NCBI GenBank assembly: GCA_964017235.1
Contig: OZ024935.1
Span: 91,201,207-91,265,206 of the forward strand
Source of the DNA: Sabellastarte sp. h YS-2021
Lineage: Eukaryota; Annelida; Polychaeta; Sabellida; Sabellidae
Length of the DNA: 64,000 nt
Direction: 5' to 3'
Shown: piece after piece, positions 1-64,000 of the stretch
Layout: each line of letters starts with the position of its first letter
How positions within the stretch are numbered: position 1 is the first letter of the stretch
Translations under genes and position numbers: made by a program
The notes under the pieces: model-generated
The model's database searches: none
Told to the model about the DNA's origin: nothing
Seen by the model: the letters and a program-made list of their open reading frames with translations, nothing else

Positions 1-92
1 CAAGGTAATAGAATTTAGAAATGTATTAACTTGTTACTTGAATGCTTAGCAAGTCAGTATAATTATATAAATTAGAGCTGCAGAGGCTTGCA

Positions 93-290
93 ATACCGTA
101 AATTTCCAAAATAACGCCCAGGTTCAAATAAATGCCTGGTTCAAATTAACGCCTGGTACCAAGCACACTGTTTACAATTTATAACACTGTTTTTTGTATT
201 TCAAAAGAACACCTGGTTCAATTTAACGCCTGGTCTGATGCCATTTGAAAATAATTAACGCCCGGGCTATATTTTGAAAAAATACGGTAT
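93..290. repeat. MITE-like foldback element
   Basis: The ends are inverted: ATACCGTA at 93-100 and TACGGTAT at 283-290, each followed inward by a T/A-rich stretch and an AACGCCC-type motif. The interior repeats a CCTGGTTCAAAT-like word several times (about 120-230). This fits a short non-autonomous DNA element. No clear target-site duplication was found. Confidence 0.5.
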
Positions 291-1021
291 ACAGAGAGTG
301 CTGCAAACATTTTGAAAGTGTATTATATTTAAGAATTTTCATGGCTTCACATTAACGCAAGTTTAATTTGTTTTAATTAAAAATTTACTTAGATAATCTT
401 GCAGATAATTCACTTCTAAATGCTGCTGTTAACTTGTTTCATGTGCATGTTAAATATGTGTGCACATTGCCATATTGTTTTCCTCAAAAACCTCTGTGGC
501 CAGTTTCACAAAAGGACTTCGCTGCACGCTTAACAGGAAAACAAATTGGTTTAACTTCTCCTTGACCTCTCAACTATTGGTATTTAATATGATATAACAG
601 GCCAAAATTTCTGATTGCTTTTTTCACAAGGACATTTATTTACCCTTTTTGAACAAGGTACAAAAGCACTTGGAGGGGCGAGAGTAACTAATTTCATTTT
701 TTACATGTGTTTTTCTTGCTAAAGTTGTTGTTATGTTTTCTATCTTGTTGTCTTTGTTGTGAAACATGTGTCATCTGTGTATCCATGTATGTATAAAGAA
801 ATAAATAAAACAAAGAAGAGACATGCCTTAAAATCAAAAAAACATTCATAATTTCTAAAAATGAATTCTCAAATGCTTGTCATTTTATGTCATATGACAG
901 AATCCTGATGTATTGTTCTGGTCTTGTGTCATCTGTGTCATCAACTCCTGTTAAGCCACAACACCAAGAGTGATGCTGAGGTTTTGATCTATATGTATAT
1001 GAGACTATATGAACAGCTTTC

Positions 1022-1231
1022 TGGGGGCCATGGTGGCACAGTGGTAGCACACTCACCTCCCAGCTATGTGGGAAAGATGGTAGTTTGTTACCGATGGTCG
1101 GCAGTTTACAGTACAGAACCTTGACCAACTGTATCTACTTAGTCTAGTTTCCTCTGCTCATAAAACTACCCGTCGCGATATGACATACACAGTGTTGAAA
1201 GCGATGTTAAAACCCAAATAAACAAATAAGC
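1022..1231 (+). mobile_element. SINE family A, internally deleted
   Basis: A tRNA-like head (GTGGCACAGTGGTAGCACAC) is followed by the family body (GGTCGGCAGTTTACAGTACAG, then CAACTGTATCTACTTAGT) and an AAATAAACAAATAA tail. Compared with the copies at 2011 and 18301 it lacks the stretch holding the B box. Short ORFs across it on both strands are incidental. Confidence 0.8.
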
Positions 1232-1612
1232 TTTCTGAAGTTACAGGACATCCACATCGGTTACTCTATAAAGATAGAGATCTGAAAGAATAGTTACCAG
1301 TCTTGGACATGGGTGTAGGTGTCAATTCCATACATTACTATACATTCTATCTTTGCTACATTTCAATAAAGTGGGTTATTTCTTCATTTTTGCAAAGATC
1401 TACCTGGGATGAGAAATGGAGTTGCCTACCTTTATTGTAATAACTGTGCTGAATCCAGGCAACTGTAAACAATTGAAAGTATCAGGAAAGTGAATATTGC
1501 TGTTGATGTGAAGAAAGTTATCGAAAATAAAATTATTAAAGTTTTATGCCAATTTGGTGAGCTGACTACACATCCATATGACATTTCAACCCATGATGTA
1601 GACTAGCGTATA

Positions 1613-1908
1613 TGGTGGCACTGTAGCCTAGTGGGTAACACATTTACCCTGGAACCCAGAGGTCCTGGGTTCACTCCCAGGTACAGGCATATACACAGTA
1701 GCTTGGATGACCATGGCAGGTCCTATCCCCAGTGGCAGGCTAAAGAACCCAAGGTATGTTGATATATAGGCATCCCTGAGACTCTTTCAGTTTGGGAATG
1801 CCAGCATCTAAGGAAGCTTGGGCCGTAGTTGTACAGTTGGGAAGTGAAATGGTACTTTGAGTCTTGTATTAAAGGAGAAACTACAATGAGTATAAGTATA
1901 CAATACCA
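1613..1908 (+). mobile_element. SINE family B
   Basis: A Pol III A-box-like TAGCCTAGTGGGTAACAC and a B-box-like GGTTCACTCCCAG start a body with the diagnostic words TATCCCCAGTGGCAGGCTAA and TTGAGTCTTGTATTAAAGGAG. The same body recurs at 29062 (+) and, inverted, at 17395, 42153 and 61779. Confidence 0.75.
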
Positions 1909-2010
1909 TACAGTATGAATCAATGACAGATTTCAATGGAAAGTAACCCACATTATTAGACATAAGGAAGCCCAAATAAGGGCTCTGTGTTTAAACTTGT
2001 ACTAATTAAT

Positions 2011-2252
2011 GAGGGGCCACAATGGCACAATGATAACACACTTGCCTCCCACCTCTGAGGTCGGCAGTTCAAACCTGGATCTTATGTGGGAAAGTTGGTA
2101 GACTCTTACCGATGGTTGGTAGTTTACAGTACAGATCCATGACCAACTGTATGTACTGGTTTCCTCTGCTAACAAAACTACCCATTGTGATTTGACCTGT
2201 ACAGTGTTGAAAGTGACATAAAACCCCAAATTAGTAAATAAATAAATGTACA
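2011..2252 (+). mobile_element. SINE family A, full length
   Basis: Head GAGGGGCCACAATGGCACAA, B-box region GGCAGTTCAAACCTGG, body GGTAGTTTACAGTACAG and the tail words GACCTGTACAGTGTTGAAAG then AAATAAATAAAT. The A box is somewhat decayed. Confidence 0.85.
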
Positions 2253-3092
2253 AAGTTATGATGAAAGCAGTATAAATCCTTTCTAAAGACATGCATTTTA
2301 AAGTAAAGAAGGACAGCCACTAAGTATGTACAGGCCAAAGTAAAATTGTCTGACATTTAACAGTCCCTTGAAAAGGGTGCTTAGCTGGTTATGGATCTGG
2401 GTTTATGCCTGTAACCACCACATTATGGTCTTTCACTAGATACAAATCATGTGTTATGTTAGTTTTCCTGGCACAAGTCATTGCAGCCTCCTGAGCTGAA
2501 CATTAGGGAGGCCTTAGATGGCTGTTCCACTGTGCCAAACCACCCACCTCATTTTGGTTAAACTAGGCATTAAGGAGGTCAATTGTTTCATTAGGGAGGC
2601 TTTGGAACCAAAATTCTGGAAGGTTCAGCAGTTAATCGTGTTTTCTTGATAAATTGAAACTGTTTAAATTGGTCAAAAATTTTCTCCTTTCTTTTTCAGA
2701 CCTAGCATTCGGGCTGTGAATCCTTAAGCTATCCTAACATTTTTAAAGCAGTCTTTTTAATCTTAAGTCAGTTGTAGTGATCATGTGGGCCTTTTGTAAG
2801 GTATGTAACCCATTTAGGATGATTTGGTAGATGATTGGGAAGGAACGGGAACCAAGTTGAAGGTTTTAAGAGCCAAATGCTCAGACACCTCATTACCTGT
2901 GGTTATGAGCTACAAGCCCAATTTGCAGCCAGTTTAAACTTGTTCAAGTTGGGAGACAAGGTATATCGAACTAGTGGAACAGTCGCTTTACACTGTATTG
3001 TGGAAATGGAATTGGGGTATAAATAAAATAATTCTTGCTTTAGCATCCACCACTAGCCATATTTGACCTGAATACCATCATGCACAGACCCA

Positions 3093-3330
3093 GGGGAGGA
3101 GGGGGGAACGGTAGAGCAGTGGTAATACACCTCCCACCTCTGATACTAGAGTTTGGATCCCCCTGTGACCACATGTGGGAAAGCTGGTAGTTGCTTACCT
3201 TTGGTCAGCAGTTTACAGTACAGAAATTTGACCAACTAAAAGTACTGGTTTCTTTTGCCCTTCCAAGTACCCATCACAATATAGCTGATAAGGTACTAGA
3301 CGTGATGTAAAACATTAAATAAACTGAACA
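3093..3330 (+). mobile_element. SINE family A, diverged
   Basis: It starts in a G-rich stretch, then GGTAGAGCAGTGGTAATACA, a degraded B box (GAGTTTGGATCCCCC), the body GGTCAGCAGTTTACAGTACA and a short AAATAAA tail. It is older than the 2011 copy, judged by substitutions. Confidence 0.75.
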
Positions 3331-4256
3331 TGTAAAGACCGGAACATTATTAATTTGTTATATTATTCTGTGCCACTTATTCTGTGAATAATTGGCCATA
3401 CAAATGGGTGAACAAGTGCTGATTTCCGTTGTTATTACATTAATTACATAAAAATGGATATACACATGCAAAAATATATCACTCTTGAAGATAAACAATG
3501 TTACACTGTCACCTTCATCCGTGACATATATTTCGTACTAATATAAAAACTAATATAAAGTCAAAATGTTTTTTTTTGCACATTTAAGATAAGTTTAATA
3601 AATTTCACATCATATTTTAAAACATACCCCCTATCAATAAGCTACAAATTATATTTGGTCTTTCAAGGTATTTGAAGTATAATAATAATGTAACAATAAC
3701 ATTTTGAACAAATATCTTCAGTTATATGTTTTAAAATAAATGGGTTACATCATTTCAGAAATTTGTACCAACCATAGGTTTTACAAATGTGTTCTTTGTC
3801 AGATCATTCATGAGAAATCGATAAATTTTGATACATATATTTTACTAGCATTGCTCATGGCTAAATTTGTAGCATATTTTTCAAGCATGTACTCAAATAG
3901 CAATCCTACATGCCAGGAGATATAAGCTCATTAAACTAAAATTATTTTAATAGTATGCTGTTGATAAAAACCAGTACATGCAAGAGTACATTACATGAAG
4001 TCCCTAATTTCAAAAAAAAAAAAAAAAATCAATCCTTCAGCAGGGCTAACATGTTCCATCAATCTGTAGGTTTTACACCGTATATTAAAATATAGGCCTA
4101 CAAACTGTAGGAATCCTTCTGGGCTTCTTTAACATTTTCATATGCATACACAACAGTAACATGACATATGAGATAAGTGAAAAAAAAACAACTTTAAAAT
4201 TTAAAAAGAGCAAAAAAAACCCCATTTTTTTGTTTTAACACTTATTCCTTCCATGC
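3331..4256. other. gene-poor AT-rich stretch downstream of the precursor gene
   Basis: No convincing exon, SINE or TIR pair is seen. An A-run sits at about 4012-4028. Short ORFs here have no recognisable domains. Confidence 0.5.
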
Positions 4257-4262
4257 TTTATT
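4257..4262 (-). promoter_or_regulatory. poly(A) signal AATAAA of the precursor gene
   Basis: On the minus strand AATAAA overlaps the TAA stop codon (4258-4260) of the precursor gene, and a second near-signal, AATAAG, lies a few bases further on. An overlap of stop codon and poly(A) signal means a very short 3' UTR. Confidence 0.45.
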
Positions 4263-4418
4263 TAATTTGAATTATTTTTGTCCGGTGCCAAATTGATGAG
4301 AACATTCTCTTAGATGCTGAATTTCCAAAAGGGGATAGTCCAAAAGCAAGCAGAGGATGTCGGCAACAAGAATAGCATCCACCAGAATAAGGATGGATAT
4401 GGTGATAGGAAGGTAAAT
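4258..4418 (-). CDS. secreted Cys-rich precursor, exon 3 (terminal)
   Basis: Last coding exon of the minus-strand gene whose other exons are at 6445-6904 and 44370-44418. The acceptor is a polypyrimidine run followed by TTTCAG just above 4418. Exon 2 ends with one base of a codon, and joining it to this exon gives GAT, then an open frame of 52 residues to TAA at 4258. The frame reads LPSYHHIHPYSGGCYSCCRH, then a KR dibasic site before MFSSIWHRTK. A different frame of the same DNA is also open and membrane-like, but it does not fit the phase of exon 2. The Cys cluster (C-x2-CC) and the KR site suit a processed peptide precursor. Family not recognised. Confidence 0.55.
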
Positions 4419-4674
4419 CTGAAAAAAAAATGAATTTTTTTTATTGTTTTTGAAAGAAGTCATGGTTATTTGTGAACTTACTACAGGTAACAATACATTC
4501 CACTCACTTGTCCCCCAACTGTATAGTTGACAGATAAAATTAGAATATTTTAATCATTTTGAATTATATTTCAATGAGAGACACACTTCACCACCATTGG
4601 GAATGGGTAGTAAGTTTAAGATAAATAAATATAGGCATTCTTCTAACAAACTTTAAGACTTTTTTTCTAGTTTC

Positions 4675-4900
4675 ATTACCGCCGCCCAGGAGGTATCATT
4701 TTAATCGCCGTTTGTTTGTCTGTTCATCTGTATGTCCGTCTGTTTGTGTGTCTGTTAGCAGGCTTACATAGATACTACTAGTTGGAACTTCATGAAAAAA
4801 ATCAGAGCGTAAAATGTTTTGGCCCAACTTAGATCACATTAAATTTTGAGACAGATCTGGATCAGTGACTGGATAAAATCGTACTTCCTAAAACATTTAA
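4675..4900 (+). repeat. dispersed repeat with CCnCCCAGGAGG-type end
   Basis: It starts ACCGCCGCCCAGGAGGTAT, followed by a GTTTGTCTGTTC-rich stretch and then words on the theme of GATCTGGATCAGTGACTGG. It matches the fuller copy at 42462-42905 in order of motifs and is a decayed member. Confidence 0.5.
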
Positions 4901-6444
4901 CAATTCATTGTCACATTTTCCAATTTAAAAATTTTGAAAGTTACAAATTTACTGCGTGACAAGGTACCCTCATAGAATACCAAAAACATCAGTGTAAATA
5001 TCTGTGCTTGAAAATTAAGTGAAAAGAAGAAAAGAAAATATCATAAAAAGAATTAAAAAGTGAAAATTAAGTGTTTTCATGAAACATCCTACATGTTGTG
5101 AACAAAAGATGATATAAAACCAAAAGTAAAATTCAGAGGAGGTAACCCAACCTTCACCAGGTAAACAGGAAAGAGAATATACAAAGAACAGATCAGCTGT
5201 TTAAAAACACTTTATGAATTGTTGGTAAATGTACATAGTTTAGTGCAAAATTGAAAAATACAGAATATATTTAAAATATCCTTTCAGCTTTTCATATCCA
5301 ATTAATGAGTTTGTGGTTTACTTCAGCGTCTACTGCCATTCCTCCACCAGATACGGTTGTAGTTTCTGAAGACCTTGTTGTTGTTGGGTCTTTTATTTGG
5401 CCCTCTCCACCACACTCGGTTGTATTTGCCGGAAAGACCAGATCTCTTGGACGGAGAATCTAGAACAGCAGAGTTTTTAGCAATCTTTTTTATTTTCTAT
5501 TTATTTTTGTTTACATATGCAGGGAAAGTATATTTGGTAAAACTCTTACTGGTTGTATCAAGTATGCCTTTTTTTCTGTTTGTTTGCAAAATGACTTAAT
5601 TGTTAATGATGTAGAAGAAATTTTCAGAATTTTGTCGCTATCCGGATCACCGGATTCAGGAATTTTCTAAGTATTTTATTATCATTGCACTCTTAAGCAA
5701 TATCTGAGGCATTGGGCCTTGGCAGACGTTTGCAACCTCTGAGTGCCATCACAAATTTGATGGGCTCTTTTACAGTATTTTAAATGTGTAGTTTAGAAAA
5801 TATTCTTATAGGTTTGGTTCATTCTTGTTTAAATGCTAGTTTTTAATCTTTCAGCCCCCAGTAGACCTTTTCTTAAGAAACAACTTATGTGCTTATCAAT
5901 AGCTTTTCCCCCTTGTTTGACTTCTTGAGTATGGGTATTAAGTCAATGTAAGTTTGGAATTAAAGTACTACTTTAAAACATTCTCACTTTAAACATGCAT
6001 CAGTAATCCACAGAAATAGCGCTAAATACCCATTAAGGGGCAACAAATGCAAATCCTACAATGATTGTATCAATAATTAAACAGTTTACAGAAGAAAAGT
6101 AGTTGATAATTTTTTTTCTAAATGTGCTTTTCCAAATACATGCCATAGTAATTAATTAGTACACCTATCCGTCATAATCAGATAAGAGAGTGCTTAAACT
6201 TAAATTTTTACTTGTACATGTTATTCCCTTTGGGAAGTGATGCTTGTTGCCTCAAGTTTGGTTCTATTTGTAGAAACTTTCCTTATGACAAACTTTATAT
6301 TTGTCTTTATATTTTAGATCAAAATTGTTTGAACTAAGAAAAATGCACTTCTATTTATGACAATCTCCTACTTGGTACATTTATACTTGTGCCAAACCTA
6401 CTGTGCAATGGTAGCGAGACATAAACATTAGGAAAATTACTAAC
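4901..6444 (-). other. intron 2 of the precursor gene
   Basis: This is most of the intron between exons 3 and 2 (4419-6444). It holds the decayed repeat at 4675 and otherwise no recognised element. A plus-strand ORF at 5375-5599 has no recognisable domain. Confidence 0.5.
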
Positions 6445-6904
6445 CATAACTGTCTGGATAGTCCAGCAACAAGTCCAATCCATTTGCTCCAGAATCATTA
6501 TTGAGTCTGTCCCCACCTCTGTATCCTTTTCCCATGCCCCCTTTCCTTCCCAGGGCTCTGTGTAGTGTAACCAAACCGTTACCCTGGCCCCTGACATCTT
6601 CTTGAGCCATCTGCGCTTCATCTGCAACATCTAGTCCAACTGGTAAGAGTTCTTCAACATCATCCAGTTCATCGAGAAGCTTCAGACATTGATGTTGAAC
6701 TTCTAGGGTGTCACAGCAGTTGGCTGCGGATTCAGATTGCATGAAGTTGAAGCACCGGCCACACATCCTGTTGATGACGTCACTTCCTGTGCAGATAATT
6801 GGCTCATCATCAATTTGATTCATGTTGTTCATGTTGCTGGTGTTACTGACAGCTTCAAAGGGGCATACATACAGCATGTGTAGCTGAAGAAGGATGACAG
6901 CTAT
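6445..6904 (-). CDS. secreted Cys-rich precursor, exon 2 (main coding exon)
   Basis: The acceptor reads TTTTTCTCATTCCAG just above 6904 and the donor is G|GTTAGT below 6445. The exon is open for 153 codons plus one base. It begins in phase 0 with IAVILLQLHMLYV, which completes a hydrophobic N-terminus begun by exon 1. Next comes an acidic and Asn-rich stretch, then a six-cysteine module: C-x9-C-x2-C-x11-CC-x8-C, around MCGRCFNF and ANCC. An acidic Leu-rich segment follows, then a Gly-Arg-Lys (LHRALGRK) that would be read as an amidation plus dibasic cleavage site, then a Gly-rich part. Together this is the layout of a neuropeptide or peptide-hormone precursor. I do not recognise the family. 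Another reading is a small secreted Cys-rich protein without processing. Confidence 0.7.
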
Positions 6905-6999
6905 CTGGAATGAGAAAAATATATGTTTTCTTCATGAGGTTTGGTGAGGTATTTGAGAAAATATTCTGACAGCTTTAAAGTATGGAATAAAGTTTTTGC

Positions 7000-7773
7000 A
7001 GTAGCTATCATCATATTAATAGAGATCTCCTTCAGCAGAGCTTACACATTGGCCTGCAATGGCATCGAACCCACAACTTCTTAGGTATGAGCAAATGATA
7101 CTTCAATTATCTTGATATCGATAAAATCGGAAATATGTAATAAATTCAAACTTTAACTGATTGAGATCACGACAAGTCATGCTAAGTAGGCTATCATGTA
7201 ATTTGTTATGTTAGACCAAGGATCACTACCTGGTGGTCAATGTGGACAAAATGCTATCCCCACCAGACACCAGACCATAAACTCTTTGTGCCTCATTGGC
7301 TCTGACATATAGCAAAGCAACCATAGCAGTCTGGAAAACGGATCCAACTAGATCTCAATTGAGTTTCAGTTTCTGTAATCTTTTTTGTTTCTATTTTGGT
7401 CTTTCATCTTATAATTTATTTTTTTTTTCTTGTGGGATTACCCATGTCATTACTCACTACTTAGATTTAAATTACTGTTAAAGCATCACTAGTAAAGTCT
7501 TAGTGAATACATTGTTGAGGGACCAACTCACAAGTTTGTGTTATTTTTAAATTCTTAATGTGGGACATACTAGTATCTGGTTACCTGAACAGAACAGTAA
7601 GATAAGGGTTTCGGGCAAAAAAGGCAACATGTTAAAGTGCATTTAAAAGCACCCATCCTACTGACAACTGTGATGCTAAATTAAACATCCTGGCAAAATC
7701 AAAGGTCACACAACACCTCTAACACCTTCAGAAGAATATTGGGGCCAAACCGGACTTGTTTTTGAATAGCTGA
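7000..7773. other. intron 1 sequence without recognised element
   Basis: AT-rich. I see only a short ORF (7296-7481) with a T-run, no domain and no splice context. Confidence 0.5.
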
Positions 7774-7789
7774 CCTTTAAATTCCATTA

Positions 7790-8010
7790 TTTATTTATTT
7801 GGGGTTTTCGTTTTCAACACTGTACAGGTCATATCATGACGGGTAGTTAGAAGGGCAGAGGAAACCATACAGTTGGTCAAGGTTCTGTACTGTAAACTGC
7901 TGACCAACGGCAAGCAACTATCAGCTTTCCCACTTGAGGTAGGGCCGGGAACTGAACCCCGACCTCAGAGGTGGGAGGCGAGAGTGTTACCACTCTACCA
8001 CCGTGGCCCC
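7790..8010 (-). mobile_element. SINE family A with 16-bp target-site duplication
   Basis: Inverted copy: the (ATTT)n tail is at the low-coordinate end and the head CCACCGTGGCCCC at the high end. The flanks CCTTTAAATTCCATTA (7774-7789) and CCTTTAAATACCATTA (8009-8024) differ at one base, so this is a clean LINE-mediated insertion. A and B boxes are well kept (GTTCAGTTCCCGG on the minus strand). Confidence 0.9.
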
Positions 8011-8229
8011 TTTAAATACCATTAATTGAATTTTGAATTTAATGTGCTTTCAAATGAATTTAAAAATTGATTAATCGAGTTTGAACTTGATTTCTTTTTC
8101 AACACATTAGACAATTTTTTATCTTGTTTAAAAGATGATTATTTGGGTGTGATAATCAATGAATTGTTTTGTAGGATTTTTTACCAGGAACGAAAATGTC
8201 ACTCCTATAACGCATTGGTTTTCAGCTCA

Positions 8230-9400
8230 GTGGCAATATATGTCATAAATTTCATTTGATTCTTTTGATCGGAGCTTTTTCTGTTACAACTGTCCAATAT
8301 GTCAAACAGTCAGCTGATAAGTTAGGTCACGAAACTGTGCTGCTGTCGATTAAAAATGATGCCCATCTTGCTCTGGCTAGAGGTGAGGCCACTGCTGTTG
8401 TGCTGCTTGACCAATCGGCAGCGTTTGATATGGTTGATTATGGCACACTCCTATATTGTTTGAGTTCTTGGTTTGGCATTGGCTCTATCCTGTCTGATGC
8501 AAAGAAGTTCTTGTTTAGTGTGTCTCAGGGCTCTGTCTAAGTCCAATACTCTTTTCCTTGTATACTACTTCCCTCAGCAAAGTCAGTCAAAATCATCCCT
8601 GCATTGGTTTCCACTTTTATGCAGATGATACACAGTTATATGTTCATCTCACACAGAAGAATTTGGCTCATACTTTTGACCTGTTGAAAAGTTGCTTAGA
8701 TGATGTCAAAAAGTGGTTGTCTGCAAGTAGGTTGAAGCTAAACCCAGATGAAACTGAATTCACTCTTTTTGGTTCAAATATACAACTTGAAAAATTCAAC
8801 AAATCTTTCCAGCTAATATTCTTGGTAATTTCCTCTCTCCTGTGGGCGTGGTCAGAAACCTTGGTGTATGGTTTGATAGTGATTTTCCTTTTTGAGGCAA
8901 GTCCAGAATATATGCAAGTCCTGTTTTGTTCAAATCAGGGATCTTAAGCATCTCAGAGGTTATCTGACACGTCATGCTGCTCTTATGGCTGCGAATGCTT
9001 TGGTTAAGTCAACTTGAATAACTGTAATTCCTTGTTTACGAGTCTCTCAGCTCTTATCTTCCTAAGCTGCAATGTGTTCAAAATAGACTGGCTAGAATTG
9101 TTACCAACATCACTAAGTATTCACACGTCACTCCTGTTAGAAAGACTCTCCATTTTTTGCCTATTGAAAACCATTCCATATTCAAGACTGCCTTACTGGT
9201 TTACAAGTTCTTACATAGTGATTATCCAAAATATTTTGTACCTTTGCTTAAACAGAGAAATAGTGTTTAAAACACACATTATATCTCAAGTTAATGATTA
9301 CAGTTTTCTGCGTTTTTCTGTTTGGTGAGCCTGGAGTCTGTCTTTAGATGGAGATTAAGCACCATAAAAATACTATTAGAATTAGAAATATGTTTCACCA
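8230..9400 (+). pseudogene. CR1/L2-like LINE, 3' part with broken reverse transcriptase
   Basis: Frame-broken reverse transcriptase. The frame at 8256-8540 has SADKLGHETVLLSIKNDA and GEATAVVLLDQSAAFDMVDY, the RT palm region with the first catalytic Asp in AFD. The frame at 8558-8947 carries the catalytic YADD box (FHFYADDTQLY, Tyr at about 8618) and then the KSCLDDVKKWLSASRLKLN region. Further frameshifts split the C-terminal half (RGYLTRHAALMAANAL; then RLARIVTNITKYSHVTPVRK; then IFKTALLVYKFLHSDYPKYF). The 3' end, TCTTTAGATGGAGATTAAGC and an ATAAAAATAC tail (about 9335-9385), matches the LINE ends elsewhere in the window. The 5' half, with endonuclease, is missing. The order of motifs fits non-LTR elements of the CR1/L2 group; the exact clade needs a tree. 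Confidence 0.85.
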
Positions 9401-10284
9401 ATGGACAACTGTTTTGGTCAGTTATTACAGCCATGTATGAAAACCCTTTCAGATCCACATTTCCAAAGAAACCTATCTATTTTATTTTTAACTAAATAAC
9501 CACAACTGCTGAAAGCACAAAACTATACCAGAAATATAAAAATGTTAACTGATCATGTTAAACAAAATCTTAAAATTACAGACTAAAGAACGAGTGTGAT
9601 TTATATAGGCTAACATCCTCGAAAGTATCCTATATTTTAAAATAATGGAGACTTACTTGGCCTTTTCACATATTTTGAAAATATTTCCTTAAGAAACTAC
9701 AATCAAAGAACCAGTAAAATTTCAGTGTGACAAAAAAACAATTTTAGGAACAATAGTACAAATGAATCAGGTTTTCAAATGCCATCTTTCTTCCTTCCTT
9801 TTATGGTAATATGACACATTTCAATTAAGGAAATTACCATCTAATATCATCCTTTTTAGGTAGTAACCAGAATAAGATCTGACCTCCCTTAATTAGTAAG
9901 CAGGTTTAAGGTTACCCACCCCCATGGGTGACAAGTCTGATGTACTGTATACCTAGACATTTTTACTGGAGAGTTAACTCTTTATCCTTTTTAGCTAATG
10001 AGCTTAGAAAGTGAAAATCAATTCCTGGGTTTTAAATTTTAAATCTGCATGCATTTCTAATAAGTAGCAAGCTTTTTTTTTGTGAAAATGAAATCTTGTG
10101 CATTTTTTTACATTTTCAAAAATACCAATGAAATTCTTTGGCTGGCTAAAAGGTTCACTGGTACTCTAGATATATGCTTCGGAGTCCTTGGGAAAAGTAT
10201 AGGCCAAGAATAATTAAGTTGGAGGACAATAACAAGATACCTCTTTCTTGTAATATAATATGAAAATTACACTGATAATTTATA
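9401..10284. other. unannotated AT-rich intronic stretch
   Basis: No ORF with domain content, no TIR pair and no SINE head was seen. Confidence 0.5.
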
Positions 10285-11212
10285 GTCTTAAAATTTTATT
10301 ACGAGTAGTAAACCTAATCATAAAAATGTATCACAAGTACACGGGTGGTCACAATTGTGTCCGGTTCATAGTAATGTCCGTTTTTTTACTGATGTTTATT
10401 TTTAAAATCTTGTAACCAGAATTTTGAATGTCTTTTTTCAATTATTCCCTTTGAGATCAATTTTATTTCATGAAAATTTTAAAAATTTAACCAAACCTCC
10501 AAAATGAGTACATTCACATTTAGTAATAAATTTAAGTACACAATTATGACCCGGACATAATTGTGACCACCCGTGTAGTAAGACTAATCATGAAATTTTG
10601 TTATGAGCAGTAAGAATAATTATGAAAGTTTATCAAGAGTAGTAAACATAAGCGCAATTTTTATCAAGAGTAGGACACATAAATAGAATTTTCATCATGA
10701 GTAGTAGGCATAAGTAGAACTTTTATTGCAAAGTAGTAAGCACAAGTACAATTGTTATCACAAGAAGTTTTATCGTGAGTAGTAAGCATAAGTAGAATTT
10801 TATCATAAGTAGTAAGCATAAGTAGAATTGTTATCATGAGTAATAGGCATAGGTAGAACTTTTAATGTAAAGTAGTAAACACAAGTAAAACTGTTATCAC
10901 AAGTTGCAAGCACAAGTAGAAATTTTATCATGAGTTGTAAGCATAAGTTCAATGTCATTATAAGTAGAAACCATGATTGGAATTGTTATTACATATCGTA
11001 GGCAGAAGTAGAATTTTGTCATGGACAGTTAGCATGAGTAGAATTGTTATCACAAGAAGTAAGCAAAAGTAGAATTTTTATCAATAAGCGTACGTAGGCA
11101 TAAGTAGAAATTTTATAATAAGCATATGTAGAATTTTTATCATGAGCAGCAAGCATAATTAAAATTATTACAGCAAGTAGTAAGCGTAAGTAGAATTTTA
11201 TCAAAACATAAT
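10285..11212. repeat. minisatellite, unit about 30-33 bp, interrupted by a MITE
   Basis: The words AGTAGTAAGCATAAGTAGAA and TTTTATCATGAG/CACAAG alternate across the region with moderate divergence, some 20 units. The first two units sit left of 10338 and the array resumes at 10578, so it was split by the MITE at 10338-10577. It is not a CRISPR: there are no unique spacers and the repeats vary. Confidence 0.85.
10338..10577. mobile_element. Tc1/mariner-like MITE, 27-bp TIRs, TA duplication
   Basis: The left end (10338-10364) and right end (10551-10577) are inverted copies with one mismatch in 27; the outer part is TACACGGGTGGTCACAATT. Removing the element and one TA restores the minisatellite unit exactly (ATCACAAG-TA-GTAAGACTAATC). 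TA target duplication with a short element and no ORF fits a mariner-type MITE. Confidence 0.85.
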
Positions 11213-12560
11213 AATGAAAATAAGCAACACAACACTCATGTATTTTTCATGGTCATTTTTATTTGAGGTATATAGATTTTGTATATGTCATTCAAGTAGT
11301 TTTTCCTATTTTATTCATTTATTACTGCAGATCAGATCTTTCTTAAGCCTGGTTCACACTTTTCTGATCTAACAACTCTGGATATCTGGAGGAAGGCTTT
11401 GGTATCTCTACTGGATTGTAATCTTGACCTCTTCTGGTTAGGTGTGATCTGGCCATTAGATTTAAATGTAGTCCCATCGATATTTATAGTCAAAAGAAGA
11501 TCCCTGAGGGAATTCTATTTACCTCAAATGAAATAGCATAAAACAAACAACAATCAAAAGAAAAACAAAATAAAAAATAAAAACTCACACACAAGATCAA
11601 ACCGGTTTTAATGTGTTAAATGTAATGTAAACAGCTTTCTATTTAGATCAATTAATTGAACCATACTGATATGGTACTGCACTAGATCTGTTAGGGAATA
11701 ATCAAAGGGGCACACTTTACATTTCTTGTGTATAGTACCATATTCATATTTCCTTATGATATTTATCAGTTTGTATTTCATTTGTACCGGTTCAATTTTC
11801 GTGTTATTTGTTAAATATTCCAAACTTTCACCAGACTATGCTAAAACACTAACATAAATACTCAAATATCGCCCATCCTGTTTGCTTAATAATAAATTGC
11901 TTCTGCTGTGCTTACTCAACATCAAAGAAACTGAAATACTGTGAAACATGATCTTGACTCCAAAACCGGAAGTGGTAGCTTTTACGTCGGTTCCTAGTCT
12001 ATAAATTACCTGTTGAAATTTTGCTTTTGTTCTGAAACAGCGAAAACACAAAATAATCCATTGCTATTGTTTTGGAGGATGTGGTCATTTGCATAAATTG
12101 GCTAATTTGCATATTATATTGACACTTTGATTAAATCATGGGTATTAGGCAGTTGAATGATGTGTTTATTTCATTGTTTATTAGAATGAAAATTTGTCGA
12201 ATCTTTCTAATTGTCATATAGAAAATTAGAGATCCAAAAGCAATTGACCAAAGGTCATAATATCTTAGTCAAGTCTTCGGCTTAACTTTTGTATAAAAAA
12301 GTCTGCGATTTGGCTCAGACCATTGGGGGCTATAAATTTGACAATGGTTATCCAATAAAAACATCAAAGTCTTATTTTACATAAGGTTTTTTCTATTCTC
12401 TAAAAAAAGCTGAGGCGTTCCAAAAGACATTTTTCCATAAGGCTTTTTTTACCTGACACTGGTGACGATATAGCCAGTTTTACTATTGCAAAATTGCTAA
12501 AGGACCACCCAGATTATACTTTGTTATCCAACTGCTTCACTCATTGGGAATGTATTTGTG
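11213..12560. other. unannotated intronic stretch
   Basis: Minus-strand ORFs at 11608-11823 and 11836-12051 have no domain and no flanking splice signals that I trust. Confidence 0.4.
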
Positions 12561-12579
12561 ATGATTAAATTTGACCTTT

Positions 12580-12810
12580 GCAAGTCAGCCAGTCTCTATC
12601 GAGTACTCCTGACTGATATGTCCAGGTGTGACTGCCTTAGAGCGTCGGTGTACGTCGGTGTATGCGGCGCACAAAGAATTATTGTCGAATGCCTCAGAAT
12701 TAATCCGCGTAACGCGAAATTTATCCACGTCGAGTAATCTCCTACTTGTGAGGGAGCACTCGGAATTCAAGATGGCGACATAAACATGGCGGCGTAAAAC
12801 ACCAGTAAAT
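12580..12810. promoter_or_regulatory. CpG-richer patch with YY1-like motifs
   Basis: CpG dinucleotides are clearly denser here than in the surroundings (GAGCGTCGGTGTACGTCGG; CCGCGTAACGCG; ATCCACGTCGAG). It is followed by CAAGATGGCGACATAAACAT and a second ATGGCGGCG; AAGATGGCG is the consensus core bound by YY1. The two ATGs open only three- and four-codon frames. It may be a promoter or first exon of a non-coding transcript, or part of an unrecognised transposon. Confidence 0.3.
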
Positions 12811-13119
12811 ACAGGTTATTTTGTCACATTTATGCAAGCTTAGTAGCACTATGGAGGAAAGTTAACCCATAATATTTTTTATCATAATTGTTACGTTACT
12901 TATTGCACAATCAGAAACTGAGCATTTTCTGCCATTGCCATTTGTTTACTTTAATCTGACAAGATGTTCCAAGCTGTTTGTCTTTTCCTCTCGGAATAAT
13001 CCATCTGTGCATGCTCAAGATTTCTCCAAGGAGTAATCGACTTTCATTGCTGAATATACTCTTATACTGAGTTTTTATGTGATAACACCTATCTTGTCCA
13101 TTTGTCCCCAGTATTTCCA

Positions 13120-13195
13120 CTTGTTGGAGTCAAACCCACACAAGGGAGACAGCCAATGAGGACCTCTGTGCCAATTCATGCACGGCTTCATAAAA
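13120..13195 (-). mobile_element. SINE family C fragment (tRNA-like head)
   Basis: The words GGAGTCAAACCCACACA and GCCAATGAGGACCTCTG match, in order, the B-box and A-box ends of the inverted SINE C at 18253-18670. Confidence 0.5.
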
Positions 13196-13199
13196 AGGT

Positions 13200-16100
13200 T
13201 TAATACGTTTATTGTTAATGTAAACAAAAGTTAAATTGTTATATTCATCTTAGTAAGAATCTGGTCTTTACTGAAAACATTTTTGTGTTTTTACCAAATA
13301 TTATCCATGTTGCCCATTTACTTAAATGCTTTAGAGAACCTATCCATAAGTCTTTAAAACTGTGTGGCCATTTTGTGTTCAGTTCTGACAAGAAATTATT
13401 ATTGTATTTATGGTATTAAAGTATGAGTGATGTCAATTATACAAAGTTTAATATGGAAAAATTAAAAATTTTACACCCAAAACTATGTTATCTGGACGAC
13501 TGGGAGACAATCTCGCAACTTATGTTAATAATTATAATAAAATATAAGTTAGACAGTCAAAGTAACCGTTTAAAAAAAAAAAAAGTTTTTCAAAAATTAG
13601 GTGCTTTTGGTATAATATGTCCAATATAGAATGTTTGAGAGGGCTATATCAGGATTTACAGCCCGGAGGCAAAACTGGCTGCATAATGGCATATGTAGGT
13701 CTGCTCTAGGTCGTTAATCCTGATAGGGCCCTCTGAAACACATTATGTCATTATATCCTAATGGTCACTGGTCAAAACAGTAAAGATATTCAATCTGTCT
13801 AATCTATCTGTAGTACACACAGCCATATTTCTTTACAAATGTTAACAACCTTTTTCGATTTTGCACCTAAAACTGCACAAAAAAAGCTGTAACAAAAACC
13901 AGTAGTTATTGATGGTCTTATTTTCAGAGAGGTTATCTCAGAACACTTGTCAATAACTCCATAAAGACCTTTGCCAAACAAATGCAAATTAAAAGCATCC
14001 ATCAAGCAGTGTTTACATAAGAAACAAACAATTTCAATGAGGCTTTTCAAATGCTTTCATGTTTCAGAACAAAGCTAGAGGAATCACTGTCATTCACTGC
14101 AGCAAACAGGGATTTATCATAGACACCTTCCAGCTACCCCTATTGTTTACTGTCATGCTCTATCTGACAGCTATGTTATACATACTTCACACTGTTCTGA
14201 TAGGTATCCAGATATAACCAATGTCTGAAAAATGACATTGTATTGTCTTCTACCATGGATCACCTTGATTTTAGATCTCTTTCACAAAATCTCCCTCAAA
14301 ATAATTTCACTGTATAATTAATGTTACCTGCTTCGTCTACTGATTTAAATCTGTGATTAATCTCTGAACTAGTAACTATGAGTGGACATTGAAACCAGGG
14401 AATTTCTTAAAAATTTTCTGTTTCAGCAAAAAATTTCCACTAAATAGTGTGTCACTTAATTTACTGGTCATTTTGTATCTACGATATTCTGTGACGTTAA
14501 AAATAGCATGAGATACTTAGAAACACTGAATGATTTCATGTATATTATATTTTATGTTGAAATTAAGGCCATCTTTTCAACATAATGTTTTGCATTTTAA
14601 CTCATTGGAACATATCAGTTGCTAAGGAATTAGAAGAAGACCATTTGAAAGATGACAGTCACAATTTTCAAAGTTTTGTCACAGTAAAGATAACAATGAC
14701 ATACAGCTATTTACTGCAGTTGAACAATAATATAAAGATAATATAAACATGAAATTATGACTCTGTTATAATCAGTAAAAATCCTGTAAAATACAGAAAG
14801 ATGTTTATCAAAAACATGGTTGTGGAAAGGCGTTGAGCTAGTTCGAAAAAAAAAGTGACACCTAATTGCTCAACGGCTTTGTGTAAGGATATGCCCTATT
14901 CATTTTCAAATTTCTTAGAAGACATTCAAATTTAGTACAGCCTTGTTGAAGGAAAATCAAAAAAAGATATGACAGAATGAAACGACTGAGATTTTTTCTA
15001 TCAACCTTTATTTTGTTGACTCAGTTTGATTATGTGCACCTCGGGAACTACAGACAGATTCAGTGTCATTGCTGTTTACAGCAGTAACACGTTTACCGGA
15101 AGTAAGACAATTACAAGCTTGTGAGCACCAGAATATAGATACTGTAATGTTTGTAAAATTTTGCTCCTAAAAGATAGAATGTTTTGACTGTGTTTATGTA
15201 ATGAAAAAGGAATGAAAAGGAATGTATATACCTACTGATATTTAATATGACCATTTGGAACATCAAATATATATAATAAATATTGGATAGCAGACCATCT
15301 CAGTGTTCAGGGGCCAACCATAATTATTATTATTATTATTATGCTCAGTGATACTAAACACATCAAATCATTTCTAATCTAATCAACTCAGACTTTCATC
15401 GAACTTAACCTCTTTTCTAAAAGATTTTAAGAGACGTGAAACAAAGGTTAATTATTTTGCTTAGGTTTAATGTAATTTTCAACACATGGTATAAAGTTCA
15501 CTTCACGATATTAGTTGAGCAAATGGAGGAAAACATAATAGTTAAGATTCTGCTCTGAAAACCATCTAGTACCGGCAACTTGCTAGCTACAAAATGTCCC
15601 TCTTCAGTTGGGACCAACAATCAAACCCGAGATCTGAGAGGGGTAAGGTAAGTCTTGTTAATCACAGACAAATGAATGGAAGCAGTTACCACCCAATAAC
15701 CGGGGTAGAGTAGAAAGGGGAATAATGTGCATAACCATGGAAACGTATATCTATGTTAATGTTCATTCCTTAATAATTAATGTGTATTGAGTGACCTAAA
15801 ATCAATTATTTACTAATCTATCATGAATAATAAGCAAGTATGACATCTGCAAAAATACATGCATAAAGTTAATTTTAATAAAATGAAGAGATCACATTTT
15901 TAAAAATAATATAATTCGCAGAAACAATAACTATGAAAACCACAGCATTATGCACATAATTAACTGGGTTTACAGTTATCCAAGTAATATCAAATTCACC
16001 AGACTGTTTTAGTCATATTTGTGGAACTGCTTTGGTAAATTTTCTCAAATGGTAGACAAATATACTAAGCCATTATCTCTAGGATATTTATCAATAAATT

Positions 16101-16300
16101 TCTGTCAATCTCTACGTTTTCATTTCATTTTACTGTGGCATAGTAGTTAGTTTACTCATTTAGTATAAATTGAAGACAGAAATTTCTAATATAAACACAC
16201 TTGTTTTGAGTAGGTAATCCAGAATTCAATTTGACTAAAGTATCCATCGATGTATGAAGGTTTCATGGTTAATCCTGATACTGGACTGAAATCCACTTGG
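13200..16300. other. long intronic stretch with few features
   Basis: A run of (ATT) units lies at about 15323-15341. A possible decayed inverted SINE A lies at about 15545-15650 (CAATCAAACCCGAGATCTGA). The minus-strand ORF at 13799-14050 has no domain I recognise. Nothing else is supported. Confidence 0.5.
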
Positions 16301-16319
16301 TACCAACAAACAACTAAAA

Positions 16320-16830
16320 TCTGCACTGGTTATACTGGTTCTATTTATACTTAAAACTGACTTACACTTGTTATACCTTACATTGACTGATGGTGATTCT
16401 ACTTATACCTAAGATTGAACGACCCTGGTTCTACTTATACTTAAAATTGGAATACACTGGTTCTACTTATGCCTAAAACTGACTTAGGTTGTCCATATTT
16501 ATGCATAAAATTGACTTACACTGGCCATATGTATGCCTACAACTGACTTACACAGCCATATGTATGCCTAAAACTGACTAATACTGCCCGTACCTATGCC
16601 TAAAATTATTTAGACTGGCCATATGTATGCCTAAAACTTACTTACACTGGCTATACCGTTGCCTAAAATTGACTTGCACTTGTTCTATTTATACCTAAAG
16701 CCAAATAACAATGGTTCTACGTATACTTAAAAATGACTCACACTGGTTGTCCTTGTCCCCAAAATTTAACTTACATTGGATCTACTTATTCCTAAATGTG
16801 ACTTACACTAGCTATACTTGTAAATAATCT
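16320..16830. repeat. minisatellite, unit about 32-34 bp
   Basis: Roughly 15 diverged units on the pattern GGTTCTACTTATGCCTAAAA then CTGACTTACACT. The core TTCTACTTATGCCTA is the reverse complement of TAGGCATAAGTAGAA in the array at 10285-11212. Confidence 0.8.
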
Positions 16831-17394
16831 GTAAATTTAGAATCTGGACCAAAGTTCAATAACAGGACATCATCCACTTCTACAAGTAAACGAAAACAAT
16901 GTCTGCTGTGGTAAGACCAAAACAGAAAACAAAATAAAATTCAAACAAGAAAGCCCTCGCCAATATTACCCCAGGGCAATAGAAAAAGAGGAATATGAAC
17001 TTCTGTCCATTTCATTAGACATGTTTCTAATTGTCCTTGTATTGCCATTAGTTACAGGGAAAACACTTTCCCATTACCAAAATAAATACAAACCACAGAC
17101 CAAATGATTTCATGGAACAATACACGTGGAAAATATTCCCCCTGGAGTGAGAGGAATATTAAGAGTAGAGACTGCCTTTGTGATATTACCGTAAAAGATT
17201 AGAATCTCTTGAACCGTAAATCTGTAAAGGGACTTTGACACTTCTTCAGACAAGCCTAGATGTTTTTTTTAAATTTTCGAGCCTAAAACAGACATAACAA
17301 ATAATGTAGATAATCTATAGCAACTCTAGCCTGCAATATCTGTATTACAGGACTCAAAGTGCTATTTCACCCATTCTTACTGCAGACGTACAGG

Positions 17395-17607
17395 CCAAGG
17401 TCTAGTGGCTGACTTTCCACCAACTAAATGACTGTGTCTTAGAGATGGCCACATGTCTATGTTTCTTAGGTTCTTTACCCTTTCTTTGGGGACAGGACCA
17501 AATAAAAGAGGGCCGCCATTTTAAGTGATCATCCAAGCAACAATGTATCTGCCTGTACCTGGGTTTGAACCCAATGAGCTCTGGGTGTGTTACTAACGTA
17601 ACTTCAA
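17395..17607 (-). mobile_element. SINE family B, inverted
   Basis: The high end has TACCTGGGTTTGAACCCAAT (B box) and GGTGTGTTACTAACGTA. The body has TTAAGTGATCATCCAAGCAA and TCTTTACCC...GGGGACAGGACC, matching the family in inverse order. Confidence 0.75.
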
Positions 17608-18252
17608 TGGCAGATGATATTGTAAGCCACATAAAGATTTAATAATATATTTGGGATGCTAAATGTACAGACTTTGATTTTGATTTATGGAAGCAACCTG
17701 TTGAATATATGTACACATCCAAGGAACCCGTTTAATATTTGTACATATCTAAGAAAATTATTCTACGTCATGTAGACAGTATCATTTATTTTACAGTTTT
17801 GGTGTGTATTTTTTGTTCCTAGAACAAAGGTATATCAGGAAAATATAAGCAAATTGAAATTATTTCTGAAGTCTGTTTTTACAGCTTTTTATTTATTTCA
17901 CAACCTGTTTATTTATGATTTATTTGAATTCATGTAATGCCAGTTTATTTTGAGTGAAATATACACTAACACATGCGCAGATTACAAACATTCCAAACCC
18001 CCCAAAATAACCCACTATATGAAATGGGCGCCATATATTGGCTCATCAACAAGCCTGTAACTATGATTGCATACTCACATTATAGTCAACCATATTATAT
18101 AAAAAATCTAATTTTATACCAATTTAAGGTGTGTGCCAAATCATTAAGCGAAAAGGTATGTAAGTAAAAATGTATTATAAGCTTAAATCTAAAAATTGTT
18201 GATCTGAAAACTATTCAGGTTTTGGGCACGAAAAATGTTGCGTCCTGCTCTA

Positions 18253-18670
18253 ACCTCAAAGGTCAAAGTTGGGGTTTTGCACAATGTTGAACAGCCAGGG
18301 AGGGGCCACGGTGGCAGAGTGGTAACACTCACACCTCCCACCTCTGAGGCTGGGGTTCAGTTCCGGCACGGCCTCAAGTGGGAAAGCTGGTAGTTGCTTG
18401 CCGTTGGTCGGCAGTTTACAGTACAGAACCCTGACGAACTGTATGTACTGGTTTCCTCTGCCCGTCCAACTACCCGTCGTGATATGACCTGTACAGTGTT
18501 GAAAGCGATGTAAAACACCAAATAAATAAATAAATGAAACAGCCAGGGTCATTTTGGGACAGGTTACTCAGCATTGTCACTTGTCGGAGATGAACCCACA
18601 CAGGTGACAGGCTGTGATCAGATCCCAAACCTACTAACCCACTACTCCATTGGGAACCTCTGCCTCCTTC
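18253..18670 (-). mobile_element. SINE family C, split by a SINE A
   Basis: Read on the minus strand: an A-box-like TAGTGGGTTAGTAGGT, a B-box-like GGGTTCATCTCCGAC, then TGACCCTGGCTGTTGAACA and a GTGCAAAACCCC end. It is interrupted at 18301-18538 by a SINE A, with its sequence continuing on both sides. Confidence 0.75.
18301..18538 (+). mobile_element. SINE family A, young, nested in SINE C
   Basis: Nearly complete copy: AGGGGCCACGGTGGCAGAGT head, GGGGTTCAGTTCCGG B box, full body and (AAATA)n tail. The target-site duplication ACAGCCAGGG is present at 18291-18300 and 18539-18548. It is the best reference copy for the family in this window. Confidence 0.92.
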
Positions 18671-19089
18671 TCCAAAAATAACCGAACAAATCCATCATAT
18701 CTGCAGATGTAAGGGCCTGGTCACACAGTTCCGTATGCTCATAACAACTTGTGTTTGAATTTTGGGCCACGAGCTGCCTCATGAATTGATATCAATTTTA
18801 GATTGTGCACAGTTAAATCTAGCTTTCCGGCACAGCCACTCCGCCCCCTTCACCCCTTATACACTGCTCATAAGAGGATGTGTTAGGTTTTTCAATAATT
18901 TTGAGAAATTCAATACATGTTAAAATGGCCGCCCATGTTGTGGCAAACACAACTTACCCAAATATGAATCTTGACTTATGAAAGGAGCCTACCAAATCTA
19001 AAAAAGCATTGAGCTACAAACGAGTTAAATATTTCACGCTCATATGTTGCTTGTGATGGCAACATGTAGCTGTCTGACCTAGATGTAAC

Positions 19090-19154
19090 CCTTAGCAATG
19101 GGACAATAATTAAACTTGACACTCGTTGGACTTAAAACTGTCCCATTGTAAGGT
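19090..19154. repeat. small foldback sequence
   Basis: CAATGGGACA (19096-19105) and TGTCCCATTG (19139-19148) are exact inverted copies. Flanking bases CCTTA/TAAGG extend the stem by about five bases around a 33-nt loop. It could be a tiny foldback element. Confidence 0.4.
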
Positions 19155-19284
19155 GAGTCGTAATCATTTTGAATAACTTTAATGTTTCCCAGAATGGAGA
19201 CAGTTTCTCAAAATGGAGGGAGAACAAACATATATGCGAGCTCATAAGTTTATCTGCTTGTAATTACTCCAAAACTAATAAATT

Positions 19285-19595
19285 GATCTATTCAATTCTA
19301 TTCTATTCTGTTCTATTCTATTCTGTACTTTTAAAGCGCTAAGTATCAGCCGTGGCAGATTCTAAGGTGCAACACCAGAATCTAATTAAAAATTGTCATT
19401 CCATAGCCGTTGTCAAGTCCAATACCACGGAGACGCCGTATAGAGTTTATGCTAAGGTGGGAAAACCTTATTGAAGATTTTAGCCTTTCTTATGAAACAG
19501 GCGAGAGTTGAGGCAGAATTAACTTCCTCAGGTAAATCATTCCAAACTGTGGGAGCATCAAAAGCAAGGCTGTTATATTGAGAGACCTATTCACA
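19285..19595 (-). mobile_element. CR1/L2-like LINE 3' end
   Basis: On the minus strand it ends ATTAGATTCTGG...GCACCTTAGAATC, then a GCGCTTTAAAAGTACAGAAT-type tail running into (AGAAT)n at the low-coordinate side. The internal part decodes as a decayed APTVWNDLPEE-like RT C-terminus. It shares most words with 25545-26090. Confidence 0.7.
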
Positions 19596-19599
19596 CTAT

Positions 19600-21150
19600 A
19601 ATGTCAATGTTTGGATGCAGGAAATATATTTGGAGGAGTAACAGGTAAGTGTGAAATGTGTTTGATGTTTGCTTATTGTACAAATTGCGTGGACAAATTA
19701 AACAGGAAGTACCTGGAAAACAGTTAGATAAACAGAAATAAAATGTAGGTCAGGAAAATATACTGCTTGTGTTCGTAATTTGACAGCAGCCTCAAAATGG
19801 CCAAAATTAATTTAAACAATTTACTCAACTTCATCAAATCAGGACCAACAATACAAAAGATATATAGCTTGTAAGCTGTAAGTTGATTGATTGAACCTCA
19901 AGAGATTACCTTATTGTCCTTATCTGTTTTGATATTTCTAGTGCTCTGATGTATTTGAAAGAGATTTGGCATGCGTAAGTTTTTAAGCGTGAGCTCTAGT
20001 GAGGCTCGCGTTTTTAGGAATTACTTTTTCTTTGCCTTTTTTCTGTCTCCGGACTTCCATGAATTGTGGTGTAGTGTCATGAGTATCTTTCTCTTCAATG
20101 AAGTTAAGTGGTGATGGACCACGTTAGTACTGGGATGACTGACTGCTTCAGTGCACTACTTGTGTCTCTGATGGCTTTGCGGCTTGCAGCGAACTCCCTT
20201 TCGGCCTTGTCATGCATCAGAATCTCGGTAGCGACGTTTGTCATGATACACATATCTCTCTGAGCAGACTATAATTATGCATCCAGTGATAGACTTGTAC
20301 TATAACATTGCAACAGATGTACAAATATATGCTGAATTTAGTATATTTAACTGTTAAATAATTTTTGCTTACTAGACAGAACTTGACATCCATTTATAAT
20401 CCAGCCATTTTTGTTATTCAACCATTGACAATCCGATATCGGTAGCTTTCATTGTACATGATGATAAATATTATCATTTCATGACCAATTATGACCTATT
20501 GCGTTGTGAGTATTGTGCTTCTCAAACAATATAACTGAATCATATTTTAATTAAACTCAGTTTCTGTACTTGCAAATTCTAATATCTAGCGCATACCTTT
20601 TCTTACAGTTGTATCTGTACATATTTAATGTTCTCTTTGATGATTTCATCCTTATGGCTCCAAACAGAGACCTTGTACCGTGGTAGTACACACTGAAGAA
20701 CCAGCCACCCCTGTACATCCATCCTGCCCTTAACCTTCAAGCGTGTGTGTTTAATACAGCTCACGAGAAGACATTACAGTTAATTCAAACATGTTGCAAA
20801 AAGTGGCCCTAAATGCAAAGAACTTTCCAAGTTGTGTTGAATCACCCTAAACACATTCTACTTACATGTAAATCCCACTGAATCTCACCGAATGAAACCA
20901 AACCATATATACGAGGTGGATCAAACCACAGCCACAGGTACATGAGACTATTTGGTTGTAACTCATGACCCCAGCATGGAAAAAGTATGACCTAGGTATA
21001 AGGAGCATCAAATAAAACATAGCTATGCAGAAGAGTTTAAAGGTGGAATAGGTATATATTATTATGCAACCCAGGATTGTTTGACATAAAAATGCTGGGA
21101 AATAAAGACCGGAAAATAATTTTCTTCATTCCCTCACTCCTGTTTCTATG
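19600..21150. other. unannotated stretch
   Basis: No exon or complete repeat was recognised. The only notable local feature is GTGAGCTCTAGTGAGGCTCGCG near 19988, too short to interpret. Confidence 0.4.
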
Positions 21151-21381
21151 GATACTCTTTGATGATTTTCTTTTTCGTAGATTTTAAATTACACCTGAGA
21201 CTTTTTCTTTTGTTTAAAGCGTCCAATATCTTTCAGTATTGGGCAGTGGTTCCGCTATACAATTTTAAGCCATATACAGAAGTATTTTTGACACACTTCT
21301 GCAGAAACTCTCTTGCATTCATTCTAACTAAAATAATCATTAAAACCCCATAATACACACCAAAAATGAAGAAATGAACAG
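21150..21381. repeat. dispersed repeat D, left part
   Basis: The words AAATTACACCTGAGA, GTCCAATATCTTTC, GGGCAGTGGTTCCGCT and AACCCCATAATACACACC recur in the same order at 37995-38190. It is cut at 21382 by the MADF transposon; sequence of the same family resumes near 24110. Confidence 0.55.
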
Positions 21382-21459
21382 TAATGTGGGTGTTCCACCA
21401 CACGACTAAGCTTCCCAATTAAGGGTTTTTTGTAGTCGGTTTCAAATATTTGCTCAGTC

Positions 21460-21960
21460 CCAGATGTCCTGTAAGGGTCGGTAGTTGTCGGTTGTGGCCG
21501 TGAGAGAAATCAAACATGTTTGATATTTCTCACGACCCAAACCGATTCTTATTTCCTGCCGTCAACAAAAATGTCCAGTCTCAGGCTTCCTCAGGCCTCC
21601 TCAGACCCAAATTTACACAGTCCTATGTTGTCTGAGGCTTCCTGCGACCCTTAGTCCCAGGCGTCCCTAGCTTAGTCCCAGGAAGCCTGTTTGTCAGTTC
21701 CCAACTCATAGCAGATCTTTGAAGTTTTATGCATGTGAAAAGGAATCGGTTTCATTAGTCCCAGGAAGCCTCAGGCCATCTCAGGTGTCCTGGGCCTACG
21801 AAATCTGGGTCTGGGACTAAGCCCCGACTAAGAGAAGCCAATCCAAACCGATCCAAGCCGGCCTCCTCAGGCCACCTGGGACCACACAAATTTAGTCTGC
21901 GATGATCTGAGGATGCCCCAGGAGGCCTGGGACTAAGTACCAATTAAGTACCGACTCTTT
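21460..21960. repeat. subterminal palindromic repeat array of the MADF element
   Basis: Repeated and inverted words of the kind AGTCCCAGG, CCTCAGGC and GGCCTGGGACT occur at least ten times. There is also a near-perfect palindrome, GTGAGAGAAATC/GATATTTCTCAC, around 21500-21533. Such arrays are usual binding sites for transposon proteins. The minus-strand ORF at 21755-21943 is an artefact of this array. Confidence 0.7.
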
Positions 21961-22005
21961 TCCACGCGCTTGAAACCAAAAAGAGGCAATGAGTGGGTCT
22001 GGGAC

Positions 22006-22012
22006 TATATAA
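22006..22012 (+). promoter_or_regulatory. TATA box of the MADF gene
   Basis: TATATAA in the context GGGACTATATAAGCGACCGC, 184 bp before the ATG at 22190. A GC-richer stretch with TCTGTGTCTAGACTGG follows at the usual start-site distance. Confidence 0.6.
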
Positions 22013-22189
22013 GCGACCGCGCACACGCTTTCTGTGTCTAGACTGGTTGGCTACTGAGAGACGTGTGTCACTTACTAATGGGGGGTTTTCAGTTTTTTTA
22101 CATTTCACATTTTACTTGAGTTAGGGCAAATTTAACAGATAGGAGACACATTTCAGTTTTTTTACTTTTTTGTGATAGTCACTGGAGTT

Positions 22190-23319
22190 ATGAGGAAAGA
22201 GAAAGGAGGAAAGAGAGGAAAGAATAAAATGGAGGAGAGGACACAGAAAAGGACAGAGGAGAGGACAGAGGTGGGTACAGAAGACAGAGAAAAGAGGATA
22301 GAGGATACAGAGGAAGGTTTAGAAGTTACTGAGGAAGCTTGCGAAGAAGATGAGAGGTGTGAGGAAGAATCAGAGTGCCACTCAGCAGCCAAGACAGCCA
22401 GGGTTTGTGCTACATTCACTGACAGACAAGAAAATGCCATTGTTGAGTTTGTGAAGGAGCACCCGGAGCTGCATGACAAGGAGCATGGACGTTTCCATGA
22501 CAGACATAGGAAGGAGGCTCTCTGGGCAGAAATCTCTGCAGAACTGAAGCTCCAGCCCTTTGATGTCAGAAGGTGGTTTGAGTCACAGAGAACTCGTTAT
22601 GACAAGCTCTCCAAGCTACAGTCTGGCCAAGCCCTAAGGGAGATGACCAATAGACAGTCCTGGGTCTACCAGCAGATGGGTTTCCTTAAGACCCACATCA
22701 GACGGAAGGGGGCCAACAGAAGCTTCGGGTTCGAGGCAGTCCCAACACCAGCAGGCATGAAGAATCGCATGGATCTACTACTGATACAGAACATCTTGAG
22801 TCCAGTGTCCTGAGGGAGAGTAGGAGTCAACCATTTGTTACATCTACACCAGTTTCTACAGATTCCAAGATACTCGAGCACTTTGACCAGATGAGGACAC
22901 TGATCTCAGGTTTCCTGCAGCAGAAGTCAAACAGGCAGCCCTTCTTTGACTACATGGCATCAGTGGCTGAAAAGATGACCCAAGAGGAGTTTGACAGGAT
23001 TTGTAGAGACATTGAAGCAGTAAAGAACACTCATAGACATCATGTTCTATCCAAGAGATCAGCCGCTATTACCAAAGAGTCACAGAGGGTCGGAATACTG
23101 CCAACAACCACTCAACAGGTGTCTAGTTCCACCCAGGCAGCAGCAGGCAGCAGTTCCAGCAGTTATGTCTACTACACACCCAGCCCCATTGGCTTTGGAA
23201 ACCCTCCATCATTGCTCACAGTACAGGACGAGGGCAGCAGACACAGCTTAAGTGGAATACTAAGCCAGCAACCAGATCCAACAACAACACAGATCATTGA
23301 GCAGCCTCAGCAGCCATAG
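22190..23319 (+). pseudogene. MADF/SANT-like DNA-binding protein gene with one frameshift
   Basis: The ATG at 22190 opens MRKEKGGKRG and a long Lys/Arg/Glu-rich leader. About residues 82-146 form a MADF-type (Myb/SANT-like) domain: AIVEFVKEHPEL, EALWAEISAEL, VRRWFESQRTRYDKL. The frame stops at 22813, but the next frame is open from about 22700 (TSRHEESHGSTTDTEHLESS) into 22891-23319. That part has SNRQPFFDYMASVAEKM and then a Gln/Ser-rich tail, as C-terminal partner regions of MADF proteins do. One single-base change near 22700-22745 would explain the break. MADF/Myb proteins are the second gene of PIF/Harbinger transposons, where they bind DNA and bring the transposase to the ends. The break may be a mutation or an assembly error. 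Confidence 0.7.
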
Positions 23320-23689
23320 CAGCAGCTCTACACCATCACCACCACAGCACCACCTCAACAGCAGCAGCCTCCTCAGTAGCCAGTCAGTCCGGGTGGGTCT
23401 CGTACCCCCCATAGGCCTTTTTCAGGGCAGCCCAAATCTTCCAAAATCTTATCACAAAACAACAAAAAAACCCCCCAAAAACAACCCAACACCGACACCA
23501 CCCCAAACATGAAACAAATAACCCATGGTATTACACATAACAACAGAAGGCCACATAGAAAAAAAAATAGATAAATAAACTCCCAATATGGCCAATAATC
23601 TGCCCATTTGTAATTTAAAATCCATGGGATTGCTTTAAATCTGTAATAAAAAAGTCCAACACTGACACCATCCCTAGAGATAAAAGATA

Positions 23690-23850
23690 TTATGTTATCA
23701 CATAGCCAACAACTAACAAACAGACAAACCCAATACCAAACATAACCCCCCAACCAACAAACTGACAAACCCAATAGCAAACATAACCTCCAACCAACAA
23801 ACTGACAAACGAATTTGCAAACATAACTCCCCACAACCAACAGACAGATA
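23690..23850. repeat. short tandem repeat, unit about 41 bp, three copies
   Basis: AACCAACAAACTGACAAACC then CAATAGCAAACATAACC is repeated three times with small changes inside the 3' part of the MADF element. Confidence 0.65.
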
Positions 23851-24107
23851 ACCCATACTGTAAAGAGAACCATTTGGGTGGTTATATCTTCTAAATTTTC
23901 TTGAAGTGGAATAAAAAAATTTAATTGTGAGAATTGCAATAAAGGAAAAACTTTCAGTTTCAGTTATTTTTCCCGACTAAAAACCAAATGTAAGTGAAAT
24001 TATGGTGTTGCTTTCCCGCCCATTTTACCTTTTTTTTAACCGACTGTCCACGATTAAGGGTCGCGGACAGGATCGGGGCTTAGTCCTTTGATGGAACAGG
24101 GGCATTA

Positions 24108-24300
24108 GGATATCAAACAACATCTTGAAAATTACAAATTAAGGAAGGGGTAATATTGAAATAGGTTAATAGCCCCTTAAGTGGCCAATATTTGAAAATA
24201 ATAAACTGTTGACTCGGTCCTTTCGTGATCTGGTAAACAATCCATTATTTCAAATATTGGACACTTAGCTGTCCATTCACCTATACATACGAAAATCGTG
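24108..24300. repeat. dispersed repeat D, right part, with foldback
   Basis: GGTTAATAGCCCCTTAAGTG and CCAATATTTGAAAATAAT match the inverted block at 37850-37920. ATTATTTCAAATATTGG then ACACTT follows in inverse orientation at 24243, giving a stem of about 20 bp. Confidence 0.5.
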
Positions 24301-24309
24301 TGAAATCAC

Positions 24310-25544
24310 GCTCATATTGGGACGGTCTCTCAACATTTCTACTGTCAGAGGTGACAGGCTGTAATTGGATGTCAATGTTGTTCATCGGTAGGCCACTGAG
24401 GACCTCTAGCATGTTAAGTTACGAATATGTGATATACGGTAGAACGTGTGTAGAAAGACCACCAAACCTAAATGCTAAAAATGGTCCTTTGTTGGGGTCG
24501 GTCTTTATATGAAACCATTAATAAGAACTTGTTATATGGAACTCTATATCATGAAAAAGATAGTTTAAAAGTTTAATAATGTTATTACTTTATATTTTAT
24601 CTGGAATTAAAACTGTAGATATTGGTAAAACACGACGAGAGGATATATGTATAATTTTTAATGAATTAAGGACTATTAAAATGAGTCTTTTGTCTTCATG
24701 TAATGCATCGGTAGTTTCATCTAAAAGCAATGTCCATATGCATCTATTATTCATTTGATGATATAACAGAAATAATACCCCCTTTCCAGAATACTTTTAC
24801 ACAAACTGGTCTTTTATGGTTTTCGTTTTCCTTTTAAGGGTGTAGAATTTGATCCAGTCCAAATGGAATGGTATAAAGTCACAAACAACGTGGGTTGTAT
24901 TTAAATGGGCTTTCTCCCTGGTACAGCCAACAATGATTATATTAGACCTTTTTCAGGTGAATGGGAAAAAATGAAATGTACCACGAAATGTGATATACTT
25001 AAACATGTGAAGCTTTGATGTCCTAATCAGATGTAGTTCTCTTATTAGTTCTTATTTGATGGGTAGGTAATTTGGTACAAGGCCCAAATTGGCATAGGAT
25101 GAGGGTAACGATTACCATTCTAAAACTCCAGCCAATCAGGAGCATTAATACACAAATATGATTTGTTAATTGGCCATGTGCCAATATAAAGTGCCAACTT
25201 TATGCAGAAATTGTATAATTGTGTGCTAATTTGTGGCGATGATCTAAAGTAGATACTTTATAATGAACCCTGAAAAAACTCCCTGAAAGATGAAATGGTA
25301 TCGTATATTCAGTTTAAAGTGCAATCACAATTTGCAGTTGTATCAAGGCATAATTTTATTTCCCAAAATAAATTCTACCCAAATTAAATAAACAATGTGT
25401 GTTCCAATTACTGAAAAACAGTCTGTTGCAACCCTAGTCCTATCCATAATAGTGGCAGACTGAGGCCTATATTTAGATCCGACAATTAGTTTTTAGGTGA
25501 AGTCATAAGTTTATCTGCTTGTGTTTACTCCAAACTAATAAATG
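24310..25544. other. AT-rich stretch with a SINE C fragment
   Basis: GAGGTGACAGGCTGTAATTG and AGGCCACTGAGGACCTCT (24347-24408) are an inverted SINE C head. The rest shows no recognised gene. Confidence 0.4.
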
Positions 25545-26090
25545 GATCTTTTCTATTCTATTCTGTACTTTTATAGAGCTTAATCTCTGCCAAGGCCGAC
25601 TCTAAGGTGCAACCCCAGAATCCAATTAAAAAATTGTCATTCCATACCCATTGCTAAGTCCAATACAATGGAGACCAGCAGATTATATGCTAAGGTGGGA
25701 AAGCCCTTTTGAGGAGATAAGATTTTAGCCAACAGACAAGAGTTGGGGAAGAATGGACAGCTCATCAGATAAATCATTCCAAACGGTGGGAGCATCAAAA
25801 GTAAAGCTGTGACAAAGGTGTTTTCTACTTATGTACAGATGGACAGAATTGAGGAACCTCCAAGAACCTTTTATCTGGATGGTTGTATCTTGTACTATAT
25901 CTTCCACAACAAGTAGACAAAAGAGGACCAAAGTAACTGGGATGACCACTGTGAAGAAACTTGTAGAATTTATGAAGCATTTTATGTGAGTATGGCTTAA
26001 CCAAAGGAAGTAATCATTAAACTTTTGGGTATAATCCTTATCATCATAGCCTGGATACAAAAAAACCCTCGAATTTTCAACAGTTTCATT
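25545..26090 (-). mobile_element. CR1/L2-like LINE 3' end with RT C-terminus
   Basis: Minus-strand frames include HSFTFDAPTVWNDLSDEL, the conserved C-terminal APTVWNDLP-type motif of CR1/L2/Jockey reverse transcriptases. Then come a GCACCTTAGAGTCGGCCTTG 3' UTR and an AAAAGTACAGAATAGAATAG tail. A run of about 370 bases stays open, but there is no catalytic domain; it is 5'-truncated. Confidence 0.8.
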
Positions 26091-26739
26091 TTTCAATGAT
26101 TCTTGGTTTGCGGTTCAGATTGCTCAGAGAATAAAAATCAGCAATTGGGTAGAATTATAATACGGAGATACTTGGCTGCTTTGGTGGAAGTTTGTGTTCT
26201 AGGAGTGCTTTCTAGTTGGCCATGAATTAACATTTTTCACCCAATGTTTCCTAACAGGGTCAATCATGAGGAATGAATGACTAAGTATAAATGGATTATT
26301 GAGTTTATTTATTCCACGATGCCTTAACTTCATAATGGGATGAAAGTGATGTAACTTGACACTCACTGTATTATAAATTAACCCATTGTTTGAAATCAGC
26401 AAAATTATTGTTGCATAAACCTGAACTAGTCCTGTACTCAAGTGAGGATCAAGGCTTTTAAGGGCTGATCCGATAATAACATTTCAATTGTCAAAAACTT
26501 TTTGCATCACAAAATGATACAATACAAAGTGGATAAAAACTATTTGTATTTTGAAGAATTTCCATTTTTTTTCTTGGATTGGCAGATAAAGTCCGGCATG
26601 TAGAATAAACCTCCAGTTAAAATTCTTATTCTAACAGTAATTTTATAATGCTTGATATCTCTCTTCAAGACAGACACTAGCCACGTAATACAGGAAAAAC
26701 AGAGATCCATAATCACATAATCAAAGACATAGCAGAGGT

Positions 26740-26950
26740 CAGAACTAGGGTAAAAGACGGGGTGGGGGGTGGGGTGGGGTGGGGGGGTGGGGGGGTGAAT
26801 AAGCTTTTGCAAGGAGATAGGTACTCCATTTCTTTCTGAACGAGGAGAGAGAAGTGGATGAATGTACGTCATCAGGCAGATCATTCCAAATCTTTGGAAC
26901 ATCATAAACAAAGCTGAGGCCAAACTGTTTGGTAGATTTATATACTAATG
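26740..26950 (-). mobile_element. LINE 3' end fragment beside a G-rich tract
   Basis: Minus strand: decayed PKIWNDLPDDV-like coding at about 26860-26910 and LLAKAY-like at 26805. It is bordered at 26757-26797 by a (GGGGT)n tract. Confidence 0.6.
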
Positions 26951-27369
26951 ACCTTCTGGTACGATTTTAAAATAATTATTTCCACCATTTTCTCACTTTG
27001 GTGTGTGGTGAACCAGTTTGTTTCACACAGACCTTTTAGCCTTTGTAACTTCTATGTTATCCATATTAATTTTTCTTTGTTATAACACTCTCTTTTAGAA
27101 TTACAACAATAAACTTCCGTTATGATGGCACCAATGAAAAGTAAAACAATACACTAACAATCTGGGATTTTTCATTAAACTTTTGTATGGTCCCATTTTG
27201 AACTGTCAACATCTTAAATATATTTCCACTGTAATGGGAACTTCTGTACTTTTGATTGTTTTTTTATCATTCATTTCTGCGATACTAATGTCTCCCACCT
27301 ATCAAGTTATGGCATCGAGTTCGTTGCTAGAATCTTAAGCAACACAGTTAATGACTACTTGCTAAAGCC

Positions 27370-27480
27370 CACTGGTTTTCAGTGCAATATTTTTACCAAC
27401 TAGTATGCGCTGTTTTCCTCCACCCCTTCTAATACCAGCGTGATATGACCTAAACAGTGTGTTAAAACGACACAAATGAG
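27370..27480 (+). mobile_element. SINE family A, decayed
   Basis: CCAACTAGTATGCGCTGTTT, TTCCTCCACCCCTTC and GCGTGATATGACCTAAACAG follow the body of the SINE at 30870 in order. The head is not recognisable. Confidence 0.5.
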
Positions 27481-28369
27481 GTTGAGCATTTGACAGATTT
27501 TGTAACGTTTTGCTCAATACTGGGTCTATTTTAAATTCTATTTGAGAATTAGATGCTTATCAAATTCTTCAAAGCTAAAAAATTAATTGAGTGTTTATGT
27601 TCTTTTGTAAAGTTGTGGCCTAAGGACTAACTGAAATCCAGGCACTTATCCCTAGGCAAGCTAAACATTTAATCCCATTTTGTCAGAGTCAGTTTATGTT
27701 ATTAGAATTATTCATAAAACCTCCCAAAGAGACACAATTTTTATACACACCCAAGAATACATGTAAATGGTTTAAAATAAATGGACATTTTATGTTATAT
27801 TGAATCAACTTAGACCCAAAGCTTTCCAGCAAATTGACGTTACTTTTTTCTTCTTTCATAAATGAATAATAAATAAAACAACATGGAAGCAATTTACCAA
27901 TGCATACAATGTACCTTTGGCAGTGTTGGTCTGTTAATTTTGAAGCTTTCCATTAAAGTGCCTGTAAAAAAAACTATAAAATACCTATAAGTATGCTTAA
28001 ATGGTATTACAACATATGCAACCCTACTTTTACTGCACTTAATATCTGTGATGGTGGATTCAATCAAATATATATTTCCAAAACCATATAGTCAATGAGA
28101 ACGTGTTACTCAACACAATGTATTTCTAAAGAACCGTTAATATAATTGGTATGGGTAATTTATATGCTATTATAAAACAGACACCTGCGCAGTCGACGAA
28201 TATGCGTCTCTACGCATTTTGTGAGAGTACTTAATAGAGAAACTAATGTACGCTGTTCCAATCTACGAACATGGTTGCAGAATATAATCTCGAAAATAAA
28301 TTTTTAAAAGGTTAAAATAACCAATAAACAGAAAGCTTTGTGAAAAAAACCTAACAGACATTTTATAAC

Positions 28370-28522
28370 AGAAATAAACTACTTATGCTTGGAATATATC
28401 AGCAATTCAATCACAAAAATATCCTCTAAATAAAGGACTCAGGCATTCGGCCTTCGGCGTTTATTTGAGGCTATTTTGTGATTGAATTGCTGATAAAGTC
28501 CAAGCATAAGTAGTTTATTTCT
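28370..28522. repeat. long near-perfect hairpin
   Basis: The left arm, 28370-28434, starts AGAAATAAACTACTTATGC. The right arm, 28460-28522, ends GCATAAGTAGTTTATTTCT. They pair over about 63 bases with a few mismatches and a two-base length difference, around a 25-nt GC-rich loop (TCAGGCATTCGGCCTTCGGC). There is no ORF. It is either a foldback MITE or the source of a hairpin RNA. Confidence 0.85.
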
Positions 28523-28715
28523 ACAACTTTATACATTGTTATGATATATTCTTTGGTGTCATGACACTTCTCCAGACAATCTGCTGTGATTTTACATTGT
28601 TGCCATATGAAACACCCCCCAGCAAAACAGGGGAAAACAGAAAAAAAGCTGCAGATAAATCACTTACATGGGTCAAACGTGCACACTGTAGCATTAAGGG
28701 TTCCTAAAGTATTAG

Positions 28716-28885
28716 GGGCCGGTTACAGAAAGGGTCTTAGACTCAGTCCATCTTAAGCTAAGTTCGTGGACTTAAATGCAAGCCTTAACTTAGCTAAGTC
28801 TGAGACTTAAGTAGATTTCACACAGGGTGACTTAGTTATGGACATGCTTAGACTGATTTATCAAAGCTGGACTCAACGTTAAGCT
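28716..28885. repeat. short repeat built of CTTAGACT/AAGTCT words
   Basis: Inverted and direct words (GGTCTTAGACTCAGTC, TTAACTTAGCTAAGTCTGAG, GCTTAGACTGATTTATC) fill about 170 bp that starts GGGGCCGGTTACAGAAAGGG. It is probably a small non-autonomous DNA element. Confidence 0.45.
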
Positions 28886-28889
28886 CAAG

Positions 28890-29520
28890 AATATTTCAGA
28901 ATTGTATCAAGATTTACTGTAGAATATGTCATCACTATCTCAAAATGTAGTAAAGTATACAGGAGATTATATCAAGATATATTGTTGTATATGTCAGAAT
29001 TATATGAAGATTTGATGCAGTATTATATGAAAACTATATCAAGATATACTATATTTTATATGTCTGTAACACACTCACCTAGGAACTCAGAGGACATGGG
29101 TTCAAACCCGGGTACAGGCAGATACATAGTGGCTGGGATGACCACTTAAAATGTCGGTCCTCGGTCATTGGGTCCTATCCCCAGTGGCAGGCTAAAGAAC
29201 CTCAAAGACGTTGATAAATGGTCATCCTTGAGCCTCTATCTTCTAGTAAGGGGAATGTGAGTTACTTGTGAGTTGGGGCTGTACCTGTGCGGTCAGATGG
29301 GTTTAATAGCGCTTTGAGTCCTGTAGTATATGGAGATATTGCGCTGAGTATAAATACACAATAAAATTCAAGATGTAATATAGTATGTATAAAAATTATA
29401 TCAAGATATATTTTGGCAGATGTCAGAATTATTTCAGGATGTGATACGATATGTGTCAGAGTTTTTGTCAACATATGACACATATTTTTAAAAGTTTTAT
29501 GTTTCAGTTGTATCAATGGA
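28890..29520. repeat. minisatellite of about 46 bp, split by a SINE B
   Basis: Units on the theme of ATTATATCAAGATATATT and GTATATGTCAGAATTATAT run 28890-29060 and resume at 29372-29490. The SINE B at 29062-29371 lies between. Confidence 0.65.
29062..29371 (+). mobile_element. SINE family B, well preserved
   Basis: Head GTAACACACTCACCTAGGAA, strong B box GGGTTCAAACCCGGGT, body CTATCCCCAGTGGCAGGCTA, and 3' part GCGCTTTGAGTCCTGTAGTA then GCGCTGAGTATAAATAC. It is the best B copy here. Confidence 0.85.
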
Positions 29521-30209
29521 CCCCGCCATACAGTAAAGCTTAACATTCATTAAATCCCACAGGAATACTCCCAGATCACCATATGACCCAATTATCAACC
29601 ATCCCTGACGTCATAAAGCAAATTCCCCCCGGACATTCTGTATTTTAACCTATCTCCATACAACCGGGAATAGGGACCCTGACCATTTTATCTCTTTAGT
29701 ATACACCATTAAGAGTCCTAACCTAAAGCTAATTAGATGGATGTTCCTAATCCAGGTTTATTTCATCCCATTTGCATGATCAGAATGTAGCCTGTTGTCA
29801 GTGATGCTGGCTGATTGGAGCCCAAAGCAGATACACAAACAAACTAGTGTAAATTAAGGAAGGTTCTGAAAGTGTATTTATAGTCCAGTTACCCACTTTC
29901 AGGAGTCACCCATTTCAGGGATTTACATTTGTAGCTGGATGTGACATACCAGATTCAAATTTAGATGCATGGCATTACGATTACACCGAAATCAAGTTAT
30001 GGTGAACAATTCTACCAATACAAATAATCGTGAGACTTTATTGAAGGGGGTGTTCTGACTTTCAAATTAAAAAATAAATAAATTGGATGTTTATTTTAGC
30101 TTGTTAATATAATTAGGGATTCTAAATAATTGAATTTTGTTAAGCTGGTACAAATCACATGAAATCAGCAAGATCACTCAGAGACTTCAAACCCAAAAAT
30201 CCTTTTTAA

Positions 30210-30400
30210 AATACTGGATCTGTAATTGGTTTTAGATCATTCCCAAAATTAAATCATTTCTGTGATCCACATACATCCACATAATGAGAAACTTTCATGT
30301 AAATTGGTGCAGCAGTTTTTTAGTAATTTTACTAACATACATACAAACAAACAAACTTCAATGATCAAACATAACCTCCTGAGCGGATTTAATAAATTCG
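30210..30400 (-). repeat. inverted copy of the CTCC-end dispersed repeat
   Basis: ATAACCTCCTGAGCGG at the high end, ACAAACAAACAAAC next and GATCATTCCCAAAATTAAATC at the low end match the copy at 42462-42905 in inverse order. Confidence 0.55.
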
Positions 30401-30869
30401 TCTCTGCAAGACGCATGACAAAATCTAGAAAATAGGTGAATTTTTTTTATAAAAACTAGAAAATATGGGATGCTTTAGAATTGTTTTAAATGACTTGAAG
30501 AATCATATTAAAATGATTGTTGAAAACAAAACATCTTTGACTTTCATAATCAGAGCCAGATATTCCATTTTATATTTGACTATAACTCAGTGATGATTTA
30601 TTAAATATTATTTTTGTTTGCCGGGCAGAAACAAAAGATTGAGATCCTAAAACCTGGTAACATGACGTAACATATATCTCACTTTGTACTTCCCCACAGA
30701 TCTGAAACAAATGGTTTATTTATGCACTTTCTGTTTCATTCAATGGAAATTTATCTTGCTTAAAATATGCACAGGCACAAACTCAGCTTGTAAACATGGA
30801 CACAAAAAGACCAACTAATTAAAACAACTGTTCCACCCCAACGAATGGCTTTCTTATACAACTTTAGCA

Positions 30870-31107
30870 GTGGCTCGGTGGTGTAGTGGTTAGAGTGCTC
30901 GCCTCCAACCTCTGAGGCAGCCGGTTCGAATCTCGGGCCGGGCGCTTCATGTTGGAAAGTTGGTAGTTACTTGGCGATGCCCGGTGGTTTACAGTGCAGA
31001 ATCTTGACCAGCTAGTATGCACTGGTTTCCTCCACCCGCAAACTACCCGCCGCAATATGACCCTGGCTGTTGAACGTGGCGTAAAACAACAAATAAATAA
31101 ATCCAAT
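30870..31107 (+). mobile_element. SINE family A, GC-rich subfamily, with target-site duplication
   Basis: Canonical Pol III boxes: GTAGTGGTTAGAGTGCTCGC (A box) and GGTTCGAATCTCG (B box). The body is GGTGGTTTACAGTGCAGAAT. The tail TGACCCTGGCTGTTGAACGT then AAATAAATAAAT is shared with SINE C. The flanks ATACAACTTTAGCA (30856-30869) and ATACAACTTCAGCA (31108-31121) differ at one base. Confidence 0.92.
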
Positions 31108-31259
31108 ATACAACTTCAGCAACTGAAGTTTTGTCACAAACTGGATTCCATTCCACCACAAGCATAAAGGTGAACTACAAAGCATTGCTAGAGCGCAAAC
31201 ATCTGCCAAATCATGTGAGTATCCTCATGTTGTAATTTCACGTGACTACTTCTTTTTAA

Positions 31260-31640
31260 AATTTAACCCTCAGAATGTATTTCATGACTGAAAATACAGT
31301 GAAAAGTAGACTTTCTGAAAATTAAGGGGTTTTTTTTGTATCTGGATATGATCCAGAACTTTCTAAAATCGAACCAACTCTAATTTGGTCTAACTACTTG
31401 TATATATAAAAAATATATGTTGATTACTTTTGGAGTAATGTTTAACACAAAGCAAGCACATTGAAAATGCAGTGACAATGGGAGTTTAATCACTTGTTCC
31501 TTTGACTAACCACTACTCACATAAAAAAAATCATAAAGATACGTTCATTCAGTTTTGGAGTAATTATGGACACAAAGAAACAAACAGACAAACGAACACA
31601 CACAAGAACATAACATCCTTGGTGCAGTTGATTATGTCAT
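31260..31640 (-). repeat. decayed inverted copies of the CTCC-end repeat
   Basis: ACAAAGAAACAAACAGACAA and CATAACATCCTTGGTGC at the high end, and TGGATATGATCCAGAAC at the low end. The order matches the family but divergence is high. Confidence 0.4.
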
Positions 31641-32324
31641 ATCATGTAAGCATTTGAGTATGAGCATATATCATTGCTATGCATGTGATTCTAGTATGCT
31701 ATAGTTTAACTTATAAGTTAGCTCATAAAGCATAAAAACGAAAGTGAAACTCATTTGGGGAAATGGATCAATTACAAATTGTTAATTGCAACGTGCTAGA
31801 TTTGGTCTGGTGTGGTATAAAAATAATGTTTTTATATCATCTGAAGTAATGAACTTGAGAAAGTTTATGCCAACCCATTCATTTTAAACATTATTCATTT
31901 GCATGTAAAGTCTGTATTTGCTTTAGTTTTGCTGCCTGAATTGAAATATCTGCGATTTCAATGTGGATCAATTACTTTGATAAATGTTTAACATAAAAGA
32001 CCCATATAGACTAGAATACTCTCTACCATAGTATATCTCCCAAGGTGGGCTCTAATTTGGATCATGACCTGTCATGACCCTGGATTTCCCCTTTTTTATC
32101 TCAAGAGCAATAGAGGTTGTTGTATCAATTTTGGGATATATAAATGTTTCTATTCTATTCTATATTCAGTGTGTATACCCCCGCCACATTTGTCTGATAA
32201 GACTTCCCCATACCCAATTTGTATTAGCCCACATGACTTTACAAACTGAAAATGTGTAACGTCATCTCATACAATGAAAGAACTGGTATCTGGTGTGAGT
32301 CAAGAGGTAAGGCTGGCTGATATT

Positions 32325-32470
32325 ACAGTGAAATGTACTGAAATCACAGGATGAAAACCAGATAACTACAGGATGGATGGATAAAACTGGATAAATAGGA
32401 TAAAACTAGGATACACCTGTATAACAGGATAAAACCAGATAAATACAGGATAAAAACTGGACAAAAACCT
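32325..32470. repeat. short tandem repeat on GGATAAAAC/CAGATAAATACA
   Basis: About eight imperfect units of 10-20 bases, for example GGATAAAACTGGATAAATAG and ACAGGATAAAACCAGATAAA. Confidence 0.6.
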
Positions 32471-32579
32471 AACTTTGCCTTAGCCCCAATAAAGTAAATG
32501 GGAATTACAGTAGGCTAGACGAAATCTAATCATAATATTTTGCATTGTTAATGTTGGTTTGGACAAATGGTTGAGTTTT

Positions 32580-32770
32580 CTGTTATTACCTCTGCCCAGG
32601 AGAAATATGTTTTTGGACGTGTTTATTTCTCTGTGTGTATAAGTTCATGATCTCTACAAAACTGATTAATGAATATTTAAGAAACCTTTATGAAATGTGT
32701 TGTGCAGGCAAGGCCCTGAATAAAAGAAGTGATTATTTTTTTTGGAGAGATCTGGGGCTATTAAATGGAA
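32580..32770 (+). repeat. decayed CTCC-end repeat
   Basis: ATTACCTCTGCCCAGGAG at the start, then GTTTATTTCTCTGTGTGT and GGAGAGATCTGGGGCT, in family order. The ORF at 32635-32850 is incidental. Confidence 0.45.
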
Positions 32771-33984
32771 TCATATGTAAAATAGCAAACTTACTAATAC
32801 TTAATGATAATACAATGACACATTTACTAAAGAATTCAGGAAGTAAATAAAAGCATAGGTTGAGTGGTCCTTACACTGTCAGAAGTTATTAGATCTACAT
32901 TATTGTCAGGGATTTCCTCCAGATAAAAAAAATGTTAATTCAAATGTCTCAATTACTGTAAAGTTTAAGTAAATTACCCATAACCTATGTTTTATGCAAA
33001 ATAATGATAACTTTATATTTAGTGGGATGTAAAGAACTGAGGGTTTACATAACTTATACTTAACGACAGACTAAACTTTGATTAAACTTTAAATAAGGTT
33101 AACTAACAAATTCATAAGTAGAAAGGAGGCTCATACTGCAGACCTATTTTCAATAATTCTCATAGCCTTGCAGCTTGAATACGGGGGTTAAACAAGGGTA
33201 TTATGGTGTAATTACAATTCAGAAATACTCAGCTGCCTTGGAGGAAGAATGCACTCTATGGGGGCTTTCTAGTTAATTTCACTAACTATAAAAACTAATA
33301 GCAAGGTGTTTTTGATGACTTAACTGTTTTATATTCCAAAAAACAAACCATGTAAGACTTATTAGTTCATGAAATATTCAGTTTAGATTAACCACAGATT
33401 AAAACAGATGTCTTCCAATTAATAGAATTTCATGAACAAAATTTACTGATTATGGTAGATTCAAGCTTCCCCAGACAATTGGCTCCGAACGTCACTGGTC
33501 AAATGGGACTCACTGTAAATGGAAAACTGTGGGTGAAAGTGCTCAGAGATGACAATGACAAAATGTGAATTAATAACATGAGTATTATATTTGACATCTT
33601 CATGAGTAACATATTTTTTTCCATATTTGTTTAATAAGGGATGTTTCTTTCACATGTATTTTCCACGCTTTTGTTCAATATTTTACAAGCCAATTTCACC
33701 CACACATGCAAGCATGTGGTTCTGTCACATATGAAAAAGTTGTCCCAATCTGTATTTTCCCATATTTCGAGAAAATATTGTTTTGAGTGGATTTTCCAGA
33801 CAGTGGTTCTTTATTGTGCTTTATCGGGATAGTGTGACCGAGGGTATCAGACACTTGCAACATAAAAAAAAATCAACGTGTTCTTGTTACAACACAAGTG
33901 ATGACATGCAAATACTTTTGTATCATATTTTTTGTCTGTTTTTGTTGGTTTTAATTGAATTAATCAAAGTTGGTTGTATGAATA

Positions 33985-34490
33985 AGAGGACAGAAAAGAT
34001 AATCAAATTTCCTTTATTCTTTCCATCTGTTTGTTGTTAATCTGTGAGACATGCAAGCTTTCATGGCTTAGCAGAGACTAGTCTGTTAAATTAAATGGAT
34101 CTTTGGTGTTTTATTGAATTCTATTTTTGAGTATAAATCTAACATGTAAGGGTTTTGTTTGTAAAACAATTGGATAAACAATTGGCGTTTCCATGTACTT
34201 TCTAATATCCACTTCTGGGCTAGTGGATTGAAAAACCATTGTGTTTCATCCATTGTAAATATATGATTCTAACAATAAACATAACTAAAAGTAACTCACC
34301 TTGGCCTGTCTTTAATCTAGGTTTGAGAAAGCCTTTCTTTTTTTGCTTGATTGTTCTTAATGTTTGAGACCTTCAATATTTTATGATTCAGTAGAGATAG
34401 TCTGTTAATTAAAATGGATCTGAGTTGGTCTATTGAATTCTATTTTAATATATAATTCTCAGATGTAACGACTTTGTGTAAAATCAAAGG
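33985..34490. repeat. diverged direct duplication of about 150 bp
   Basis: TAGTCTGTTAAATTAAATGG, ATTGAATTCTATTTT and neighbouring words at about 34010-34170 recur in order at about 34345-34490 (TAGTCTGTTAATTAAAATGG). They may be two LINE or SINE 3' ends rather than a local duplication. Confidence 0.45.
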
Positions 34491-34839
34491 CAAGCATTTA
34501 GTGTGACCATGACCTTTTAAAGATATTCCATTCCAAGACTGAAAAGAATGACGCTTTTAATGTGTTAGGAATGAAAAAAATGTAACTATTCATACAGCAT
34601 TGGTTTTTAGAAAGAAGACAATTAAGTATAGTAGAACTGATACAACTGAGAACTCCTCTTGATCTTTGATATTTAGGGATGAGCAGTGCTTTTGGCCCTG
34701 TAGGTATATCAGAGCATTGATGAGTAAACTGATTTTACCATTGGAACACGGTGGTTCAATATGTGACATTTAGTTTGACTAAATGTAATGAGCAATTTTG
34801 TAATGATATATAAACTACCAAATAAAATATCTATCTATC

Positions 34840-35095
34840 TAATCTAATATGGACTTTATAGCGTTTAATCTCCACCATTGATAGACTCTAAGGTGCAACC
34901 ATACATAAATGTATTGAATAGTCGTAGGCCCATTGAACATAGCCAAGACATGAGTGGATAGACCAAGGAGTGGCTAGGTGGCAGGGTGACTATGGGTGGT
35001 AGGCTTTCACAAACAGGCAAGTTTTTCATGAAGGAGACAATGAATGTTGCATTGCGTACACTATTGGGAAAGGTCATTCATAATCTTACTATATT
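34840..35095 (-). mobile_element. CR1/L2-like LINE 3' end
   Basis: ACTTTATAGCGTTTAATCTC then ACTCTAAGGTGCAACC matches the 3' UTR at 25560-25620. The coding part decodes on the minus strand as a decayed C-terminus. Confidence 0.65.
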
Positions 35096-35427
35096 TTATA
35101 TGTGAGTTTATTCCCATGAAGGACCTCAAGTCTCACTGAAACAAAGTCTTTCACAAAAATCTAAACAAATAACGCAAAAGACATGCTGGTGTGACTTCAT
35201 GTCTTGTCACCTGCGGCAGTCACTCAAGGTGTGTCACTATTGTATCTTCATTATTACATGACTCAAAGTAATAATTGACCCATATAACTCCACAAGTACA
35301 GCTCATGTATGAGTTACTAACAATTCCATAACTGAAAGGCAGACACTCATGGATGACCATTTATCATTGTATCTGGGGTTTTTTGGCCTGCTACTGGGGA
35401 TAGGAGTGACAGAAGACCACAATTTTA

Positions 35428-36285
35428 CAAAGTTATAAAGTTGATGTTTTACATCCCGTTCAACAGCCAGGGTCATATTGGTCCTCAGCATTGTCATTTG
35501 TGGGAGTCTTACACGTATAGGTGACAGGATGTGATTAGGTTTCAAACATGCTAACTACTACCCAGATAACATATGACTGGAAGCCCAACAGCATATGGTT
35601 GGCAAGTTTTGCTACCATTCAGCCAATATTGGCACATGGGTGGTTCTTGGTTAGATGTTCAGCAGTTTGCCACTGTTGGGTCAATGGTGGCTTTCCAACC
35701 AATTTTCAGACTGCCAATGTCTCTGATATTTGCCAACAGTGGGCCACCGATGGGCCAACAGCGGATTTTTTTTCAAGATAGCGGTGAGCAATAAAGGATT
35801 TGGGGAAACTTAGTAAAATATTTTTCATTGTTGTATGTTTAATGATGTGATCTCAGTCAGCCCACAATTTTTGACTGACTTTTAAACAATTTAAGACATT
35901 AAACAATATCTTTCTTATAAATACACAATACAAAAGCTATTATTGACTATATTATAATTTTATCAATGAATTATGGAATATCATATTAAGACTCCCATCC
36001 ACCATTGTTAATAATTGCCTGTGACAATATGTAGTATGACTGATAACATCTATGGTCATGTGACTTATCAATAATTAGCTTAGCTAAGATCTGCCCCCAA
36101 AATGGCGCCCATTATACTGCAATCTGATTGGCTGATGATGTTGCAGAATTTCACCGGTGGGCAAACATTGGCCCAATGGATAAAAATATGGTTGCCCACC
36201 AGTGGTAGCCTCCGGTTGGCCAACTGATTTGCTGCTGGTGGTCCACCAGTGGACTGTTATCTGGGCAGGTCACTGAGGATCTCAG
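35428..36285 (-). mobile_element. SINE family C, inverted, split by a MITE
   Basis: TTTTACATCCCGTTCAACAG, CCAGGGTCATATTGG, TAGGTGACAGGATGTG then, after the MITE, GGTCACTGAGGATCTC. The order equals the SINE C at 18253-18670. It is inserted in SINE B with a 13-bp duplication. Confidence 0.75.
35561..36265. mobile_element. TIR element with CCCAGATAACA ends
   Basis: The exact 11-bp inverted ends are CCCAGATAACA (35561-35571) and TGTTATCTGGG (36255-36265). The outer 150-200 bp on both sides is dense in inverted GCCAA/TTGGC-type words (GCCAACAGTGGGCCACCGAT; GGCAAACATTGGCCCAATGG). The middle is AT-rich without a real ORF. Target duplication not resolved. Confidence 0.75.
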
Positions 36286-36409
36286 GACCACAATTTTAAG
36301 TGGTCAACACGTCATTATGTATTTGCCTGGACATATGATCAAACCCACCTCCTCTGTGTTATCCAGGCAAATATGTTACCATTAGGCCACAGTGGCAGAC
36401 ATGACCTTG

Positions 36410-37350
36410 ACTTAAAACCCCAAAATTTGACCTTTTTTCAGTTTTTACCAAATCCTGGATGCCGGAACAAATGTCCTGACAAATCTAAATTCCTCTTAAT
36501 GACCAAGGTGAATTTGACGGAGTAGTCATCAAGTTTGGCTCTTTAATCACTTGATTTTCCTTTCTTTGGTCTTGTATTTATCATCTAATGTTAATAGATT
36601 CACAAAAAGTCAGTGATAATAATAAAACATCAGCTAAAGCATCGCAGAGATTTTGCATAGATTTTGATGTGAAGGAAAGGCTTGTCAAATTTCAGTTATC
36701 TATATGTATCCTCAGAAAATCTGGTGAAAAGAAAGTACAAGAAAATATTTGTTTGATTACATGACCTTCATGAAGAACGAAGGTCAAGTTTTTCCACGTT
36801 TTTCGATGTTAATGGTGAAAACTTTTGATAGGCCTGATATCAAGTGAGATACTGAACTTAGAAATTACTGTGGCTTGGCGAAGGCTGGCTGAAAAGGTAT
36901 ACAACACCAATAAGCATCACCTTTCCAGGGATGTGTCAGTAATATTTGGTAATATATAATTAAAAAGAAATTTTAATTGGTAGGCGATAATGAATGATAT
37001 TTAACCTTAAAATTGATGTGCATTTACAATTCTAACTTAACTTACTCAAGTTATCATCTCTTAACATTAGACCAAATAAAAATGAAATAATATGAATATA
37101 TGCACCATCTAAGTCCCCCCCCCCCCCCGCCTTCAATATGGATATGTATTGCTGATTTCAATAGCTAATTTTTATAAATTATTTCTTAAAAATTATCTTT
37201 TAATATTTCGTGTATCAGTAGAAATATATTTAGACAGAGCTTCTGCTCTATTTTTGTTGCATTGAAACTGTATCCAAATAGTTTCACTGATTTATGAATG
37301 AAAGAACAAAACTGTAGACAACACTATGTCACCACCAATTATGGCACCAA
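36410..37350. other. unannotated intronic stretch
   Basis: Only a C-run at about 37112-37129 stands out. No gene or element is supported. Confidence 0.4.
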
Positions 37351-37365
37351 AGTTTTTTTTTTTTT

Positions 37366-37397
<32 letters not shown>
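37351..37397. repeat. poly-T then poly-G tract
   Basis: About 23 T followed directly by about 22 G, a strand-asymmetric homopolymer junction prone to assembly error. Confidence 0.85.
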
Positions 37398-37454
37398 TAC
37401 TGGCGTGAAGAAACTTGTGAAAAGGTGAGGAAATTTTAATTATCAGGTGACTTG

Positions 37455-37715
37455 TCATTGACTTGCATGTAAAGTAATGCTTCCATGTTCATAGACTGTC
37501 GGGATAAGGGCCAGGGTAGAAAAGTGCCCAAAAGACCCTGTATCTATATGACTTTGGTACAATTCGATCGCAAATAGACCGGTCACAGATACATCACATG
37601 TTCTAATGACCAACCCTGTCGATAAAACTGGCGTCTGTCGGGTCAAAATCAGGGTCGAACACTGCCTGACATATACAACTGGCTGTAACAGCGATACAAT
37701 CAGTTGAATTGCCAT
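37455..37715 (-). other. CpG-containing open frame of unknown nature
   Basis: An 86-codon minus-strand frame starts MAIQLIVSLLQPVVYV. A possible acceptor (GCTGTTACAG) lies inside its start. The stretch is richer in CpG than its neighbours (TTCGATCGC, ACTGTCGGG). It lies within intron 1 of the precursor gene on the same strand, and from that acceptor the frame would be in phase 0 with exon 1. No domain is recognised. It could be an alternative exon, an old transposon piece or chance. Confidence 0.2.
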
Positions 37716-37819
37716 TTTCCGTCTTTCAGATTGAGTGTATTATAAAGGCTCACACATTCCAATAATACACGACAATCCAATTGAATGCACAAGTTGAAAG
37801 CCATGTAAGTGTACAATAT

Positions 37820-38240
37820 TTAAAATAGTGGATAGCTGATGAGGTCCAGAAGGAACCGAATGAACAGTCCATTATTTTCAAATATCGGACACCAATGAGG
37901 CTATTAACCTATTCAAATTACACCTTTCTTTGATTTTGAATTTTTTAAGATGCTAAAGGCCATTTAGTTAATTTCCATTTTGTAGGAGAACTCTATGTAT
38001 TTCTAAATTACACCTGAGAGTTTTGTTTTGTTATAAGTGTCCACTATCTTTCCCTAATGGGCAGTTGTTCTGCTCTGTCATTTTGGCCACATATAGAAGC
38101 CTTTTTCACATTTCCAAAGAAACACCTTGTACATTTGTGTCAGCCAAAATGATCATAAAACCCCCAAAACACACACCAAAAATAGAGGGATGAATATTTG
38201 GGATCTCGTAAACAGTTCATGATTTCAAGCATTGACACTT
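37820..38240. repeat. dispersed repeat D, fuller copy
   Basis: It contains CCATTATTTTCAAATATCGG then ACAC, GGCTATTAACCTATTCAAAT, AAATTACACCTGAGAGTTTT and AACCCCCAAAACACACACC, i.e. both parts that flank the MADF element at 21.4-24.1 kb. A partial second copy follows at 38220-38410. Confidence 0.55.
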
Positions 38241-38435
38241 ACTTTGCCATCAACCTCTACTTAGTTTTGTGATCACTCAGTTCATAAAAGAATGGGTTTG
38301 GTTTGAAAATGTATTTATAAGACTTTCCATACATGATATTAAATTACACTTGTGAGTTTTTCTTGGGTTTAAACTGTACAAGATTTTTTGTCAATGGACA
38401 GTCGTTCCACTAAGTGATTATGATCGCATCTGGAT

Positions 38436-38500
38436 AAAAAAGAGTCTGCTAGGGCAGAGACTGAGTGCCATAAAAGTACGGAACAGAATAGAATAGAATT
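38436..38500 (+). mobile_element. LINE 3' terminus fragment
   Basis: AGACTGAGTGCCATAAAAGT then ACGGAACAGAATAGAATAG matches the terminal words of the CR1/L2-like LINE. Confidence 0.55.
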
Positions 38501-39178
38501 CACTCCAGTGTGAAACAAGCTCTTGAATAGATCAGACTTGTGTGTATAGACCTTTACACTGTTACAAGTTTCCTGAAAAATCATTATAGTATGTAAACGT
38601 AATATTTATAGGTGAACCCGGTGATAAATTTATTAAATGAAATAAAACAAGAGAAACTTAATAAATTTTGTATTTAATTGTAGTATTTAAACCTACTTAC
38701 CACAATACTAGTATTCAACATCTTTGTGTGTGAGTTTGAACTGCTTCCTGGTTTCCCTTAGTTGTTTTTTTTCCGTCTTAATATGCCAATTTGTACCACA
38801 AACCAAACCTATAATTAATTCTGCATGTATCAATAATCCTCAAAAACGTTTTCAATGTACAATATTACTTAAATATAATGAATTACTGTAATTAATATTT
38901 GCTTAAGTTGTTCCTTGTACATAAACGTGCAAAGTATCAACAATGGATTGCCAATACAATCTCCTTTTGTACTAAAATCAGAAGGACCAATATGCTACAG
39001 CTGCTTTTCATGTGCTGTCCAATTCACCAATGAACTCCGGGATTTTATGTTCCCCAGCAAACTTTGTGTACCATTGAATGGGACACACCACGTGACTTGG
39101 TTTGCGGAAGAGTAGTTTTAGTGCTTGTAAGGAAATAGGTTGCGTTATTTTGATAGGGAGAATGGGAGGAGCCCTAAG

Positions 39179-39242
39179 GATGGTGGTGGGGGGTGGGGGT
39201 GGGGGTGGGGGTGGGGGGTGGGGGTGGGGTGGGGTGGGGGTG
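39179..39242. repeat. (GGGGGT)n tract, G-quadruplex-prone
   Basis: More than ten runs of four or more G separated by single T. A Pro-rich minus-strand ORF across it is an artefact. Confidence 0.85.
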
Positions 39243-39364
39243 TTACACAAGGGGATATAGGCATACATCCATCCCACGCCAAAAGATCTAAATTAAATAA
39301 AAGAAGTCAATAAAACTTGGTTTTCAGAAAGTTCTTGGTTCCTGTGACACAAATATTATTTTGC

Positions 39365-39700
39365 CTGCAGTTATAGGGAGGATGTTTTACCCCCATCCCA
39401 CAGCCGGTAAGGAGAGGGTGAGAGTTTTGTTATTGTGTCCATTTGTCTATCTGCCTGATTGTTTGTCTGCATGCTTACCCTCCAAACTATACAGGGGACG
39501 GGGGGTCAGATTACCTCACACCTGGTGAGGTCTACCTGTGACTCTATGATTCTCAAATGATCCAGACTGCAGAATTATCTAGTGATATTTTGACAATGTC
39601 TGCTACATAACTCCAGTCCATTCAACTAATAATCATATTAGGGCCATATGTTTATTATAGTTGGGATATAACAAAGGGTAAGTCCTACTCAAGGTTGATC
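39365..39700 (+). repeat. decayed CTCC-end repeat
   Basis: GGTAAGGAGAGGGTGAGAGT then TTTGTCTATCTGCCTGATTG then ACTATACAGGGGACGGG follows the family order loosely. Confidence 0.3.
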
Positions 39701-40130
39701 TAGATCTCAATTTTAGGGGATTTTTTTGCAAACATCTGGGGTCTCATTTACATGAATAACATTGTATCCAGATGATGTAGGGTTTGAACGATCTGTTAGA
39801 ATTGCTTAAAACGAGATTGCAAATAGATATATAGTACATCGAGATGAAAAAACCCTCGAAACACATAAAGTTTTCATTGATCTATTTTTGTTTTTATTTG
39901 ATTTTGAAATACTATTTATATGGAACTGTTCAAATTCAGAATCATCAGGATCTACCACATGCTATGCAGAGACATGTTTTCCCCTGTTGTTATACTTCTT
40001 ACCACTGGTGCTTGGGAGACAGAAGGTGTTGCCTACTCCCCATCTGCACCTGGATCATACTTTTTCATGCATGTATCTACAAACAGAGATTCACCTACCT
40101 TTGAATGTGATTCAGCATAATATTTGGACA

Positions 40131-40370
40131 GGACGGCTTCAGGTGGGATTTCGCTGGGATTCGTATTTCGGTAGGACAGCTTCAGGAGGGATTTTGCTTG
40201 GATTCGTATTTGGGTAGGAGAGCTTCAGGGGGATTTTGCTGGGATTGTTATTTGGGTAGGACAACTTCAGGGGATTTTGCTTGGATTTGTATTTGGGTAA
40301 GGACGGCTTCATGTGGGATTTTGCTTGGATTCATATTTGGGCAGGACTCTTTGGGCAGGGTTTTACTTGT
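40131..40370. repeat. minisatellite, unit 42-43 bp, about 5.5 copies
   Basis: Each unit reads GGACGGCTTCAGGTGGGATT then TTGCTTGGATTCGTATTTGG GTA, with a few substitutions. ORFs across it are repeats in translation only. Confidence 0.9.
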
Positions 40371-40811
40371 TCAAGTACCACAATATAATACAGTTGTATC
40401 ATGCAGTGTATTAGCATAGAGAACTTTACCAAGATGTGACCACCTCTCCCCTGGCAAAGACTCTCCCCACCCACAAATTTTCAGAAAAAATGGTGACAAA
40501 AATTATGCTGACCATTACAACAACAACAGTGACAAAGATTATCACGATGGAAAAACTACTTTCAGGGGACCTAATATACTAAATACGGTAAAGGTGTGTC
40601 ATAAATAGTGTCCACACAGCTAATGGCTAACTACACAAAAACAAATACACATGAAGGTTGTGTGAGAGGTTGGCTCTCAAAGACAGGAGGGCGCAAGAAA
40701 CACGGCAAACATAACAGTACAGATTTAATGGATGGTCAAAATGAGAAAGTCATTGAAAAGTCCGGACAATTATGTCTCACTACTCCAGTGCACAAACAGG
40801 CATTTACCCTT

Positions 40812-40868
40812 GAGGGGGGAGGTAGGGAAGAAGGGGGATGGGGTTGGGGGTGGGGGGTCTATGGGGGA
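40812..40868. repeat. G-rich tract
   Basis: Runs of GGGG or longer (GGGGGGAGG, GGGGTTGGGGGTGGGGGG) over about 55 bp, possible quadruplex. Confidence 0.7.
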
Positions 40869-41739
40869 TTAGATTAAACTAAGTCTTCATTGTACATGTT
40901 CACTGTCTGTGGATATGGTTTGCAATCTGGTATTCTATGTCAGTGAGTTTATTTAGTCTGCAATTAGGACAAGATAACAGCTGAATTTGTTTCATATAAA
41001 CAAAACCATAAACCAATTCTGAACCAAATAATATTCAAAATTACTTCTATGTTAAAGGGGGGATTGTTACTGTCAATATTCATTGAGATACATGGAAATA
41101 GTTTGCAACAGTTTGCAGAAAAAGAGGAGTAAATGTGAATTGTAACTTACTTTGCCCACACATGAAAATACATTGCATAGATTTTTTGTTGGATTGTATA
41201 TGTAGCTACTTTGGAGGAAGGTAATCTTGAATGGAAAAGGTAATTAAGAAATCATTGCATTATCGTGGGTGGATTTATGATGACCAATAACATTTGGTTA
41301 AACTCCTTTAGTTACCTTCTTTAAAAAAGGGTTAATTTTTTAGCTATCAGTAAAGGCCATGGACAATAGATTGTCGGGAGATGACTCAAAGCCCCATTAT
41401 GGAGGCTGGGGGAAAATCTATGCTCTTAAAACATCCAAAGCTTAACATGTTTAATTAATAGTTTTCAATGAAAAGCAAATAGATCTGGAAATGGGCGGAA
41501 ATGAAGCATTAAAGCTTGAGTAGTGAGTGTTTATTAAACCCCGGTCACACTGACCTGATGAGATGCCCCAATGTTGGTCAGTTTTGATGTTTGCTCCCTG
41601 CTCAACCCCATTTGAAACAAATTGAATGTAAAATTCATATATGGGCTTAAATTGAAATTAACAATGACAAAAGTGAAAACTATAAATGCTGCATATTTAA
41701 CCCTTTACAGTGTATATTAATTAAAATAATGTAAGAAAT

Positions 41740-42110
41740 TCAGAATCTAAATTTGTCTTTTCGGCAATTGATATATGATCTAACATTGTATGGTGCATTC
41801 TCAAAAAGTGTGTTGCCAATGACAATCAGTTTTTGAATTAGTTTTCCATATTGTGTTTTGTGCCATGTTAAAGTGCTTGTAAAGTTAAACCAGCCAGCAT
41901 CAGGATCACTGATATAAACACTATGTTTTGTGAGCTGTACATTCATTGGGCACATACAGTATAATTCCATGTAGAAGTTAGATTGTTGTCCAATCTTCCT
42001 TCTTAGTGAGTTTTTGCAGCCTCTTGGTCTTTTCTGACCCATTAAACTTTGTCAGAATTATATTGGGGATGAAAGAACAGTGAAATGTGAAGGTAACATA
42101 ACTCAGTCCA
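41740..42110 (-). other. candidate coding remnant, copy 1 of duplicated block
   Basis: A 100-codon minus-strand frame (41740-42042) starts MGQKRPRGCKNSLRRKIG and ends NCRKDKFRF. An overlapping frame reads SFIPNIILTKFNGSEK. The second matches WILSIILTKFNEPNES in copy 2 (61426-61659), so the shared part is TFTF-x5-IILTKFN. Downstream the two copies do not align as protein. It could be an old exon or repeat; no family recognised. Confidence 0.25.
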
Positions 42111-42127
42111 ACCGCTCTAGTAACTGA

Positions 42128-42152
42128 CACCCCCCCCCCCCCCCCCCCCCCG
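42128..42152. repeat. poly-C tract
   Basis: About 23 C in a row at the edge of SINE B. Confidence 0.85.
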
Positions 42153-42347
42153 ACTGAAAGACACAAACTCAGGGATGACCGTTTATCAACATCCATAGGG
42201 TTCTTCAGCCTGTTACTGGGGATAAGACTAAAGGATAACCATGTTAAGCTGTCATCCGAGCAAGTATGTATCTACCTGTCTCTGGGATCAAACTGAGGTC
42301 CATTGTGTTCCCAGGCGAGTGTGTTATCCACTGGGCCTCAGTGGCAG
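42153..42347 (-). mobile_element. SINE family B, inverted, shared by both duplicate blocks
   Basis: Words CTGAAAGACACAAACTCAGG, CTGTTACTGGGGATAAGAC, TCTGGGATCAAACTGAGG and TATCCACTGGGCCTCAGTGG. The same insertion, with matching outer flank (ATTCATTACATA), is at 61779-61966. Confidence 0.85.
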
Positions 42348-42461
42348 ATCCATTACATAATATCCACTTCATATTTCATTTTTTAAGTAGCCATGACACT
42401 GGTTTTTGTTTAAACTTTAGAGTTTTTGTAGTGTATCAAAACTATATTGTGAAGGTTTATT

Positions 42462-42905
42462 ACCTCCACCAAGGAGGTTATGTTTTCGCCTGGGTTTGTT
42501 TGTTTGTGAACAAGATAACTAAAAAAAGTGAACGGATTTTGATGAAATTTTCAGGATATGTCTGAAAAGGTAAAAGGAAGAAATGATTCAACTTTGGGAG
42601 TGATCCAGATCATCTGAATCTTCTGGATCCATAAAATGTAATTTTTAATGACAGATAACTCAAAAAGTTATGGACGGATTTTGATGAAATGTTAGGATAT
42701 GTCCTAAATGGGACAAGTGATTAGATTTTGGGAGTGATCTGGATCACTGTCTGGATCCATGGAAAATAAATTGGGACTGATCCCGATCACTGTCTGCAAA
42801 AATATGAAATAGAGGGGAAAAAAGCAATATCAGTGCTTAACGGTAGGTTTTCAAAGTCCAGGAATTGAGCTCCCGTGGTGGAGGTCTGTGCTCTCCGAGT
42901 GCTCT
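42462..42905 (+). mobile_element. CTCC-end dispersed repeat, full copy
   Basis: It begins ATTACCTCCACCAAGGAGGT and ends CCCGTGGTGGAGGTCTGTGC then CTCCGAGTGCTC, so ACCTCCACCA and TGGTGGAGGT are inverted at the ends. The interior repeats AACGGATTTTGATGAAATTT and GGGAGTGATCCAGATC/GGATCACTGTCTGGATCC twice. It is absent from the matching place in duplicate copy 2, so it inserted after the duplication or was lost there. This kind of repeat is widespread in marine animals; I cannot assign its class. Confidence 0.7.
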
Positions 42906-43597
42906 TGTTTTGAATGTTTTCTAAATTATAGCTTTTTGTTTTTCTGTTTATAACTAAGGAAATTTCTCCAATAGATCTTCCACTTTTGACTCGGCTCTAA
43001 AAATTTGTTAATTTATAGCTCAAGAAAAGGTTTTAATAACCAGAGATTATTACCCATAAAGTTATCAGATTTTTTAAAACTCATTGTCAATAATTCATTT
43101 TAACTTTTTTCCACTTAGCCTAAAGGAGCTTTCTAATATATAGATTTTCTATGTAAATGTAAACCACAATGACATCACTGATTGAATTAGACCACCAATA
43201 TAAAGTGGTTGGGATTTGCCAATCAAATATTTAGCTGAGAGCCTTAATTGACGTCACAAGACAATAGCATCCTAGAGGAATATCATGACGTCACAGATGA
43301 TATAGGTTTTCGATCATCTATAACAAACACAGAAGTAATTTTACAGCTCTATTTTACTGAAAAGGGGAATTTTGTTTTAAATTACTAAAAAGTGAATAAT
43401 TACATCTTTACACCCCATTTCCACTTCTGTGTCTTTCACCAGACTGACAAGTTGATGCTGTCCAGATTGATGGTTGGACTTATATTTTAGTTTTAACATT
43501 TCAGCAGTGTCACTGGGCCAATTGTAGATGATTGTCCCATTCTTAAAATATGTTTAAAACTTTTACCAGTGAGTTAAGTGGTTTTTAGGACTTATTT

Positions 43598-43830
43598 TTG
43601 TGGTGTAACAACTTATCATTATGGAGAAATGACTTGTCCTTTATGTGCTACTGTTTATCTTTGTGGCGCTATGGCTTATCTTTAATGTGCTACAACTCAT
43701 CTTTATGGAGCCATGACTTATCTTGGATATGCCACAACCTATCTTTGTGTAGCTATTACACATCTGTGTTGAGCTACAACTTATCTTCAATGTGCTATGA
43801 CTTCTCTCTAAGGTGCTTAATCTTATGAAC
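43598..43830. repeat. minisatellite, unit about 27 bp
   Basis: About eight units on ATGACTTATCTTTATG and GTGCTACAAC. A shorter version is at 62470-62575 in the duplicate, so unit number changed after duplication. The Leu/Ser-rich ORF across it is an artefact. Confidence 0.7.
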
Positions 43831-44369
43831 GCAAAAGAGTCACCAGGTCATGGTATTAAAAGTATTCTGTGTGAATCCTAACAGCTGGAAGCAGGTTGAA
43901 AGGGCTTTCTTTTCTACAATCTTTTTGTACAAATCGCGTATTTTGACAGTTTCCTGGACTCTTTCAACGGGTATTATTACAATATTGTAAATCTGCTAGA
44001 TCTGATGATAAGTCGCATGTTTGGAACTAGGGTGTTACAAGTGATAGTTTTTGTAAGTTACCTTATGTTAAAATAATATTTTAAGTGTTGCCGAGATAAT
44101 ACATATTTTTACATAATTTTCCTTAGAAATTACTATCTATTTATTAAATGACAAACAAAAATGAAAAAAAAAAACATGGTCATTTACAAAAATAGCTCAA
44201 AAACAAAAAAGAAAGAAAAAATATTCTTTCATTAAAAATACAATTTACAGGATGTAATAGTGGTGAGATTTCACTAGTCATAAATGTAAGGAATAATTCA
44301 TTGGCTGGTACAGATTGAATTATAGACAAACATACTTTTGATATCTGCAAGAAAAGAAATCATACTCAC

Positions 44370-44418
44370 CTTTACAAACACTGCAATAACACAGAAAAAG
44401 ATATTCATCTTCAATCAC
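44370..44418 (-). CDS. secreted Cys-rich precursor, exon 1 (start codon)
   Basis: On the minus strand the acceptor TTTTTTCTCATCAG precedes GTGATTGAAG, then an ATG at 44408-44406 opening MNIFFCVIAVFVK, then the donor AAG|GTGAGT at 44370. The 13 codons end in phase 0, as exon 2 (6904) requires. The joined N-terminus is hydrophobic over residues 3-25 and reads as a signal peptide. The intron would be 37.5 kb, long but usual for such genes in repeat-rich animal genomes. An upstream non-coding exon is implied by the acceptor and was not found. The weak point is the shortness of the exon. Confidence 0.55.
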
Positions 44419-44544
44419 CTGATGAGAAAAAAGCAAATTCGTTTATTCGGAGGTTTCCTATAATATCTTCCTATGTTATATGTAATGGTCAATTCCCTAT
44501 TCCTAACTGTGCACCAAGCGACCTTTAGTATCAAGTTTATTAAC

Positions 44545-44700
44545 CTCCAACAATGAGGTATATGTGATTGGCTTCATGTGTTTGTTCTTCAGACAGATTT
44601 CAATGAAAGTTTCAGGAAATATAACCAATATCACAAGGAATAGGAATGGTTTGGATCACCATCTGGATTCAGGAATATTTTACATTTTTTTATAATTGCA
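44545..44700 (+). repeat. decayed CTCC-end repeat
   Basis: TTAACCTCCAACAATGAGGT, TCAATGAAAGTTTCAGGAAA and TTTGGATCACCATCTGGATT occur in family order. Confidence 0.55.
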
Positions 44701-45094
44701 GTCGTAAGTGATAGCTTACTTCTACATTAATATGTTGGTTAAATTTAGTATATTTTCTCAGTTCAGCCTTGAACACGGCACTGTTGGACCAATATGCATG
44801 TATTAAGGCCAATAAATCTTCTTTTATAATTTTTTTGCCAAATTGAACATTTTGCCATTAGTAATATAATCACATCTACAAAAAAAAAAACAACTATATT
44901 TGGAAATAGTTGTATGTTACTGAATATCCCTATCTGCTCTCTCGAACCCCTTTGGGGTACAGCTAAGAGGTTAAAGTTATTGGTTGCTAGGTTGACTGTG
45001 TGGTTACTCTTTTTGGAGTCCACTCAAGAGACTGCAATAGGTTTGGTATAATGTATATGTTACAGGCAAACTGTGTAAATAAGGTATTTTGGGA

Positions 45095-45490
45095 AATGCC
45101 TAAAAATCCTCGTTTGACCTTGAAGGTGGGGCCCAAGGTCAAATCTGAACACATCAGAAGTTCACAGCCCATGACTTTCTATTTGCTGGATTCACACTCC
45201 AAACCTCTAGGACCAATACTAGGGAAGTTTTAGGCCTTTTAAAGTTTGGTTACCCTCATTTGACCTTGAAGGAGAAGCCTATCATGAATTCCTGTAAGGT
45301 GGTTTCACAGTGCAAACCTCTAGCACCAATAATAAGCAAGTTATTAACACTTTTAAGTTTAGTTATCCTTGTTTGACCTTGAAGGAAGGGCCCAAGATCA
45401 AATCAGACCACATCAGAAGATTCCCAGCCCATGATTTCCTTTAAGTTGGTTTCACATGCCAAACCTCTACAACCAATAATATTGGAGATA
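45095..45490. repeat. tandem repeat with TGACCTTGAAGG cores
   Basis: Three diverged units of about 115-145 bp, each with TTTGACCTTGAAGG (45113, 45258, 45372), then GGGCCCAAGRTCAAAT, AAACCTCTAG and ACCAATAATA. TGACCTTGA is also the monomeric NR5A/ERR nuclear-receptor half-site; whether that matters here is unknown. Confidence 0.65.
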
Positions 45491-46899
45491 TAAGTGCTTT
45501 TAAAGTCCTCTACATGGACTATTTTGGCACTCAGTGGAGAATCGTGAATGAAGGGCTTCAAGGCCAAATGTCTGCAAGGTTGTAGAGGACATGTATATTT
45601 GTTAAATATATCACCTATGAAGAGATTCAACCTTCTATTTATGAGAACCAGCCAGTAGAAAAAGGTAGATAACTTTCAAAAAACATGCCCAGGGCGGCAA
45701 TCTTGTTTTTTAGAGTGAGGCTAATTTCAGTCCCAGAGAAGCTTAGCTCCCAATGAAGACATGCTTTAAATTTGGTTAAGCTAGGTGGTGTAGTTTCCCA
45801 CTGAAAACGTTAATGAGAATGTTAATATCCACTGGATACATCCAGTGATACAATAACACAACCACGTAGATTGAACCACCCATGCCATCATCTGATGATG
45901 TACCTACTCCACTCCCTACACAGGCCAATCAAGAACCAGACTATGCAGTAAGAGCAAACAGGCTAAAAATGTTTTGAACATCTGATTTAGGTATTTCTCG
46001 AAATGTCTGGAGCTCAAGACCAGAAATTACGTGAAATGCCTGGATATTTTAGGCATTTCATGTCATGCCTAAGTGAATCAGGGAATCTTTATCCTTTTCG
46101 GGAAATGCCTGATTGTAAAGTTTGCCTGTAAGTTATACTTTATGTATTAATAACCCAGTCACCGGTACATTTTTCACTGTTTTATTTTACTTTACATACA
46201 ATATGGACTTATTTTAGTTATTACTCAAAGAAAGTGGTTGCTAGTCACCCTCAAATAACCCCTGTGAAGTATAGTTCTAAATTTTATCAATCCAAAAGAA
46301 AAACTCCACAGTCATCCATCGGACTGGGATGTTATTTATGTATCTTTTGTCTCAAAATAAAATTTAAACATGATATACATCACTTCCTAATTCCCTATTG
46401 TACTCAGATGCTGGTATTGTGTGGGTATTCAGATGTGATTTATATTACTCTGAAGCCTAATATGGGCCTTTATCCACGATAAACATATCTGAATTTTCCT
46501 GTCTTAACCGCCTTCCCAAAATGATATAAAGGAAACATTATGAAATTTTAATATTCACGGTGGCTATTTTGCCAAACTATGTGGCAAATCATAATGTCCT
46601 CATATAAATATGTTTGTATGGAGAAGCATTGTTATACCCCAGTTACACTTTCACGAGCTATCGTAAGACCAAGCTTATTTATTATACTGAATACCATTAT
46701 GTTTTTTTTAGTCAGAAGTCATTTTGGACTCACCTTTAGACTAGACTAATCTGGCTTATCTTTAGGATGATACAATGAATCATATGGTACTTACAACTAA
46801 ACTTGCATATTCTACTGTGAAATCTCTTTGTCCGAGAGAAGACAAAAATTTAAGTTTGGTGCACTTATCTTCATTAGTTGTAACATTTATTTATTGTTT

Positions 46900-47062
46900 T
46901 AGGTGAGGCCTAGTACCTTACCGGTTATATTGTGATGGTTAGTTGGAAGAGAACAGGAAGGTTCTGTACTGTAAACTGTCGACTACTTGCAAGTAAATAC
47001 CAGCTTTTCCAGATGGGGTCACGAGGGGATTCAAACTCTGATATCAGGGGTGGGAGGTGTGT
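46900..47062 (-). mobile_element. SINE family A, decayed, inverted
   Basis: GAAGGTTCTGTACTGTAAAC, GGGATTCAAACTCTGATATC and GGGGTGGGAGGTGTGT follow family A in inverse order. Confidence 0.7.
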
Positions 47063-47817
47063 ATCCTATCTAAATAAAGATGCACCCTGACAACAACTAT
47101 TTTAGATATTTTAAATAAGTTGATTTATACTTCATTGAAGGGACTATATTATACTGTGCATCAAATGTGACTTACAAAATAAATGCTATCTTTCGTTCTT
47201 GATTTTTTCTATGTCTTTAGTGTTTATTTACAACATATAAACTTATTTTCATTTTCATGTTGTTTAAATTTCTGGGATGAAATATGTCTAATGACTTAAT
47301 TACTATTAGAAGCCTGACTGTATACTGAACTACTTCCAGTCAGAAGTGACTGTGAATAATTAACCAATAACAATGGAGGATTAAGTTGGTACAGCCACAA
47401 CTTAAGATAAAAGCCACAATTGTGATCAATAATTGACCAATCAGAAGCCAGGTGGTTACTGACCAGTACTGGACATTATGGAATTAAGTTGATGCAGCCA
47501 CAACTCAAGATGGCGCACACATCTCAAGATGTTTGCCACAACTCGTTCCCGCGAGTTGGCGCAAGGAACAACTCAAGTTGTTCCCTGCTGCGAGTTGGTG
47601 CCTAACATCACCACTGTGCTACCATATTCACTGGAACAGTCATAGAGTCATCACAGCAAATCAACCTAGTGACATACATTTTCAAATTTTATCATGAGTT
47701 AATACTAAAATAGGCAACATCTGTGTCTTTGTGCAGGAATAAAACATGGTAAAAGCTCTGTAAAATACACACATATATATATGTACAATTTTAAATGCTG
47801 TTCCAATTTTAATTGTC

Positions 47818-48060
47818 TTTTTATAGTGCTTAATCTCTATCTAAAAATAGACTCTATGATGGCCATGCAGAAAAGCAGAGATCCCTTATCACTGACCAGA
47901 AACATAGAAGGGTGGATGACATTTTGCAAAGAGATAGGGTTTTCAAATTCTTTCAAAACGATGAAAGGGTAGTGCCTGAATGAACTTCGCCAGGCAGATA
48001 ATTCCAAATCTAATTTAAAGACAAAAAGACCACTGCAGTAGTGTTTATCTTGCACTGAGT
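47818..48060 (-). mobile_element. CR1/L2-like LINE 3' end
   Basis: TTTTATAGTGCTTAATCTCT and AATAGACTCTATGATGG match the family 3' UTR. CAGGCAGATAATTCCAAAT lies at the position of the APxxWNDL motif. Confidence 0.65.
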
Positions 48061-48169
48061 ATTAAGAGGAAATGGTGGTAGTCTGACCACAAAAAGGTTT
48101 CAAAGACGGTAGAAGATGAAATTAAGAATTCAGAAAATAAAAATTGTTTATGGTATAAAGGATACAAAA

Positions 48170-48640
48170 TTTGGTTCGAAATTGCCGTATCTCTAATGGT
48201 TTTCGAGATAATCGACATTTTCCATTTCCGGCAAAATAAAGAGGGCAGCTGAAATTCAGAAAAAAATAATCAGAGGCATTATGTTAAGGATGTATAGTAC
48301 CCAATAGGTCCAAAATTTGCTCGAAATCACTTTATCTCTAGAAGTTTTTAAGATAATCAAAATTTTTCATTTCTGGAAAATTCAAAATGGCAGCCAAGAT
48401 TTGAAAAATTAAATTTTTTTTCAAAGGCATTACATCCAGGCTCAGCATTACCCAAAGGATCCAAAAGTTGCTTAAAATTGCTCTATCTTTAATGGCTTTT
48501 GACGTAATTGATATTTTATATTTCCAGGCAAAATTCAAGATGGTGGCTGGATACAGGAAACAAACATTTTTCATAGACATTATATGCAGGCTCCATATTA
48601 CCCACTTAGTCCATAAATTGCTCAGAATTGCCCCTCTGTG
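48170..48640. repeat. satellite, unit about 148 bp, three and a bit copies
   Basis: Anchors TTGGTTCGAAATTGC (about 48171), TTTGCTCGAAATC (48317), TTGCTTAAAATTGC (48467) and TTGCTCAGAATTGC (48615) are evenly spaced. Each unit has ATCTCTAATGGTTTT, TTCCATTTCCGGCAAAAT, a GATGGCGGCTG-like word and GGCATTATGT. It abuts, and seems to have replaced, the downstream part of the ORF on the minus strand. Confidence 0.8.
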
Positions 48641-48901
48641 TAGTAGCTCCTGCAGTTTGTGTATCCTGTGCATCCTTATCACTTGCATCCGATTCTTGCT
48701 GTGTCTCCAGCCCAATGTCACCCTGTTCTGTATCCGACGTCTCAGAGGATCCTCCACTCCCACCACCAACTCCTCCGTCCCAGCTGCCTGCTGAGTCTCT
48801 GATACACAACTCAATTCATCCACCTCTAGACTCCTGGCCCTAGGGGACATTCTCTCTGTCTCCTGACTGTCTCTTCTCTTGGACTTCTTCTTTGGTGGCA
48901 T
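48640..48901 (-). pseudogene. basic-leader ORF of a TIR transposon, truncated
   Basis: The minus-strand ATG at 48901-48899 opens MPPKKKSKRRDSQETERMSP. After about 35 codons another frame continues as WDGGVGGGSGGSSETSDTEQ and DIGLETQQESDASDKDAQ, so at least one frameshift is present. A basic then acidic, low-complexity leader behind a TATA box is what the MADF gene at 22190 also has. The DNA-binding part is missing because the satellite begins at about 48640. Relation to MADF proteins is inference. Confidence 0.45.
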
Positions 48902-49081
48902 TTTACACAAGTATTCACCAAATTTCCTATTTAAAAAAACCCCCAAAACCTCTAAAATTTTGCCTAAATCTGTATGTCAAGTAAATATATCCTCAAACAT
49001 ATACAGTAAGCTTCCAAAAATTGATGTATGCACCTTGAATTGCAGAAAGTGTATATTCGCAAAAGCCAAGCCAAGTGGCCC

Positions 49082-49088
49082 TTATATA
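49082..49088 (-). promoter_or_regulatory. TATA box of the transposon ORF
   Basis: TATATAA in the minus-strand context GCCTATATAAGGGCCAC, about 185 bp before the ATG at 48901, the same distance as in the MADF element. Confidence 0.5.
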
Positions 49089-49099
49089 GGCTTTCGTGC

Positions 49100-49688
49100 A
49101 TGAGAAAGCGTCTTTCCATAAGTTCCCGAGTGTCGTTGGAAAGTATAATTCTATTCGTAAACCCCGTCTCTATTGTCCCTGAATATATCCGTAGATATCC
49201 GTGCATATCTGCAGACTAATTACATATCTGTGACCTTCTTCACGGACCATCCCTATTAGTCCGTTTGTTTTCCGGCAATGTCACTTAACTTCCAGTGGTG
49301 TCCTTACAACCTCCGAACACCCTCTGGGAATATCCTAAAAAAATTTTCTGAGCCATTATTGGTGCGGATGAGTCAAGGATGTCCCGGATGCCACAAGGAG
49401 ATCTACGGGTGCTGTAAGCACAATACAGATGACATACGGATTATATATGGATGCGAATATTAATTACACTTGGCATCTACAAACCTTTTTACGGAAAATT
49501 CAAGCAGTTTGATTTTTTTGTGGCATCCCCACAGACACATCTCCTCCGTGGCAGATGCCACAAGGATATTACGGATGCTAGGGATGTGTTCACGGATGAA
49601 AACTATGATCCGTAAATCACTCACAATTTACTATATTTGGTAACCTGCCCCGATCCGGCGGTACATCCGGCCATGTGTAACTGGGGTC
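49100..49688. repeat. subterminal motif array and right TIR
   Basis: Repeated words CGGATGCCACAAGGAGAT, GCCACAAGGATATTACGGAT, TCCGTAGATATCCGTGC and ATCCGTAAATCACTCAC, in both orientations, end in CGGCCATGTGTAACTGGGGT. Confidence 0.7.
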
Positions 49689-49689
49689 T

Positions 49690-50690
49690 AAATATTCCTA
49701 GTAATTTCTTTGTGAAGATATCTTAAAGAAATGAATGAGATATATAAGGTTTGTGTAAAACATGATGCACACACGTACATATGGAAAGCCTTCGGCCACT
49801 GGCAGTGGATAAAAATAACATTCAAGAGGACGTGCATGTTATTTTTGGTCTTTACTTGTATTACACAGAATGTTCAGCCTCAGTCCATTTACATTTTGGA
49901 GTGCATTCATTTGATTATCTGTGTTCACTACTCCAAAAATAATCAATACAGATGTGATGAAATACTAGGAAAGATGCAGATCATACTATGGATACAAAAA
50001 ATCCCGAGTTTTTAACTGTCCCATTTCAATTACTATATGGAGGTTACTAGGCTACTATATTTGTGCATGCATGTTACAAATGCACTAAATATAAACACCA
50101 ATATAAATAGGTAAATAAATATTATTAGTGAATGATGTCAACACCTTTATTAGATCCAACAATACATAGAAAGTGAAACTGAAAATAATGGTTTGGTATT
50201 TTCCAAGATTGTTTCCATTGAAGGTGATCTTCAGATATTTCGAAAGTATCTATGGGTATTTTGAAACAGGAATAAAATGACAAATTTCATACAGTAGATC
50301 TACGAGAAAAGTTTTAAAATGATTTAAATATGATTTTTTCCATGGAAACTCTCAGCTGTTGAAACGTTTTCAGTTATGTTACTTGGGTTGAAGTAATATT
50401 TATAAAGTGTTCTAAAGTAAGTTTTTAGAGATTACTTTCGGCCACAAAATGTACCCAACAAAGAACTAATTTAAGGTGTAAGTGTGAAATATCGATGAGA
50501 TATATCAATGAAATATTCCTGAGTGACGTATATTTTAAAATTCACCACAAGTAAAGGCCAGACCATTAAATCCAAGTCCAGTGGATTCTTTTGAGTGATA
50601 AAATTTCAAAAAATACTTCACAAAGGTAATTTTACATATATTACCAAATATTTTTTTGAATATATATAGTAAAGGAAGTCAATATTCCCC
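49690..50690. other. unannotated stretch
   Basis: No exon or element recognised; the ORF at 49731-50015 has no domain. Confidence 0.4.
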
Positions 50691-50732
50691 AAAACAACAA
50701 CAACAACAACAAAAACAACAACAACAACAAAT
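50691..50732. repeat. (CAA)n microsatellite
   Basis: Two runs of five or so CAA units with an AAAAA interruption. A Val-rich minus-strand ORF across it is an artefact. Confidence 0.9.
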
Positions 50733-50807
50733 CCCAAGCAAACATCCATAGCAAGGGCAATTAAAGAAGAAAAAACATCAATATCTGAGTGGTCATTCAA
50801 GTCACTT

Positions 50808-50882
50808 TTTATGTACCTGTACCAAGGAACGAATCCAGACCCTCTTTGTTCCTAGACAAGTGTGCTACCCACGAAATCCACA
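50808..50882 (-). mobile_element. SINE family B head fragment
   Basis: TACCAAGGAACGAATCCAGA and AAGTGTGCTACCCACGAAAT resemble an inverted tRNA-like head of family B. Confidence 0.4.
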
Positions 50883-50889
50883 TGATGAA

Positions 50890-52100
50890 GAATTATATTC
50901 AAGAAGTACTGTTTAAGTAACATGGTTGACCAGTGGACATCTGGTGAAGAATGGCTAAAGAAGACCCAAAACAAACAAAACAGTAGAAAGCAACTGGGAA
51001 CTAGAGCTGATATGGAGAGGTGTCATTCTTTTGAAACAAGACTTGTGTGCTAACTTGTGTATACCACATGCTAACTTGTATGTAGTACTTTCTAATACTG
51101 CTTATTGACGTGTATACTACTTAGTAACTTTTATATGTGATAACTAACTTGGACATATCACTCTCTGCCTCCTATATACAATACAATTTATAAATATCAT
51201 ACATATCTTATATTTCAGCTTACTAACAAGTACACACAATTTACTAAGTCGCATAGACAACCTACTAGCCTTGCCACAGGCGTTTATATGTATAATTTTG
51301 ACACAACTGTTTGATTGCATTATAAGTATTTTTCATAATGCTCTCATACATTTACTTAGCCTACCTTGCTGAGGAGAACAAAATGTCTCCCAGATAAGAA
51401 AGGCCTCTGATACAGTGTGCATTATGGCAACAAAAAATTCATGTTTGCATTATGGTTGAGACAGCCTGGAAGGCCAGGCTAACAACCTACTCACTTCTAA
51501 ATACACATTAACAAAAGTAAGAAAAGAGACAGGCCAGAGCCTTTGTACCTGACTGCCACCAGTTGAATAGCCCAAGTTACTTTACATAGAAGTGAAAACA
51601 AAAGTGTAGAATCAAAATAATTCAGGTATTTGGTGGGAAAAATTTTCCATTAATTCTAGCATGGAGAAACCACGAGTGGTTTATTTAAGTAAAGCTTTCA
51701 AAATGTCAATATAAATCAACATGTATTTATTCACGGTTATTCAGTGAGTCTCAATACCTCATCCATAAACGTATTTTGGCTTTACAAAAAAATGGCAAAA
51801 TGCACACAGGTAAGTAGCTATAAAGATACATAGATTTTGTCAAGTTTATTCTAGAGTAAAAAAACGAAATTTGTAGGGCCATGTGCAGCAGAAATGGACC
51901 ACCATCACTGATTATGGCTTGCCGATGTAAATAATGCACATTGAAAATAAAATACTATATAACTAGTCATTACAAATTTCTCTTACTCTATTATCGTTGA
52001 AAACAGTAATTCAAAAATAAGAATGTTGATGAATACAAAGTCCGAGTTTTATGGATGTCTCATTAAAAATAAAAAAAAAACTGTGTAAAAAGGTGTTTGT
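50890..52100. other. unannotated stretch
   Basis: Loose repetition of CTAACTTGTRT/TACTACTTAGTAAC lies at 51040-51260. No gene recognised. Confidence 0.4.
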
Positions 52101-52108
52101 CATTACAG

Positions 52109-52153
52109 GAAGTTGAAACTAATAACTGCTTTGAAGAACATCTACAATGGGAG
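52109..52153 (+). CDS. 45-nt candidate exon, duplicated
   Basis: Acceptor GTCATTACAG, then 15 codons reading EVETNNCFEEHLQWE, then donor GAG|GTCAGT. The matching block at 63149-63193 keeps both splice signals and the same length but has a TAA as codon 10. In phase 0 it can join the next exon at 53130. Evidence is conservation of exon borders between diverged copies; it is short, so chance remains possible. Confidence 0.4.
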
Positions 52154-52865
52154 GTCAGTACAAAATGAATGAATTTTCTTTAAGTATGCAATCAACTAGC
52201 CTAAAAGAAAAGGAGTATTACATTCTCTTTTCCTAATATGAGGGAATCCTAGAGAAGTTTGGGAAAAACTTAGTTTTTAAGGAAATCTTTACTTTTGACA
52301 TTTTATTCTTCATATTTTACTGATGAGAGTTTACCTACATTTAAAGCAAAAATAGAATGTAGGTGGATATGAATGTTTGATAAAAATTGGTTATTTTACT
52401 TAAAATATAAAATCTCACTTTATGTATGGCAACAGAAAACTGAAGTAACACTAAAGTGATCTTCCTATGAGCTCGTCTACATTAAATTGATATTTAGTAT
52501 ATATTTTATATTAAATCAGTTTGTGGAACATTGTCAGTTATAAGATTCTTTATTTAAGGGTTCCCTCGTGTAAAGGAAATATAAAAGAGCCTAGGGGAAT
52601 AAAGTGTCTAAGGTCACCCTCATGAAGCAGGTATCAGTGTTAATTACAGTCTTTAACCTGGAGATCCATTATTTGAGATTTACTTATATAAGGAAACCAG
52701 GAAGGAAGTTTAGAGTAAAATCTCTGAGGTCTCCTTTCCAGAAGAATAATTGTCAAAGGGACCTTAAAAAGAAAGGAGCTTTCAGCAAATATGGGCCCAG
52801 ATCCTGCTTTGATTTATTTGGTTCCTATTTTATCGTTAAACACAGCAGAATTTCTGAAAAATGAT
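52154..52865. repeat. diverged segment shared with 63194-63900
   Basis: AGAGAAGTTTGGGAAAAACT, TTTATGTATGGCAACAGAA and CAGTGTTAATTACAGTCTTT all recur in order in the second block. The ORF at 52604-52864 is not kept there. Confidence 0.7.
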
Positions 52866-53129
52866 GAAGCTGTAATTTACATTTTGACAAGATAGAAAAC
52901 AAAATTATCAAAGGCCTGAATTATTTTCTTGCAAGATTTTTTCAGTCGAAAATGATGTCGCTCAGAAATCATGACTTTAAACTTGACTTTACTTGCATAT
53001 TTTATACTTAAATATATGTAACAAATATGTATTATATACACATGTATTTTATATTTTTTCACATGATTGATTGGCCACTGCATACATAAAATTATTACAC
53101 ATATTATTGCTGCTATTTTTATTATTAAG

Positions 53130-53323
53130 TCATGCAAATGTGGGACAAAAGGATGCATAACCTGTCAAGCAGAGAAAGCGGCAATGGTCCCCACTGATAT
53201 GAAACCAAGTTCAACCACTGAACCATGTGACGGTCCCCAAGATGAGGTCAAACCAGACCATACGAAAAGTCTTAAATCTGATAATGAAGGATCTGGGACT
53301 GTTGGTGCAAGGGATCTTTGCAG
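53130..53323 (+). CDS. unknown gene, Cys-rich exon
   Basis: Acceptor TTTTTATTATTAAG, 64 codons plus two bases, donor TTTGCAG|GTTAAA. It starts SCKCGTKGCITCQAEKAAM, a C-x-C-x4-C-x2-C cluster that could bind metal, then a polar linker rich in Pro, Thr, Glu and Ser ending GTVGARDLC. The final AG joins with T of the next exon (53687) to give Ser in frame. Family not recognised. Confidence 0.5.
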
Positions 53324-53686
53324 GTTAAAATAAGCTTATCATTTATATTATTGTCAAAGAAATAGTGCTTAGAATCCAGGCTGCACTCATGTTGAAGTCA
53401 ATAGGTCAAGAGGCATAAAGTGTAATCAACCTCTATTGTATTGAACTAGAAATCACCCAAATATCTACAATAATTTGTAAGTTTGTGGACACACATGCAG
53501 CATTCTATACTAGTAGCAAAACTATTTTGTGCAACCTGAAGAAAGGCCTACCATAACATGGAGGTTGGGTTCATAATTTGTGGAATGTTTTTTCAAAGTT
53601 TTGGGACATTTTTATGAGTAAATGTATTCAACTGAATCTTGGACATTGGTAAATAATTCCATTGTATTTTGTTTTTGTTTTTTTAG

Positions 53687-54278
53687 TGGCACACGTGCTG
53701 ACAATAACCAAGAACAGCCTCTGGTGATAGTAGAAGGACGCAGAGGATATGGATCAGATCTTGTATTCCTCTACTGGTTCCATCCAAACATTTCGGACTC
53801 TACCGGTGATGCTCATTTCAAATTTTCCAATGCCAGTCCACTGACAGTCTACTATTTTGCTTACCAATTCATGCTGTCCCCTGCACATATCGACACAAAG
53901 GAATTGCCTGATGGAGTGCTGCAGCAGGTCCTTACCGCCATCGAGAAAGGTAACAGACGGTATGATAAACTGTATCCTGATGGACAGAAAGAATTAACAC
54001 CAGAAGAAACACTGCAAGCTTGGATGTCAGATATCAGCATGAAAACAGTATCCAAGTACCAAGGCACCATTGCTCTGCGTGAGACACTGTTTCAGTGGAT
54101 AATGCACCTGAAGTCAGACCAAATTTTGTTGATCTTCCGCAAAAAACCATACAAAGTGCTAAGTGTAACATGCACTGCTGATCCGGAAGCCGTATGCATG
54201 TTTGACTCACAGTTGCATATAATAAATAGCGTAGTAGCCCGTGGAGCATTTATGTTTTACTGCAAAAAACAACTACAG
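53687..54278 (+). CDS. unknown gene, large exon
   Basis: Acceptor TTTTTGTTTTTTTAG and donor CTACAG|GTAATT bracket 592 nt open in one frame. It reads SGTRADNNQEQPLVIVEG, GSDLVFLYWFHPNISDS, then a mostly helical-looking stretch (KELPDGVLQQVLTAIEKG; LTPEETLQAWMSDISMK) and ends VARGAFMFYCKKQLQ. Base composition is richer in G+C than the flanks and codon use is coding-like. It is the longest credible host coding stretch after the precursor exon 2. No domain is recognised; no transposon hallmark is seen. The following coding exon is not certain. The exon ends in phase 0, and the terminal exon at 56861 would add only Thr and a stop. Confidence 0.65.
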
Positions 54279-54639
54279 GTAATTGCTACAATGGTGAACA
54301 AATTTGAATCCATTTGCTTTAAGATCATAGGAGAGTGTCAATTTATACTCCTGCAGAAAGAGGAGCATATCCAATAGGAGAATTAGTAACATGACATATA
54401 TTTTCATATTTGATTAACAGAGAATACAAATATATTCAATTTGAGTCTGTATTTGTGTGTTCCTGAGGCATAAAATTTAGAATTTTACATTTTGCAGAAG
54501 GTTTTTTTTTGCTTTAATTATCTATCACTTTCAACAAATAATTAGTTAAAATTAAGTCAATATTATACCTCATGGTTTTCTGCCATTTTAATTATTCTAA
54601 TGGAACTAAAACGAGTACTTGTTTACTCAGTGATAAGCC

Positions 54640-54722
54640 TAAGCCTTTCTGGGAGGCTCATTTAACCTAGAGATTGTCTTTAGATGGAGATTAAGAGCTA
54701 CAAATATACTCTTAGATAAAAC
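54640..54722 (+). mobile_element. LINE 3' terminus
   Basis: GATTGTCTTTAGATGGAGAT then TAAGAGCTACAAATATACTC is nearly the same as the LINE end at 9335-9385. Confidence 0.6.
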
Positions 54723-54849
54723 ACTAAGCATGGTGGGTAACAGAATAAGGGATTTAGTGGCTGGGTGGATGACAAGTTCAATATTTAATCACTTGATTAG
54801 CACTTCTGTGGTCGTCTTAAGGCCAAAGTTAGGGTTTGTCATACAGGAT

Positions 54850-55060
54850 CATATTTGGGCAGACACTAAGCACTGCCAGGTGTGGGTAACAAACCCACAC
54901 AGTGTGACAGCTTCTAATTAATAGTCAAACTTACAAACTCAATTGGTCCCGGATGACCATGGTTTATATAAGATGATGGCAATATGTGGACTTCACTGAA
55001 GTCATTGCCTGATATGAACCCAGCTGTTAAACGGGATATAAAAATTCCAAGTTTAATGCT
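54850..55060 (-). mobile_element. SINE family C fragments
   Basis: GTAACAAACCCACACAGTGT then GACAGCTTCTAATTAATAG, and ATATGAACCCAGCTGTTAAA then CGGGATATAAAA, resemble pieces of family C, rearranged. Confidence 0.35.
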
Positions 55061-55094
55061 GCAAATGTCACTCAAGGGTTGCAAAGAAGGTAGT

Positions 55095-55410
55095 ATGAGT
55101 TATAAACAAGGCATGTATACTATACATAATGAGTGTTTATTATATCTTTTTTATGAATGGGAGTATATTTTATATAATAAGTGTTTATTACACCTTTAAT
55201 ATAAATGTAAATAAATTATATTATATATTATAATTAATGTTTATTATACCTTTGTTATAAGTGTTGTACAATATTAGAAGTGTTCATTATATCTTTGCTA
55301 TGAATGAATGTATTTTATAGCAAGTGTTTACTATACCTTTTTTAATGTGTTTGTATATTCTGGTGAGTGCTTATTATATTTTTGTTATAACTGTGTGTAT
55401 TAAATTGGCT
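55095..55410. repeat. minisatellite, unit about 60 bp
   Basis: AGTGTTTATTATAYCTTT recurs about six times (near 55132, 55182, 55230, 55278, 55324, 55368), each followed by a TATGAATG or TATAAGTG word and a TATTTTATA stretch. Confidence 0.7.
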
Positions 55411-55434
55411 ACTTGTCATGACATTTTCAGGCCA

Positions 55435-55560
55435 GATCCAGTTAGCGAAGGGACCATGTATAGATATTTCACGATCAAGGGAAAGAGCTTCATGTATTTC
55501 AATGTGGATTCTAAAAATGTCAATGTTAATATCATTTCTTATACACCAGTATTTTCTAGA
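55435..55560 (+). other. possible exon, phase not matching
   Basis: After GACATTTTCAG the frame PDPVSEGTMYRYFTIKGKSF looks protein-like for about 30 codons. It does not follow from the phase-0 donor at 54278, and no good donor ends it. Possibly a separate exon or chance. Confidence 0.2.
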
Positions 55561-56517
55561 TGTTTGTATTTTAGAACCACTTCATGCTTTAATAATTTTC
55601 TAGGATGTTTGAGAAATATGTAATCACGTGTAGGACAGTCTTTCTCTAGAATTTCTAAATAAGGAAGCCAGTGGTTGTGAATGATGCAGTTTATGGTGAA
55701 AAGTCATATTTCGATATTGATTGATATTCAAAGTTCAATTATAGGTTGGTATACCTTTTGTATTAAAATCCCTTCACTAATTTCAATTCTTTCAAATTTA
55801 TTAAGGTCTCACTTAGCTTCATTTGCACTTGAATAAACCATTTTGTAAAACATGACAAAGTCTTAAAAACCTCAGGTACTGATTTGTTTAGCAGTTTGGC
55901 ATTTTTATACTTTGGCTGTGACAAACATAAATTGTTTATTTAAATACAAGTGTTTTACAGCATGTGTTAGTGTGGGCTCGTCCTATTATGATCTAAGGTA
56001 CAGCAGAGGGCATAAAACAACTTGTACCTTGTACCTCAATTTTGGCTAAATAATTAATCATTTTAGCCCATAGTATAAATTTAAGGCTACCTTAATTTTC
56101 CTTATTAGCTCTCCATATAATGATCCACCAACTTACCAAATTTTTGAAACTTCAATTCATAATAAGTTGTACTTGTGATTTCTATGTTTCCAAATAATAG
56201 TAACTCAAAACCAAAAAGACATAAGGTTAATTTTAAATCTGTTGTGATATCTGCTCACCTTAGATTGTCACTGTTACTGTGAAAGTCTGAGGTCATTGCA
56301 GTCCAAAATAAAACCAAGGGTACCGGGCTAGGGGCGGATCCAGCCTTTAAGTAAGGTGGGGTTCACATCAAACATACCATAACTAGGGGACCGGGGGGCA
56401 TGTCCCTCGGGAAAAAATTAATTTTTGGTAAAAATATAGTGCATTTTCTGTAATTTTAACACCACTCTCAAGAAATTATTTTGCACTTTGGGTTAAACCC
56501 CTTTGCATGATTTTTCA

Positions 56518-56535
56518 AGGGGGGGGGGGGGGGTG
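56518..56535. repeat. poly-G tract
   Basis: About 14 G. The surrounding text (GGGGCATGTCCCTCGG; CCCCTCTCCCCACCTGG) looks like part of a short GC-rich repeat at 56330-56575 beginning GGGGCGGATCCAGCC and ending CTGGATCCGCTAGTG, i.e. with inverted GGATCC ends. Confidence 0.5.
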
Positions 56536-56860
56536 TTCAAACCCCCCCTCTCCCCACCTGGATCCGCTAGTGCGGGCAAGTATGATATTCTCTCACATTA
56601 TTGCACACAGACAAAGTTAAGTTCGATTTTATATGAAGCTTGCAGTTAATGAATTTTTAAAAATTCTCAATACATATGTATGTGCCAGTTTGAATTTCTA
56701 CAACAGACATACACATTTGAATACCACAAACTCAATTTTCATGGTTAAGTTAAAACGAAAAACAAATTAGCATCTCTGTGTGTCAGGGAAAATATTGATC
56801 ATGTAAAGTTGGATTTGGGCACAAGACCATATGATAGTATGTCAGTGAATTTGTCTGCAG

Positions 56861-56919
56861 ACATGAACGTGTGGGACAAAGCTTTAGCTTTATTCTAGTC
56901 ATGTCAGAAGCAGATTAAT
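56861..56919 (+). CDS. candidate terminal exon, cut by the YR element
   Basis: Acceptor TTTGTCTGCAG, then ACATGAACGTGTGGG. The three frames stop after 1, 12 and 19 codons, so it would give only a short C-terminus and the start of a 3' UTR. The exon sequence stops at 56919 and resumes at 58901 after the inserted element, then runs to AATAAA at 59027. From the phase-0 donor at 54278 it would give Thr then TGA. Confidence 0.4.
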
Positions 56920-56920
56920 C

Positions 56921-57133
56921 AATACAAAATTGGGTTTTGAACCCCACCATTTCACTTTCCATACTTTCCGGCGTTCAGGAGCCACACTGGCCTACAATGC
57001 TCATATACCAGTAAGGCAGATCAAGAGGCATGGCTCCTGGACGTCGGATTGTGTGTGGACCTACATCCAGCAAGATCAGGCCTATGGGGAAAGGATTGCT
57101 ACTTCCTTTGCTGCTATGCTTGATAATGCTTGA
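56921..57133 (+). pseudogene. tyrosine recombinase, C-terminal fragment
   Basis: The frame reads KLGFEPHHFTFHTFRRSGAT, with the H-x-x-R motif (His at about 56960, Arg 56969), then QIKRHGSWTSDCVWTYIQQD, which has the second His/Trp and the nucleophile Tyr (about 57062). It ends normally with TGA after SFAAMLDNA. Catalytic residues of the C-terminal half are intact; the N-terminal half is missing. The family recombines DNA through a 3'-phosphotyrosine and integrates circular element DNA. A Crypton-type source is the main alternative, but the repeats downstream favour a retroelement. Confidence 0.75.
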
Positions 57134-57156
57134 TGTCCTACCCTAAGTTTGGGCTT

Positions 57157-57800
57157 GGGGTTCTTTATCTGATATATATATTGCATCTTTTATAATCCTG
57201 TAATTGTATAAACTGTTATAAACTAATCCTTATTTGTAAATATTAATTAATGTGCAGTAACTGCCTTAATCTCTCAGGTTTCATGGTGTATCAGTCATCA
57301 TAGTAACAATGTCATTACACTTCCTTCATATATCAGTACCTTATGGCAGGTACTTTAAGAGTACTTTATTATTTCAATGTCCAAGTTAAATCTATAAGTT
57401 TCTATCAAAAAGTCACTCTTGGCCCCATAGGGGCCTTCTGGTGGTTAACACTATTTCATTGTATCCTTGGGCCAAAGGTCCTGAAACAACAACTAAGGTC
57501 ATTCACCATCATAAATCAAGTAATTTATGGTGTTCAGGTAATCTTAGCCCTAGTAGAACCTCTCCTTTAGTATTAATTTGACTATGTAGCATGTGATAGT
57601 AATGTCACTGGCACTAATTGTCGGTGGTTAATAAGTAATGGCCAATGCAACTTGGTCAAGTGTGTTATACCATGTGTATGTGTTATCTAGTAATATACAT
57701 GTTTTGGACTGTTACATATTTAGTAGTCTCATTTATCCTTGTGTATATGAATAAACTAATACCCGCATGCTGGTGTTTCTCTTGGGGTGGTGGGGGCCTG
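57157..57800 (+). repeat. direct repeat B1
   Basis: It starts GGGGTTCTTTATCTGATATA and ends GGTGGTGGGGGCCTG. An ORF (57343-57570) is identical in B2 but has no domain and need not be coding. Confidence 0.9.
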
Positions 57801-58219
57801 TCATTAGTGGTGTCAGGGCACCACGCCTGTCAGGCCTCCACCCCAGGAGACAATAATTGAGGGCCACCTTAAGCCCTAGTGGATAGAAGGTTAGATGCTG
57901 AAATGGGTCATGCGGGTCAGGTCAGTGTAGTTTACCCTGGTTACCAGGGTCATCCAATAACAGAGGGCCTGGGGTTCCAATGAAATTCCTAGAAGGGCAA
58001 ACTGTTCAGTTTGAATCTAGAATTTGAAAGACATGCAAGGAAACACAAATTTTATTTCCCTCCCACCCTTCCCACTTTGCTGGATTTTACTATTTTATGG
58101 TTTTAGCAGTAACACATTTTACTTATTTTAACTTATACCTTCATGTTAATTGTCTGTGTACACAGTTGTACATGCGGTGGTTTATCCTATACACATGGGG
58201 TGGGGTTCTTTATCTGATG
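57801..58219 (+). repeat. segment A2 between B1 and B2
   Basis: It starts TCATTAGTGGTGTCAGGGCA and ends ATGGGGTGGGGTTCTTTATC then TGATG, so the first 17 bases of the B repeat occur twice in a row at the A2/B2 junction. Confidence 0.6.
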
Positions 58220-58866
58220 GGGGTTCTTTATCTGATATATATATTGCATCTTTTATAATCCTGTAATTGTATAAACTGTTATAAACTAATCCTTATTTGT
58301 AAATATTAATTAATGTGCAGTAACTGCCTTAATCTCTCAGGTTTCATGGTGTATCAGTCATCATAGTAACAATGTCATTACACTTCCTTCATATATCAGT
58401 ACCTTATGGCAGGTACTTTAAGAGTACTTTATTATTTCAATGTCCAAGTTAAATCTATAAGTTTCTATCAAAAAGTCACTCTTGGCCCCATAGGGGCCTT
58501 CTGGTGGTTAACACTATTTCATTGTATCCTTGGGCCAAAGGTCCTGAAACAACAACTAAGGTCATTCACCATCATAAATCAAGTAATTTATGGTGTTCAG
58601 GTAATCTTAGCCCTAGTAGAACCTCTCCTTTAGTATTAATTTGACTATGTAGCATGTGATAGTAATGTCACTGGCACTAATTGTCGGTGGTTAATAAGTA
58701 ATGGCCAATGCAACTTGGTCAAGTGTGTTATACCATGTGTATGTGTTATCTAGTAATAATATACATGTTTTGGACTGTTACATATTTAGTAGTCTCATTT
58801 ATCCTTGTGTATATGAATAAACTAATACCCGCATGCTGGTGTTTCTCTTGGGGTGGTGGGGGCCTG
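58220..58866 (+). repeat. direct repeat B2
   Basis: Near-identical to B1. The visible difference is TAGTAATAATATAC here against TAGTAATATAC in B1. Confidence 0.9.
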
Positions 58867-59026
58867 AGCTTTATTCTAGTCATGTCAGAAGCAGATTAAT
58901 ATGTCATAAAGAGTTTTTAGTTTATGCTTTATATTTTACTATTTATCCCAACTTTTACTATGAAATTTATGTATATTTTATTATTATCTATGAATGAGTG
59001 TGAACACACTATGTAAATGTATCTGA

Positions 59027-59032
59027 AATAAA
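59027..59032 (+). promoter_or_regulatory. poly(A) signal AATAAA
   Basis: CTGAAATAAAGTACC followed by a T-rich stretch, downstream of the exon sequence that resumes at 58901. It is consistent with the end of the plus-strand gene. Confidence 0.5.
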
Positions 59033-59039
59033 GTACCTT

Positions 59040-59930
59040 TCATTTGATATTTTTATTTAAAATTTACTCAAAATAGTTTTAACGACACCAGTCAATACGT
59101 TCCATTAACATGCCCACAAGAATTATGATAAATAATCATTGACTATAAATACACACACTATAAAAATGTCAATCTTTTATATCAACAACAACATGAGGCA
59201 ATAATCCCATTGAATTTGAAACTATTCCATTAAAGGCTTCGAGAGAACTGCTCAACTTGTGGACGATTTAGTTCCCGATTTTCATGCTCTGTGTCCAGTA
59301 AATTTATATGATCGATAAAAAGCCTAAAGAATATTTTCCAACTTTGGCACCATTGAAGTTTTGCTCTGTATATATTCTGTGATTTTAGTCAAGATGTTGT
59401 CAGAGGTCGCTTATTTGCTATCATCTAATTTAAAACCTTGACATAATTATTGTGAAGACTTTAGTAATATTAGTAGTTATTCCTTCCTCCTTTTAGTTAC
59501 ATACTTAGTGACCTTCAGAGGTCGCCTATTTATCACCAGAGTTTATATTTCTGACTCCCTTGTTTTGTTAAAATCTTATTACTTACTTCCTTCATAATGT
59601 CCTCATGTGGCATTGTAAGGAGAAACCACACCTAATATGTATTCATGTATGCTTATTAAAAGGTTGTTGGCTTTTGCCAACTGTTATTAGGATCATTTAT
59701 AATTCGCTATAGGTCTTAATAAATATTTTTAACACCCTTTCTGCATATTATTGGTCCCTGGGAATGTTAGGCAATTTTCCATATCAGCCAATGGAGATTT
59801 TGAACTTCATCAACTCAGTTGTCTTGCTGGGCCCGGGGGACAGAGACAACATGCTCATTAGAGTCAGTTTGGGCAGCTATGGGTCAGATTAAGATGAGAA
59901 AATTTTAATACTCAGATATGATCTACTGTT
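59040..59930. other. unannotated stretch between gene end and Harbinger remnant
   Basis: AT-rich to about 59.75 kb. GACAGAGACAACATG and GGGCAGCTATGGGTCAG at 59840-59890 may be further decayed transposase. Confidence 0.4.
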
Positions 59931-59934
59931 CAGA

Positions 59935-60200
59935 GGTGGTAGAAATGTGAACTATTTCCTGTTCAGGGGTGATGCCTTTGCCTAACGAAGCCTTTGTTGT
60001 AGGAGAGCCATCAACAAAAATGAAAGGAATCATAAGTACACTATATCCGGGGATAGAACAGTGGTTGAAAATGCATTTAGGATCCTGGTCAAACAATTAA
60101 GAGTTCTCCTAGGAACAGAGCAGAAGTGCCCAGAAGTGATCACCAAACATCACAAGAGGGGCACTCTATAACACCCTGAAAAATGGGCAGAGCAACACAG
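59935..60200 (+). pseudogene. PIF/Harbinger transposase, C-terminal remnant
   Basis: The frame at about 60050-60170 reads GDRTVVENAFRILVKQLRVL, then EQKCPEVITK. This matches the conserved VENAFGIL-x-RFRVL-x-PEVVTKIV segment of the DDE_Tnp_4/HARBI1 family, including the final catalytic Glu in VEN. Just upstream, GGTGATGCCTTTGCC (about 59968) fits the GDDAFPL motif that holds the second catalytic Asp, with stops between. It is badly broken and lacks the N-terminus. It acts with a Myb/MADF partner in intact elements, and such a partner gene lies at 22.2 kb. Confidence 0.75.
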
Positions 60201-61020
60201 TCCTGAAGATGACTCTCCCCAACCAGATAAGCAGAAAGTGCCTGGATAGGCTGGAATAGAATTGTGAAATCCATAAGGACTGGCAACAGAGCAAAGAGAT
60301 GTAGTCATGGACATGTGGGTCAATAAGGAAGCCATATTGGGCAGGATGAATAAATATGAGGGAAACTGTAGCCTTATCCTGCAACCAGGCTCATTGTGGA
60401 CTAATCTAGGTCCTTTTCAGGTCTGCAAATTATTCCGAGAAGTTTTTGTAAGCTTGTACCCGCACTCAACGCAGCATCCCACTTCCACATACATTACCCT
60501 GAAGTATGTAAAATTACAGCAAAAAATAGAATCAAAAGGTAATAAAATTTCACTTAAATTTGGACTTAAAACCCAAGTACAACAAATTTGGAAGGAAAGT
60601 CATTATTTTGTAATGCCAAAAATGAAATATGTAAAGAATGTCCCTGTTGACTGCACATAATTTCCTCACAGCTGTGCAACACTGTGTTTGGTGAAATAAT
60701 ATTGTACACCTCAAATGGAGGGAGATTCTGGGTTTATACCATTCACCAGTGATCAAAAGGGACATATTTTGGGAAAGGGGGCTCCAAACTACTATGACCA
60801 CTTAGAAATCTTTACTGGAGACATTTACTATGTTTTAAATTTGACAAAAATATATTTGACAAGTGTTTTTAGCTTTTGTACTGTGTGGCATTTTATTTGT
60901 TCTTTTTGTTTTGTGAAGGGATGTTGTTATGTACATAGAAGAGCTACGGCTGATTACTTTTTTGTACCATTTTTTTCCTGAAAAGGATCCGTTTATAATA
61001 ACAGTGGAATACTACAGCCT
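60200..61020. other. open frames without recognised domain
   Basis: Plus-strand frames at 60307-60660 (117 codons) and 60715-60981 (88 codons) have no motif I recognise and may be transposon remnant. Confidence 0.3.
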
Positions 61021-61069
61021 TTATTGGAGGCTTGTAGAGCTATTATGGCGCTGCTGTTAGTGGTGTTAA

Positions 61070-61260
61070 AACATAGGAAGTCAGTGGTTTCTGTGTTGGT
61101 CGCTGCTGAAAAGTCAGTGGTGGTCAGTGGTGTCATGGTTGCTGGTGTGTACAACTGTTACAAATCAGTGGTTCTGATATTGGCTGCAAGACTTCAGAAA
61201 AAAATGCTAGGTATGCTGGACAGTTGTGTGCTGATCGTTGTTGAAAATCAAAAAGTCAGA
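61070..61260. repeat. short imperfect tandem repeat
   Basis: GTCAGTGGTTTCTGTGTTGG, GTCAGTGGTGGTCAGTGGTG and ATCAGTGGTTCTGATATTGG recur with GCTGCTG words. The Val-rich ORF across it is probably an artefact. Confidence 0.5.
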
Positions 61261-61425
61261 TGTAATTGATGGTGGATTGTGGAATGTCTTTGTTGGTAAT
61301 ATTAACTAGTTTCACAAGGGTTGGCTTTATCCCAAGATTCATCCGACTGTAAAGAGTCTGTTGATGATGAGGTAGAGGTGGGAGAAGGTTTGTCTGTCCG
61401 TTTGTTGGCTGTACAAAATCTGTGA

Positions 61426-61659
61426 TTATTGATGATTGTCACTGATGTTGATCAGGAACATATAAAACGGTCTGTGAAATGACATGTTGAACTGGGCTGC
61501 GACCTTAGGTGCTGTGGAACACTGGAAGAAGTTCTCTATCAAGTCTGTGCACGCTGTTGGGGTTGAGTTTGTACTCTCATTAGGCTCATTAAACTTTGTG
61601 AGAATTATACTCAGGATCCAGAAGAATGTGAATGTAGCATAAGTCGAAAGGAATAACAC
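61426..61659 (-). other. candidate coding remnant, copy 2 of duplicated block
   Basis: A 77-codon minus-strand frame includes ATFTFFWILSIILTKFNEPN and LIENFFQCSTAPKVAAQF. The first part matches the block at 42040-42110. No family recognised. Confidence 0.25.
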
Positions 61660-61778
61660 ACTTATTGTAATGTATATTTAAACTCAGCTCAACATCTTCT
61701 TGTACTACTCTATTCAAAGCACTAGTTAACCCACTGTACAAGTAGAGTTCAAGCTCTCTAGCGACTTGTATTTACATA

Positions 61779-61966
61779 ACTGAAAGACAGAGACTCAGGA
61801 ATGACCATTTATCAACTTTAGCCTACTACCGGGGATAGGGCAAATCACAGATGGCTGCAATTTGAAGTGGTCATCCTAGCCACTCTGTATCTCCCTGTAC
61901 CTGGGATCAATCCCAGGACCTCTTGGTTTTTAGGCGAAGTGTATTATTCATTAGACACCGTGGAAA
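61779..61966 (-). mobile_element. SINE family B, inverted, orthologous to 42153
   Basis: AACTGAAAGACAGAGACTCA, CTACTACCGGGGATAGGGC, ACCTGGGATCAATCCCAGGA and ATTAGACACCGTGG. The outer flank ATTCATTACATATTG matches the other copy. Confidence 0.85.
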
Positions 61967-63148
61967 ATTCATTACATATTGTAAAATACTTCTTTAATCT
62001 GGATATTTTGAGATTTCCTTAGACTAATCAGAAATGAGATGTTTAGAAGTTACAGTTATTATAAACAAAATCATGAAGTATCTATTAAATAGTTTCTAAT
62101 TTAGAGTTGGTATTTATTTTTATTTATAGCTGAGTCTATAGACTATATTTATTTTCAGGTTTTCTAGACTTTTCTGTAGCAGTTCTTACATTTTAACTCA
62201 GCTGTAAAGATTTGCTAATTTATATCTTAAGATAGGTTTCAATAACTGAGACTATTAACCATAAATTTACCTGAATATTCCCTCATTGTCAATAATTAAA
62301 AAATTTTTTTTTCTACTAAGTCTAAGTCTTTAATCTAAACGAGCTTTCTAATTTATATTTTTAAAATTTCTATATAATTGTAAACTATGATGACGTCACA
62401 GAAATCATGTTCGAAACCATTGCGAGTGTACAATACTGAAGTAGCCAAGTGGTTTCTTCAGACATAATTCTGATGTGCTCCATCTTACTTTTATGGAGCT
62501 ACAACTTATCTTTGATAAGCAACAACTTATCTTTATGGTGCTATGACTTCTCTTAAAACATTATAAATAAAATATGACTCATTATTATGTGTCTTTAACA
62601 ATGATAAAAATTAAAATTTATACACAAATTCCTATTTTCCTATTGCTTTAAGATTCCAGAATGGGTATCCAGATGTGATTGGTAAAACTCTGATCCCAAA
62701 TATGGCATTCATACACTATTTTTAACAAAATTGATGTTTTTGTCTTCATTTAAAAATCTTATTAGAGAGCATTATGGCCTTTTAAAAACACTGAAAATTA
62801 ATAATAATGCCTGCATATATCATGGCTCTTTTGGCAAATTTGGAGGTAAATCATAATGTCCACATTGTTATACCCAGGTTACAATTTCATGAGTTATAGT
62901 AAGACCAAGCTTATTTATTTCTTTGGATGACACTAATGGTACATTATTTTGAATTATAACAAAAAGCATACACAATTGTTTGAAACTGTAGGAACTTGGA
63001 CAACGAATTCTCTCTTTGGAATGGATCACCCAATTCCCTTTCAGTGAAAGACTTTACACATTTAAGCGTAACAGTTAAAGATAAGCCAGGGTTTTAGTGA
63101 CTAGTAACTCTAAACTCATTCTGTATAAATAAATGTATGTTATTACAG
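61967..63148. repeat. segmental duplication copy 2 (matches parts of 42.3-46.7 kb)
   Basis: Shared runs: TAAAGATTTGCTAATTTATA; CTCATTGTCAATAATTAA; TATGATGACGTCACAG; GGTATCCAGATGTGATTGGT; AAATCATAATGTCCACATTG; AGTAAGACCAAGCTTATTTA. Copy 1 has long extra segments between them. Confidence 0.75.
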
Positions 63149-63193
63149 GAAGTGGAAGTAAATAGCTGTTTTGAATAAGATTTACAATCGGAG
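63149..63193 (+). pseudogene. duplicate of the 45-nt exon, with stop
   Basis: Acceptor GTTATTACAG and donor GAG|GTCAGT are kept. The frame reads EVEVNSCFE then TAA at 63176. It is either an inactive copy or a sign that the exon call is wrong. Confidence 0.4.
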
Positions 63194-64000
63194 GTCAGTC
63201 AGAATGAACTTTAATGCTAAAATCCTGGGCCCACATATACCAAACCACCATTACACCAAAAAAATCTTCAAATTCGATAAACTGGTCAAAAATATGAATG
63301 AGTCCTAGAGAATGTTTGGAAAAAGGAAAACAGACTTTTAAGGAAATTCTAAATTCTGCTAGTCATTAGTTTCCTGTAAGCAAGGAATCTTAATACTTTA
63401 TCCTATATATTTTTTTTCTGGGCAAGAGTGTATCTACATTAACAAAATTTAGAGTTTAGTTGGATTTGATTTATTTCTGAAGATGGCTATTTTACTTGAA
63501 ATATACAGGTTCAGGTTATGTATGGCAACAGAATACATATAAAACTTATAAACGCTCATGTAGATTACGTTGGCATTTGGTATAAATTTTGCATTAAAAA
63601 GAATGTCAAACACTGTTAACTCTTAGATTCTTTTTAAAGATTCCCTTAAGTAATGAAAATGCAAAGTAACTTTGGTGAACAAAGTTTGGAAGTTTATCCT
63701 TATGAAGCACTTAACAGTGTTAATTACAATATTCTACTGGGATCCCTTATTTAAGGTTTCCTTACAGTAGACTAAGAGTAGCACTTTACGGTCACCTTAC
63801 CGAAGGATATTTATGATCGTCGTCAAGTAAAGCTACCTTAGAAAGACAAGAGGTCTAAGCAAATATAGGTAGAGGTCTTATTGTGATTATTTTTTTCTCT
63901 GATAAGACCTTATGGACAGCAAAACCCTTGAGCAATGATGATAGACCAAGCTGCTGGGGTTGTTCCTCCACTGGAGGCGACACTAACCAAACCTTACCAA
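63194..64000. repeat. segmental duplication copy 2, continuing to window end
   Basis: It matches 52154-52865 in order (GAGTCCTAGAGAATGTTTGG; TTATGTATGGCAACAGAAT; AACAGTGTTAATTACAATAT). Beyond about 63910 no match to copy 1 was followed. Confidence 0.65.

Follow-up and report, generated by a model that had tools for sequence, protein, structure and literature searches.

5'-Truncated Ngaro-type elements with target duplications recur in a Sabellastarte genome

Truncated copies that carry target duplications are a recurring class in a family of Ngaro-type tyrosine recombinase (YR) retroelements whose full copies, where tested, lack them. Duplications abutting the element were found in five of six delimited truncated copies (34, 35, 27, about 10 and 9 bp) as against none of seven full copies. 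The starting point was the window, the whole stretch of 64,000 nucleotides analysed here (C11:91201207-91265206 of the genome of 1.786 Gb that was searched), for which an initial annotation had described a single odd copy inserted by a non-canonical route. The pattern is not confined to that copy, and the counts support the idea of a non-canonical route. On balance, the copy in the window is probably a recent insertion of an incomplete Ngaro-type reverse transcript at a staggered target cut, reached by a side route beside the integration of circles by the YR.

The copy in the window consists of the C-terminus of the YR followed by B1, A2 and B2 (Table 1). Nothing of the element lies upstream of the YR C-terminus and, in agreement with the 5' truncation proposed before, only the positions 5815-7741 of the full copy from C14 (L055) are matched. 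The H-x-x-R recombinase C-terminus noticed initially is present in the frame 56888-57133, and the YR fragment gave a Pfam Phage_integrase match with an E value of 0.0018 and 18.5 bits, under the cut-off of 27.1. The two near-identical repeats around a 419-bp segment were also found again, with lengths of 644 bp (B1) and 647 bp (B2), and their alignment, suggested earlier as a measure of age, contains a single 3-bp indel and no substitution over 644 aligned bases. Because B1 and B2 show no substitutions over this length and because the 34-bp duplication is perfect, the insertion appears to be young. The coordinates given initially for the exact 34-bp repeat on either side were correct; it abuts both element ends and its score was reached by 0/2000 shuffles of the right flank. 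A genome search, which passes over very common words, located the 34-bp sequence at two places only, both at the window locus. As it is found at a single locus and is missing from the flanks of full copies, the 34 bp were ruled out as element sequence and are host DNA, that is, a real target duplication. A second haplotype of the window locus was also considered and rejected, the left flank having no other place in the genome, the 34 bp itself excepted. An AATAAA, from which the initial annotation had derived a putative terminal exon of a gene, is located at 59027-59032, 3' of the right copy of the duplication, and a nearby frame of 251 amino acids (53622-54377) had no Pfam match. Elsewhere in the window, an open frame at 22136-22810 has a MADF/Myb-SANT-like DNA-binding domain (PF10545, E 2.3e-10).

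Table 1. Features of the window and element copies of the genome (anchored matches are given with the number of shuffles that reached them).
Feature	Position	Strand	Basis or remark
5'-truncated Ngaro-type element, 1947 bp	56920..58866	+	97% identity to L055 5815-7741
Target duplication, left copy, 34 bp	56886..56919	.	exact match to 58867-58900
Tyrosine recombinase C-terminal fragment (last ~70 codons), H-x-x-R at 56960-56971	56920..57133	+	frame 56888-57133
Repeat B1, 644 bp, end = ...GGGGCCTG	57157..57800	+	repeat comparison
B|A junction stem-loop; boundary CCTG|TCATTAG within stem	57777..57851	+	ssDNA fold -25.4 kcal/mol, z -5.7
A2 segment, 419 bp; first ~257 bp match A1 of full-copy 5' ends	57801..58219	+	
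Repeat B2, 647 bp, finishing at element 3' terminus, no poly(A)	58220..58866	+	
Target duplication, right copy, 34 bp	58867..58900	.	exact match to 56886-56919
B|A junction stem-loops	window 57777-57851; L018:1706-1780(-); L067:997-1071; L068:1283-1357		
High-copy LINE family fragments	window 8519-9390		
Related-looking LINE 3' end	window 54620-54720		
Truncated copy, window	window		anchored match 34/34; 0/2000 shuffles
Truncated copy, L025	C6:128.6 Mb		anchored match 39/41, first 35 exact; 0/2000 shuffles
Truncated copy, L033	C5:137.8 Mb		anchored match 23/27; 0/2000 shuffles
Truncated copy, L040	C4:41.4 Mb		anchored match 11/12, 9 exact, from 1 nt past CCTG (offset 1); 2/2000 shuffles
Truncated copy, L056	C7:16.6 Mb		anchored match 9/9; 5/2000 shuffles
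Truncated copy, L073	C5:147.07 Mb		no duplication in anchored test
Single-B complete-type copy, L005/L027	C18:84.02 Mb		
Single-B complete-type copy, L010/L029	C2:23.01 Mb		
Single-B complete-type copy, L016/L035	C11:75.05 Mb		
Single-B complete-type copy, L015/L036	C18:83.13 Mb		
Single-B complete-type copy, L013/L037	C4:14.49 Mb		

Full copies start with CATTAG and finish with ...GGGGCCTG, that is, with a terminal CCTG. The full copy L055 spans about 565 to 7741 in the order A1-ORF1-RT-RH-YR-B1-A2-B2, which bears out the Ngaro-type anatomy assumed from the truncated copy. When L055 was compared with itself, positions 562-821 matched 6693-6952 with 99.2% identity (3 chance bases included; A1 from about 565) and B1 (6051-6695) matched B2 (7097-7741) with 99.7%, so that the A2 segment does recur at the 5' end of a full copy with RT and RNase H, where it had been suggested to look for it, as an A1 of about 257 bp. 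Both RT (RVT_1, E 2.2e-10) and RNase H (RVT_3, E 9.3e-5) are encoded upstream of the YR, and the complete YR displayed, besides SAM-like N-terminal domains, a Phage_integrase match with an E value of 2.8e-5 and 24.4 bits, under the curated cut-off. The absence of a methyltransferase domain between RH and YR sets Ngaro apart from DIRS/PAT, and in L055 the RH frame ends at 5022 and the YR frame starts at 5066, leaving no room for such a domain. Judged by its sequence, the family has the Ngaro arrangement, with split repeats (A1...B1-A2-B2), RT/RH upstream of the YR and no methyltransferase space. It also resembles Ngaro-type YR retrotransposons in that its full copies lack target duplications (0/7 copies with both ends in the anchored test, lowest value 23/2000 shuffles), and it differs from them in the 9-35 bp target duplications of its truncated copies and in that five of the seven complete-type copies tested possess a single B and no A2-B2 (A1-ORFs-B). 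This single-B form would result from recombination of B1 with B2 and likewise from recombination between the two B|A junctions of a circle. A T precedes A1 at 12/13 independent 5' flanks (14 matched rows, two with a common flank being counted once). In published models, YR retroelements are inserted by recombination of a circular intermediate, and no target duplication results (PMC3266345). The full copies studied here fit this circle model and the truncated copies do not.

Copies were gathered by a similarity search with B2, two scans with 3'-end motifs and a search with the YR fragment, in which 40 of 898 candidates were scored, and all counts refer to copies among the matches listed. In the anchored test, the sequence that follows the terminal CCTG (offset 0-2) was compared with the one that runs up to the 5' truncation point and the score was set against 2000 shuffles. 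Six truncated copies of this one genome could be delimited, five of them found by B similarity and L073 by the terminal-motif scan alone. Whereas the copy in the window contains B1-A2-B2, the other five contain at most one B. The 9-bp duplication of the copy at C7 (L056) is the weakest because its left copy is partly element-like and because the stretch before the terminus is altered. At about 1185-1227 of L056 an A-rich sequence takes the place of the stretch from AATAAA to the terminus, before the final TGGTAGGGGCCTG.

Left out of the counts were two copies that had lost their 3' end (C5:8.22 Mb, after B position 584, and C14:57.8 Mb), three with a 5' end only (C18:72.0, C4:155.1 and C1:157.8 Mb), those with ends diverged or partly seen or with a duplicated flank (C18:30.2, C6:54.0 and C6:141.1/139.8 Mb), and seven 3' ends set aside for their 5' side (L057, L060, L061, L063, L064, L065, L069). 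Scans of L042, L043, L045, L050, L058, L059, L062, L066, L067, L070, L072, L074, L077, L078 and L079, which have coding sequence upstream and a 5' end mostly outside view, revealed no duplication. L078 and L079, which share a flank, show a 12/13 match 139 bp inside the element (0/60 shuffles) that abuts no 5' end and was not counted, and weak matches that likewise abut no 5' end were detected in L070 (9 bp, 3/60), L071 (4/60) and L062 (9 bp, 5/100). Longer upstream stretches of the copies at C2:46.3, C4:31.8 and C5:49.1 Mb contain no abutting match; the first has one internal 13-bp match, and only the last of the three has a recognisable A1 start. L068 is a B1|A2 junction, and L071, L075, L076, L089 and L090 were discarded because they cannot be recognised as copies of the element. 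The 3'-motif places taken up were those listed apart from six, at C1:47.30, C4:29.76, C1:46.34, C2:170.2 and C14:61.3 Mb and on C80.

All six truncated copies lack poly(A) and have the same terminal CCTG as full copies. An AATAAA of the element is located about 45 nt upstream of this terminus and is followed by GT-rich sequence, and for this reason an ordinary polyadenylated mRNA would probably lack the terminal bases, which argues against simple priming on an mRNA. A poly(A) RNA as template for the last bases is doubtful, and these observations favour a DNA end. In the DIRS-1 model, termini missing from the RNA are rebuilt off internal complementary sequence (PMC5633606). On the 5' side, about 3 nt are common to the junction and to the element at the truncation point in the window copy and in the copy at C5:137.8 Mb, and the junction at C6:128.6 Mb contains 3 nt of ambiguous origin. 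The window copy (56920) and the C6 copy (L025 1266) start within 2 nt of each other, at 5815 and 5817 of L055. The window copy differs from the copy at C5:8.22 Mb at 6/881 positions and from the C6 copy at 14/877, and the C6 copy, which stands apart, differs from the C14 copy at 13/878; despite their near-identical start, neither of the two is thus the nearest relative of the other. The copy nearest to that of the window, at C5:8.22 Mb, possesses an A1, and it is therefore unlikely that the two copies with the same start descend from one short family. An RNA structure behind the common start was considered and rejected, as none of four stretches around the start and at the 3' end folds clearly better than shuffles (z 0.99, -1.35, -0.25 and 0.55).

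A sequence of events that would produce such copies begins with reverse transcription, which would start at, or rebuild, the true 3' end of the element and then stop early. This end, the first to be joined, would either be primed at the target or attached to it at a cut with strands 9-35 bp apart, for which a host nick or some endonuclease are the candidate makers, and the ragged 5' end would be closed by end joining, as the approximately 3 nt in common at two junctions suggest. Target-primed reverse transcription would leave such a signature, as would the joining of a partial cDNA to a staggered break, and the normal route, recombination of a circle by the YR without a duplication, would operate alongside. 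Target-primed L1 insertions have been described as truncated, with duplications and with microhomologies where the 5' end is joined (PMC2912911). Incomplete transcripts at staggered cuts are favoured here because the capture of reverse transcripts at breaks mostly occurs without duplications and with loss of both ends, whereas target-primed L1 insertion shows truncation, duplication and microhomology. With 5'-truncated LINE insertions the truncated Ngaro-type copies share the 5' truncation, the intact 3' end, a duplication of variable length and a few common or extra nt at 5' junctions, but they have neither a poly(A) nor a repeat tail, the element showed no LINE endonuclease, and its usual mode of integration is recombination by the YR. 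A shortened 5' side is also known from Ngaro type 2b of Cafeteria; however, in the part of the source that deals with it, the shortening consists of deletions of about 2 kb over ORF1 and no target duplications are mentioned (PMC8547959). A literature search that did not include the original DIRS/Ngaro replication papers returned, from sources seen in part, no description of truncated Ngaro copies with target duplications. Against incomplete transcripts at staggered cuts stand the copy without duplication (L073), the common 5' start without an RNA-fold cause, the weaker 9 bp of the C7 copy, the AATAAA ahead of the terminus and the small basis of six copies from one genome, beside which many further 3' ends have a 5' side outside view.

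The joining point of the 3' end lies in a predicted structure of its own. The single-stranded B|A junction of the window is predicted to fold into a stem-loop (Table 1), the opposite strand reaches a z of -4.4, and the B|A junctions of two other subfamilies reach -6.1 and -6.6. Within the stem, the element boundary coincides with a T.T mismatch. Of the pair cells in five distinct junctions, 92.4% are formed, compared to 44-57% when the partner is slid and to a mean of 88% in row shuffles, of which 0/500 reached 92.4%. Two-sided pair changes number five (three outer, two inner), in a set of only five distinct sequences; because 71/500 shuffles reach five such changes, covariation alone is not strong evidence, and because the two inner changes are common to two related copies they may be one event. 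The stem-loop could be a candidate recombinase site, an attC-like single-strand site or a means by which cDNA ends are joined or circularised. Integron attC sites are tyrosine-recombinase sites that can fold into an imperfect stem-loop, and in this the junction would resemble them; action of the YR on folded single strands would here be hypothetical. The same literature search, with the scope given above, returned no description of a stem-loop at the B|A junction in the sources seen in part.

The recombinase might itself have made the 3' ends of the truncated copies. It would cut the B|A junction and join the 3' end to the target as it normally does, with an incomplete cDNA as donor, and the host would close the 5' side after a second nick, thereby creating the duplication. 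That the 3' end of 6/6 truncated copies falls on the B|A boundary, the joining site of full copies, that this boundary lies within a stem-loop found in several subfamilies, and that the window copy with B1-A2-B2 and five copies with at most one B share the same end are all in line with such a role. Staggers made by YRs are usually 6-8 bp, though, and here the duplications vary from 9 to 35 bp; moreover, the T found before A1 at nearly all flanks of full copies is present at the equivalent place in only 3/5 truncated sites. We regard a 3' end made by the YR as rather unlikely.

The initial annotation had named LINE machinery acting in trans as an example of another route; it would copy element RNA at a nicked target. 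Truncation combined with duplication is LINE-like, LINEs are abundant in this genome (a window fragment at 8519-8944 with RVT_1 E 1.1e-9 belongs to a large family with 6011 first-look candidates), and some retrocopies that L1 makes of non-coding RNA lack a tail, although these are usually truncated at the 3' end (PMC2912911). However, 6/6 truncated Ngaro-type copies have neither poly(A) nor a LINE tail and keep the element terminus intact, and the measured LINE family ends with ...TACTATTAGAATTAG, which does not visibly resemble the Ngaro terminus. For a rough control with this one family, whose copies are older and whose starts were set by similarity, 20 of 41 exact 3'-end matches were taken and 17 had a usable 5' start. 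Abutting matches were detected in 4 of the 17 truncated LINE copies (7, 8, 11 and 7 bp; at most 3/100 shuffles), and no match longer than 11 bp beat shuffles among them; in an unanchored scan, one of 20 LINE copies (L109) showed a 19-bp imperfect match above shuffles, away from the 5' start. LINE machinery in trans is thus not supported so far, appears less likely than the initial annotation had thought, and is in our judgment improbable. Finally, that extrachromosomal element DNA was captured at chance breaks, or that normal insertions suffered later deletions, the duplications being incidental, is very improbable, because although captured reverse transcripts do occur in break repair, with single cases of 4-bp and 10-bp duplications, and although L073 has no duplication, captures are mostly without duplications and truncated at both ends (PMC4516963), here 5/6 copies have a duplication and 6/6 keep the 3' terminus, and an abutting duplication cannot arise by later deletion.

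The integration of YR retroelements is still mostly a model, and the class of truncated copies fixes the position of the 3' joining point. Its recurrence suggests that cDNA of YR elements can enter chromosomes in ways other than circle recombination, and its signature (a truncated 5' end, an intact terminal CCTG and an abutting duplication) can be searched for in any genome with such elements. Tentatively, and with less confidence than is placed in the incomplete transcript at a staggered cut, YR retroelements may possess a second route in which the true 3' end of a partial transcript is joined to a target whose strands are cut up to about 35 bp apart; the YR may first open a folded, attC-like B|A junction in single-stranded cDNA. 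If true, this second route would leave long duplications and 5'-truncated copies, and a YR element would partly work like a target-primed retrotransposon.
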